A stretch of 47,174 bases of DNA from contig NZ_KB902463.1 in assembly GCF_000379525.1 (NCBI RefSeq), positions 191-47,364 of the forward strand, written 5' to 3'. Below are positions 1 through 47,174 of the stretch, one piece after another. The translations under genes were made by a program, and so were the position numbers. The stretch's first letter is position 1; each line of letters opens with the position of its first letter. The notes beneath the pieces are model-generated. The model was not told the origin of the DNA. It did not search any database and saw only the letters and a program-made list of their open reading frames with translations. Source of the stretch: Lamprocystis purpurea DSM 4197. GTDB taxonomy: Bacteria > Pseudomonadota > Gammaproteobacteria > Chromatiales > Chromatiaceae.

Positions 1-1
1 G

Positions 2-211
2 GCGGCCGGGCAGCGGGCCGGTATCCCCAAGCGCATCAACAGCCATGCGCTGCGGCATTCATTCGCGACACACCTGCTGGAGGCCGGCTACGACATCCGC
101 ACGGTGCAGGAATTGCTGGGACATGCCGATGTGTCGACGACGATGATTTATACCCATGTGCTCAATCGACCGGGGGTGGTGCCGGTTAGGAGCCCGGTGG
201 ATGCCTGGTAG
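2..211 (+). CDS. Integron-type tyrosine recombinase, C-terminal part only
   Basis: The reading frame is open from the window edge and ends at TAG 209-211, giving the last 69 residues of a tyrosine recombinase. It contains the HxLRH block ([15 protein letters not shown]), the second conserved histidine (LLGHADV) and the nucleophile tyrosine in TMIYTHV. The tail [16 protein letters not shown] closely resembles the HVLNRGGxGVxSPxD ending of integron integrases (IntI), as distinct from XerC/XerD. IntI carries out attI x attC cassette recombination, a known family role. The catalytic arginine of box I and the IntI-specific insert lie outside the window, so activity cannot be judged. No attC site or cassette is visible downstream; the attI side would lie off the window. 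Confidence 0.8.
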
Positions 212-273
212 TCTCAGCAAACCGCGGAGCCCGCCGGTGGAACCTCGTGTAGGGTGCCGATCGCGCAGGTCGC

Positions 274-320
274 CGGTCCGCAGAGCGGCCCCTACAGGTC
301 CCCGGTCCGCACAGCGGACC
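274..320. repeat. Two tandem short palindromes upstream of the Uma2 remnant
   Basis: Two imperfect copies, about 29 nt apart, of GGTCCGC-nnn-GCGGacC followed by CCTACAG. The second copy (304-320) is a perfect 7-bp stem with a 3-nt loop; the first (275-291) has a mismatch. They resemble small REP-type intergenic palindromes. The rest of 212-411 shows no gene. Confidence 0.5.
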
Positions 321-411
321 CTACAGCGGACCGTCCGCGGCCGGCCGGAACGATGATCAAGGCCGACTCTCCGGTGGGGCGGCGATCGAGCGGGCCACCG
401 TGGGTCGGTTC

Positions 412-591
412 CTAAGCCGGAAACAACCGAGCGACGTCCAGGGTTAGCCCCTCCAGGATACCGTTCCCGGTAATCCGGTCGGCGGCATCGAAACGCTCGC
501 CCGTGGTTGGGCCGGTGTAGATGGTGACCTGCCGCCGCTTTGGATCGACCATCCATACAGGAAAGCGTGGCACGTGGACCTTTCCACCGGG
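412..591 (-). pseudogene. Uma2-family endonuclease-like remnant (C-terminal)
   Basis: The minus-strand frame is open from a TGA at 592-594 to TAG 412-414. The segment VHVPRFPVWMVDPKRRQVTI and the following YTGPTTGERF...GILEGLTLDVARLF resemble the end of Uma2 family (DUF820) proteins, where a xWxVDxxxxxVxVY strand is followed by a leucine-rich LxxLxLDLxxLF tail. Uma2 proteins are PD-(D/E)XK-fold nucleases of unclear role. The N-terminal two thirds is missing and a stop sits in frame directly upstream, so this is a decayed fragment. An internal ATG at 550-552 could start a 46-residue peptide, but I see no good ribosome binding site. The assignment rests on weak similarity. Confidence 0.45.
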
Positions 592-639
592 TCAAGGATA
601 GACCAAAGACGGCTTTTGCGTGAGGTGACCGGCTCGCGT

Positions 640-1587
<948 letters not shown>

Positions 1588-2889
1588 TCAGCCCCGCCGC
1601 TCCTTCGGGACATAGTCACGCAAGGTCTCGCCGACATAGATCTGACGCGGACGCGCGATCTTGTTGCGCTGGGTCTGATCATGCTCCCACCAGTGCGCGA
1701 TCCAGCCGGGCAGCCGACCGATCGCGAAGATCACGGTGAACATGTTGGTGGGGATGCCGATGGCCCGCAGGATGATGCCGCTGTAGAAGTCGACATTGGG
1801 ATAGAGTTTGCGCTCGATGAAATAAGGGTCGGAGAGCGCAATCTCTTCAAGGCGTCGGGCGATTTCCAGCAGCGGATCATCCCCGCTCAATTGCGGCAGG
1901 AGACGCTCGGCGACACTCGCCAACATGCGCGCCCGCGGGTCAAAATTCTTGTAGACCCGGTGACCGAAGCCCATCAGGCGCACCTTGCTGTCCTTGTCCT
2001 TCGCCAGTTTGACGTATTCCTCCGGGGTCATGTTGCCCGCGTGGATCTGCTCCAGCATGGTCAGCACTTCCACGTTGGCACCGCCATGCAGCGGTCCCCA
2101 GAGTGCACAGACGCCGGCCGCGCAGGAAGCGAACAGATTGGCCCCGCTGGAGCCCACCATGCGGACGGTCGAGGTCGAACAATTCTGTTCGTGGTCCGCA
2201 TGCAGGATCAGGATCAGGTTGAGCGCCTCACGCACCAGTTGGGGGCAGATATACTGCTTGTACGGCTGCGAGAACATCATGTGCATGAAGTTCGGCACGT
2301 ACTTCAGACTGGGGTCCGGATAGATGTAGGGCAGACCGCGCGATTTGCGGAAGGCGTAAGCCGCGATGGTGCGGATCTTACTGATCAGACGCGCCGCGGC
2401 GTGGCGGAACTGGGTCAGATCTTCCAGTTCATGCAACTCCGGGTGGAAACAGGACAGCGCGTTGATCATGGCCGAGAGGATGGCCATCGGCGGAGCGGTG
2501 CGCGGGAAGCCCTCGAACTGGTGCTTCATGCCCTCGTCCAGATTCGCGAAGCGCGTCAGATCCGCGGAGAACTCCTCGTACTCGGCCGGTGTCGGCAATT
2601 CGCCGAAGATCAGCAGCCAGGCGACATCGGTGAAGGTCGGGCTGCCCGCGAACTGCTCGATGGGGATGCCGCGATAGCGCAGGATGCCCTGTTCCCCATC
2701 GATAAAGGTGATCGCACTCTCGCAACTGCCGGAATTGCCGTATCCGGGGTCCAACGTGATATAGCCCGTACGGTCACGCAAGGTACGGATATCGATGGCC
2801 CGTTCGTGCTCGCTGCCTTCGACGATCGGCAGTTGATATTGGCTGTCACCCAGGATCAGGGTGGCCTGTTCGGCTTTGCTTTCAGACAT
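1588..2889 (-). CDS. gltA: Citrate synthase (type II)
   Basis: Condenses acetyl-CoA and oxaloacetate to citrate, the entry reaction of the TCA cycle. The 433 residues match the length of type II, NADH-sensitive hexameric enzymes of Gram-negatives (E. coli 427). Active-site blocks are present: LHADHEQNCST with the substrate histidine near residue 230, GPLHGGAN near 265, MGFGHRVYKNFDPRA with the catalytic histidine near 310, and the catalytic aspartate in PNVDFYSG near 365. The N-terminal small beta domain (ATLILGDSQYQLPIVEGSEHERAIDI) is also typical of type II. hemF follows directly downstream. Confidence 0.97.
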   Translation of the reverse strand: MSESKAEQATLILGDSQYQLPIVEGSEHERAIDIRTLRDRTGYITLDPGYGNSGSCESAITFIDGEQGILRYRGIPIEQFAGSPTFTDVAWLLIFGELPTPAEYEEFSADLTRFANLDEGMKHQFEGFPRTAPPMAILSAMINALSCFHPELHELEDLTQFRHAAARLISKIRTIAAYAFRKSRGLPYIYPDPSLKYVPNFMHMMFSQPYKQYICPQLVREALNLILILHADHEQNCSTSTVRMVGSSGANLFASCAAGVCALWGPLHGGANVEVLTMLEQIHAGNMTPEEYVKLAKDKDSKVRLMGFGHRVYKNFDPRARMLASVAERLLPQLSGDDPLLEIARRLEEIALSDPYFIERKLYPNVDFYSGIILRAIGIPTNMFTVIFAIGRLPGWIAHWWEHDQTQRNKIARPRQIYVGETLRDYVPKERRG

Positions 2890-2931
2890 CTATGGGCCTC
2901 CGGGTTACTGAAGAAACCGCCGCGGCAACGA

Positions 2932-3072
2932 TCATTGACCGGCCTTGTTGGTGATGGAACGGACGAAACCAACGACCTTGTCTTGCCACTGCCTGGCCCA
3001 CGACGGCTGGGGCAGATTCCAGCCGATAACGATCCCTATAGCGATAAAAAACAACATCGTGATCAAAACCAT
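2932..3072 (-). CDS. Small single-span membrane protein, 46 residues
   Basis: A short frame beginning MVLITMLFFIAIGIVIGWNL, one clear hydrophobic span at residues 2-19 followed by a charged C-terminus WARQWQDKVVGFVRSITNK. I chose ATG 3070-3072 over a longer 92-residue reading because the longer N-terminus is arginine- and proline-rich and looks non-coding, whereas GGGAG lies just upstream of this ATG, though close. It sits 42 nt upstream of gltA on the same strand and may be in its transcript. I do not recognise the family; an N-terminal anchor with a cytoplasmic amphipathic tail is the simplest reading. Confidence 0.55.
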   Translation of the reverse strand: MVLITMLFFIAIGIVIGWNLPQPSWARQWQDKVVGFVRSITNKAGQ

Positions 3073-3209
3073 GTCTCCCAAGTTTGAGGTCGGATAAGGG
3101 GTCTGGCCGGGCCGGGTCTTCCGCATCCAAGCACCGCACCGACGGTGGGCGCTCGCGCCGGCCCAGACCGGCACCAGCCGACCTGGACCACTGGAGACAC
3201 GACAGCGCA

Positions 3210-4034
3210 TCAGGATAGACCGACCGCCTGGTGCATATAGGTCACCGCGGCCGGATCCAGCTTGAGCTTCGCGGCCAGATCGGCCAGGTAATGCCGCTCG
3301 GCATCGGTATCGACGGCGATCGTCATCAGGGACGCGGCATAGAGTTGCGCCGCCACCTGTTGGTTGGGCACCGTCCGGGTGAGGGCGTCCAGGTCGATGG
3401 GCTTTTGCATCTCCTCGGCGACGAAGCGCTGCTCCTCGGGCGAAATGCCGCCCTCGTTGAGCTTGCCGAGCAAGCGCTGACGCTCCTGTTCGTCGACCTG
3501 ACCATCCGCCTTGGCGGCGCTGATCATGGCCCGCAGCGTGAACATGGCCACATCCATGACCTGTTGCTGCTCCTGGGCGTTGGCCGGGGCACGCATGCCG
3601 GCCAGCACCGCCGTCTGGTTGTCCATGCGGACGTTGGTTGGACCGCCCGCCTGGGCTTGCGCCCCCCCAAACACGCCTTTTGCCATCTCCAGGGCTTGGG
3701 CCGCCAGGGTACCGAATACGGCCAGCGAGCCGGCACCGGTGGCCGTGTTGCCGGGGGCCGCCTGACCGCCCAGCACGGCACCGGCCACCTGCTTGAGTAT
3801 CTCGGTGGGGAAGCCACCCATCGCGGACGTCCCGCCTTGCCCACCCATCATGGCGCCGGCCACCTTGGAGAGCACATCGAACATGCCGCCGCCCGGCGTA
3901 CCGCCCGCAACGGCGGGCGCGCCGCCGCCCATCTGCCCACCCATGATCTGACCGAGGATGCTGCCCATGCGATCCCCGGCTTGTGGGGACATGCCGGACT
4001 GCATCACTGCTCCAAGGATATCGAGCGCATTCAT
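3210..4034 (-). CDS. DUF533/TerB-like family protein
   Basis: 274 residues starting MNALDILGAVMQSG. The first 110 residues are rich in Gly, Met and Gln (GGQMGGGAPAVAGG, GGGMFDVLSKVAGAMMGG), a flexible or membrane-associating region. The C-terminal half (about 155-274) is helical: MDVAMFTLRAMISAAKADGQ, VDEQERQRLLGKL, FVAEEMQKPIDLDALTRTVPN, AAQLYAASLMTIAVDTDAE. This is the TerB-like fold of DUF533 proteins (E. coli YebE), including the acidic KADGQVDEQE motif. The start at 4032-4034 is preceded by GGAGAG 5 nt upstream; an upstream extension of 44 residues is Arg/His-rich and unlikely. The function of the family is unknown; a role in envelope or tellurite-type stress is only a family association. 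Confidence 0.8.
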   Translation of the reverse strand: MNALDILGAVMQSGMSPQAGDRMGSILGQIMGGQMGGGAPAVAGGTPGGGMFDVLSKVAGAMMGGQGGTSAMGGFPTEILKQVAGAVLGGQAAPGNTATGAGSLAVFGTLAAQALEMAKGVFGGAQAQAGGPTNVRMDNQTAVLAGMRAPANAQEQQQVMDVAMFTLRAMISAAKADGQVDEQERQRLLGKLNEGGISPEEQRFVAEEMQKPIDLDALTRTVPNQQVAAQLYAASLMTIAVDTDAERHYLADLAAKLKLDPAAVTYMHQAVGLS

Positions 4035-4211
4035 GTGAACTCTCCGATGGGCCGCTGACTGAAGGCGATGTCTGTCGATCGCCTGAGTCCTGTTGTGGAT
4101 GTTATCGGGTACGCGCACCCGGTACGCGCGCTGAACGCCGGATCGGGTTGCCGTCTGCCGACTCATGGTACCGCGCCGGGAGGCGCCGGGGTACCGTCAG
4201 GCACCGCGCCG

Positions 4212-4982
4212 TCAGGCGTGATCTTCCAGATGAAAACCCAATGACTCCAAGATAACGCCGGTAATGGCTCCACCCAAGAGCCCGCCGAGAAATCCCGGGG
4301 GAAGCTCGCGGCGGATTTGACCCAGCAGATCCTGGCTGGTGCCGTCCAGTGCCAAGGTCGGCGCGCCCCCGAGCAGCCACACGCCGGCACCCACCATCGT
4401 GGCGATCAGACCAGCCACGACCGCCGCCGACAGACCGGCGGGAAATAACGCGCCGCCGCGGCTGACCAACCAGCGTTCGGAGAGCTCGAACAGGGTTCCC
4501 ACCAACGCCACCACGCCGGCAGCCAGCACGAAGCTACCCGCGCGGTGGCCGGTCGCGGCGACCAACGCGGCGACGCCGCCACCGGCGATCACCCCCCCGA
4601 CCAGCCCGGCCAGGGTCCGGGCCAGCGGACGGCCGCCGCCACCCGTCATCCAGGCAAAAAAGCTCCCGCCAGCCAGCCCCGCGACCCCGGCCGCCCCGGC
4701 AATCTGGAGCAGCCCCGGATCGTGGCCGAACACGATCAGCGACCCGATAGATGCCAGCACACCCGCCATGGCCCCGGCCAGCGCAACGGGCATCGCGCTG
4801 TAGAAGGCGGAGGTCGTCATGGCCGCGGCCGCGGCCGCCACCACCGGCGGCTGCCAGCCGGTCAGCCCCACGACCAACAGCACCTGATGCAGCCCCGCGA
4901 ACAAGGCGCCAAACAGCCCCCCCGCGAGTCCCCAGGCGAACAAGGCCATCACGATGGCGGTAAACTGGTCTTTGGTTATCAT
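4212..4982 (-). CDS. Multi-span Gly/Ala-rich membrane protein, unknown
   Basis: 256 residues beginning MITKDQFTAIVMALFAWGLAG, with GGAG 6 nt before the ATG. Six to eight hydrophobic Gly/Ala-rich segments run through the protein (for example ALFAWGLAGGLFGALFAGLHQVLLVVGL, ALAGAMAGVLASIGSLIVFG, LAGLVGGVIAGGGVAALVAA, FVLAAGVVALVGTLFEL, LSAAVVAGLIATMVGAGVWLL, FLGGLLGGAITGVILESLGF). No catalytic or transport signature is visible. It faces the unknown gene at 5139 across 156 nt and may share a divergent promoter region with it. I do not recognise a family. Confidence 0.7.
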   Translation of the reverse strand: MITKDQFTAIVMALFAWGLAGGLFGALFAGLHQVLLVVGLTGWQPPVVAAAAAAMTTSAFYSAMPVALAGAMAGVLASIGSLIVFGHDPGLLQIAGAAGVAGLAGGSFFAWMTGGGGRPLARTLAGLVGGVIAGGGVAALVAATGHRAGSFVLAAGVVALVGTLFELSERWLVSRGGALFPAGLSAAVVAGLIATMVGAGVWLLGGAPTLALDGTSQDLLGQIRRELPPGFLGGLLGGAITGVILESLGFHLEDHA

Positions 4983-5138
4983 ATCGGCTCCGCCGCTGCA
5001 GGTGGTGAACACCGCCAGTCTAACAATATCCGGGACGATGCGACGCGCGGACACCGCGCGACCGCAGGCCGCACCGGCAAGCACGCGACGCCAACCTCCG
5101 ATACACTTGCCCATCCCACTGGCAGCTCATTAAGTCCT

Positions 5139-6077
5139 ATGTCCGAGCCCACGGCCAACGGTACCCGCCGCCTGATCGATGGCGAGATGCGCGTCTACTA
5201 CGACGGGTACTGGATCAAACATTACGATCCCCCGATCGACACCCTGGAAACGCGCAAGGGTCTGATCCAGGCACTGACCCGGCGCCTCTTCAATCATGTG
5301 GAATTCGGGATCAACATCCCCGGCAACCGCCTCGACGCGGCGCGGGCGGCCTACCAGGCCGAAACCGACACCGAGCGCAAGCGCGTCAACGGGGCCATGC
5401 TCGCCGGTGCCCTGTTCAACCGCGCGACGGATATCTTCACCTGCCTGGTGGACTTGCAGAGTTCCGGCATCGAGATCACCCCCGACAACACCCTCATGCG
5501 CGAGTGCGGGCAGTGCCTGATGGAGGCCCTCGACCTGGGCAAGATGGTGCGCCATCGCGGCGGTGACGAGGGAATCGACGAACTCTGGGGTGAGCCTTTC
5601 AAGGCCTACTCGATTCCCATCGAGGCCTTCTATGAAAGCCGTTACCTCAAGATGGCCATGACCATGAGGGACATCGACCGCATCGGTACCGGCCTGAAAG
5701 ACGCCTTCTCCAACAGCACTCAGATCACCATGATCGCCCCGCGCGTCGACGCCTTGGCCGAGGCCGGCAAGCGCAAGTGCGAAATGCTGCGCACCGACCC
5801 GGGGATCTTTCGCGTGTGGCCAAGTTATGTCGTCGCCCGCGAGCGCCTCTGCAACATCCAGCCCCGGTTGCCGGCGGCCCCGGACGCGGCGACCATCCGC
5901 GAGGCTCTGGAAGGCGCGCGCCTGATCCGCGAGGGGACCGACCTGGTCACCAACATCGTGCGTGCCCGCGTCCCCATGCCCAAGAGCACACGGGAATTTC
6001 TCGACCGGTGCCACCAGTTCCGCCAGGCCCTGAGCCGGGCGTACAGCACCCGGTCAACGCGCCCTCCGAAGTCCTGA
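5139..6077 (+). CDS. Conserved-looking cytoplasmic protein of unknown function
   Basis: 312 residues starting MSEPTANGTRRLIDGEMRVY. It has no signal peptide, no membrane span and a mostly helical character. Features that look constrained are YYDGYWIKHYDPPIDTLETRKGLIQALTRRLFNHVEFGI at 20-58, which has a Trp/Tyr-rich opening, and MRECGQCLMEALDLGK near 126. The frame extends upstream of this ATG without a stop, but that part overlaps the divergent membrane gene and reads as low-complexity Arg/Gly/His, so I place the start here. The end is 14 nt from the stop of the convergent response regulator. I do not recognise the family. Its neighbours, a two-component pair and a membrane protein, do not define a job. 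Confidence 0.75.
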   Translation: MSEPTANGTRRLIDGEMRVYYDGYWIKHYDPPIDTLETRKGLIQALTRRLFNHVEFGINIPGNRLDAARAAYQAETDTERKRVNGAMLAGALFNRATDIFTCLVDLQSSGIEITPDNTLMRECGQCLMEALDLGKMVRHRGGDEGIDELWGEPFKAYSIPIEAFYESRYLKMAMTMRDIDRIGTGLKDAFSNSTQITMIAPRVDALAEAGKRKCEMLRTDPGIFRVWPSYVVARERLCNIQPRLPAAPDAATIREALEGARLIREGTDLVTNIVRARVPMPKSTREFLDRCHQFRQALSRAYSTRSTRPPKS

Positions 6078-6091
6078 ATCGCCTACCGGAA

Positions 6092-6805
6092 TCAGCGCTT
6101 GGGCCCGGAATCTGCCGGCAGCACGCAGGTGAGCTGATAGCCGACGCCCCGCACCGGCTGGATACATAACCCGGACATGCCGCCCCCTTGAAGCTTGTGC
6201 CGGATGTGGCTCATGTGGACATCCGTCGCCCGGTCGTCCGGGGTCCAATACTCGCCGCGGGCCAGGTCGGCCCGATGCACCGGCTCACCCAGGTGGGCGA
6301 TCAGATAGGCGAGCAGGGACGTCTCCCGCGCGGTGAACTCGATCCGCGCGTCCTCGCCCTCACGGGTCAGGCACCGATTCGCGGTGTTCAGCCGAAAGGG
6401 ACCGACCGCGAGCACGGGTAGGGCATCCCGCCCGCGCTGACGGCGGCGCAGCACCGCACGCATGCGCGCGCGTAACTCGTCGGGATCGAAGGGCTTCGCC
6501 AGAAAGTCATCCGCCCCGGCCTCCAGCCCCGCGACCAGATCGGCCTTACCACCCCGCCCGGTAATGATGATGAGCCCCGTGGAACGGGTGCGCGCCAACT
6601 CACGGGCGATGTCCATGCCATCCTCGGCCCCCAGATTCAGATCCAAGAGCACCAGGTCCACATCACCGCGGTTCAACAAATCGATTAATTCGGCGCCGCT
6701 AAAGGCCAGGGAAACATCGAAGCCGTCGCTGATCAGGATGCGCTGCAGCCCCCTGGCCAAGGCCACGTCGTCTTCGACGATGATGATACGCGCGCGTTCA
6801 GGCAT
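6092..6805 (-). CDS. OmpR/PhoB-type response regulator
   Basis: 237 residues. The receiver domain (5-118) has the acidic pair in IIIVEDDVALARG, the phosphoacceptor Asp in VDLVLLDLNLGAEDG, Thr in IIIITGRGG and the conserved Lys in DDFLAKPFDPDELRARM. A winged-helix Trans_reg_C domain follows (about 135-228: FTARETSLLAYLIAHLGEPV, RATDVHMSHIRHKLQ, GVGYQLTCV). The start MPERARII was chosen at the point where receiver homology begins. It lies head to head with the hybrid kinase, 154 nt apart, which suggests they form a cognate pair and that the shared intergenic region carries an autoregulatory site. The regulated genes cannot be deduced. Confidence 0.9.
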   Translation of the reverse strand: MPERARIIIVEDDVALARGLQRILISDGFDVSLAFSGAELIDLLNRGDVDLVLLDLNLGAEDGMDIARELARTRSTGLIIITGRGGKADLVAGLEAGADDFLAKPFDPDELRARMRAVLRRRQRGRDALPVLAVGPFRLNTANRCLTREGEDARIEFTARETSLLAYLIAHLGEPVHRADLARGEYWTPDDRATDVHMSHIRHKLQGGGMSGLCIQPVRGVGYQLTCVLPADSGPKR

Positions 6806-6959
6806 GATAGATCGCACAAACTGCCGGTGGGGAAGCGCCAGTGACTGCCTTCCTGGCGTCCGTTGCCGATCGCGAGGAAGGCAGCGGCGCGTTGTGAACA
6901 TCCGCAAACCACCGGATGCTCCCGATACTCTAACAAAATTAACGGGGCCTGGATCTCCT

Positions 6960-9900
6960 ATGACGGCGCTCCCTTTCCCCCCCGCCGCGCAAACCGCGGG
7001 TCGACGACTGCCGGCGCGCTTGAGCGACCTCGCCCGGGTGGCCGGACTCGCGGCGGCGGCCTTCACCGTCAGCCTCGCGCATCTGCCGGTCGGCTATGGA
7101 CTGGACCTGGTCTTCGGGTCGGTTTTTGCCATGTTGGCCATCCACTGGCTGGGGACCGGCGCCGGCGTCCTGGTGGCCGCCATCGGCGGGGCATACACGA
7201 TTATACTATGGCACCACCCCTATGCCTGGCTGATTCTGATCGCCGAGGCCCTGTGCGTGGGTGTGCTGCGCCGCTATCTACGACCACGGGGTGAAGTGTT
7301 ACCCCTGGCTGCCGCGGACGGTATCTACTGGCTGGTGCTCGGCATGCCCCTGGTGGCCCTGAGCTACGGCGGACCGCTTGCCATGACCGGCACCGAGGTG
7401 GCCCTGGTGGCGTTCAAACAGGCCATCAACGGGGTACTCAACGCCGCGCTCGCCGGCGCGATCGTACTCAGCATCCAGTTACTGCGGCGGCGAGCCGTCA
7501 CGGTACCCATCGGCGAGATCCTGTTCACCTCCATGGTGCTGGCTGTCCTGGTTCCGGCATTGAGTGTCTCGATCTTCCAAATCCGCCGCCTGACCGATGC
7601 TATGGAAGCGGAGGCGTCCGACACCTTGACCCTGGCCAGTCGACTCGCCGCCGCACGTTTCAACCGGCCCGACCCACCGCCGACCCTCGCCGCGGCACGG
7701 GCCGAACTGCCGGGGCTCATCGAGCAAATCCATTGGCTCTTGCCCCAGGCCGGCGGGATCACGATGACCCTCTTGCCGGCTCCGGATCACCCGCCATCGG
7801 CAGCGCCCGACCGCATGATGGCGCAGCACTCGGCAACCGAGCCGAATCTCCAACCGGCGACCGGCCCGCGGCTATCGCGCATGGCGCGTTTCCGTAAAGG
7901 CCGTTTCCAGCAGCGCGCCGACCTGACCCTGGCGGGTGTACCGATCCAACTGGTCTCGGATCTCACCGCAACCTGGGCGGTGGAAGCCTTGCAGCGAGTG
8001 CAGCTTAGCGTGTTCCGCCAACTCAGTACCATCCTGGTGCTCGCCCTGATCGGTGCTTTCGTCTTCAGTCGGCGCATCGGCCGGCCCATTGCCGCGCTGG
8101 CCGCCATTGCCAGCCGCCTGCCCGCCCAACTGGACCGACCGGAGCATGATGTTGCGCCGCAGCCCAGCCGGCTGCGGGAAATCGCCGAGTTCAGTGCCGC
8201 CTTCACCCGCATGGAAGCGGCCCTGCGGGCCGACATCAAGGCCCGGCAGGAGAGTGAACGCGAACTGCGGCACAGCGAGCGACGCCTGGCGCGCGCCCAA
8301 CGGGCGGGTCGCGTTGGCGTCTGGGAGTTGGACATCGCCACCAGCACCGTCTGGTTCTCCGACGAGTCCCTGCGTCTCTTTGAACTCCCGCCGGATCAGG
8401 CCCTGGTGGATTACGCGGTCGGCGCCGCCGTGGTCCACCCCGAGGATCTGCCGGGCATGGAAGCCGCCATCACCCAGACCCTCGCCGAGCGGCGTCCCTA
8501 CCACTTGGTCCTGCGTTTACGATTTGCCGACAACCGGGTGAAGCATACGAGTGTCGATGCTGAACCGGTCGACGACGCGGGGATCATCCGCATCATCGGC
8601 ACTATCCGCGACATCACCGCCGAACAGTTGGCGGAGCACGTGCTGGCGCAGAGCGAGGCACGCTTCCGGGCGGTCTTCGAGCAGGCGCCGATCGGCATGG
8701 CCATCGTCGGACCCGACCGGCGCCCGCAATTTACCAATCCCGCCCTGGAGCAGATTCTCGGACGCGACGCGGCGACCATCCAGACCCTGCGTTTCGACGA
8801 CTTCACCCATCCGGAAGACCTCGACACCGACCTGTGTCTGTTCCAGGAACTGCTGGCCGGCAAGCGTGCCAGTTATCGCATGACGAAGCGCTATCTGCGG
8901 CCCGACGGCACCCTGGTGTGGGGTGACCTCAGCGTGGCCCTGCTGCCGGCGAGCGATGGCGGGGCACCGCTGCCACTCGGCCTGGTGCAGAACATCACCG
9001 AACAGCGCCTCGCCGAGCAGGCGCGGGCCACGGCGGAACAGGCGCTGCAACGTTACAGCGCGAAGCTCGAAGCATTTTCGGAGCTGACCACCCGCTACCA
9101 GCCGCCCGCGCAGCACCTGCCGGCACTCCTGAGCTACGGTTGCCAATCACTCGGGGTTGGACTCGCGGCCCTCGCCGAGGTCCGCGATCGACACTATCGC
9201 GTGCTCGTCGCGGTGGGTGACACGGCGGCCGACAGCAGTGGCGCGGCAGGACCGGTGCTCGCCGACGACCTGGCCGCCAACCCATCGCCAATGCCGCAAC
9301 ATCCGGTCTTCGGCGCGGACCTCGCGTTCCTGACCCGGATGGATCTGACCTGGAGCGACGCCGAGGGCGTTGTTCACCACGGCCTCCTCGACCTCGCCGA
9401 CCGCACCGCCGCGCCGCATCTGGGTCAACCGGAACAGCAGATTCTGACGCTGATGACCCAGCGCATCAGCGCCAACCTCCGCGAACAGGCGGTGCTCGAT
9501 GGTCTCCTGCAAGCACGCCAGCGTGAGGTCATCGGTCACCTGGCCGCCGGGGTGGCCCACGACTTCAACAATGTGCTGGGAGTGATCGGCAGCAATCTGC
9601 ACTACCTGAAACATCTATTGTCCGCCGCGGCGGACACGGGTGAAGCGCAGGAGGTGCTTGCCGAGACCGAGGCCGCGATCGCTCAAGCCAAGGTCGTCAC
9701 CTCCGGCCTGCTCTCGCTGGGACGCGGCGAGGAGGTCAGTGTCGATCCCTGTCCGCTCGGCGAGTTGGTGCAAGACTTCGCACCCGTGATCCAGCGCCTG
9801 CTGCCGCCGCGGATCGCACTGACCCTGGACCTGACGCCGGGGATCAGTGTGTTATCAAACCCCGCCTTACTCCAGGCCGCCCTGCTCAACCTCGCACTCA

Positions 9901-10649
9901 ACGCGCGCGATGCCATGGGGGCCGCCGGGCAGTTGACGATTCGCGTCACCGCCCAGCCGACCGCGGGCAGCGCGGTGACCGGCTCAAGCGTCGACGACCT
10001 CGCCGGTTATGGGGAATTATGCGTCATGGATACCGGGGTGGGCATGACGCCGGCCGTCCGCGCCCGTCTGTTCGAGCCGCTGTTCTCCACCAAGGCACGC
10101 GGTCGCGGTACCGGTCTCGGGCTCTTCATGGTGCAGGAGTTCGCCCGGCACAGCCACGGCGCGGTTCAGGTCACCTCGGCACCGGGCGAGGGGACCCGCG
10201 TTCAGCTCCGGCTGCCATTGTCCTCGCCCAACCGGACCGCGGCCCATGGCGCCAAGCAGGGTCGCGTCGAGTCGGGCGCCGGAGCGCCCGAGATCTTGCT
10301 GGTGGACGACGAGCCCCTGGTCTGCAAAGCGCTGCGCCGTCCATTGGAGCAGGCCGGTTACCGCATCCGGGAAGCCGTGGACGGCGCCGACGCGCTCGAC
10401 CGGCTAGCCGATGAACCGGCCATTGCCCTGGTGCTGTCGGACATTGCCATGCCCCGCCTGGACGGCCTCGCACTGCATCGCACGCTCTGCCGTCACCGAC
10501 CGGAACTTCCGGTGATCCTGATGAGCGGCGACCCCGCGGCGACCGCGGACGCGCGCGCCCGTGACCCGACCCTGCGGATTCTGAGTAAACCGATCGACAC
10601 CCAAGCGCTGTTTGCCCTGCTCCGCGACATTTTGGGGGCTCCTGAGTAA
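6960..10649 (+). CDS. Hybrid sensor histidine kinase with PAS domains and receiver
   Basis: 1229 residues, membrane-bound. Residues 25-210 form about seven hydrophobic spans (MASE-like sensor region), then a periplasmic or loop stretch to about 345, a further span (LSTILVLALIGAFVFS) and a HAMP-like linker. Two PAS domains follow (about 445-560, with RVGVWELDIATSTVWFSDE, and 565-685, with FEQAPIGMAIVGPDRR), then a GAF-like region. The dimerisation domain has His867 in GVAHDFNNVLGVIGSN. The ATPase domain has NLALNARDAMG, DTGVGMT and GRGTGLGLFMV. The C-terminal receiver has Asp1161 in VLSDIAMPRLDG and Lys in ILSKPID. The start ATG 6960 was chosen because upstream sequence in frame is antisense to the divergent regulator. 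The ligand is unknown. The built-in receiver could act as a phosphate sink or brake on the pathway to the divergent regulator. Confidence 0.9.
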   Translation: MTALPFPPAAQTAGRRLPARLSDLARVAGLAAAAFTVSLAHLPVGYGLDLVFGSVFAMLAIHWLGTGAGVLVAAIGGAYTIILWHHPYAWLILIAEALCVGVLRRYLRPRGEVLPLAAADGIYWLVLGMPLVALSYGGPLAMTGTEVALVAFKQAINGVLNAALAGAIVLSIQLLRRRAVTVPIGEILFTSMVLAVLVPALSVSIFQIRRLTDAMEAEASDTLTLASRLAAARFNRPDPPPTLAAARAELPGLIEQIHWLLPQAGGITMTLLPAPDHPPSAAPDRMMAQHSATEPNLQPATGPRLSRMARFRKGRFQQRADLTLAGVPIQLVSDLTATWAVEALQRVQLSVFRQLSTILVLALIGAFVFSRRIGRPIAALAAIASRLPAQLDRPEHDVAPQPSRLREIAEFSAAFTRMEAALRADIKARQESERELRHSERRLARAQRAGRVGVWELDIATSTVWFSDESLRLFELPPDQALVDYAVGAAVVHPEDLPGMEAAITQTLAERRPYHLVLRLRFADNRVKHTSVDAEPVDDAGIIRIIGTIRDITAEQLAEHVLAQSEARFRAVFEQAPIGMAIVGPDRRPQFTNPALEQILGRDAATIQTLRFDDFTHPEDLDTDLCLFQELLAGKRASYRMTKRYLRPDGTLVWGDLSVALLPASDGGAPLPLGLVQNITEQRLAEQARATAEQALQRYSAKLEAFSELTTRYQPPAQHLPALLSYGCQSLGVGLAALAEVRDRHYRVLVAVGDTAADSSGAAGPVLADDLAANPSPMPQHPVFGADLAFLTRMDLTWSDAEGVVHHGLLDLADRTAAPHLGQPEQQILTLMTQRISANLREQAVLDGLLQARQREVIGHLAAGVAHDFNNVLGVIGSNLHYLKHLLSAAADTGEAQEVLAETEAAIAQAKVVTSGLLSLGRGEEVSVDPCPLGELVQDFAPVIQRLLPPRIALTLDLTPGISVLSNPALLQAALLNLALNARDAMGAAGQLTIRVTAQPTAGSAVTGSSVDDLAGYGELCVMDTGVGMTPAVRARLFEPLFSTKARGRGTGLGLFMVQEFARHSHGAVQVTSAPGEGTRVQLRLPLSSPNRTAAHGAKQGRVESGAGAPEILLVDDEPLVCKALRRPLEQAGYRIREAVDGADALDRLADEPAIALVLSDIAMPRLDGLALHRTLCRHRPELPVILMSGDPAATADARARDPTLRILSKPIDTQALFALLRDILGAPE

Positions 10650-10696
10650 CGCGTCGGAAACAAGTGAAACAACGACCGAGACGCCAAAGGAGTCCC

Positions 10697-11494
10697 CTAA
10701 TGGACCGGAGCCTGACCAACCTCAAGGACAGGAGGCGGATCCTGTGCCAGGCGCGCAAGCCCCCGCAGCACCAGGTCCGGCACCAACGCGAGTGGGCGCC
10801 CGATCCATGGGCTGATCCGCGCACCGTCGCCCCCGGTCACCAGTAAGGCCGGGGCAATCGCCGCCGGCCCCTGGTATTCAGCGGCCAGCCGCTCAGCCAG
10901 GCGATCGTGCAGACGCTCGGCCAGGGCCGCCAGCGCATGCAGACCGCCGGTCGCAACCGCGGCGCCGGTGTCACTGGCCCAGGGATCGGACACGGGGACC
11001 AGATCACCACGCGGAATCTGGGTCCCGGCCAGCAGGCTGTCGCACATCATCTCCACACCGGGCAGGATCAAACCGCCCAGGTGATGGCCTCCTGGAGCCA
11101 GGAGGTCATAGGTCGCGGCGGTACCGGCATCGAGGATCAGCGCCGCCCCGGCCCCGCGCTCATGCGCGGCCAGCAGGGCCAGCCAACGATCCACCCCCAG
11201 CCGGGCGGGCTCCGGATAGGCGACCCGCAGGCCCAGATAGCCTTGGCGCACGGCGGCGAACTCCGCGTCCAGCCCCCAATAGGCGCGGACCACCCGCGCC
11301 GTGGCGCGGCCGACCCGATCCCCGCCGACATTCGCGATCAGGACCCGCTCCGGCGGATCCAGCGTCTCCCACGCGGCCAGCAAATCCAGCGGCACGCCCC
11401 GGCCATGCCGCACACCCTGCATCGGACCGAGCCCGGCGGCGTCATGCAGCGCCCAGTGCAGGTTGGTGTTGCCGATATCGATCAACAGATTCAT
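10697..11494 (-). CDS. coaX: Type III pantothenate kinase
   Basis: Phosphorylates pantothenate with ATP, the first step of CoA synthesis. 265 residues of the ASKHA fold: the phosphate 1 motif DIGNTNLHWAL at residues 5-15, LGVDRWLALLAAHE near 105 (the GxDR substrate block) and LILDAGTAATYDLL near 125 (phosphate 2). LGGLILPGVEMM and SDTGAAVATGG complete the family pattern. ATG 11492-11494 overlaps the birA stop in an ATGA arrangement, so translation is probably coupled. birA-coaX adjacency is common in gammaproteobacteria. Type III enzymes need a monovalent cation and resist CoA feedback (family knowledge). Confidence 0.95.
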   Translation of the reverse strand: MNLLIDIGNTNLHWALHDAAGLGPMQGVRHGRGVPLDLLAAWETLDPPERVLIANVGGDRVGRATARVVRAYWGLDAEFAAVRQGYLGLRVAYPEPARLGVDRWLALLAAHERGAGAALILDAGTAATYDLLAPGGHHLGGLILPGVEMMCDSLLAGTQIPRGDLVPVSDPWASDTGAAVATGGLHALAALAERLHDRLAERLAAEYQGPAAIAPALLVTGGDGARISPWIGRPLALVPDLVLRGLARLAQDPPPVLEVGQAPVH

Positions 11495-12468
11495 AGACGT
11501 AGACTGACCTCGCCCGCATGCAGACACAAACGGCCAGCGGGGGTATCGAGGCGCAGGGCGCCGTCCGGCGCGATACCGGCATAGGTGCCCGCGATGACCC
11601 GGTCGCCGAGCTGCACCTGCACCCGCTGCCCACGCAGCAGGTCGTAGCGCTCCCACTCGGCGAGAAAGGGACGCAGGCCAACCTGGCCGAAGCGCTCCAG
11701 CATCTCCAACAGGGCATCGATCAGCGCCGCGGCCAGGACATTGCGTTCCGGCGGCCGACCATCCAGCGCCTGAAAAAGATCGACCCAGGGCTGGTCGATG
11801 GCACGTCCCTGGTCAGCCTCCATGCGCAGGTTGACGCCCAGGCCGACCACCAGATGACTCGGCCCCTGCGCTTCCCCGACCACCTCGAGCAGCAGCCCCC
11901 CGAGCTTGCGCCCCCGCCACAGCAGATCATTGGGCCATTTCAGCCCCACCTCGGCCAACCCGAGCCGCTGCAGCGCCGCGGCGACTGTCACCCCCGCCGC
12001 CAGGCTCACCCCGCCCAGCGCGGCCGGCCCTGCCGGATAACGCCACAGGACCGAGAGATAGAGGTTGGCGGCGAAGGGCGACACCCAGGTCCGACCGCGC
12101 CGCCCCCGCCCCGCGGTCTGCCGTTCGGCCAGACACACGCTTCCCGCCGGTGCCCCCGCGGCCGCCTCCGCCAGGAGGCGCAGATTGGTGGAATCGATCT
12201 GTGGCAGGACTTCGAGACGGCTGAGGCGCGCCGCGGCGGCCGTCGGCAGGGCGCGGAGTAACCGCTCGGGCTCCAGTAACTGCAACGGAACCGCCAGCCG
12301 ATAGCCGCGCCCCGGCGCGCGCTCGACGACCAGATCGAGTTGCCCGGCCACCTTGGCCAACGCCTTCCAGACCGCCGTGCGGCTGATCCCGAGCCGCCTG
12401 GCGATCAACTCCCCGGAGTGATAGTCACCATCGGCAAGCACGCGGATCAGGTCGAGACCCCGCTGCAT
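11491..12468 (-). CDS. birA: Bifunctional biotin-protein ligase / biotin operon repressor
   Basis: 325 residues (E. coli 321). The N-terminal winged HTH (1-65: DLIRVLADGDYHSGELIARRLGISRTAVWKALAKV) marks the bifunctional type that also represses biotin genes. The ligase core has the biotinyl-AMP loop GRGRRGRTWVSPFAANLYLSVLW near 118-140, KWPNDLLWRGRKLGGLL and GLGVNLRM, and an SH3-like C-terminal domain closes the protein. The ATG chosen precedes the HTH immediately. It follows the M61 peptidase stop by 7 nt and overlaps coaX by 4 nt, so the three genes look like one operon. No biotin synthesis gene is in the window. Confidence 0.95.
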   Translation of the reverse strand: MQRGLDLIRVLADGDYHSGELIARRLGISRTAVWKALAKVAGQLDLVVERAPGRGYRLAVPLQLLEPERLLRALPTAAAARLSRLEVLPQIDSTNLRLLAEAAAGAPAGSVCLAERQTAGRGRRGRTWVSPFAANLYLSVLWRYPAGPAALGGVSLAAGVTVAAALQRLGLAEVGLKWPNDLLWRGRKLGGLLLEVVGEAQGPSHLVVGLGVNLRMEADQGRAIDQPWVDLFQALDGRPPERNVLAAALIDALLEMLERFGQVGLRPFLAEWERYDLLRGQRVQVQLGDRVIAGTYAGIAPDGALRLDTPAGRLCLHAGEVSLRL

Positions 12469-12475
12469 CACCGAC

Positions 12476-14332
12476 TCACACCAGACTCGCGAGCCACGCG
12501 GTCCGCGCCCGCAGCACCGCGTCCGGGACCGCATCGATCAACATCAGCTCACAGGTATCGGCGGCCGCCGGTTGCGGGCAGGCCGTCAACTCCAGCAACT
12601 CGTTGCGACGAAAGCAATGCAGTCGAATCGGCATCGGCGCACCGTGCCGGTCCTGGGTCGCGGCCACCAGGCGCTCGAGATTCTCGGCCGTGGCGCGCAG
12701 TCCGTTTACCGCCACCACCTGATCCCCTGGTGCCAGCCCGGCACATTCACCGGCGCCGCCGGAGAGCACGTGCGCCAGCACGGCCTCCGGACCGCCGTTG
12801 CGCAGCCGCACGCCCAGAGTCGGCTGGACCTGAATCGGTTCGAAGCATGCGACACAGCCCCCCTGGTCCTTGGGACCGATCGCGGGCCGCAGCCGCATCA
12901 GGATGCCCACGGAGGCCAACAGGGAGATCAGGTCCAAGTCATCGGTGGAGTCCAACGCCTGAGCGAAAAAGTCGCCGAGATCGAGCCCGGAGACCTCCAC
13001 CGCGAGCGCCTCGAACCCCCGCTCCGGCACCCCGAGTCCAGTACGGCCGTGGCGCACCCAGAGCGCGCGCATCACGTCGTCCAACGCCACCCGTCCGCCG
13101 GTCTCCCGGCGGATGGTCAGATCGAGGGCGAGTGCGACCAGCGCACCCTTGGCGTAGTAACTGATGATGGCGTTGGGTGCATTCTCATCCTGCTTGTAAA
13201 ACTTGGTCCAGGCATCGAAGCTCGATTCAGCCAAGGTCTGTACCAACCGGCCCGGGGTTCGCATCACCCGGGTCACATTTTCCGCGAGCGATTGCAGATA
13301 CGCGGTCGGTTCAATGCAGCCGGCGCGAATCAAGGCCAGATCGTCATAGTAGGACGTGATGCCCTCGAAGACCCACAGCAGCCGGGTATGGATCTCCATG
13401 GTCAGGTCGGCAGTCAGCATACAGAGTGGTTGGATGCGCTTGACATGCCAGAGATGGAAGTACTCATGGCTGCACAGACCAAGAAAACGCTGGTAGCCTG
13501 CGGTGAGTGCCGACTCGCCGGGACTCGGCAAGTCGTCCCGCGTACACAGCAGACTGGATGAAAAACGGTGCTCCAGCCCGCCGTAACCCTCACTCGCCGC
13601 AACGGCCAGAAACAGGTAACGGTCGATTGGGAGTTCGCCGAACAGGGCGGCATGCTGGTCGCAAATGCGCTCCAGGTCACGCTGGAGCCGCGCGAAGTCG
13701 CAGCGCTGTCGGCCGCTCACGGCGAATCGATGAGGCACAGCGCGGACGTCAAAAGAGGTGAGATCGAACTGCCCCATTTCCACCGGGTGATCGATCAGAT
13801 CGGCGTAATCGTCCGCCTGATAGGCCCCGAAACCCAGGGGTTCCGCTGCGAGGGGTCTCAGGCTGGTCGCCAGGCGCCAGTTGAGGCTGGCGTCCGCCGG
13901 CGGGGGAAGCAAGTCGATGCGGCAGGGTAAGTGTTCACAGCCGCGGACCTGCAACAATAGACTCGGTCCATTGAAATAGGCACGCGTGCGGTCGAGGTAG
14001 GCCGCGCGGACCGAGAGGTCCCAGGCGTACACTTGATAGCTGACGATGAGCGGCAGTGTGAGCGCATCACCCGACGTCAACGCCCAGGTTTGTTTGTCCT
14101 GCTTGAGGATCGGGATCATCCGTCCGTGGCTGTCGACCGCGGTGATCCGCACGAGATGACGTGCGAAATCGCGGATCATGTAGCTGCCCGGACACCAAGC
14201 CGGCAGTGCGAGCAGCAGGGTACCGGCCGGAGGTTGGGCAATATGCAGTTCGACACCAAACAAATGGGCTGCGGGCTGCGCCGGACATACCCGATAGGTC
14301 AATTGAAATGAGGCGGCGTCGGGGCTCAACAT
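12476..14332 (-). CDS. M61-family metallopeptidase with PDZ domain
   Basis: 618 residues, related to glycyl aminopeptidases of family M61. An N-terminal beta domain (FQLTYRVCPAQPAAHLFGVELHI, then LPAWCPGSYMIRDFARHLV) is the conserved M61 opening. The zinc site is SHEYFHLWHVKRIQP near residue 289, with the HExxH histidines, and a downstream Glu lies in WVFEGITSYYDDL. The C-terminal part carries a PDZ-like domain (GLAPGDQVVAVNGLRATAENLERL, about 530-600). No signal peptide is evident. I start at ATG 14330-14332; the frame also allows a TTG five codons earlier. The hydrolysed substrate in the cell is not known. It is first in a probable operon with birA and coaX. Confidence 0.88.
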   Translation of the reverse strand: MLSPDAASFQLTYRVCPAQPAAHLFGVELHIAQPPAGTLLLALPAWCPGSYMIRDFARHLVRITAVDSHGRMIPILKQDKQTWALTSGDALTLPLIVSYQVYAWDLSVRAAYLDRTRAYFNGPSLLLQVRGCEHLPCRIDLLPPPADASLNWRLATSLRPLAAEPLGFGAYQADDYADLIDHPVEMGQFDLTSFDVRAVPHRFAVSGRQRCDFARLQRDLERICDQHAALFGELPIDRYLFLAVAASEGYGGLEHRFSSSLLCTRDDLPSPGESALTAGYQRFLGLCSHEYFHLWHVKRIQPLCMLTADLTMEIHTRLLWVFEGITSYYDDLALIRAGCIEPTAYLQSLAENVTRVMRTPGRLVQTLAESSFDAWTKFYKQDENAPNAIISYYAKGALVALALDLTIRRETGGRVALDDVMRALWVRHGRTGLGVPERGFEALAVEVSGLDLGDFFAQALDSTDDLDLISLLASVGILMRLRPAIGPKDQGGCVACFEPIQVQPTLGVRLRNGGPEAVLAHVLSGGAGECAGLAPGDQVVAVNGLRATAENLERLVAATQDRHGAPMPIRLHCFRRNELLELTACPQPAAADTCELMLIDAVPDAVLRARTAWLASLV

Positions 14333-14411
14333 ACAGACGCGCCGCAAGTGCTGATCGCGCTACAGCAGTCCAAAGGCAAGGCCCCAGGCAGTGGAGGTCA
14401 CGGACATCGAA

Positions 14412-14434
14412 AGCCGGGGCGCGGAGCCCCGGCT
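14412..14434 (-). terminator. Hairpin downstream of the RRM protein gene
   Basis: Nine-bp perfect GC-rich stem AGCCGGGGC / GCCCCGGCT with a 5-nt loop, starting 10 nt after the stop of the minus-strand RRM gene and followed on that strand by a weak TTTC. It is probably the transcript end between the RRM gene and the M61 peptidase operon. Confidence 0.5.
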
Positions 14435-14444
14435 CATACGGCAT

Positions 14445-14744
14445 CTACCAACGCGGACCACGGCCCCCGCCGCCGCCCCCGCCGCCGCCGGACGGACGCT
14501 CACCGCGCGGCTTGGCCTGGTTGACCTTGATGTTGCGGCCCTTCAGCGGAGTCTCGTTCAGAGCCTTGATGGCGGCGTCGGCCTCCGCATTGTTCGGCAT
14601 CTCAACGAAGCCAAACCCCTTGGAATCGCCGGTGAACTTGTCGGTGATCAGATTGACGCTGGAGATGTCGCCGTAGGCGGCGAAGGCGTCGCGCAGATCG
14701 TCTTGAGTCACGGAGTAGGCCAGGTTGCCAACATAGATATTCAT
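14445..14744 (-). CDS. RRM-type RNA-binding protein, glycine-rich tail
   Basis: 99 residues. A single RNA recognition motif occupies 1-78, with RNP2 IYVGNL at 3-8 and RNP1 KGFGFVEM near 42-49, both with the aromatic residues needed for RNA stacking. A basic linker (NQAKPRGERPS) and nine consecutive glycines ending GRGPRW follow. This is the small cold-inducible RBP type found in cyanobacteria and proteobacteria. It lies downstream of rhlE on the same strand with a 121-nt gap, and the pairing of an RNA chaperone with a DEAD-box helicase suggests shared use in RNA remodelling at low temperature (inference). Confidence 0.92.
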   Translation of the reverse strand: MNIYVGNLAYSVTQDDLRDAFAAYGDISSVNLITDKFTGDSKGFGFVEMPNNAEADAAIKALNETPLKGRNIKVNQAKPRGERPSGGGGGGGGGRGPRW

Positions 14745-14865
14745 CGTTCAACAATTCCGTCAATGTGCATTGAAGAGAAAGAGAGAACGGTCGAATGATC
14801 AATGCACAACTGATTCGACAGTCTTTGTCCCCAACCGTTGGGGCGAAGATTTTCCGGCAATCGTC

Positions 14866-16167
14866 TCAGCGCCCGCGTGCCGGCGGTGCGGCACGTCGGC
14901 TGCGCGGCGCCGACCTCCCGGCCAGACCCGGACCCGGACGCGGCTGATCCCCGCGTCCGACGTGACGCCGCGGCGGCACGCCGCTCGGGCGCGCGCCGGA
15001 GCGATCGTCATCCGCCGCCGACTCGACTGAACCCGCCGCGGAGGGCTCGAAACCGGCGACCGGGGTCAAGGGAATCTCCCGGCGCAGCAGGCGCTGTATC
15101 CCTTTGAGGAGCGCCTGTTCGTCGTGACTGACGAGCGATAAAGCGGCGCCGCCGGCGCCGGCACGACCCGTTCGCCCAATCCGATGCACATAGTCCTCGG
15201 CCACGTTCGGCAATTCAAAATTGACCACTTGGGGCAAATTCACGATATCCAAGCCGCGCGCGGCAATATCGGTGGCGACCAGTGCCCGAACCGAGCCATT
15301 CTTGAACTCATCGAGCGCACGGGTGCGGGCCGACTGACTCTTGTTGCCGTGGATCGCCGCGGCGGTAATCCCATCCTTAACCAGATGTTCGGCAAGCTTA
15401 TTCGCACCGTGTTTAGTGCGGGTGAAGACCAACACCTGCTCCCAGCCCTCGCGGTGGATCAGATGAGCCAATAAATCGCGCTTGCGCTGTTTATCGACCG
15501 GATGCGCGGACTGTACGACGGCCTCTGCGGCCGTGTTGCGTCGTGCCACGTCGACAATTTTCGGGTGCCTCAGCAAGCCGTCGGCGAGCCGTCGGATATC
15601 GTCCGAATAGGTCGCGGAGAACAGCAAATTCTGCCGCCGCTCGGGGATCAGCTTCAGGATCCGTTTGATGTCGTGGATGAAGCCCATATCGAGCATCCGA
15701 TCCGCTTCATCCAGCACCAGGATTTCAACTCGCGACAGATCCACGGTCCGACGGCCGGCATGATCGAGCAGGCGCCCAGGCGTCGCAATCAGAATATCGA
15801 CACCGCGTTGCAGCCGGTCAATTTGCGGCTGCATGCCGACCCCGCCAAACACAATGGCAGAGCGTAGCGTCAGGTGAATCCCGTAAGCGTGCACGCGTTC
15901 ACCGACCTGAGCCGCCAGTTCGCGGGTGGGTGTCAGGATGAGCGCGCGCGGGTGGCGCTGCGGATGCCCTTGATCGGCAAGCCGCTGAAGTAATGGGAGG
16001 ACAAAGGCCGCGGTCTTGCCGGTGCCGGTTTGAGCGCCGGCGAGGAGATCGTGTCCGGCGAGTATCTCGGGAATGGCTTGCGCCTGGATCGGCGTTGGCC
16101 GGCCGTAACGCTGTGACGCCACAGCGCGCAGCAGATCGGCCCGTAAGCCGAGCGAATCAAAAGACAT
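14866..16167 (-). CDS. rhlE: DEAD-box ATP-dependent RNA helicase, RhlE type
   Basis: 433 residues. All helicase motifs are intact in order: Q motif (SFDSLGL...[12 protein letters not shown]), [11 protein letters not shown] (Walker A), [20 protein letters not shown] (VLDEADRML), SAT (LFSATYS), then domain 2 with [24 protein letters not shown] and [10 protein letters not shown]. The C-terminal tail from about 370 is arginine-, proline- and glycine-rich, as in RhlE proteins. It unwinds short RNA duplexes in ribosome maturation or mRNA decay (family knowledge). The leader carries two hairpins next to the ribosome binding site. Confidence 0.93.
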
Positions 16168-16177
16168 GAAGGCTCCG

Positions 16178-16215
16178 TGCCTGCTTGAACAGGCAGCCTG
16201 CCCAGGGTACCTGGG
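16178..16215 (-). promoter_or_regulatory. Two tandem hairpins in the rhlE leader
   Basis: TGCCTG-6 nt-CAGGCA at 16178-16195 and CCCAGG-3 nt-CCTGGG at 16201-16215, both perfect 6-bp stems. The first ends 2 nt from the GGAG ribosome binding site (16173-16176) of rhlE. They could tune translation of the helicase, for example with temperature; this is inference from position only. Confidence 0.4.
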
Positions 16216-16373
16216 AGCGGCCTAGGCATCGACACAAGTATAAGGATAAACGTATATTCGAGGATGATGCCTGAAGGTCGAGGAGTCAGCCGCGATTCGG
16301 AAGCATCGGCGCACCGATGCTGAGTCTGAATTCTAGACACGTACGCAAAAAAAATCCAGCGATATTTGTTGAG

Positions 16374-16399
16374 AATCCGGAGAAAACGATCTCCGGATT
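16374..16399 (-). terminator. Hairpin downstream of the H-NS-like gene
   Basis: A perfect 9-bp stem AATCCGGAG / CTCCGGATT with an 8-nt loop lies 31 nt after the H-NS-like stop. On the minus strand a run of eight T follows about 17 nt later (16347-16354), not directly after the stem, so this is a non-canonical terminator candidate. It may equally serve as an mRNA-stabilising 3' hairpin. Confidence 0.5.
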
Positions 16400-16430
16400 G
16401 CTGTTGGCAGCGTGCCGACGAACGGCGCGA

Positions 16431-16838
16431 TCAGGCCTCGACGGCCTGCAGATAATTCGCCTTGAACGCCTCACGATCCGCCTTGACGGACGAATCGTAG
16501 CCCTGCTCCTGCATCTTCTGCTTCATCCAGCCCGGCAAGACACCACGCACATAGACGTTCGCCGGGTTTTCCGGATCGACATAACGCGTGTAGTCACGTC
16601 CGCTGGTGGCGGGGCGTGCTGCTGCCGCGGTACCACGACGGCGCCGGGCCGTGATCAACGGCAAAATCTCGTCGAGCTCATAGCCGTTCTGCGTGATCAA
16701 CTCCCTGACCTGCGCCACCACGCCATGCTTCGCCTCTTGCCGCCGGGTCACCAATGCCCGCTGCAATTCCGCCTTATTTTGCTCGATCGTCTCGAGCTGC
16801 TGCTGGATCTCATCGACGCTAAGGTTAGCGTATTCCAC
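16431..16838 (-). CDS. H-NS family nucleoid protein with divergent DNA-binding motif
   Basis: 135 residues. The N-terminal half (1-60) is a charged coiled-coil oligomerisation helix (LSVDEIQQQLETIEQNKAEL). A basic linker ARRRRGTAAAARP follows, then the C-terminal domain YVDPENPANVYVRGVLPGWM. Standard H-NS proteins have Y-DP-NP-x-TWSGRGR-P-W here; in this protein the Trp and the QGR/RGR minor-groove loop are replaced by VYVRGV. The fold signature remains but the AT-hook-like contact is altered. GGAGGT lies upstream of the ATG. A good sigma70 promoter is upstream and a hairpin downstream, so it is probably monocistronic. Expected role: nucleoid organisation and silencing of AT-rich DNA, with uncertain binding specificity. 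Confidence 0.85.
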   Translation of the reverse strand: MEYANLSVDEIQQQLETIEQNKAELQRALVTRRQEAKHGVVAQVRELITQNGYELDEILPLITARRRRGTAAAARPATSGRDYTRYVDPENPANVYVRGVLPGWMKQKMQEQGYDSSVKADREAFKANYLQAVEA

Positions 16839-16901
16839 GTGATATACCTCCGATCTGATAGTGCTGAGTCAGGGTGCGCAAACTTGACGCGCGCATCTTA
16901 T

Positions 16902-16929
16902 AATTTATTCGTTTTCGAATGGATGTCAA
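16902..16929 (-). promoter_or_regulatory. Sigma70 promoter of the H-NS-like gene
   Basis: On the minus strand TTGACA (16924-16929), a 16-nt spacer and TAAATT (16902-16907), followed by a further AT-rich step. It lies about 65 nt upstream of the H-NS-like start and in the most AT-rich stretch nearby. A consensus -35 makes this one of the better promoters in the window. Confidence 0.6.
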
Positions 16930-17188
16930 GTGATCGAGTGAAAAAACATGGACGATGGGTTCGCGCCGGGAGCACCGCATGACGGACAGTCGAGTTCACC
17001 GCCCGCGATGGCATTGACGCAATACACCGTGGCCGCAATATCCCCGCGAACCGCGGTCGCTCAAATCCCCCGCGGTCCGAGCGCATAATGCCCGTGGCGC
17101 GGCGCGGCGAGCCCATCACGCCGAGTGATGCATGAACGACGACATAATTGAAGCGCCGGACCCGAGAACCGGCCGGCGCGGTCAGAGC

Positions 17189-17215
17189 AAAAAACGTGGG
17201 GACGATCGAACGTCC
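17189..17215 (-). terminator. Terminator after the tRNA-Leu gene
   Basis: On the minus strand GGACG-6 nt-CGTCC, then CCACG and six T (complement of A 17189-17194). It lies 28 nt beyond the tRNA-Leu 3' end, consistent with the end of a tRNA-Cys/tRNA-Leu transcript. The stem is short. Confidence 0.5.
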
Positions 17216-17242
17216 GGTCGCGGTGCGCAATTGGCGCCTGAT

Positions 17243-17327
17243 TGGTGCCCGGGGCGGGACTCGAACCCGCACGCCTCACGGCGAGGGATTTTAAGTCCCT
17301 TGCGTCTACCGATTTCGCCACCCGGGC
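17243..17327 (-). tRNA. tRNA-Leu (anticodon UAA)
   Basis: 85 nt with acceptor stem GCCCGGG pairing with CCCGGGC, a class II long variable arm (TCGCCGTGAGGC region), T-loop GGTTCGAGTCC and anticodon loop CTTAAAA, giving UAA. CCA is encoded at 17243-17245. It is 77 nt downstream of tRNA-Cys on the same strand. Confidence 0.95.
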
Positions 17328-17404
17328 AGAGGGAGAAAAGGGCTCGTGATGCCGCAAACGAGCGGAACCAGAAACCACCAGGAGCCAATTGCGGGAGTTG
17401 AAGA

Positions 17405-17478
17405 TGGAGGCTGAGCCCGGAATCGAACCGAGGTACACGGCTTTGCAGGCCGCTGCATAACCACTCTGCCACTCAGCC
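17405..17478 (-). tRNA. tRNA-Cys (anticodon GCA)
   Basis: 74 nt with acceptor GGCTGAG pairing with CTCAGCC, D-loop AGAGTGGTTA, anticodon loop CTGCAAA giving GCA, T-loop GGTTCGATTCC and encoded CCA at 17405-17407. The tRNA-Cys then tRNA-Leu(UAA) order is the familiar gammaproteobacterial cluster; the tRNA-Gly that often precedes it is absent here. Confidence 0.96.
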
Positions 17479-17488
17479 CAAGCAGCGA

Positions 17489-17517
17489 ACGATAGCAGAT
17501 GTCATCAAGGTTGTCAC
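17489..17517 (-). promoter_or_regulatory. Promoter of the tRNA-Cys/tRNA-Leu unit
   Basis: On the minus strand GTGACA (17512-17517), a 17-nt spacer and TATCGT (17489-17494), 10 nt before the mature tRNA-Cys 5' end. Spacing and location fit a sigma70 tRNA promoter. Confidence 0.5.
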
Positions 17518-17755
17518 CAGCCTGGATCGATTTTCGGGATCGATTTTCGCGAAACCCGAATACCCGGCACGCGGATGGATGCGCTTATCCTGACCGCACT
17601 CCCAACCCCGCGACCGCGTTTGCCTGCGGCGGCGACGGCGACCGCGGCGCCTGGCATGATAGCGCGTGATGGGGCACGCTGCTCACGGCCGCCCACCCCT
17701 GCTACCATGCAACCCCAATCCCCGCGCCGTACTAACCCGCTCCCAAGGGACCTTT

Positions 17756-20479
17756 ATGGTAAGCCAACCAACCTGGCACCAGCGATCGATCGACGAGACC
17801 CGCGTCGCGTTGTCCACCACCACCGACGGCCTGTCCAGCGAGGAGGCGGCATCGCGATTCGCCGCGACCGGACCGAACGAATTGCCGGGCATCAACCGGA
17901 TCTCCCCGTGGGCGATCTTAGGCGCGCAATTCCAGAACGTCCTCATCTTGATTTTATTGGCCGCGGTGGGCCTCTCGGCCTTCCTCGGCGAAGTCCTGGA
18001 GGCCGTGGTCATCGCCGTCATCGTGCTGTTCGCGATCCTGCTCGGGTTCGTACAGGAGTACCGGGCCGAACGCGCCATGGAGGCGTTGCGGCGCATGGCG
18101 GCACCCACCGCCAAGGTGCTGCGCAATGGGCGGGAACTGACGATCCCCGCCCGCGAGGTCGTGCCGGGCGATCTGGTTCTGCTTGGTGTCGGTGATCGCA
18201 TTCCGGCCGACCTGCGACTGATCGAGGCGGTGAATCTCCGGATGAACGAGGCCTCCCTGACCGGCGAATCCAATCCGGTCGAAAAGCGCGTGGCGCCCCT
18301 GACGGATGCGTCGCTCGCCGTGGGCGATCGGGTCAACCTGGCCTATGCGGGAACCGATGTCAGCTATGGCCGCGGTCGCGGCCTGGTCATCGCCACCGCG
18401 CTGCACACCCAGTTCGGCCAGGTGACCAAGATGCTGGCGGGGGTCGAACAGGTCCGCACCCCGCTGCAACAGAATCTGGACCGGGTGGGCCGGGTCCTCG
18501 CCATTGCCGCCGGGATCATCGTGGTCCTGATCGCCGGGCTGGGGTGGCTGCGCGGCGAACCGCTCCTGGAGATGGTCATCTTCGGCGTTGCACTCGCCGT
18601 GGCCGTGGTCCCCGAGGCCCTGCCGGCGGTGGTCACGATCTCGCTGGCCATCGGCGTCCAACGCATGGTGAAACGCCACGCCCTGGTGCGCCGCCTGCCC
18701 ACGGTCGAGACCCTGGGCAGTACCTCGATCATCTGTGCAGATAAGACGGGCACGCTCACCCGCGACCAGATGACCGTACGGGAGATCTGGATGGAGGGGT
18801 GCCGCTGTACCCTCACGGGCAGCGGCTATGCGCCTACAGGGGACTTGACACTGACCACGGACGGCCCGAATGAGCGCGCGCTGCTCGGCTACCTGCTGAG
18901 CGCCGCCGCGCTCTCATGCGACGCCCACCTGGAACTGGAAGACGGGGCCTGGCAGCTGTCCGGGGATCCGACCGAGGGGGCGCTGATCGTAGCGGCAGCC
19001 AAGGCCGGACTCGACCCGAACCGCCTGCAGGCGCGGGCCCCGCGCGTCGATGAGATCCCCTTCAGTTCCGAACGCAAACGGATGACCACCCTGCATCGGA
19101 CGGCCGGCGGGGTGGTCGCCTTCTCCAAGGGCGCCACTGAAATCCTCCTGGCCGACTGTTCCCACCTGGCCAGCCCGACCGGACTCCTGGTGCTCGATGA
19201 CACCGCCCGTGAGCGGATCAACGCCGCGACTTTGGCGATGGCGCAACAAGCGCTGCGAGTGCTGGCGATCGCCTACAAGCCGGAGGCCGCGCGGGCGGAT
19301 GCCGAACGCGCCATGATCTTTGCCGGCCTGATCGGGATGATCGACCCGCCGCGACCCGAGGCACAGCCCGCCATCGCGGCCTGTAAGCGCGCGGGCATCC
19401 GCGCCGTCATGATCACCGGCGACCATCCGGACACCGCCGCGGCCATCGCCCGTGAACTCGGGATACTCGGTAACGGACGGGTCGTCATGGGTGCGGAACT
19501 GGACGCCATGAGCGACGCCGAACTCGCACGCCAGGTCGCGGACATCGAGGTTTATGCGCGAGTCTCGCCGGAGCACAAGTTGCGGGTAGTGACTGCTTAC
19601 CAGGCACAAGGACAGGTCTGCGCCATGACCGGCGACGGGGTGAACGACGCACCCGCCCTCAAGAAGGCGGATATCGGAATCGCCATGGGCGTCACCGGGA
19701 CCGATGTCAGCCGTGAGGCCGCGGACATGACGCTGACCGACGATAACTTCGCGAGCATCGTCGGCGCCGTGGAAGAGGGCCGCGGAATTTTTTCCAACAT
19801 CAAGAAATACTTGATGTACCTGCTATCATCGAATATCGGCGAAATCGGACTCATGGCCGTGGCCACCCTGGCCGGGATGCCGCTGCCCCTGTCCGCGGTC
19901 CAGATCCTCTATGTGAACCTGGCCACCGACGGCCTTCCGGCGCTGGCCCTGGCGTTCGATCCGCCGGAATCCGATTTGATGCAGCGACCACCCCGCGACC
20001 GTCAGACCGGAATTTTCACCAAGCCGGTCGTCTTGTTGATGCTGGTTGGCGGGATCTGGTCAACGCTGGTCAACGTCGCGCTATTCGCCTGGGAGCTGCA
20101 CTTGGGCGCAACCGCGGGGCTCGACTCCGCGGTGACCCTGACCCGCGCCATGACCATGGCCTTCCTGTCGCTGGTCCTGATCCAGTTCTTCAAAGCCTAC
20201 AGTTTCCGTTCCGACCGCGACTCGGTGTTCATCCGACCCTTCGCCAACCGCTGGCTCAACCTGGCCATCCTCTGGGAACTGACGCTCCTGCTGCTCGTCA
20301 TCTACGTACCGGCACTGTCCGCAGCCTTCGGCACCTATCGACTCACCGGCACCGACTGGCTGGTGGTCACCGCGGCGGCAGCCACCATCATCCCCGTGCT
20401 GGACCTCACCAAATGGCTGATTCGAAGATACTTCCCGTTGAGCGCCGGGAGTCCATCAGGGGTCTCGTGGGCGCCTTGA
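17756..20479 (+). CDS. P2-type cation-transporting ATPase, probably Ca2+
   Basis: 907 residues. An N-terminal cation-ATPase domain (WHQRSIDETRVALSTTTDGLSS...GPNELP) precedes the actuator motif LTGES. The phosphorylated Asp329 lies in DKTGTLT, and the hinge GDGVNDAPALKKADIGIAMG follows. Transport-site residues of the Ca2+ type are kept: PEALP in M4, SSNIGE in M5 and NLATDGLPALALAFDPP in M6, matching the Glu, Asn/Glu and Asp ligands of SERCA and PMR1. It therefore most likely exports Ca2+ (or Mn2+) from the cytoplasm at the inner membrane. AAGGGA precedes the ATG by 5 nt; the frame's longer upstream reading has no good site. It stands alone between the tRNAs and a convergent gene. Confidence 0.92.
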   Translation: MVSQPTWHQRSIDETRVALSTTTDGLSSEEAASRFAATGPNELPGINRISPWAILGAQFQNVLILILLAAVGLSAFLGEVLEAVVIAVIVLFAILLGFVQEYRAERAMEALRRMAAPTAKVLRNGRELTIPAREVVPGDLVLLGVGDRIPADLRLIEAVNLRMNEASLTGESNPVEKRVAPLTDASLAVGDRVNLAYAGTDVSYGRGRGLVIATALHTQFGQVTKMLAGVEQVRTPLQQNLDRVGRVLAIAAGIIVVLIAGLGWLRGEPLLEMVIFGVALAVAVVPEALPAVVTISLAIGVQRMVKRHALVRRLPTVETLGSTSIICADKTGTLTRDQMTVREIWMEGCRCTLTGSGYAPTGDLTLTTDGPNERALLGYLLSAAALSCDAHLELEDGAWQLSGDPTEGALIVAAAKAGLDPNRLQARAPRVDEIPFSSERKRMTTLHRTAGGVVAFSKGATEILLADCSHLASPTGLLVLDDTARERINAATLAMAQQALRVLAIAYKPEAARADAERAMIFAGLIGMIDPPRPEAQPAIAACKRAGIRAVMITGDHPDTAAAIARELGILGNGRVVMGAELDAMSDAELARQVADIEVYARVSPEHKLRVVTAYQAQGQVCAMTGDGVNDAPALKKADIGIAMGVTGTDVSREAADMTLTDDNFASIVGAVEEGRGIFSNIKKYLMYLLSSNIGEIGLMAVATLAGMPLPLSAVQILYVNLATDGLPALALAFDPPESDLMQRPPRDRQTGIFTKPVVLLMLVGGIWSTLVNVALFAWELHLGATAGLDSAVTLTRAMTMAFLSLVLIQFFKAYSFRSDRDSVFIRPFANRWLNLAILWELTLLLLVIYVPALSAAFGTYRLTGTDWLVVTAAAATIIPVLDLTKWLIRRYFPLSAGSPSGVSWAP

Positions 20480-20493
20480 ACCGGAGTGAATCA

Positions 20494-20524
20494 GCCGCCG
20501 GCCGCGTACGTCCGGCCGGTTGGC
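20494..20524. terminator. Hairpin between convergent ATPase and DHH genes
   Basis: CCGGCC (20498-20503) and GGCCGG (20514-20519) pair around a 10-nt loop in the 50-nt gap between two convergent stops. There is no T run, so it could be a weak bidirectional terminator or just GC-rich spacer. Confidence 0.35.
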
Positions 20525-20529
20525 GTGAG

Positions 20530-21483
20530 TCAGAACGCCGCGATGAAACGCTCCACAAAACGATCGTAGTCCGCTTCGGGCAACTGATTGATGCCCGCCG
20601 CGGCCTTGCGGCCGCCACCGGTCGCGAATTGGCGGCAGAGCACATCAGCGCCCTCCGGACGCGTCACCGGAGCCCGCACGCTGACCACGAAACCGCCGGC
20701 GGGTAACCGCGTCAGCAGCGCCTGGGCGCACTCCGGCGACGCTTGCGCGAGCTCATTGGCAAGGACGCCGCTGGCACGACGCGCCCAGGGATCGACGGGG
20801 AGGATGTAGAGCCGATGACGCTCGCCCGCCACGGTCGGCGCGGTACCCCGTGCCCGCGCCATATCGTCGGCGTAACCGTCACTCAAGGCGCGGAAGGCGG
20901 AGTCTTCATTGATGAAATCCAGCGGATTGACGTAAGGATGGAGCCGACGGTAAAGATCATCAGGAGCGAAATGCAGGTCGGCGACCTCGGCCCCGTAACC
21001 ATTGTAATTGATATAAATCCCAAGCTCACGCAACTGGGCCAGCGCGGGCGGGGCGAGTTCGAGCGGCAGCGCCGCCCGGTAGGCAGCGGCATCGAAGTTG
21101 TCGCCGAAGGTGCCGACGACCGCCCAAGCACGGAAACGTCCGTCGAGAAACTCATCCACCAGCAGACAGGTGCCCTTATCGGGCAGGGTCTCGATGTGGC
21201 AGTCAAATCCGGGGTGACTGGGAATCTCGCCGGGAAAATGGTGATCGAAATAGCGCACCTGGACCTCGGCGGCCAGCAGGCGATCGAGTGCCGCACGGTT
21301 GGTATCGAGTGAAATATCAAGCACCGTCACCCGGTCGCCAGGGCCGGCGGTCACCCGCTCCAGCAGCGCGATCTCACGCTTGACACCGGTCACCAGGGTA
21401 CTGTCGAGCGGCTCGGCGAGCCGCAGTTGCTGGAGGGCGCAGATGCCGTCCGCGTCGCCGTTGAAGACATCGAATTCAGTCAT
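20530..21483 (-). CDS. DHH-family phosphoesterase
   Basis: 317 residues. The DHH domain has NGDADGICALQQL at 8-20 (metal-binding Asp residues), VTVLDISLDTN and YFDHHFPG, the signature motif, near 79-86. The C-terminal DHHA1 domain ends with CRQFATGGGRKAAAGINQLP. Members hydrolyse phosphodiesters such as nanoRNA, pAp or cyclic dinucleotides. This protein lacks an exonuclease-type extension, and its substrate cannot be fixed from sequence. AGGTGA precedes the ATG. It is divergent from ndk, 266 nt apart; that gap holds no gene I can support, though a TATTAT at 21702 could be part of the ndk promoter. Confidence 0.85.
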   Translation of the reverse strand: MTEFDVFNGDADGICALQQLRLAEPLDSTLVTGVKREIALLERVTAGPGDRVTVLDISLDTNRAALDRLLAAEVQVRYFDHHFPGEIPSHPGFDCHIETLPDKGTCLLVDEFLDGRFRAWAVVGTFGDNFDAAAYRAALPLELAPPALAQLRELGIYINYNGYGAEVADLHFAPDDLYRRLHPYVNPLDFINEDSAFRALSDGYADDMARARGTAPTVAGERHRLYILPVDPWARRASGVLANELAQASPECAQALLTRLPAGGFVVSVRAPVTRPEGADVLCRQFATGGGRKAAAGINQLPEADYDRFVERFIAAF

Positions 21484-21749
21484 GGATCACCTTTTAGAGA
21501 GACTGTGAGATACTGTTTGGACTGTCCGGGGTTCACTAAGCACTGGTTCGCTGCCCCCCGGAGACGGGACCCCGATCCGGCGGGCAACGCCCGGCATTGC
21601 CGGACACTCCCCCTTGCCGTTAAACTTCGCGGCTACCCTCAAGCTGGTCCGCCGGGGCGTCGGTCGTCGCCAGGTGGCGTCGCGCCGCTGCGACAGACCG
21701 CTATTATCATCCCGGAAGCGCACCGCCGCACCCCATCCTGGAGCCTCAG

Positions 21750-22178
21750 ATGTCCGTCGAACGCACACTCTCGATCATCAAACCCAATGCCGTTGCCAAA
21801 GATGCCATCGGCGCCATCCTCGGTCGTTTCGAGGCCGCCGGACTGCGTATCGTCGCCGCCCGGATGCTGCACCTGAGCACCGAACAGGCGTCCGCGTTTT
21901 ACGCGATCCATCAGGGCAAACCGTTTTTCGACGAACTCGTGGGGTTCATGACCTCCGGTCCGGTCATGGTCCAAGCCCTGGAGGGCGAGGACGCGGTCGC
22001 CAAGAATCGTGAGATCATGGGAGCGACCAACCCGGCCAACGCGGCACCCGGTACCATCCGCGCCGACTTTGCCGACTCCTTCACGGAAAACGCGGTCCAT
22101 GGCTCGGACGCCCCGGATACCGCGGCCGTGGAGATCGCGTTCTTCTTCCCGGAAGGCATCTGCCCGCGGACCCGCTGA
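21750..22178 (+). CDS. ndk: Nucleoside diphosphate kinase
   Basis: Balances NTP and dNTP pools by transferring the gamma phosphate through a phosphohistidine. 142 residues (E. coli 143). It opens [18 protein letters not shown] with the nucleotide-binding Lys, and has [17 protein letters not shown] and the active-site block [19 protein letters not shown] containing the catalytic His near 117. GGAG lies upstream of the ATG. It is followed 28 nt later by rlmN, a frequent gammaproteobacterial arrangement (ndk-rlmN-pilF), and probably heads that operon. Confidence 0.97.
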
Positions 22179-22206
22179 CGGCAGCCGGAACCTCGCGGTG
22201 ACACCC

Positions 22207-23340
22207 ATGACCACGCCGATGGATGCCGGTCGGACCAAACCGAACCTGCTGGACCTGGACGCCGCGGAGTGCGCCGCCCTGGTCGCGGCACTCGGTTTCA
22301 AGCCGTTCCACGGACGCAGTTTGTTCAAGTGGCTGCATAAACATGGGGTCATCGACTACGATGGCATGACCGATTTGCCGAAAGCGCTGCGTACGGCACT
22401 CGCGGACACGGTCAGCATCCGCCTCCCGCGTATCAGCCACACCCAGCCCAGTACGGACGGCACGGTGAAATGGGTCCTGGAACTCGCGGACGGCCAACGA
22501 GTGGAGGCGGTGCACATTCCCGAAGATGGCCGCAGTACCCTCTGCGTCTCGTCGCAGGTCGGCTGCGCCCTCGACTGCGCCTTCTGCGCCACGGCCCGCC
22601 AGGGATTCAACCGCAACCTGCAGGTCGGGGAGATCATCGGCCAGGTCTGGCACGCGGCACGACAACTCGGGGCGGCACCGACCAACGTGGTGATGATGGG
22701 CATGGGTGAGCCGCTCGCCAATTTCGAGGCGGTGGTCAAGGCGATGGCAATCATGCAGGATGACTTGGCCTACATGATCGCCAAGTCGCGGGTGACCCTG
22801 AGCACCTCCGGCATTGTCCCCAATATCTATCGTTTGCGCGAGGTCAGCGACGTGTCACTCGCCGTCTCACTCCATGCGCCGAACAATGCATTGCGCGACC
22901 AACTGGTGCCAATCAACCGTAAATATCCGCTCGAAGAACTGCTGCCCGCCTGCCGTGCCTATCTCGGCGGCGACAAACGCCGCAAGATCACCTGGGAGTA
23001 TGTCATGCTGGACGGCATCAACGACAGCCTCCAACATGCCAAGCAGTTGATCCGGTTATTGGAAGGGACCCCGTCCAAGCTCAACCTGATTCCCTTCAAC
23101 CCCTTCCCCGGCAGCGGCTACACCACCTCGTCGCCGGAACGGCTGGAAGCCTTTCGGCAGCGACTGATGGGCTCGGGTCTGCTCACCTTCACGCGCAAGA
23201 CACGCGGCGACGCGATCGCCGCCGCCTGCGGACAACTGGTGGGCCGGGTCGAGGACCGTACCCGCAGAAACGCCGGCTTGCTCCCTGTCCCGGTTGCGCT
23301 ACCCGCGCTCGGGGCCCGCCTGCGCCATGACGGATCATGA
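22207..23340 (+). CDS. rlmN: Dual-specificity 23S rRNA A2503 / tRNA A37 C2-methyltransferase
   Basis: Radical-SAM enzyme that methylates C2 of A2503 in 23S rRNA and A37 in some tRNAs. 377 residues. The N-terminal HhH-like domain (GFKPFHGRSLFKWLHKHGV) is followed by the [4Fe-4S] motif CALDCAFC in QVGCALDCAFCATARQGF, then VMMGMGEPLANF and the C-terminal methyl-carrying cysteine in AIAAACGQLVG. The start was placed at the ATG after the ndk stop, where N-terminal homology begins. The last 4 nt overlap the pilW start (ATGA), so translation is coupled. Confidence 0.95.
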   Translation: MTTPMDAGRTKPNLLDLDAAECAALVAALGFKPFHGRSLFKWLHKHGVIDYDGMTDLPKALRTALADTVSIRLPRISHTQPSTDGTVKWVLELADGQRVEAVHIPEDGRSTLCVSSQVGCALDCAFCATARQGFNRNLQVGEIIGQVWHAARQLGAAPTNVVMMGMGEPLANFEAVVKAMAIMQDDLAYMIAKSRVTLSTSGIVPNIYRLREVSDVSLAVSLHAPNNALRDQLVPINRKYPLEELLPACRAYLGGDKRRKITWEYVMLDGINDSLQHAKQLIRLLEGTPSKLNLIPFNPFPGSGYTTSSPERLEAFRQRLMGSGLLTFTRKTRGDAIAAACGQLVGRVEDRTRRNAGLLPVPVALPALGARLRHDGS

Positions 23341-24101
23341 GTGTGATCAGGGTCGCTCGTTTCATCGCCGTGAGCGGGATCTGCCTGAGTCTTGCCGCAT
23401 GCGGGTATTTTCTACCCCGCAAGACAAATGACTCCATGTCCCTGGATACCGAGAACAGTTCGGGCGACCTCTATGTGGCGATGGCCTCGGAGTATTACCG
23501 GCTCGGACAACTGGATGAGGCCTTGCGACGTGCCGAGCGTGCGATCGGCGAGGATAAGAAAAACCCCCGCGCCTATTTTGTGATTGCGATGATCTACCAG
23601 CGACTCGGAGAGACCGCCCGCGCCGACGAGAACTTCAAACGGGCACTCGAACTCTCCCCGAAAAATCCCGATATTCTCAATGCGTACGGAGCTTTTTTCT
23701 GCGCCCAACGACGTTACGCCGAAGCCCAGCAACAGTTCACCAAGGCGACCGAGAATCCGCTCTATGCCACCCCTTGGATGTCGCTGACCAATGCCGGCGC
23801 CTGCGCTGCCAGTGCCGGCAATCTCGCCCAGGCCGAGGCCAATTATCGGCGCGCCCTGAGCGCGAACTCAGGCTTCGGACCGGCCCTGTTCCAGATGGCT
23901 GACCTCGAGTTCAAACGCGGCAGTGCCAAAGCTGCCAAGGAATACCTGGATCGCTACTTTCAGGCTAACGCCCCGGCGCCGCAGGTCCTGATCCTGGCGA
24001 TCAGAATCGAGCGCAAACTGGGCAATACCAAATCCGCGGAGACCTACGAACAGGTTCTGCGGAACAGCTTTCCGGACGCCCCCGAAACCAAAGCGCTTTA
24101 G
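23337..24101 (+). CDS. pilW: Type IV pilus biogenesis/stability lipoprotein PilW (PilF)
   Basis: 254 residues. The signal sequence MSVIRVARFIAVSGICLSLAAC ends in a lipobox (LAAC, Cys22), so it is an outer-membrane lipoprotein after Lgt/LspA processing. Tetratricopeptide repeats follow from about 45 (ASEYYRLGQLDEALRRAERAIGE, PRAYFVIAMIYQRLGETARAD, DILNAYGAFFCAQRRYAEAQ, and on to 250). The family pilots the PilQ secretin to the outer membrane. The position between rlmN and rodZ is conserved in gammaproteobacteria. No other pilus gene is in the window. Confidence 0.92.
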   Translation: MSVIRVARFIAVSGICLSLAACGYFLPRKTNDSMSLDTENSSGDLYVAMASEYYRLGQLDEALRRAERAIGEDKKNPRAYFVIAMIYQRLGETARADENFKRALELSPKNPDILNAYGAFFCAQRRYAEAQQQFTKATENPLYATPWMSLTNAGACAASAGNLAQAEANYRRALSANSGFGPALFQMADLEFKRGSAKAAKEYLDRYFQANAPAPQVLILAIRIERKLGNTKSAETYEQVLRNSFPDAPETKAL

Positions 24102-24114
24102 GGAGCCGCTGTCG

Positions 24115-25107
24115 ATGAATCCAGTACAAGCCATGAGCACCGATGATCAGAACGTCGTCGAATTCGCCGAGAGCCCGGGGCGCCGTCTGCGCGTCCAACG
24201 TCAGGCCCGCGGACTGGAGGTGGAGCGGGTCGCCGCACAGCTCCATCTGCGCGTACCGATGGTCGAGGCATTGGAGCAAGACCGCTATCATGACCTTCCC
24301 GGTCCGGTCTTCATCGCCGGCTATCTGCGCAATTACGCACGCCTGCTCGGGCTCGACCCGGAGCCCCTCATCATGGCTTACCGCGCGTCAAATCCGGACC
24401 CGGAACCGGTCGAACTGGGCTTCAAACCCGTCCCGCAACAAACCATCGGCCATGAGATCACCAGCGCGCACGTCCTGATGCGGTTGATCAGTGTCGGGGT
24501 GCTGGCCGCCGTGATCGCGATGGTCGTCTTGTGGTGGCAAAATCGGGCCGAATTGATACCCGTACCAACCGCCGCCGACACGGCTGAACTCCCCTTGGCC
24601 GCGACGGCGAACCCGAGCGTCGGGCAACCTGCCGCGGGCGTCTCGCTGGAGATGCCGACACCTGATCCGACGGCGGATACCGCGACGGCGCCGCCGACCG
24701 CCGCGTCCGCTGCTTTATCCGCATCAGGAGCGACAGCGGAACTCGCGCTGCCGACGCTCCCCCGCGCGGATGAACCCGCGAGTCTCGCCCCAACGCTCAC
24801 CGACACCACCGCGGCGGCGGATGCGCAAGGCGCCGCGGCGAGCCCGCCGGCCAAGCCGACCGAGGTTTCCCTGACCTTCTCCGGCCCGACCTGGATCAAG
24901 ATCCTCGACGCCGGGGGTGCCGCCGTACTCAGTGGTACGATGCGCAAGGGCGACACCCGCGTCCTCGCCGGGACCCCGCCCTACACGTTCAACATCGGCA
25001 TTGCGCGCGTCGCCCAAGTCACCGTCGGCGGCCGCCCCATTGACCTCGAACGCCACACCAAAGGCGGTCGGGCCAAATTCAAGCTCGACCCGAGTAACCC
25101 CGAATGA
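24115..25107 (+). CDS. rodZ: Cytoskeleton protein RodZ-like, helix-turn-helix and DUF4115
   Basis: 330 residues. The cytoplasmic HTH_25 domain (20-95: PGRRLRVQRQARGLEVERVAAQLHLR...AGYLRNYARLLGLDP) binds MreB in the family. A single membrane span (LISVGVLAAVIAMVVLWW, about 125-143) leads to an Ala/Pro/Thr-rich periplasmic linker and a C-terminal DUF4115 beta domain (VSLTFSGPTWIKILDAGG, GTPPYTFNIGIA). It supports rod-shape growth. AGGGAG precedes the first ATG; a second ATG six codons on is possible. It lies 13 nt after pilW. The expected next gene ispG is absent. Confidence 0.92.
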   Translation: MNPVQAMSTDDQNVVEFAESPGRRLRVQRQARGLEVERVAAQLHLRVPMVEALEQDRYHDLPGPVFIAGYLRNYARLLGLDPEPLIMAYRASNPDPEPVELGFKPVPQQTIGHEITSAHVLMRLISVGVLAAVIAMVVLWWQNRAELIPVPTAADTAELPLAATANPSVGQPAAGVSLEMPTPDPTADTATAPPTAASAALSASGATAELALPTLPRADEPASLAPTLTDTTAAADAQGAAASPPAKPTEVSLTFSGPTWIKILDAGGAAVLSGTMRKGDTRVLAGTPPYTFNIGIARVAQVTVGGRPIDLERHTKGGRAKFKLDPSNPE

Positions 25108-25174
25108 CCCGGTTACCGGGAACGCACTCCGCACACCCCATACGCTGTGACCGACACGACATGACGATGACCCT

Positions 25175-26446
25175 ATGACCACGACGATAGCGGCGATTCG
25201 CGGGATGCATGACATCCTGCCGGAACGGATCAGCACCTGGCAGCGGATCGAAGACGCGGCCCGGCAGGTGCTCGCCGGTTATGGCTATGCGGAGATCCGG
25301 ACCCCGATCGTCGAGATCACCGACCTGTTCAAACGCTCCATCGGCGAGGTCACCGATATCGTCGAGAAGGAGATGTACAGCTTCACGGACCGTAACGGTG
25401 ACTCGCTGAGCCTGCGTCCGGAGGGCACAGCAAGCTGTGTGCGCGCCGTCATCGAAAACGGCCTGCTGAATCAGCCCCTGCGACTCTGGTACCGCGGCCC
25501 CATGTTCCGCCACGAACGCCCCCAGCGCGGTCGCTACCGGCAGTTCCACCAGATCGGCGTCGAGGTCTTCGGCCTCGATGGTCCGGATATCGACCTGGAA
25601 GTCATCCTGCTCACGGCCCGACTGTGGCGTACCCTGGGGCTGACCGGTCTGCGGCTGGAGGTCAACAGCCTGGGCGACACCCAGGAGCGCGCGGCCTACC
25701 GCGAGCAACTCGTGGACTATCTGGAAGGCCATCGGACGCACCTCGACGCCGATAGTCAGCGTCGACTCACGACCAATCCATTGCGGGTGCTCGACTCCAA
25801 GAGCCCCGAGACGCAGGCCATCACGGCCGCCGCACCGCGCCTCATGGACAGCCTGGGGGAGGAGACGCGCGCTCATTTCGCGGCAATTCTGGCCGGACTG
25901 GAGGCCGTCGGCATTGCGTATCGGATCAACCCGCGCCTGGTGCGCGGACTGGACTACTATAACCGGACCGTCTTTGAGTGGATTACCGACGATCTGGGCG
26001 CCCAAGGCACGGTCTGTGCCGGCGGCCGCTATGATGGATTGGTCGCGCAACTGGGCGGGCGCGACACCCCGGCCGTCGGGTTCGCACTCGGGATCGAACG
26101 TCTGGTCGAACTCGTGGAGGCCGCGGGCACGGTCGCCGCACCGCCGCTGGACGCCTATCTGGTCGCGGTCGGCGAGCAGGCGCAGCGTGAGGCACCGGTG
26201 CTCGCCGAGCGCCTGCGCGATGCGGCGCCCGGACTGCGGCTCATGACCCACTGCGGCGGCGGCAGTTTCAAGAGTCAGTTCAAACGCGCCGACAAGAGCG
26301 GGGCACGTTACGCCCTGGTCATCGGCGATACCGAACTGGCGCGCGGCGTGATCGGAATCAAACCCCTGCGCGAGGAGACCGGACAACGGGAACTGACCCT
26401 TGCGGAGGCGGCCGAGTTGCTGACCGCGGCCAGCCCGCGCGCTTAG
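25175..26446 (+). CDS. hisS: Histidyl-tRNA synthetase
   Basis: Class II aminoacyl-tRNA synthetase, 423 residues (E. coli 424). It opens [16 protein letters not shown]. Motif 1 region [12 protein letters not shown], motif 2 [23 protein letters not shown] and the histidine-specific blocks [14 protein letters not shown] and [10 protein letters not shown], then motif 3 [14 protein letters not shown], are intact. The C-terminal anticodon-binding domain begins near 330 ([12 protein letters not shown]). It lies 67 nt after rodZ and 49 nt before yfgM. Confidence 0.97.
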
Positions 26447-26495
26447 GAAAACGGTTCACTGACAATCCAATAATGAGACCCAAAAGGATACGAGC

Positions 26496-27125
26496 GTGAG
26501 TGACTACGAAACCGACGACGAGAAAGTCGAGGCAATCAAGAAGTGGTGGAAAGAAAACGGCATGTCCGTGGTCATCGGGTTAGCCCTCGGCCTCGCGGCA
26601 GTCTATGGTTGGCGCGCCTGGACCGACTACCGCAATAGTGTCGGGTCCCAAGCGTCCGCCGCCTTCGAGCAGTTGGCGGCGAGCGCCGAGGCCGGGCAGT
26701 TGGACTCCGCCGCCAAACAGGAGGAGATCCTCAGCAGCCGTTTCGGCTCCACCCCCTACCCCAGCTTCGGCGCGCTGGTCATCGCCAAAGCCCGCTATGA
26801 CCAAGGCGACGCCGCGGGCGCCATGACAGCACTGCAACAAGTGACCGCGAAGGCCCCGGACCCGGCGCTGGCGCGGCTGGCCGCCTTGCGGCTCGCGCGG
26901 ATTCAGCTCGCGGAGGGCCAACTGGACGCCGCCGCGGCCACCGTCGCCGCGCATGACAACACGCCGGCTTTCGCCGGTGATTTTGCCGCGGTGCGCGGCG
27001 ACATTGCCGCCGCGCGGGGTGATCACGCGGGGGCACGTCGCGAATACGAACGGGCCATCGCTGCCGGGACCAGCCTGCCCCAGTTGATTCGGCTCAAGCT
27101 CGACAACCTGCCCGCGGCCGGGTGA
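26496..27125 (+). CDS. yfgM: YfgM-type tetratricopeptide protein, Sec translocon ancillary
   Basis: 209 residues. I use the GTG start at 26496, preceded by AAAGGA, because homology starts at SDYETDDEKVEAIKKWWKENG. After this charged cytoplasmic segment comes one span (MSVVIGLALGLAAVYGW, about 22-38) and a periplasmic TPR-like domain. YfgM associates with SecYEG and PpiD and helps hand over secreted proteins (family knowledge). The gene order hisS-yfgM-bamB-der is that of E. coli and relatives, and bamB begins 10 nt later. Confidence 0.9.
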   Translation: MSDYETDDEKVEAIKKWWKENGMSVVIGLALGLAAVYGWRAWTDYRNSVGSQASAAFEQLAASAEAGQLDSAAKQEEILSSRFGSTPYPSFGALVIAKARYDQGDAAGAMTALQQVTAKAPDPALARLAALRLARIQLAEGQLDAAAATVAAHDNTPAFAGDFAAVRGDIAAARGDHAGARREYERAIAAGTSLPQLIRLKLDNLPAAG

Positions 27126-27135
27126 GTCACACGCT

Positions 27136-28473
27136 ATGCCCACTCGGCACCTGACCCGCACCCGGACCCTGCTGCGCCTGGCCGGCCGCGCTGCCCGCCA
27201 CGGCTGCGCCGCGCTTCTGATCGCCGGCACCGTCACCGGTTGCAGTTATATTCCCTGGCTCAGCGGCGACAAGGATCCGACCCCCCCCATCAAACTCAGC
27301 AAGATCGTCCCCGAGGTTACGGCGAATACCCTCTGGTCCAAGCGTCTGACCAAGGGCAGCGAGGGCCGGCGGCTGTACCTGGTTCCGGCAGTCGGCGGCG
27401 GCCGTGTCTACGTGGCGGATTCCCGCGGCCTGGTGGTCGCGGCGGATGCGGACAGCGGGCGGGTCCTCTGGGCGCGGAAGACCGGTCTCCCCTTCAGTGC
27501 CGGGCCCGAACTGGCCGGCGATCAACTGATCCTGGGAACCACCAGCGGCTTGGCGGTGGCCTTGTCCACCACCGACGGACGCGAACAATGGCGTGCCGTC
27601 GCCAGTGGGGAGATCCTCTCGGTACCGCGCTACACCGCGGACGGAAAGGTGATCGTACACACATTGGACGACACCGTCATCGCGCTCGACGGAGCAAAGG
27701 GCACCGAATTGTGGCGCGTCAGTTACCCCGCCCCAATCCTCACCCTGCGCGGCAGCAGCACCCCGACCATCACCCCGAAAGGCGTCATCGCCGGACTGGC
27801 GGGCGGCAAGCTGGTCAAGCTCGACACCACGGACGGAACACCATTGTGGGAGGTGACAGTCACCCCACCCAGCGGCCGCTCGGAACTGGCCCGCATCGCC
27901 GACATCGATGCCGACCCGATCCTGGTCGGTAATCTGGTCTTCGTCGGCACCTACAACGGCGATCTGGCCGCGGTCGATCAGGAAAGCGGGACCGTCCGGT
28001 GGCGCCGTCAATTGTCCTCCCATGCCGGGATCGCCGCCAACGACTCCCACCTCTTCGTCACCGACTCGCAGGATCAGGTGTGGGGAGCGGACCCGGTCAG
28101 CGGCGCCGGACGCTGGAAACAAGAACGACTCCACAACCGGCAATTGACCGCGCCCGCGCTGATCGGCAACCTGATCGTGGTGGGCGACATGGGGGGCTGG
28201 CTGCACCTCATTGCCCAGTCCGACGGCCGACTGCTGGGCCGCACCCGGGTCGCCAAGAAGCCGATCACCGCCCGCCCGGTCGTCGCCGGGGGACGCATCT
28301 ATGTCTACGCCATCGACGGCACCCTGGCGGCACTCACGACCGGCACGGCGCCCGCGAACAGCAACCGGAGCACCAATAACCAATCGGCCGCGGCGGCCGA
28401 TCAGACACCCCCTGACGCGTCGCGCACGGCACCGGTCGCCCCGAGCACCGGACCGCGCAAACAACCCCAATAG
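27136..28473 (+). CDS. bamB: Outer-membrane protein assembly factor BamB
   Basis: 445 residues. A rather long N-terminus precedes the hydrophobic stretch and lipobox ([10 protein letters not shown], Cys36), so it is an outer-membrane lipoprotein. The mature part is an eight-bladed PQQ-like beta-propeller with repeated W-type blades ([65 protein letters not shown] and others). BamB binds BamA and aids insertion of beta-barrel proteins. The last 60 residues are an Ala/Thr/Pro-rich extension not seen in the E. coli protein (392 residues). Confidence 0.94.
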
Positions 28474-28520
28474 ACCACCCAATCGCAACCCCAGAAGACA
28501 CCCTTGGAGGCACACCCGAC

Positions 28521-29927
28521 ATGCTGCCCGTCATTACCCTGGTGGGCCGTCCCAATGTCGGCAAATCCACCCTGTTCAACCGGCTGACCCACAGCCGTGA
28601 CGCCCTGGTCGCCAACTACCCCGGGCTCACCCGTGATCGCCAATACGGCATCGGCCGCATGGGACCCGGCCCTTACGTTGTCGTCGACACCGGCGGCATC
28701 AGCAACGACAGCGACGGTGTCGCGTTCCTGATGCAGCGCCAGGTCCAGCTCGCCATCGACGAGGCGGACCACGTCCTCTTCCTGGTGGACGCGAAGGACG
28801 GCTGCACCACCGGCGACTACGAAATCGGCGAACGCCTGCGCCGCCTGGGCAAACCCATGACCCTGGTGGTCAACAAGGCCGACCACGCCGACCCCGACTT
28901 GCTGGCCGCCGAGTTTCATCTGCTCGGACTGGGCGACCCGGTGCCCACCTCGGCCACGCAGGGGCGCGGGGTCCGCGGCCTCATGGAGCAGGTGTTCGCG
29001 CGGCTGGAGGCCGCGGCCCCTGCGCCCGATCCTGACGCGGAGCCCAGCGGCGCGGATGAAGGCACCAAGGTCGCCGTGGTCGGCCGCCCGAACGCCGGCA
29101 AGTCCACCCTCATCAATCGCCTGTTGGGCGAAGAGCGGCTGGTCACCTGCGACCTGCCCGGGACCACCCGCGACAGCATATTCATCCCCATGGAGCGCCG
29201 CGGCCGCCGCTACACCCTGATCGACACCGCCGGCGTGCGGCGCCGCGGCAAAGTCACGGACGTCATTGAAAAATTCAGCATCATCAAGACCCTCCAGGCG
29301 ATCGAGGCATGCAATGTCATCATCCTGGTGCTGGATGGGCACGAGGGGATCGGCGAACAGGACGCCAATCTTGCCGGTCACATCATCGAAAGCGGTCGGG
29401 CGCTGGTGATCGCCATCAACAAGTGGGACGGCCTGGACGCGGAGGCCCGCACGCACATCCGGACTCAGTTCGAGCGCAAACTCGGCTTTCTCGACTTCGC
29501 CACCCAGCATCGCATCTCGGCACTGCACGGCAGCGGCGTCGGGCTCCTGCTCGACGAGGTCGACAAGGCCTATGCCAACGCCATGCGCGACATCCCCACG
29601 CCGGCGATGACACGCCTGCTGGAGGCCGCGGTCCAGGAGCACCAGCCGCCGCTGGTCCACGGCCGCCGCATCAAAATGCGCTATGCCCACCAGGGCGGCC
29701 GCAATCCGCCGCTCATCATCATCCACGGCAACCAGATGGAGGCGGTTCCCGAGACCTATAAGCGTTATCTCATCAACCGCTTCCGCAAGGAGCTGGATCT
29801 GACCGGCACTCCGCTGCGCATCGAATTCAAGGGCGGCGACAACCCCTTCAAGGGCCAGCGTAACAACCTCACCGAACGGCAGATCAAACACCGGGCGCGG
29901 CTCAAGGCGTACGTCAGACGCAAATAG
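28521..29927 (+). CDS. der: Ribosome-assembly GTPase Der (EngA)
   Basis: 468 residues with two tandem GTPase domains: G1 GRPNVGKST near 10 with NKAD near 120, and a second G1 GRPNAGKST near 188 with NKWD near 302. G3 motifs DTGG and DTAG are present. The C-terminal KH-like domain (about 360-450, [20 protein letters not shown]) is complete. It acts in 50S subunit maturation. TGGAGG precedes the ATG. It is the last gene of the cluster that begins at ndk. Confidence 0.97.
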
Positions 29928-30017
29928 CGACGGTTGCCTGCGAGGTCTGCGATCTCTCCAAGCACTGCAACTGGCAAGCCCTCGACTTCATCAGCCGATT
30001 TCATCAACCGATTTAAG

Positions 30018-30215
30018 ATGGTCCCGCGAGACGCCAAACCGATCCGAGCAATTCGGGACCGGGAACTGGTGCATTGCCTCGGGCTCTTCGACCGCCCCGC
30101 CGCCTGGGGTACGCTGCCGGCGCTCAAGGCCGCCGAGCCGCCCATCCCCGGGCTGATGGAAACCCTGCACGACGCGGACGACCGGGCTATCGCCGAGTCG
30201 CCGGCAAGGCTATGA
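30018..30215 (+). pseudogene. Fragment of a STAND-type (NACHT/TPR) protein
   Basis: A 65-residue frame with LVHCLGLFDRPAAWGTLPAL and then KAAEPPIPGL. The LGLFDRPA...AL(R/K)A-PPIPGL pattern is one I associate with the segment after the NTPase module in bacterial STAND/NACHT proteins with TPR tails. The NTPase domain, Walker motifs and TPRs are all missing, so it can only be a relic. It ends against the convergent ParE relic. The assignment is from remembered pattern similarity. Confidence 0.45.
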
Positions 30216-30411
30216 GCGCCCGTAAGAAACCGTCCGGACACCTTCGCCAAGCTCCGGACGCAATCGCGCCGCATTGGGGAATGAAGCGATCTTCTTACAT
30301 CGATCCCTAAGCTCACGGACAAAGGACAGCGCACGGCGCGGATTGTCGCGGGCGATGTAGTCGGCGATTTCTTCAAGGTCGCTACGGTAGCGCGATTGGG
30401 CTCAATGACAT
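30210..30411 (-). pseudogene. Frameshifted, truncated ParE/RelE-type toxin
   Basis: On the minus strand one frame reads RYRSDLEEIADYIARDNPRR and then ALSFVRELRDRCKKIASFPN and RPELGEGVRTVSY before TAG at 30210-30212. This is the helical hairpin and first strands of a ParE/RelE-superfamily toxin. The natural start (ATG 30409-30411, MSLSPIAL) is in another frame and meets a stop after nine codons, so a frameshift separates them, and the last beta strands are missing. No partner antitoxin gene is recognisable upstream. The rest of 30412-30573 holds nothing I can name. Confidence 0.6.
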
Positions 30412-30573
30412 AGGACAGGTGACGCGTTGCTCCAGCAGCGGTTTACCCAATTGGATGCACCTCAAGTTGTGAACCTAATTGGCGAACTGCAAGCCGACGG
30501 GCTATCGTTATAGGTGACGGACGCAGTCCACCACAAAGGTGCTCCCGCGTTCCGCGCCGCCGGAGGCGAGTCC

Positions 30574-32528
30574 ATGTTTGAGCGGTTAACGGGTCAAGAC
30601 GCGACTGGTTGGGGTACCCGCTGCCTGGCAGGGGCTCTCTTGTGCCTTGGTTCGCTGAGTCTGGCCTGGGCCTCGGGCACTGCGAGTCCGGCGCTGCTCT
30701 GGGAGGCACCCCAAGGAATTGATGCCTCGGCCGCCGCCACGCACTGGCTCACCGATTTAGCGCTTGAAGTCAGCGAAGCCAAGACCCGGTGCCCGGATGC
30801 CGCACTGCCGACCCTGGACCCTGATGTCCCATCAAAGGCCTTCCGGGTCACGGTTGCGCCGACACAGCCCGTGTTCTATTCGAAAGATACCCTGGTCGAT
30901 CACCTGCTGGTCATCGCCATGGACAGCCGCGGCTGCCCCTGGCACGCCGCCTCCGGGCGTATCCGGCCCTTCGACGACCGTTGGTTGCTGAGTCCGCTGG
31001 TCAACGTTCATCTGCCGGCCGGAATGCCGCCGCAAGAGGCAACCGTCGTGATCCAGGATCGAAAGACCATCCGCCCCTGGATACGCGGCAGCCCCGAGCC
31101 GGACTTCGTCCGCGGCACGATGCGCTTGTGGGTCCTGCTCGGCATCTATACCGGGGTCCTCACGGTACTGCTGTTCGTCGGCCTGGGCCTGCGGCGCTCC
31201 TACCCGAGCCCGGTGACGGACGCCTATTGCTTCTACGTGTTCACTCTGATCCTCTATCAACTCCAGGTGCTCGGCGTGGGGCCGGCCTGGATCCCCGGCT
31301 GGCCCCAAGGGGAGGCGTTCAGCCTCATGCAGGCCGCCGCGGCCGCCGCGGTCGTCGTGGGCCTCGGCACGGCCATGGTCGCCTTCTTGCGCCCCGGCGG
31401 GATCCTGCGTCAGATCATCGTCGGCGGCGTCACGCTCGCCGCGCTCGCCTTTCTCGCCTCGTTCTGGTACGCCCCGAGCTACCGGCTCGGCGCCCTGATC
31501 ATGCTGTTATTGGCACCCGCGGTCCTGTTCATGCTGATCCGGGGGCTCAAGGGCAATCAACCCTGGGTCCGTTGGTTCGCCGTCGGACTGAGCGCCACGA
31601 TTATCGGCGGCGGGGTCCAGACGGCCACCGTCGTCTTTAACGGGGCGGGCATGAGCGCCCTGGGCAGTTTTGCCTTCCCGCTGGGGAATCTGGTCGAGTC
31701 CGTGTGCTGGTTGATCTCCCTGTTGGTGCGGTTGCGCGCCGAGCGCACCCTGGCTCAGGAACGGCTGGTTTACGACGCCACTCATGATGCCCTGACTGGT
31801 CTGCCCAATCGGGTCGCCCTCAGCACCCGCATGGCGTCCGGTCTCACCGACCAGCGGATCGCGCCGACCACCCGCCGCAACTGCCGCGGACTGGTGCTGC
31901 TCGATCTGGACCGCTTCAAGGTCATCAACGACAGCCTGGGCTATGCGGCCGGCGACAACCTACTCGTTGCAATCGCCCGACTGCTGCGCACGCTTGCTCC
32001 GCCCCAGGCCACGGTCGCGCATCTGGGCGCGGATGCCTTCGCGATCCTGCTGCACACCGACGACCGGATCGGCGACGCGCAAGGGGTCGCCCTGCGGATC
32101 ATGGAGCGCCTGCGCGAGCCCATCGCCCTGGACGGCGGCTCGGTGCATGTCCGGGCAAGCATGGGCGTATCACCAACATCGACGCCGCCAGCAGCGTGCT
32201 GCCCGCCCTGCGCGAACGGCACATCCCCTTATACATGGACGACTTCGGCACCGGCTATTCGTCATTGAGCTACTTGAACGAATTGCCGTTCGACGTGCTC
32301 AAGATCGACCGCTCATTCATCACCGAGATCGAGACCCGCGACCAAGCGCAGATTCTGGTGCGCACCGTGCTCGCGCTGGCCCAGGCCATGCGGCTTGACG
32401 TGGTTGCCGAGGGCATCGAGACCGAAGGACAGGCAACGCTCCTGCACGCCATGGGCTGCCGCTATGGTCAAGGTTATTATTTCTCGCGGCCGGTCGCGGC
32501 GGAACAGGCTGAGACCTGGTTGGCCTGA
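30574..32528 (+). pseudogene. 7TM-GGDEF-EAL cyclic-di-GMP protein with internal deletion
   Basis: From ATG 30574 (GGAGG 6 nt upstream) the frame encodes a signal peptide (LAGALLCLGSLSLAWA), a periplasmic domain, about seven membrane spans (190-400, 7TMR-DISM-like) and a GGDEF domain starting ATHDALTGLPNRVAL. The active loop reads GADAF instead of GG(D/E)EF, so cyclase activity was probably already lost. After RASMGVS the frame shifts at about 32170, and the last third of an EAL domain follows in another frame (YMDDFGTGYSSLSYLNELPF, DVLKIDRSFI, VVAEGIET) to TGA 32528. The GGDEF end and the EAL first half with the EAL motif are missing, by a deletion of roughly 150 codons. The gene is inactive as a c-di-GMP enzyme. 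Confidence 0.8.
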
Positions 32529-32622
32529 GGCTGAAACAGCGGCGTTGAGACCCCGGCGCCTATCCGACTGATGCGCCGATCCGTCACTTGCGCACGCGTT
32601 CGAATGATCCCATAGTGACACC

Positions 32623-32835
32623 ATGACATCCGTTGTTGCCCTTTATGACGCGCTCACCACGGCTCCCGACGAGCGCACCCGCGCCCGACTGATCGCCGAG
32701 GCCTTCGAGCGCCTGGAAGAGCGGTATCCGCACCTGGCGGACCTGGCCACCAAGGGCCATTTGCGCGAAATGCGTAATTTTCATTTTGTGTTCGGCCTTG
32801 GGGATTTAACCAACCTCGGTGGAGACGCGGTTTAA
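32623..32835 (+). CDS. Short alpha-helical protein, probably truncated
   Basis: 70 residues: MTSVVALYDALTTAPDERTR, then ARLIAEAFERLEERYP and LADLATKGHLRE. This looks like the N-terminus of helical coiled-coil proteins in which a LATKGxLRE turn is followed by a long coiled coil and a C-terminal membrane anchor. Here the sequence after HLREM becomes NFHFVFGLGDLTNLGGDAV and stops, with no coiled coil, so I think the 3' part was replaced or frameshifted. Function unknown. It is isolated between the decayed EAL gene and xseA. Confidence 0.45.
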   Translation: MTSVVALYDALTTAPDERTRARLIAEAFERLEERYPHLADLATKGHLREMRNFHFVFGLGDLTNLGGDAV

Positions 32836-32938
32836 AATCGATGCTCTTCAAAACTTTAAGCCGCGCCAACTCCATCAATCGTCGAGTCTGCCGGGGCCGA
32901 GCCAATCCAAAAACATCGCATACCGCGCTGGGCGCGGT

Positions 32939-34360
32939 TTAGGCGTCAACGGGGTCGTCCCCGCGCGTGTTGTCCCGCCGATTCCGCGCCGCAGGACGCG
33001 GGAGCACCGCGGCAGCCGGCTCCGGCGCTTCCACCCGCGCGTGCAGCGTCCCCGCGGCCAACCGCGCGGCGATCCGGGTGCCGGGCGGAGCCTGATCCGG
33101 ATCACGCAGGATCACCCCGTCCGGCAGCCGGGTGACGATGGCATAACCGCGAGCCAGGGTCGCCAGCGGACTACGGGCATCCAGGCCGGTGATCGCCCGC
33201 CCCAGCCGCTCGTGCCAACTGGCCAAGGCGCGCGACTGGACCCAGCGCAGGCGGCGCACCAGATCATTCAGGCCCGCGGCAGCCCGTTCCAACCGGCGCT
33301 CGGGTGAGACCGCCAGCAAGGCGATCCGCCGCGGTTCCAGCCGCGACCGGGCAGCGCTCAGGCGGCGGCTCATGGTCTCGGCCAGCCGCCGCTCCAACTC
33401 GTCCAGCCGCTGCGCCCGCCGCTCCAGACGCGCGGCCGGGTGCAGCAAGGCCAACTGGCGCAGCACCGCCGCCAGACGCTGGTTGGCGCCATCGAGCACG
33501 CGGCCTTCCAGATGCAGCAGACGCGCCTGCAGGGCGGCGACCCGCTGAGCAAGATGCACAGCCGCCGGCGCCACCAACTCGGCGGCCGCCGAGGGCGTCG
33601 CGCCGCGCCGGTCCGCGGCCAGATCGGCGATGGTCACATCGATCTCATGCCCGACGCCGGTGACCACCGGGATCGCGGAAGCGCGGATCGCCCGGGCCAG
33701 GGCTTCATCGTTGAAGGCGGCCAGATCCTCGATCGACCCGCCGCCGCGGGCGAGAATCAGCACGTCGCACTCGGCCCGCCGGTTGGCGGCGGCCAGCGCC
33801 TGGATCAGCGTCGCAGCCGCCCCGGCACCCTGGACCTGGGCCGGGTAGATCAACACCGGCATTGCCGGACAGCGCCGCCCGAGCACCGTCAGCAGATCGT
33901 GCACCGCCGCGCCGGAGGGCGAGGTGATGAGCCCCACCTGGCGCGGGAAGGCCGGCAGCGGGCGCTTGGCCGCCTCGGCAAAGAGCCCCTCGGCGGCCAA
34001 CCGACGCTTGAGGCGCTCAAGTTCCAGGCGCAAGGCGCCCTCCCCGCCCGGCTCCAGGTGCTCCACCACGAGTTGGAAGTCGCCGCGCGGCTCGTAGAGC
34101 GTCACCCGCGCCCGCGCCAGCACCTGCTGGCCGTTCTCCGGCCGGAAACCGAGCAGCAGGCGTTTGGCGCGAAACATGGCGCAGCGCACCTGGCTGGCTT
34201 CATCTTTAAGACTGAAATAGATGTGACCCGAGGCCGGCTGGGCGAGGTTCGAAATCTCCCCGCGGACCCACAGCAGCGGGAAACTGCCGTCGAGCACGGC
34301 CCGCACCTCGCTGGTCAGGCGTGAGATGCTGTAGATGTCGCGGGTGAAGTCCAAGGCCAT
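32939..34360 (-). CDS. xseA: Exodeoxyribonuclease VII large subunit
   Basis: 473 residues (E. coli 456). The N-terminal OB fold (YSISRLTSEVRAVLDGSFPLLWVRGEISNL) binds DNA. The catalytic core includes VGLITSPSGAAVHDLLTVLGRR, LARGGGSIEDLAAFNDEALARAI and PVVTGVGHEIDVTIADLAADRR with the GxGHExD and ADxRxxTP blocks. A long coiled coil rich in Leu/Arg binds the small subunits, and a beta tail (LARGYAIVTRLPDGVIL) closes the protein. With XseB it degrades single-stranded DNA. It lies 9 nt downstream of the TumA-like gene on the same strand, which looks accidental. Confidence 0.95.
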   Translation of the reverse strand: MALDFTRDIYSISRLTSEVRAVLDGSFPLLWVRGEISNLAQPASGHIYFSLKDEASQVRCAMFRAKRLLLGFRPENGQQVLARARVTLYEPRGDFQLVVEHLEPGGEGALRLELERLKRRLAAEGLFAEAAKRPLPAFPRQVGLITSPSGAAVHDLLTVLGRRCPAMPVLIYPAQVQGAGAAATLIQALAAANRRAECDVLILARGGGSIEDLAAFNDEALARAIRASAIPVVTGVGHEIDVTIADLAADRRGATPSAAAELVAPAAVHLAQRVAALQARLLHLEGRVLDGANQRLAAVLRQLALLHPAARLERRAQRLDELERRLAETMSRRLSAARSRLEPRRIALLAVSPERRLERAAAGLNDLVRRLRWVQSRALASWHERLGRAITGLDARSPLATLARGYAIVTRLPDGVILRDPDQAPPGTRIAARLAAGTLHARVEAPEPAAAVLPRPAARNRRDNTRGDDPVDA

Positions 34361-34369
34361 GCAAAGGGT

Positions 34370-34726
34370 CTAGGCTGCGGCGCGAATATCGGCATGGATC
34401 AGGATTTCATCGTACAGTGTGGACAACCCACCGTCCGTGCGACGCTCCAACAGCCCAAGATCGACCAGACGGGTCACATCTGTATGCACATTCTTGTAGT
34501 CCCGGCCCAGCGCGTTGGCGAGTTGCCAAATAGTGAGACCATCATGGTCCGCAACATGGCGCAGCAGGTCGAGTCGCTTTTCGGTGATCGCCGAGAATAG
34601 CTCGTGCAGACTGCCGAAAGCGAGTCTGGGTGTCACCGCTTCTCCGGTCTCGACCGCGTGCCAGACTTCGGCGCAGGCGCGTAACGCGGCCTCCGGCCTC
34701 AATACGCTGATCTCGATTCTATTCAT
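34370..34726 (-). CDS. TumA-like winged-helix antitoxin
   Basis: 118 residues from ATG 34724-34726, chosen because GGAG lies 6 nt before it; an ATG two codons earlier has no room for that site. A helical HTH domain contains FGSLHELFSAITEKRLDLLRHVADHDGLTIWQLANALGRDYKNVHTDV followed by LVDLGLLER. The (F)xSxxxLFxxLTxKRxxLL...RDxKxVHxDV pattern is that of HTH antitoxins paired with TumE-type (DUF6516) toxins. The start overlaps the TAA of the toxin remnant, the usual toxin-antitoxin arrangement. The antitoxin is intact although its toxin is beheaded. It would act as a DNA-binding autoregulator. Confidence 0.65.
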   Translation of the reverse strand: MNRIEISVLRPEAALRACAEVWHAVETGEAVTPRLAFGSLHELFSAITEKRLDLLRHVADHDGLTIWQLANALGRDYKNVHTDVTRLVDLGLLERRTDGGLSTLYDEILIHADIRAAA

Positions 34727-34860
34727 TACCATCTCCAGCCCGCGACACGGGCGCAATCCTTTCTGAAATCTTCCAGCAGGTTTTCGATCGAAACGAAGCG
34801 ATACGGCTCTTCCAGAATCACGTAGTGTCGATGGTCACTGTCCGGTTTTCGGAGACCACT
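34726..34860 (-). pseudogene. C-terminal remnant of a TumE-like toxin
   Basis: The frame SDHRHYVILEEPYRFVSIEN followed by LLEDFRKDCARV ends at TAA 34726-34728. It matches the end of TumE/DUF6516 toxins, where a (G)DHxHxG strand and PYxFxSxExLLxDFxxDV helix close the fold. The first two thirds, with the catalytic region, is missing: upstream the frame reads Arg/Ser/Thr-rich non-coding sequence antisense or out of frame to the neighbouring gene. The left limit given (about 34860) is where similarity fades. Confidence 0.55.
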
Positions 34861-35644
34861 CGAGCATCGGCTCGCGGCGATGATCCGCGGGTTGGTCGTC
34901 GTTGACCGGCTCGCGGTCATCGTCCACGGGTAGGTCGACCGACGGGCGGTCGGGATCCGCGGCCTCGTGGTGCAACTCGACCGACTTGCGGGCATCCTCC
35001 GAAGTCTCGTAGGTGATGACCAGACGCGGATGCGAGTCTGGATCGGTATTGTCGTTCGAGCTGAAAGCGACCGCCCGGTAAGGCTCTTCGTGCAATAGCT
35101 TCAGGGCCAGCCCGAGGCTCATGTCGTTGTGATCGAGGGCATCCTTCAGCAGCGGCGTGACATCGATCTGGTAGTCCTGAATCGGGCTGGTGCTGGCCGG
35201 GACTATCACCTGATTGCTGTCGGTCGTCGTCGGCTGGGTGTTCCAGGAGATGTCCCGCTCCGACCAGGGCGAAATGATCCGCTGGACGACCAGCGCGTTG
35301 GACCCGCTCAGGGTTGAGTGCTGTGCATTCTTGTTGGTAGTCGCAACGCGTTTGTCCTGGTAGAGACCCAGCACTGCACGCAGGATCCTGGCAGTTGGCG
35401 GGAGTTCGGACAGATCGCACGCGAAGAAGCTCCGCGTGATTCCCGGTCCGTCGCCCTGGCCGTTCCAGGTCCAGGCCCGCGCATCGATAAAGTCGTAGGA
35501 TCCGCGCGGCTCACTCGGCCGGGAGATCCAAGCGTGTCCATCCTGGCACACATCGTTTCCTTCGAGCGTCATTACCTGTTCCGCGGCATCGATCTGGAAC
35601 GCACAACAGGCGAGAACACCGGCCGCACATGCAGAATAATTCAT
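34835..35644 (-). CDS. Secreted DNRLRE-domain protein
   Basis: 269 residues starting MNYSACAAG, with GGAGG 7 nt upstream. A hydrophobic N-terminus (AGVLACCAFQIDAA) looks like a signal peptide, with cleavage probable near residue 20. The body is a beta-rich DNRLRE-type domain: YDFIDARAWTWNGQG, ITRSFFACDLSELPPTARIL, RAVLGLYQDKR, then IISPWSERDISWNTQP, VDVTPLL-like IDVTPLLKDALDH and HPRLVITYE. Such domains occur in secreted or cell-surface proteins. The last 45 residues are Asp/Pro/Arg-rich and end in the TumE remnant, so the natural C-terminus may have been replaced at the junction. Function unknown. Confidence 0.7.
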   Translation of the reverse strand: MNYSACAAGVLACCAFQIDAAEQVMTLEGNDVCQDGHAWISRPSEPRGSYDFIDARAWTWNGQGDGPGITRSFFACDLSELPPTARILRAVLGLYQDKRVATTNKNAQHSTLSGSNALVVQRIISPWSERDISWNTQPTTTDSNQVIVPASTSPIQDYQIDVTPLLKDALDHNDMSLGLALKLLHEEPYRAVAFSSNDNTDPDSHPRLVITYETSEDARKSVELHHEAADPDRPSVDLPVDDDREPVNDDQPADHRREPMLEWSPKTGQ

Positions 35645-35698
35645 CCAGGCCTCCTCAGGTGTCACTGACGGCCTGCCGGGTAGCCGGCGGGGGCGACG

Positions 35699-35904
35699 CA
35701 GCAATTCCAAATTTGGGCGGCATCGCGCGATCCCTGGTGGATGCGGCGCGCGCGACCGCCGTGCCGGGCCCCTGACACCGAGCGGCGCGCCTTATCCACC
35801 CTACAGCGGAGCCGGTTTTGTAGGGTGGATAAGCGCAGCGCATCCACCATCAGCCTCGCGGCCGGCACGCTGTTGGCGGGGGCCACCCAAATTTGGAACT
35901 GCTG
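35699..35904. mobile_element. MITE-like element with 19-bp terminal inverted repeats
   Basis: Left end CAGCAATTCCAAATTTGGG (35699-35717) and right end CCCAAATTTGGAACTGCTG (35886-35904) are inverted repeats with one mismatch in 19. The octamer GGGCGACG flanks both sides (35691-35698 and 35906-35913, one extra base on the right), as a target duplication would. The interior is 168 bp, non-coding, with a strong palindrome. A related end lies at 39962-40014. Confidence 0.65.
35792..35832. repeat. Internal palindrome of the MITE-like element
   Basis: TTATCCACCCTACA (35792-35805) and TGTAGGGTGGATAA (35819-35832) form a perfect 14-bp stem with a 13-nt loop. The TGTAGGGTGGATAA core resembles widespread intergenic palindromes. 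Confidence 0.7.
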
Positions 35905-35921
35905 AGGGCGACGCGGGGAAG

Positions 35922-35950
35922 TTTACTCAACCAGTGGGAAAATATATACT
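35922..35950 (+). promoter_or_regulatory. Sigma70 promoter for guaB-guaA
   Basis: TTTACT (35922-35927), a 17-nt spacer and TATACT (35945-35950), 48 nt upstream of the guaB ATG. It begins only 17 nt beyond the MITE-like element, so that insertion lies directly against the promoter. Confidence 0.65.
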
Positions 35951-35994
35951 ACTAGGTTATTCTTCCGGGGTAGCTGCCCCTTCGGAGTGCCTGA

Positions 35995-37513
<1,519 letters not shown>

Positions 37514-37546
37514 TCTGCTTCTTCCTTCCGGAATCATCACTAAGCC

Positions 37547-39133
37547 ATGACCAATATTCACGCCGACCGCATCCTGATCCTGGACTTCGGCTCGCAGTAC
37601 ACTCAACTGATCGCGCGGCGGGTGCGTGAGTCCGGGGTCTATTGCGAGATCCACCCCTGGGACATCGCGGCGGCAACCATTCGCGGCTTCGCGCCCCGGG
37701 GCGTGATCCTCTCGGGCGGCCCGGAGTCGGTGCACGCGGCCGAGACGCCGCGCGCCGATCCACTGGTTTTCGACCTCAAGGTGCCGGTGCTCGGCATCTG
37801 CTACGGGCTCCAGACGATGACGGCGCAGCTCGGCGGGGAGGTCGCCGCGGCCACCCATCGGGAATACGGCTATGCCCAGGTGCGTGCCCGGGGTCATTCC
37901 CGGCTGCTGCGCGATATCGAAGACCACACGAGCCCAGAAGGCTATGGGCTTCTGGACGTATGGATGAGCCACGGCGACCGCGTGGAATCCCCGCCGCCGG
38001 GGTTTCAGGTCATCGCCGAGACCGCCAATGCCCCGCTGGCCGGCATCGCCGACGAATCCCGCGGGTTCTACGGGCTCCAGTTTCACCCCGAGGTCACCCA
38101 TACCCGCCAGGGCGGACGCATCCTGGAGCGCTTCGTCCACGAAGTCTGCGACTGCGGCAGCCTCTGGACCCCGGGCAACATCATCGCCGACAGCATGGCC
38201 GCCGTGTGCGCCCAGGTCGGCCAGGATCAGGTCCTGCTCGGACTCTCCGGCGGCGTCGACTCCAGCGTGGTCGCCGCCTTGCTGCACCGCGCGATCGGCG
38301 ACCAACTCACCTGTGTCTTCGTCGACAACGGCCTGCTGCGCCTGGGCGAAGGCGATCAGGTCATGGCGACCTTCGCCCGCCACATGGGCGTCAAGGTCAT
38401 CCGGGTCGACGCCGCGGACCGCTTCCTCGACCGGCTTCAGGGGGTCACCGACCCCGAGCAGAAACGCAAGATCATCGGCAACACCTTCATCGAAGTCTTC
38501 GATGACGAGGCCACCCGACTGCGCGACGTGAAATGGCTCGCCCAGGGCACGATCTACCCCGACGTGATCGAATCGGCCGGGGCCCAAGGGGGATCAAGGC
38601 TGGGCAAGGCGAAGGTGATCAAGTCGCATCACAATGTCGGCGGTCTGCCGGAGCACATGAAGCTCAAGCTGGTCGAGCCCCTGCGTGAACTGTTCAAGGA
38701 CGAGGTGCGGCGCATCGGCGTGGAACTCGGCCTGCCCGCGGAAATGGTCTACCGTCATCCCTTCCCTGGTCCCGGCCTGGGTGTGCGTGTCCTGGGCGAA
38801 GTGCACCGGGAATTCGCCGAGACCCTGCGCCGCGCCGACCACATCTTTATCGAAGAACTACACCGGGCCGACCTCTACGACAAGGTCTCGCAAGCGTTTG
38901 CGGTCTTCCTCCCGGTCCGCTCGGTCGGCGTGGTCGGAGACAACCGCCAGTATGCCCACGTCATCGCCTTGCGCGCGGTGGAAACCATCGACTTCATGAC
39001 CGCCCGCTGGGCGCATCTGCCTTACGACTTCCTGGACCTGGTTTGTCGGCGCATCGTCAACGAGGTCCCCGGCGTCTCCCGCGTGGTCTATGACATCACC
39101 GGCAAGCCGCCGGGTACCATTGAGTGGGAGTGA
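37547..39133 (+). CDS. guaA: GMP synthase (glutamine-hydrolysing)
   Basis: Converts XMP to GMP. 528 residues (E. coli 525). The class I glutamine amidotransferase has the nucleophile cysteine in [11 protein letters not shown] near 85 and the His/Glu pair in [10 protein letters not shown] near 182. The ATP pyrophosphatase domain has [17 protein letters not shown] near 234 (PP-loop). The C-terminal dimerisation domain ends [16 protein letters not shown], the family's invariant ending. It lies 82 nt after guaB, separated by the palindrome, and is probably cotranscribed. Confidence 0.97.
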
Positions 39134-39165
39134 AAAGAGACAGCAGCCGCAATCACGCGCAATAG

Positions 39166-39960
<795 letters not shown>

Positions 39961-39961
39961 C

Positions 39962-40014
39962 CGCGCGCCGCATCCACCAGGGGTCCCGCGATGCCGCCCA
40001 GATTCGGAATTGCT
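39962..40014. repeat. Second copy of the MITE-like element end, inverted
   Basis: These 53 nt match the reverse complement of 35701-35753 with about four mismatches, including the GCATCCACCAGGG and GGAATTGCTG parts. Only one end is present here; the other end and the internal palindrome are missing, so this is a solo end or truncated copy. It begins immediately after the tadA stop. Confidence 0.7.
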
Positions 40015-40088
40015 GATCGACAAGGCTGCCGCTTGACAGACGCAGTGCGCTTGCATAGCCTGAGTCGATTGACTCGTAGCTCAGCTAC

Positions 40089-40212
40089 CGTGGGAGCGGC
40101 GCTCTCGCCGTGATGGCGCGTCCGGCGTCAGCACTCAGGCGCGGTGTGGAAGGGCCGTGGCTGGCAAGCGCGGAGGTGGCTCCCAGCGTCGCGGCCGGGG
40201 GGCCGCTCCCGC
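40089..40212. repeat. REP-like inverted pair downstream of tadA
   Basis: A left unit beginning CGTGGGAGCGGCG (40089-40118 region) and a right inverted unit GTCGCGGCCGGGGGGCCGCT (40188-40207, plus CCCGC) are diverged members of the family at 39311-39406. With the partial MITE end, they account for most of the 383-nt gap 39961-40343, in which I see no gene. Confidence 0.55.
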
Positions 40213-40343
40213 AAGGGGGTGCAGCGCTAGCGGAGGCACGACCCTAATCACCTATTCTGAAACTCCGGCGCCGGCGCCACCGTTCAGGCGACGGCGCGTC
40301 CTCCGGCAATCCCGCGCCACACGCTACCCCGAATGTCGGTGCC

Positions 40344-43136
40344 ATGGTAATGAACGGCGCAACAGCCAAGAAAGAGCATACCCACACAGGAAGATATCGA
40401 TTGAGCGAGGCCGCCCTCGTGACCACGAGCAGCCAGGCTGGCGAGTTCGGGGTTTCGGCCTACGTCAAGAACCGGCGGACCGGGGCGCTCTATCGTATCG
40501 GGGCGGAGGAACTCTTCCTGCTGAACGGGCTGACTGGGGGGCTGCCGCCCGACGCGCTTGCCTCGCTATTCCAGGCGCGAATGCACCTGACGGTCACCGT
40601 GTCGGTGATCGAGCAGTTCGCCGAACAGATGGTCGAGAAAGGGATCCTCGAGCACGCCGGAGCCACTACCAAGGGGCTCGCACCCACGCTGGAGGACACC
40701 TCAGTTGCTGCGGACGCGGCGCAAGGGCTCGGGGGGACGGCGGCCTGCGACATGGAGTCGGATGATTTCGCCATCGACGCAATGGCGGAGGACGACGAGG
40801 ACGCCCTCGATGTCGACGAGGACGCCCTTGATGTCGATGATGAGGACGACCTCGACGCGCTGGTCTTTGACGGCACGGAGACCAAGGTCGAGACAGCGCC
40901 ACCGCCGGACGCGGGCGGCGCGGCTGGGGCCGCGGGAGCAGCGGAAGCAGCGGAGCAAGATGCGCCGGAAACCGGCACCGGCCCTGCCAATCCCGAGGTT
41001 TCACGGCGCGAGCCGCGGTTTCGTGACGGCACCTCGAAACCCCAGACGCCCAAGGACATGGACGTGCTTCTGTTCGACCCCGGCAGACTGTTGCGGGGGC
41101 TGAACATCGCCTTCGGTCCAGTCGCCCGGGTCCTGTCCGCGCTCACCCTGCCCTTGGGTCTCGTCGCCGTATTGGCGATCTTCCACCGACTGCACGACGT
41201 GGTCGAGACGCTCTTCAGCACCCACCGCATGGTCAGCCTTGCGGGCATACTCGCGATTTCGTTGTTTACGGTCAGCCTTGTATCGCGGCTCGTGGTCGGG
41301 GCCGTTCTGCAACGCGAGGGGGCCGCGGTCAGGCGCTTCGGCATCAGTTTCCTGTTTTTCCTGATCCCGCGCTTCGCAGTCGACATGACTGATCTGTACA
41401 AGCTCGACCGGGAGGGCAAGATGCGTGTCTTCGCCGCCGCCTTGCGCACGCGTTTGCTCTTCTTCGCGCTCGGGACCTTGCTCTGGGCGGCGACGAGACA
41501 GTCGGGCTCGCTGGTATCCGATATCGCGGCGATCGTCGGACAACTCGGACTGTTCTCCTTCTTGATCGCGGCCTTCCCGCTGTTTTCCGGCGAGGGCTAC
41601 CGGCTGATGAGCGCCTATTTCGATCAGCCGAGACTGCGGCAACGATCATTGGCCTACCTCTTCGGGACGGGACGGGCCGACACCGGGCCGGCGAGCGCCA
41701 CTGAACGCTGGGCCTTCGCGCTTTACGGGATTGGCTCGCTCCTGACCACGGCCTTCGTCGCCACGCTTCTGGTGGCCTACACATCCACTGCACTGGAGGG
41801 TCGTTTCGGCGGGACCGGGGTGGCGATATTTTTCGGGCTGTTTGCGCTGATCGTCGCCTGGTATATCGTTACCCGCAGGCGCGGCAAGAGGTTGCGCGAG
41901 CACATCGTCACCGAATTGGTGGCCAAGCGGAAGGCGCAGTCGGGAAACAGAACCAACCCCGTGAGCCAGGTCCGACAACTTCTCGTGCCCGCCGGCGAGC
42001 GGGCGCCGCAGCCCCGCACCACGCTCCCCGGCTCGTTCCCGCCAGGAGGGCGGCAGACCTACCGTCCGCTGCCGAGCATCTATGGCGACTATGCCCCCCA
42101 TGTGCGCCGCAACCGTTGGATTCGGCGCGGGATCTTGTTGGCGTTGCTGGCCGGCGCAGTCTATGTCGCCTTCCTCCCCTACCACTACGAAACCGGCGGT
42201 GATGTCGTGATCCTCGCCGACAACCGGGTTCAGGTTGTGGCCCAGGTGCCCAACGAGATCGCCGAAGTCGTGGTCAACGAGGGCGATATCGTCCAGAAGG
42301 GAGACCTTTTGGCCACCCAGATCAACATCCGCGAGACCCACGCGCTCGAGGTCTCCAAGGCCGATCTGGCGAAGGCACGCGCGAATCTGCAACAACTGCG
42401 CGACGGGGCCACGCCGGAGGAAATCCGCGTTGCCGAAGAACAAGCAGAGCGCTATCGGGTCGCCCTTCCCTTCCTCAAGTCCGAATACGAGCGCGCAATG
42501 ACGCTGGGCGCGCGGGGGACGATGTCGCTCTCGCAGAAAGAGCGGACCATCAACGATTACGAAACCGGCAAGGCCGACCTACGCTCTGCCGAGGCGTCTC
42601 TCGAAAGGGTTCGCGCTCAGGCTCGGGACACCGAAATCGCAATCGCCCAGGCCGACGTAGACCGCCTGGAATCCGATGTGGCCTACGACGAAATCAAGTT
42701 GAACGCCACGCGGATGGTCGCGCCCGTCTCCGGCCGGGTCGTATTCGACGGCGATGAGCCGGTGCCAGGCAAATACCTCGACATCGGCGATCTGCTGATG
42801 GAGATCGAGGATCACACCGTCGCACGCGCCGAAATCAAGGTGCCCGAGGCCGATGTCGGCCTGATCCGGGTCGGTGAGCACGTTCGACTCAAGGCCTGGG
42901 CATGGCCCGAAGAGGAGCATATCGGCGTCGTCTCTGCGATCGCGCCGGTGGCCGAGACCAAGGAGTTTGGTCAAGTCGTCCGTATAAGGACCTCGCTACC
43001 GAACGAAAACGGTCTCTTCCGCCCCGGCATGACTGGCTATGCTAAAATAGAAGGCGCTCAGATGCCTAGCTGGCAAGCCTTTTCCCGCGTCTTCGTGCGT
43101 TTCTTCCTGATCGAGGTCTGGGGCTGGATCCCATAA
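40344..43136 (+). CDS. PqqD-like / inactive site-2-protease-like / HlyD fusion protein
   Basis: 930 residues. Residues 17-100 resemble the PqqD-like N-terminus of peptide-associated M50 proteins (YVKNRRTGALYRIGAEELFL, then QFAEQMVEKGILE). About 103-245 is an acidic Asp/Glu then Ala/Gly-rich linker. About 248-540 is a multi-span membrane domain aligned with M50 site-2 proteases (GAAVRRFGISFLFFLIPRFA, VDMTDLYKL, FPLFSGEGYRLMSAYFDQP). The HExxH expected just before AAVRRFG is absent (LVVGAVLQREG), and the usual LDGY is SGEGY, so it is predicted non-proteolytic. A final span near 595 leads to an HlyD adaptor: lipoyl-like half ETGGDVVILADNRVQVVAQV, coiled coil and RMVAPVSGRVVFDG. I infer an inner-membrane export adaptor that may read a peptide leader. 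No ABC ATPase is in the window. Confidence 0.8.
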   Translation: MVMNGATAKKEHTHTGRYRLSEAALVTTSSQAGEFGVSAYVKNRRTGALYRIGAEELFLLNGLTGGLPPDALASLFQARMHLTVTVSVIEQFAEQMVEKGILEHAGATTKGLAPTLEDTSVAADAAQGLGGTAACDMESDDFAIDAMAEDDEDALDVDEDALDVDDEDDLDALVFDGTETKVETAPPPDAGGAAGAAGAAEAAEQDAPETGTGPANPEVSRREPRFRDGTSKPQTPKDMDVLLFDPGRLLRGLNIAFGPVARVLSALTLPLGLVAVLAIFHRLHDVVETLFSTHRMVSLAGILAISLFTVSLVSRLVVGAVLQREGAAVRRFGISFLFFLIPRFAVDMTDLYKLDREGKMRVFAAALRTRLLFFALGTLLWAATRQSGSLVSDIAAIVGQLGLFSFLIAAFPLFSGEGYRLMSAYFDQPRLRQRSLAYLFGTGRADTGPASATERWAFALYGIGSLLTTAFVATLLVAYTSTALEGRFGGTGVAIFFGLFALIVAWYIVTRRRGKRLREHIVTELVAKRKAQSGNRTNPVSQVRQLLVPAGERAPQPRTTLPGSFPPGGRQTYRPLPSIYGDYAPHVRRNRWIRRGILLALLAGAVYVAFLPYHYETGGDVVILADNRVQVVAQVPNEIAEVVVNEGDIVQKGDLLATQINIRETHALEVSKADLAKARANLQQLRDGATPEEIRVAEEQAERYRVALPFLKSEYERAMTLGARGTMSLSQKERTINDYETGKADLRSAEASLERVRAQARDTEIAIAQADVDRLESDVAYDEIKLNATRMVAPVSGRVVFDGDEPVPGKYLDIGDLLMEIEDHTVARAEIKVPEADVGLIRVGEHVRLKAWAWPEEEHIGVVSAIAPVAETKEFGQVVRIRTSLPNENGLFRPGMTGYAKIEGAQMPSWQAFSRVFVRFFLIEVWGWIP

Positions 43137-43144
43137 ACCGCCCG

Positions 43145-43163
43145 TCGGCTTTGGCCGATTTTT
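43145..43163 (+). terminator. Small intrinsic terminator after the HlyD fusion gene
   Basis: TCGGC-TTTG-GCCGA followed by five T, 8 nt after the stop codon. The stem is only 5 bp, so termination is probably partial. It stands directly before the damaged repeat-gene copy. Confidence 0.5.
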
Positions 43164-43181
43164 GAAAAGGGTCAGGATCAA

Positions 43182-43316
43182 ACGAAGAACGACACGCCTG
43201 CATCTTCCGTTCGCGACATCGACCCGATTGATCTGGAGGCGCTCCAAGAGGGCAATGCCGGTGAGGGCCGCGTCGGGTTTGACAACCCCAACGATCAGGG
43301 CGACACTGGCGCTTAG
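43182..43316 (+). pseudogene. Start-less copy of the glycine-rich repeat gene
   Basis: The frame reads (ACG)KNDTPASSVRDIDPIDLEAL followed by QEGNAGEGRVGFDNPNDQGD and then TAG at 43314-43316. It is nearly the same as residues 1-44 of the intact gene at 46603. The ATG is ACG here (43182-43184), the SD-like GGGTCAGGA is altered from GGGTGAGGA, and a stop replaces the codon where the repeats would begin. Homology continues weakly to about 43336 and then ends. It is a truncated duplicate, probably not translated. Confidence 0.75.
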
Positions 43317-43330
43317 GGTCGATCAGGGGT

Positions 43331-43552
43331 TTGGCGAGCGTCAAGGAAGAGCAGTTGAAGGAGGTCAGTGGGGGGACCACGCGGTGCGGGGTCTCAGGGC
43401 GGCAATCCGGCGCTGCGGCGGGCATTCTTCCTCAAGATACTGATGAGGCGGCGGTTTGGCCTTGGTGCCAGCACGCAACAGGTGTGAATGCTCGGGCCGA
43501 TGATGATCGCCAATGGGCCGCAGGTGGCAGCCCTCACCCAGTCCGGATCTAG
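43331..43552 (+). CDS. Possible double-glycine-leader peptide (relic or short precursor)
   Basis: The frame from TTG 43331 reads ASVKEEQLKEVSGGTTRCGVSG, then an Ala/Gly/Trp/His-containing tail ending at TAG 43550-43552. QLKEVSGG fits the double-glycine leader pattern of bacteriocin and peptide precursors (Leu at -7, Val at -4, Gly-Gly at -2/-1). The core would be about 58 residues with two Cys. There is no convincing ribosome binding site, and the leader begins exactly where the repeat-gene copy stops matching, so it may be a fused fragment. Another frame over the same DNA (NPALRRAFFLKILMRRRFGL) also looks protein-like, which adds doubt. Present as candidate only. Confidence 0.3.
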   Translation: MASVKEEQLKEVSGGTTRCGVSGRQSGAAAGILPQDTDEAAVWPWCQHATGVNARADDDRQWAAGGSPHPVRI

Positions 43553-43667
43553 AGGTCGCTCGATGTTGAACCCGTTCTTCGATGACAGCGAGATGAGCGA
43601 CAGCCCGGCCGCGGTGTTTCGGCTTGCGATTCTCGCACCTGCATCAGGCCTGGCCGGACCGGCTTAA
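43488..43667 (+). CDS. Short ORF, 59 residues, upstream of the sulfotransferase
   Basis: MLGPMMIANGPQVAALTQSG continuing to MLNPFFDDSEMSDSPAAVFR and ending GLAGPA at TAA 43665-43667. AGGTG lies 5 nt upstream of the ATG, and the sulfotransferase starts 12 nt after the stop. It could be a small coupled gene or the end of a decayed one, since the same frame is open upstream of a TGA at 43485-43487. I do not recognise a family. It overlaps the double-glycine candidate in another frame, so at most one of them is real over 43488-43552. Confidence 0.3.
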   Translation: MLGPMMIANGPQVAALTQSGSRGRSMLNPFFDDSEMSDSPAAVFRLAILAPASGLAGPA

Positions 43668-43679
43668 GGGACGACGACC

Positions 43680-46169
43680 ATGCGCGAACCGTTGTTCATT
43701 CTGGGTCCCGGACGGTCATTCACCTCGGTCATCGGCTCCATGATCGGCCAGCACCCCGATCTTTTCGGACTACCCGAAACCAACCTCGCCACGGCCGAGA
43801 CGGTGGGGCAATGGTACGGCGGCACCCTTCCGGGGATAAAGCCGCGTCGCTCGGGGGCGTTGCGGTTGTTGGCGCACCTGCATCATGGCGTTCAGAGCGC
43901 TGAGGCGGTGGACGAGGTCGCTGCCTGGCTGCTCAGTCGCCCAGGGATGACCACGGCAGAACTTTACGAGCATGTCGAGCGTCTCGTCACGCCTCGGCGG
44001 CTGGTGGACAAGAGCCCGCGGCACGTCATAACCGATGTCTGTCTGGCACGGCTTCCCCGGATCGCGCCCACGGCGAAATACCTGCGCATCGTGCGCCATC
44101 CCTATTCCAACGGCAAGTCGATCGTCGCCACCGGCTGGTACTTGGACGGACTGCGGGCCTGGAGCGGCAGATCCTGGGACCGGCGCACCGATCCGCCGAC
44201 GTTGGACCCACAGTTCCATTGGATTGACCTTCATGAGCGGATCGACCGCTTCTTCGCCTCTCTGCCATCCGACGCCTGCCGCACCGTTCGGGGTGAGGAC
44301 CTGTTGGCTAATCCCAGGCCGGTTCTAAGACAGATTGCCCGGTGGTTGGAAATCGACGAGTCCGACCTCGCTATCGAGGCGATGCTGCATCCCGAGCGAT
44401 CCCCTTTTGCAAGCAAGGGGCCGCCCAATGCGGAGTACGGCAACGATCCGAGCTTCCTCGAAAGCCCGGCTCTGCGCGCCTTCACCCCGCCAAAGGTGCC
44501 GCTGTCGGGCCGGCTGCCCTGGAGGGGGGATGGCGAGGGTTTCACCGCGCAGGTGATCGCCCGCGCCCGCGAGTTCGGCTATACCGACGAGCCGCTGCCA
44601 ATGCCGCGTTTGCCCGAGGGCTTCGACGGCAGCCGGGGCCGGCTGATGGCGATTGAGCCCGACGGCCAGGGCTTCCCGATGGCTCATGGTAATCTGCTGG
44701 ACAATTCCTGCATCGCGCTATCTCCGCTACGCGCCGTCTCTTCCGTAAAGACCCTGCCCGGTCCCGCATATGGGGGCGGCAATTTCGGGGCCTTCACCGC
44801 CTCCGACTATGCGGTCGGGGTCTTCGACAGCCCGCGCGAGCCGGCACTCGTGGGCATCGATTTGAAAACCGGTGCGCTGCGGTGGCAATCCGAGTTGGGT
44901 CTGCTGCCGAAGTTGCGCGATGACCTGAAGGGACGGTTTGTCGGTGGGCTCCTGCTTGTACGGCTTTATTTCGAGAATGGCGCCCCCTTGCGGTGCATCT
45001 TTGCCGGCAACCGCGCGGAGATCGTCTGCCTCGACCTTGACGGCACCCCTGTCTGGCGGCGGGACACACGCGACATCGTACGCTCTCACGGCAGCACGGC
45101 ACGCGCGCACGGCACCCCGCGCTGCCTGCGTTATACCGCCGACAATGCGCTTATCTACGGCTCGCGCAACGGGTACGTAGGCAAACTCGACCTACTGACG
45201 GGCCGGACCATCGATATCGCGGACCTCTCGACGACTGTCGATCACGCCGGGGACCGCGTCTGCGGACATTTCGATGTCCGACAGTCCATTATCGTTGCCG
45301 GAGACTTCGCCTATTTCCAGGCAAAGTTTACCGCCGAGCGAGAGGTCACCGCGCCCGAGTCGCTGCCGACCGCGTTGTTCAGACTGCGCGTGGCGCACAA
45401 TCCCGATGGCCGCATCGAGCGGATGCCCGACCAGGTCTCGGAGGCGACGGTGCCGACCTATGTCACCATCGGCTCGGTGGGCGACCGCAGGGTGGGTGGC
45501 TCCCCTTCGGCACGACGGCGCGAGGACGGGCAGCTGGTGATCTTCACCAATGAATTTGCCGAGGATGCGGTCCCGCCGGGCGGCCTGGGCACGGTCTTCC
45601 AGTACTGCGGTATCCGCGACCAGGGCACGCGGTTGCTTCTGCAGTGGCGCTGTCGCGTGCATCATCCGGTGGATGCCAAGGTGACCACAGCCCCCGCCGT
45701 CGACGAGCCCACCGACACGTTGATCGCCACCCACCGCTTCGCGATGCTCCTCTTTGCTCGGGCATCATGGCGAGAGGGTGAGATCGAGCCCGACCTGGTT
45801 GTGGATGCGCTCGACTGTCTGGCCCCAGAGGTTCGCGCGCGGGCGACGGCGGCGGAATTCTCCAGTCCCATCAGCATCGCACGCGATGCCGGGGCAGCGG
45901 ATTTCGTCGCGTTCGTGGGCCTTGCGGTCTGGACTCCCTGGACCGACCGCAGCTATGCGTTTCTCAGCGCGTTGGAAGTTCGCACGGAGCCGGCGCCTTC
46001 CGTCACGCCGCTCTGGAGTCGCTCGATCGTTGTCGATAAGTCGGGTAACGCCCTGCCGGCGGCGCGCTCCTTTGCCCAGCCCGCGCTATTTGCACTTCAG
46101 GAGCCGGGGGGGATGCGCCCGGGCCTCATCATGGGCACGATGATGGATGGGCCGACGATCTTTTGCTAG
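43680..46169 (+). CDS. Sulfotransferase fused to a predicted beta-propeller domain
   Basis: 829 residues; AAGGGA lies upstream of the ATG. Residues 1-300 are a PAPS-dependent sulfotransferase: the 5'-phosphosulfate loop LFILGPGRSFTSVIGSMIGQ at 5-24, LVDKSPRHV near 105 and the 3'-phosphate site KYLRIVRHPYSNGKSIV near 133-149. The domain keeps the Arg and Ser of the RxPxxxxxS pattern. Residues about 340-829 are beta-rich with PQQ/WD-like blades (VGIDLKTGALRWQSELG, IVCLDLDGTPVWRRDTRD, YGSRNGYVGKLDLLTGRT), suggesting a propeller. There is no signal peptide or membrane span. It would move a sulfuryl group from PAPS to an unknown acceptor: a sugar, a lipid or the neighbouring repeat peptide (inference). 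The fusion is unusual in my experience. Confidence 0.75.
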   Translation: MREPLFILGPGRSFTSVIGSMIGQHPDLFGLPETNLATAETVGQWYGGTLPGIKPRRSGALRLLAHLHHGVQSAEAVDEVAAWLLSRPGMTTAELYEHVERLVTPRRLVDKSPRHVITDVCLARLPRIAPTAKYLRIVRHPYSNGKSIVATGWYLDGLRAWSGRSWDRRTDPPTLDPQFHWIDLHERIDRFFASLPSDACRTVRGEDLLANPRPVLRQIARWLEIDESDLAIEAMLHPERSPFASKGPPNAEYGNDPSFLESPALRAFTPPKVPLSGRLPWRGDGEGFTAQVIARAREFGYTDEPLPMPRLPEGFDGSRGRLMAIEPDGQGFPMAHGNLLDNSCIALSPLRAVSSVKTLPGPAYGGGNFGAFTASDYAVGVFDSPREPALVGIDLKTGALRWQSELGLLPKLRDDLKGRFVGGLLLVRLYFENGAPLRCIFAGNRAEIVCLDLDGTPVWRRDTRDIVRSHGSTARAHGTPRCLRYTADNALIYGSRNGYVGKLDLLTGRTIDIADLSTTVDHAGDRVCGHFDVRQSIIVAGDFAYFQAKFTAEREVTAPESLPTALFRLRVAHNPDGRIERMPDQVSEATVPTYVTIGSVGDRRVGGSPSARRREDGQLVIFTNEFAEDAVPPGGLGTVFQYCGIRDQGTRLLLQWRCRVHHPVDAKVTTAPAVDEPTDTLIATHRFAMLLFARASWREGEIEPDLVVDALDCLAPEVRARATAAEFSSPISIARDAGAADFVAFVGLAVWTPWTDRSYAFLSALEVRTEPAPSVTPLWSRSIVVDKSGNALPAARSFAQPALFALQEPGGMRPGLIMGTMMDGPTIFC

Positions 46170-46370
46170 CACCGCAACAGCGGCCTGCCCGGCCGATGAC
46201 CCTGGCGCCTGCCTTGATCTCCCGATTGACCATGAAGCATGACCGCGTAGCCTCAGTCACAGCGCGGACTGGCGGGGTTAGCGAAAGTTAACGTTCGCAC
46301 GAGGGAGTAGACACCGCGGCGCCGCAGTCACGTGGTTCGATCAGGCTGCCGCCGCGGTCCGACGACACAG

Positions 46371-46492
46371 CGAGATCGCAATAGCCCAGGCCGACGTAGA
46401 CCACCTGGAATCCGAGGTGGCCTACGACGAATTCAAGTTGAACGCCACTCGGATGGTCGCACCCGTCTCCGGCCGGGTCGTATTCGACGGCG
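46371..46492 (+). repeat. 122-bp duplicate of the HlyD coding region
   Basis: Matches 42632-42753 in the HlyD fusion gene with seven mismatches, keeping the same codon phase (IAIAQADVDHLESEVAYDEF and RMVAPVSGRVVFDG). The remainder of the HlyD 3' end is missing after it. The phase runs open through to the ATG of the repeat gene at 46603. The flanks 46170-46370 and 46493-46602 show no other gene. Confidence 0.9.
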
Positions 46493-46602
46493 CTGTCTGC
46501 TTAGGGACACAAAGCCGGGGCACGCTACAAAATCCCAGATACGCAGAGCGCTGCCGCTTTGTTATCCTTCTGGGCAGACTTTTGAAAAAGGGTGAGGATC
46601 AA

Positions 46603-47174
46603 ATGAAGAACGATACGCCTGAATCTTCCGTTAGCGAAAACGAGCCGATTGATCGAGAGGCGCTCCAAGAGGGCAATGCCGGTGAGGGCCGCGTCGGGTT
46701 TGACAACCCCAGCGATCAGGGCGACACTGGAGCGCAGGGCCGATTCAGGGCCGATCAGAGGTTTGGCGGCGGCCAAGGCTCTGGCGGTGGTGGGATTAGT
46801 GATGGGCAGTATCGATTCGGCGCTGGCCAGGGAGCCTTCGGCGGCGCTGGCCGGTTCGGTGGCCAGGGCTTCGGCGCCGGGACCGCCGGCGGAGGCCTTG
46901 GTGCCGGACAGGGCCGATTCGGCGCTGGCCAGGGGGCCTTCGGCGGTGCCGGCCGGCTCGGTGGTCAGGGCTTCGGCGCCGGGGCTGCCGGCGGCAGTGG
47001 ACCCGGTGCCGGACAGGGCCGATTCGCCGCTGGTCAGGGGGCCTTCGGCGGTGCCGGACGGTTCGGTGGTCAGGGCGCCGGCGGCGGTGGCCTTGGTGCG
47101 GGACAGGGTCGATTCGGCGCAGGCCAGGGGGCCTTCGGCGGTGCCGGCCGGTTCGGTGGTCAGGGCTTCGGCGC
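46603..47174 (+). CDS. Glycine-rich tandem-repeat protein (runs off the window)
   Basis: At least 190 residues. GGGTGAGGA lies just before ATG 46603. The head is acidic, without repeats: MKNDTPESSVSENEPIDREA then LQEGNAGEGRVGFDN. From about residue 44 the sequence is almost only Gly, Gln, Phe, Arg and Ala, with units such as GQGRFGAGQGAFGGAGRFGG followed by QGFGAG and a variable Gly/Ala link. No Cys, Lys or Trp occurs in the repeats. There is no Sec signal peptide; the acidic head could be a leader for the HlyD-type exporter whose gene fragment directly precedes it (inference). The acidic head is conserved in the damaged copy at 43182, while the repeats were lost there. I do not recognise a family. 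Confidence 0.75.
   Translation, partial: MKNDTPESSVSENEPIDREALQEGNAGEGRVGFDNPSDQGDTGAQGRFRADQRFGGGQGSGGGGISDGQYRFGAGQGAFGGAGRFGGQGFGAGTAGGGLGAGQGRFGAGQGAFGGAGRLGGQGFGAGAAGGSGPGAGQGRFAAGQGAFGGAGRFGGQGAGGGGLGAGQGRFGAGQGAFGGAGRFGGQGFG
46813..47174 (+). repeat. In-frame tandem repeat array, about 90-105 nt units
   Basis: The sequence CGATTCG(G/C)CGCTGG-like unit start recurs at 46813, 46915, 47020 and 47110, giving periods of 102, 105 and 90 nt (34, 35 and 30 codons). Synonymous changes between units show selection on protein sequence, while length changes are all multiples of three. The array continues past the window end. Confidence 0.9.

Follow-up and report, generated by a model that had tools for sequence, protein, structure and literature searches.

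What does a fusion of PqqD-like, protease-like and HlyD-type domains do beside a sulfotransferase and a glycine-rich repeat protein? The question is raised by one end of the window – the whole 47,174-nucleotide stretch of Lamprocystis purpurea DSM 4197 DNA analyzed here – which the initial annotation had read as a candidate locus for the export and modification of the repeat protein. Domain matches and alignments placed the fusion, the sulfotransferase-propeller gene, the intact glycine-rich gene, a duplicated head of that gene and a duplicated HlyD piece where that annotation had described them:

40344..43136, + strand: 930-aa fusion protein (Pfam/NCBIfam, AlphaFold2 model, structure comparison, HExxH count)
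40389..40655, + strand: RRE/PqqD-like winged-helix domain of the fusion, residues 16-104
40662..41051, + strand: acidic linker, predicted to be disordered, residues 107-236 (pLDDT under 50; N-terminal regions compared)
41064..41942, + strand: S2P/M50-like membrane domain without HExxH, residues 241-533
42096..43133, + strand: HlyD/membrane-fusion adaptor, residues 585-930
about 43153-43470, + strand: decayed copy of the glycine-rich gene, directly behind the fusion gene (head 89% over 178 bp, tail 70% over 112 bp)
43680..46169, + strand: 829-aa sulfotransferase and beta-propeller protein (Pfam; fold matches; orthologues)
46367..46495, + strand: duplicated HlyD coding fragment (source 42628-42756; 93% over 129 bp)
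46603..47174, + strand: 5' part of the intact glycine-rich FG-repeat gene (homologue of L080:13519-14544 and L201:13642-14643)

Profiles, the HExxH count and the predicted structure agree on the proposed PqqD-like/pseudo-S2P/HlyD architecture. Pfam recognized the adaptor (HlyD_3, 5.7e-15; HlyD_D23, 5.6e-14), and residues 235-510 matched the NCBIfam family daptide_HExxH (4.3e-19, under the curated cut-off). In the predicted structure, the RRE-like domain is joined by a site-2-protease-like domain that lacks HExxH and by an adaptor of EmrA/MacA type. Consistent with membership of the RRE/PqqD group, residues 16-104 adopt a beta3-alpha3 winged-helix fold of about 90 residues and can be superposed on 6jx3_B and 5v1v_A, structures that both contain a leader peptide. 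The S2P membrane fold is likewise predicted, as is the barrel-sandwich and alpha-hairpin fold of the adaptor, whose HlyD part occurs in 36/36 family members. The 50 matches listed by a Foldseek search with the whole fusion were all HlyD-type adaptors, and the search barely tested the parts outside residues 591-914; the RRE and S2P matches come from a second comparison. Across the family, L086, L194, L197 and L198 gave no match to the RRE profile (L194 is cut by a contig end).

The HExxH zinc motif is absent from the window protein and from 29 of the 36 members and present in all seven Zixiibacteriota members. The aligned sequences thus show an S2P domain without its protease motif, with active-looking relatives solely in Zixiibacteriota. 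DevB, the adaptor of heterocyst glycolipid export, and the MacA, EmrA and HlyD adaptors differ from this protein, in which the adaptor is fused to RRE-like and S2P-like domains. Our literature search found no description of an RRE/PqqD-S2P-HlyD protein, of this gene cluster or of this composition, and no paper that brings PqqD, HlyD and M50 together, in line with the initial view that no such system has been described.

The surroundings of the three genes argue against a self-contained locus: they form one end of a polyketide synthase (PKS) cluster. Pfam scanning of 14 proteins from the same contig identified PKS1 (NMO-KS-AT-ACP-KR) and PKS2 (KS-AT-DH-PPTase), together with an ACP, a phosphodiesterase, a hydrolase, epimerases/SDRs, a TPR protein and a second sulfotransferase; none of the 14 was a RiPP-modifying enzyme. 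We take the NMO domain to be a PfaD-like enoyl reductase. With its KS, ACP, KR, AT, DH-like, PPTase and NMO domains, the cluster resembles the 'secondary lipid' FAS/PKS clusters of Shulse and Allen 2011 (PMC3098273), defined by at least one KS, ACP and KR in a pfa-like cluster, all of which it contains. It is possibly – this is a guess – of their Type O, whose members include Dinoroseobacter shibae, Parvularcula bermudensis and Gloeobacter violaceus and whose product is not known (PMC3098273). The main text of that paper does not use the words sulfotransferase or secretion, and we found in it no mention of the fusion, the sulfotransferase, the glycine-rich gene or X500, a third cluster family.

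The association with such clusters is recurrent. Of the named loci, 48 have a full fusion and no less than 8 kb of flank, and 41 of these carry PKS, NRPS or X500 genes. In this tally many loci are near relatives (Pseudomonas, Neptuniibacter, Fischerella) and thus not independent, and the cluster-family profiles were seeded from the same loci. By family, the 48 comprise 28 loci with PKS, 28 with X500, 23 with a sulfotransferase and four with NRPS. The other 22 of 70 loci have no full fusion ORF (15) or less than 8 kb of flank (7), and PKS genes occur in four of those 15 (L100, L119, L121 and L137). None of these was found at the eight loci matched solely via part of the HlyD region (L141-L148). 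The RRE-like domain sits in PKS/NRPS clusters, a setting that separates it from the RREs of PqqD and lasso B1 proteins. Fusion relatives occur in Rhodobacteraceae, Parvularculaceae and cyanobacteria, and the cluster family ranges over Alpha-, Beta- and Gammaproteobacteria, Thermodesulfobacteriota, Nitrospirota and Cyanobacteriota. A plasmid search with the fusion matched 71 records, none over 80% of its length, and the matches run through the HlyD part in all of the best 20 of these 71; the X500-epimerase protein had no plasmid match. We favor, with moderate confidence, the view that the three genes are the export-and-sulfation end of a ~39-kb PUFA-synthase-like polyketide ('secondary lipid') cluster.

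The sulfotransferase points to the same pathway. Its ORF carries a Sulfotransfer_3 domain (Pfam, 3.4e-19) and a weak, below-cut-off PQQ-propeller match; fold comparison likens the propeller part to BamB-like propellers. Among solved structures, the sulfotransferase domain comes closest in both sequence and fold to the CurM (4gbm, E 1.8e-12, TM 0.81 by target length) and olefin-synthase (4gox, E 1.1e-11) domains, which sit with PKS domains, whereas ours is fused to a propeller. Sulfotransferases of the PKS/olefin-synthase type act on an ACP-bound beta-hydroxy chain. In the cluster of a relative, an ACP-like stretch precedes a sulfotransferase (L045:6749-8056; PP-binding E 0.01, below cut-off). 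The fold is closest to those acting inside polyketide synthases, which makes a polyketide a more probable substrate than the repeat protein, one of the two sulfation targets proposed initially (the other being a partner glycan). The whole cluster probably makes a sulfated polyketide lipid. The sulfotransferase-propeller gene also recurs outside the window's genome, with an orthologue in three of the alphaproteobacterial genomes described below; full-length orthologues are 68, 64 and 46% identical.

The window stops at a 556-N run within the glycine-rich repeats, and the reading frame continues to contig position 48688. The 445 known residues are 39% G, 15% A, 10% Q, 9% F and 7% R. FG-nucleoporin and RGG/FG proteins are likewise low-complexity and glycine-rich with phenylalanine and arginine. 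FG-type tripeptides exceeded all 200 shuffles in 11 of 12 glycine-rich proteins examined. In a search for, among others, a family with RTX GGxGxDxUx repeats, the 190 residues inside the window gave no Pfam hit at E of 0.1 or below. The decayed copy, with an altered start codon and an in-frame stop, occupies the gene's usual place in relatives. Together with the HlyD fragment, it fits a single duplication event, with its source behind the fusion gene and its target behind that of the sulfotransferase, and so ties exporter and repeat gene together, as had been supposed.

Recurrent adjacency of fusion and glycine-rich gene had been anticipated across Chromatiaceae; it holds in Alphaproteobacteria and was not found elsewhere in the sampled Chromatiaceae order. 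Head searches of 210 genomes of the order gave ten at E up to 0.1 (all except the window's own at E of at least 0.02), and tail searches gave eight at E up to 0.01, with the own genome alone convincing. A GQGRFG DNA pattern matched in 25 of the 210, five times in the window's own genome and no more than twice in any other; the reversed control also matches some genomes. The sampled order thus yielded no second glycine-rich repeat gene of such kind. A six-frame check revealed homologues in other genera, ruling out that the gene is an orphan. The E-values for these come from a small set of 145 loci, searched without low-complexity filtering or composition correction; under these settings tail E-values mean little, and homology relies on the shared C-terminus and on the match of the head to L080.

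Among 394 genomes sampled from the family of Ruegeria, 12 encode the fusion, and ten of these have a strongly glycine-rich segment. Seven carry it as a separate gene (in trans), on the same strand as the fusion and within 0.9 kb downstream in every case; three of the seven also carry it inside the fusion (in cis), and the remaining three solely there. Cis and trans segments co-occur in G252, G476 and G433 (3/12 genomes; the G433 contig may be a chimera) and in Mangrovimicrobium (L117), which means that one form does not simply replace the other. An FG-tripeptide excess is clear for one distinct cis segment (L194), weak in L113, L085, L086 and L192 and not seen in L094, L117, L193, L197 or L088; with so patchy an excess, the link between cis and trans forms may be glycine-richness alone. 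The N-terminus of L197 resembles a penicillin-binding protein by eye, and its contig may be a chimera; the L088 fusion is split across several frames.

The cis segments immediately precede the first membrane helix – at the end of the acidic linker in several relatives – or occupy the loop that joins the S2P and HlyD domains, a loop with basic character in the window protein. Judged by hydropathy and the positive-inside rule, these positions are probably cytosolic. We counted 6+1 helices in the window protein, 7+1 peaks in L080, L113 and L102, and in L192 a peak at 87-105 followed by seven; the extra peak of L080 and L113 coincides with a stretch (331-347 in the window protein) for which the model has two strands. 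A glycine-rich protein that recurs beside the fusion or fused inside it is more plausibly a functional component of the exporter than its cargo.

Taken as one claim, our best reading – an export adaptor for a sulfated polyketide lipid that works with a low-complexity, FG-type protein of the cytosol, encoded in cis or in trans – has in our judgment an even chance of being right. The fusion would serve as the envelope adaptor of the polyketide pathway: its RRE-like domain may bind a partner, peptide or protein, in the cytosol, the protease-dead S2P domain would anchor it in the inner membrane, and the HlyD part would span the periplasm and probably cooperate with a pump and a channel whose genes lie elsewhere. 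The FG-repeat protein may act as a flexible, self-associating hub that keeps pathway proteins near the exporter, with the same kind of segment built into the adaptor in sister lineages. A bolder version is tentative and, we suspect, will probably not hold: a membrane-tethered FG-repeat condensate, cis or trans, would concentrate the sulfating polyketide assembly line at the exporter's inner face, as the selective meshes of FG nucleoporins and RGG proteins do.

The initial proposal – that the RRE-like domain reads the acidic head of the glycine-rich protein, which then leaves via the HlyD adaptor, sulfated or not, to become a surface or matrix protein – now seems unlikely. The resemblance to leader-bound lasso RREs gives reason to expect a peptide ligand, which suits it, as do the invariable downstream position of the gene in the seven trans-type genomes and the head and C-terminus conserved among the G000, Ruegeria and second Roseivivax copies. 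The heads of the remaining trans proteins, however, are unlike each other, and the RRE-like domain is present in several cis forms and also in family members without glycine-rich genes. Glycine-rich segments inside the exporter, probably on its cytosolic side, also speak against cargo. The conserved ABC ATPase expected nearby did not emerge from a motif scan of flanks of ~10 kb at most: any ABC ATPase-like ORF occurs at just 6 of 67 loci, 1.5-11 kb away, with a shared position in two Frigidibacter loci alone. In this the adaptor again differs from MacA/EmrA/HlyD and DevB. None of the 12 glycine-rich proteins examined has a signal-peptide-like start, though a type I route would need none.

It is less probable still that the gene is a low-complexity passenger or general linker without a specific role, adjacent through common descent of one mobile cluster. 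Low-complexity sequence arises easily, and the tree of the fusion places a mostly-trans clade (nine rows) and a mostly-cis clade (eight rows) inside one 18-row group, so the association may have arisen once, plus L117. Presence or absence of the segment (cis/trans labels assigned by hand) requires three changes on this tree against a shuffle mean of 15.2, with 0/500 shuffles as low, a clustering that we count in favor of our preferred reading; the tree leaves out nine rows that were duplicates or cut, as well as fusions with scores below 500, including L199 of G565. Against a passenger, residues are conserved between repeats: over seven copies of an 18-codon core, 86 synonymous and 36 non-synonymous differences summed over pairs give a pN/pS of 0.16, which, with the homologues in other genera, makes the gene more than chance. 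It is also retained in several genera, and in the window's genome it has moved within the cluster with one copy intact. Against our own reading, no segment was found at the threshold used in 49 of 66 tree rows, and the adaptor as such therefore does not need it. That the glycine-rich protein is an acceptor or carrier of polyketide or sulfate, the conjugate being the product, is very improbable: sulfotransferases and PKSs share clusters, and the sulfotransferase domain resembles ACP-chain folds and, more weakly, tyrosylprotein sulfotransferases, yet tyrosine is nearly absent (0.2%) and serine and threonine are few (2.9% and 1.3%) in the known residues, and many of the 49 rows without a segment lie in PKS/sulfotransferase clusters.

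On our preferred reading as an adaptor with a cytosolic partner, the locus would define the export module of a widespread and apparently uncharacterized PKS cluster family. It also offers a case in which a low-complexity repeat segment occurs both inside a transporter part and as an adjacent separate gene, and the role of such segments at bacterial membranes becomes testable in cultured marine roseobacters. The loss of protease function, with active-looking Zixiibacteriota relatives and 29 other aligned members without HExxH, provides a lead on the origin of the adaptor.

The window lies on contig C100, from a 6.9-Mb genome that belongs to Chromatiaceae to judge by named relatives in that family, and the genes considered here lie at the window's 3' end:

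40344-43136: fusion ORF (930 aa), an RRE/PqqD-like, S2P-like (without HExxH) and HlyD protein
43680-46169: ST-propeller ORF (829 aa), a sulfotransferase with a beta-propeller
46603 onward: Gly-rich repeat ORF, which enters a 556-N gap at the window edge and continues as far as contig position 48688
47174 (contig 47365-47920): the 556-N run, inside the Gly-rich repeats

Between the fusion and sulfotransferase ORFs sits a decayed repeat-gene copy whose head is 89% identical over 178 bp and whose tail is 70% identical over 112 bp; a 129-bp piece of HlyD coding sequence (93% identity) precedes the intact repeat gene. The simplest history is a single duplication that copied the fusion end and the repeat gene next to it to a site after the sulfotransferase gene, followed by decay of the first copy. 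Differences within the repeat core (18 codons, seven copies) are mostly synonymous (pN/pS 0.16). Positions 46230-46321, 5' of the intact repeat gene, are a small dispersed repeat with 87% matches on three other contigs (C210, C193, C167). By eye, the region between tadA and the fusion gene carries REP-like, GTGGGAGCGGCGTCCCGCCGCGATG-type repeats (39300-39410 and 40080-40220).

The fusion lies at one end of a polyketide cluster. On its own contig, the window genes are followed by epimerase/SDR proteins, a PHB-type esterase, and TPR and TIG proteins; further along are an epimerase, a hydrolase, a phosphodiesterase and an ACP, as well as two PKS proteins (domains KS-AT-DH-PPTase and NMO-KS-AT-ACP-KR) and another sulfotransferase. 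The 540-residue N-terminal part of this epimerase, here called X500, falls outside known families, and a Pfam search with one relative's X500 protein at E 0.05 yielded nothing. Scanning a genome collection with a fusion alignment gave 70 named loci, 48 of which had a complete fusion with 8 kb or more of flanking sequence. These encoded PKS (28 loci), X500 (28), ACP (26), sulfotransferase (23), phosphodiesterase (17) and NRPS (4), with PKS, NRPS or X500 present in 41. The other seven were four Zixiibacteriota loci, L114 (which has a sulfotransferase), L091 and a Roseivivax contig, whose genome carries PKS and ST-propeller genes on a separate contig. PKS, NRPS, X500 and sulfotransferase were all absent from the eight loci matching through part of the HlyD region only (L141-L148). 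Within the window's order, 76 of 147 genomes had a fusion match (E≤1e-10), mostly via HlyD; rows from 13 also covered the membrane part, and these 13 include all six genomes with the sulfotransferase (E≤1e-15).

At six distinct loci, mostly from Chromatiaceae (L040, L043, L092, L095, L096, L127), the fusion adjoins large NRPS genes, accompanied in three by a BD-FAE-type esterase, and no sulfotransferase occurs within the stretch seen. Other clusters (L123:4607-15000, L125:5601-16304, L115:819-11700) contain four sulfotransferases, one after an ACP-like domain, together with U357, an undescribed family akin to X500; L123 and L125 also encode a second undescribed family, U312. Seven Zixiibacteriota loci (L118, L128, L129, L133, L134, L136, L149) encode an RRE-S2P-HlyD architecture with an intact HExxH, a likely active ancestor type; a TPR protein adjoins all except L134.

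The initial annotation, which took the Gly-rich protein to be cargo exported by the fusion, predicted that the two genes would recur side by side, and this is borne out in Alphaproteobacteria. We found no convincing relatives of the Gly-rich head and tail among 210 genomes of the window's order. The closest fusion relatives do have them: a Ruegeria profundi homologue (L080:13519-14544) has a head 47% identical to that of the window's protein and shares its C-terminal GFEDQII[DE]G; a second Roseivivax copy (L201:13642-14643) is a further homologue. Among 394 sampled genomes from the family of Ruegeria, which we take to be Rhodobacteraceae in GTDB, 12 encode the fusion (E≤1e-50). In seven of these (G210, G211, G329, G524, G252, G476, G433) a separate, or trans, Gly-rich gene follows the fusion in the same orientation at a distance of no more than 0.9 kb, measured from the methionine chosen as start, and in six of the seven a small convergent sulfotransferase intervenes. 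G252, G476 and G433 additionally carry a Gly-rich segment within the fusion (cis), and G596, G582 and G422 have this segment only. In G565 a weaker Gly-rich ORF lies on the opposite side of the fusion, and G530 has no Gly-rich segment. Two further trans cases come from Rhodovulum (L082) and a MAG (L083). We also scanned 1.6 Mb in all six frames for 60-residue stretches containing 40% Gly or more; besides these Gly-rich genes and fusions, the hits were seven opposite-strand or shadow frames, one seen twice (L042, L089, L093, L094/L195, L100, L192, L193).

On a 66-row fusion tree, the window's fusion clusters, at SH-aLRT 100, with those of Ruegeria and Roseivivax. A single 18-row group (support 99) unites a mostly-trans clade (seven trans, two with both forms), a mostly-cis clade (six cis, one with both, one with none) and one segment-less row, and Mangrovimicrobium (L117) is a separate Gly-rich case. 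Cis segments are located ahead of the first helix or inside the basic loop. An RRE profile matched the cis forms L085, L094, L113, L117, L192 and L193, matched L088 weakly in a separate frame, and gave no match in L086, L194, L197 or L198.

In 11 of the 12 trans proteins, FG-type tripeptides were more numerous than in any of 200 shuffles; among the distinct cis segments, the excess was clear in only one. By eye, many Gly-rich proteins and segments contain a single short basic or hydrophobic helix-like stretch (RRRAVFLRMLMRRR in the window's protein, RRRAFFLWLMSRRR for Ruegeria and ERLLAALAARQQQ for Frigidibacter); also by eye, the C-terminus of five trans proteins (L082, L083, L190, L191, L192) reads GGWxNW(R/K). 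Two clusters encode, between their PKS and AP2 genes, other low-complexity proteins in which basic helices repeat (L086:4422-5198, GGDKRAAILQRLIAKK; L093:5220-5657, GERRKKIMQMIAKKK); these possibly fill the Gly-rich role under a different composition.

Because the Gly-rich segment can be built into the exporter's probably cytosolic parts, it is likelier to be a working part than cargo. We favor, with about even confidence, the fusion being an adaptor with the Gly-rich protein as its cytosolic partner. That the Gly-rich protein is instead exported cargo appears unlikely: the genes accompanying the fusion belong to a polyketide cluster, and the expected nearby ABC ATPase did not materialize as a general feature, with any such gene in 6 of 67 loci and conservation in just two Frigidibacter loci.

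Every single part of the locus belongs to a known kind. Our literature search turned up no description of either the fusion or its Gly-rich partner, and the words efflux, secretion, M50 and polyketide are absent from the main text of a 2025 RRE survey. The PKS set matches the description of 'secondary lipid' clusters (PMC3098273), and is perhaps their Type O. The window's sulfotransferase resembles CurM and olefin-synthase sulfotransferases, a likeness by which polyketide sulfation would be the likelier chemistry. Since the X500-epimerase and 3bHSD-like proteins (L008:277-2883, L007:14758-15732) are 81% identical to their Ruegeria profundi counterparts, although the genome is of the Chromatiaceae kind, the cluster was probably acquired by horizontal transfer.
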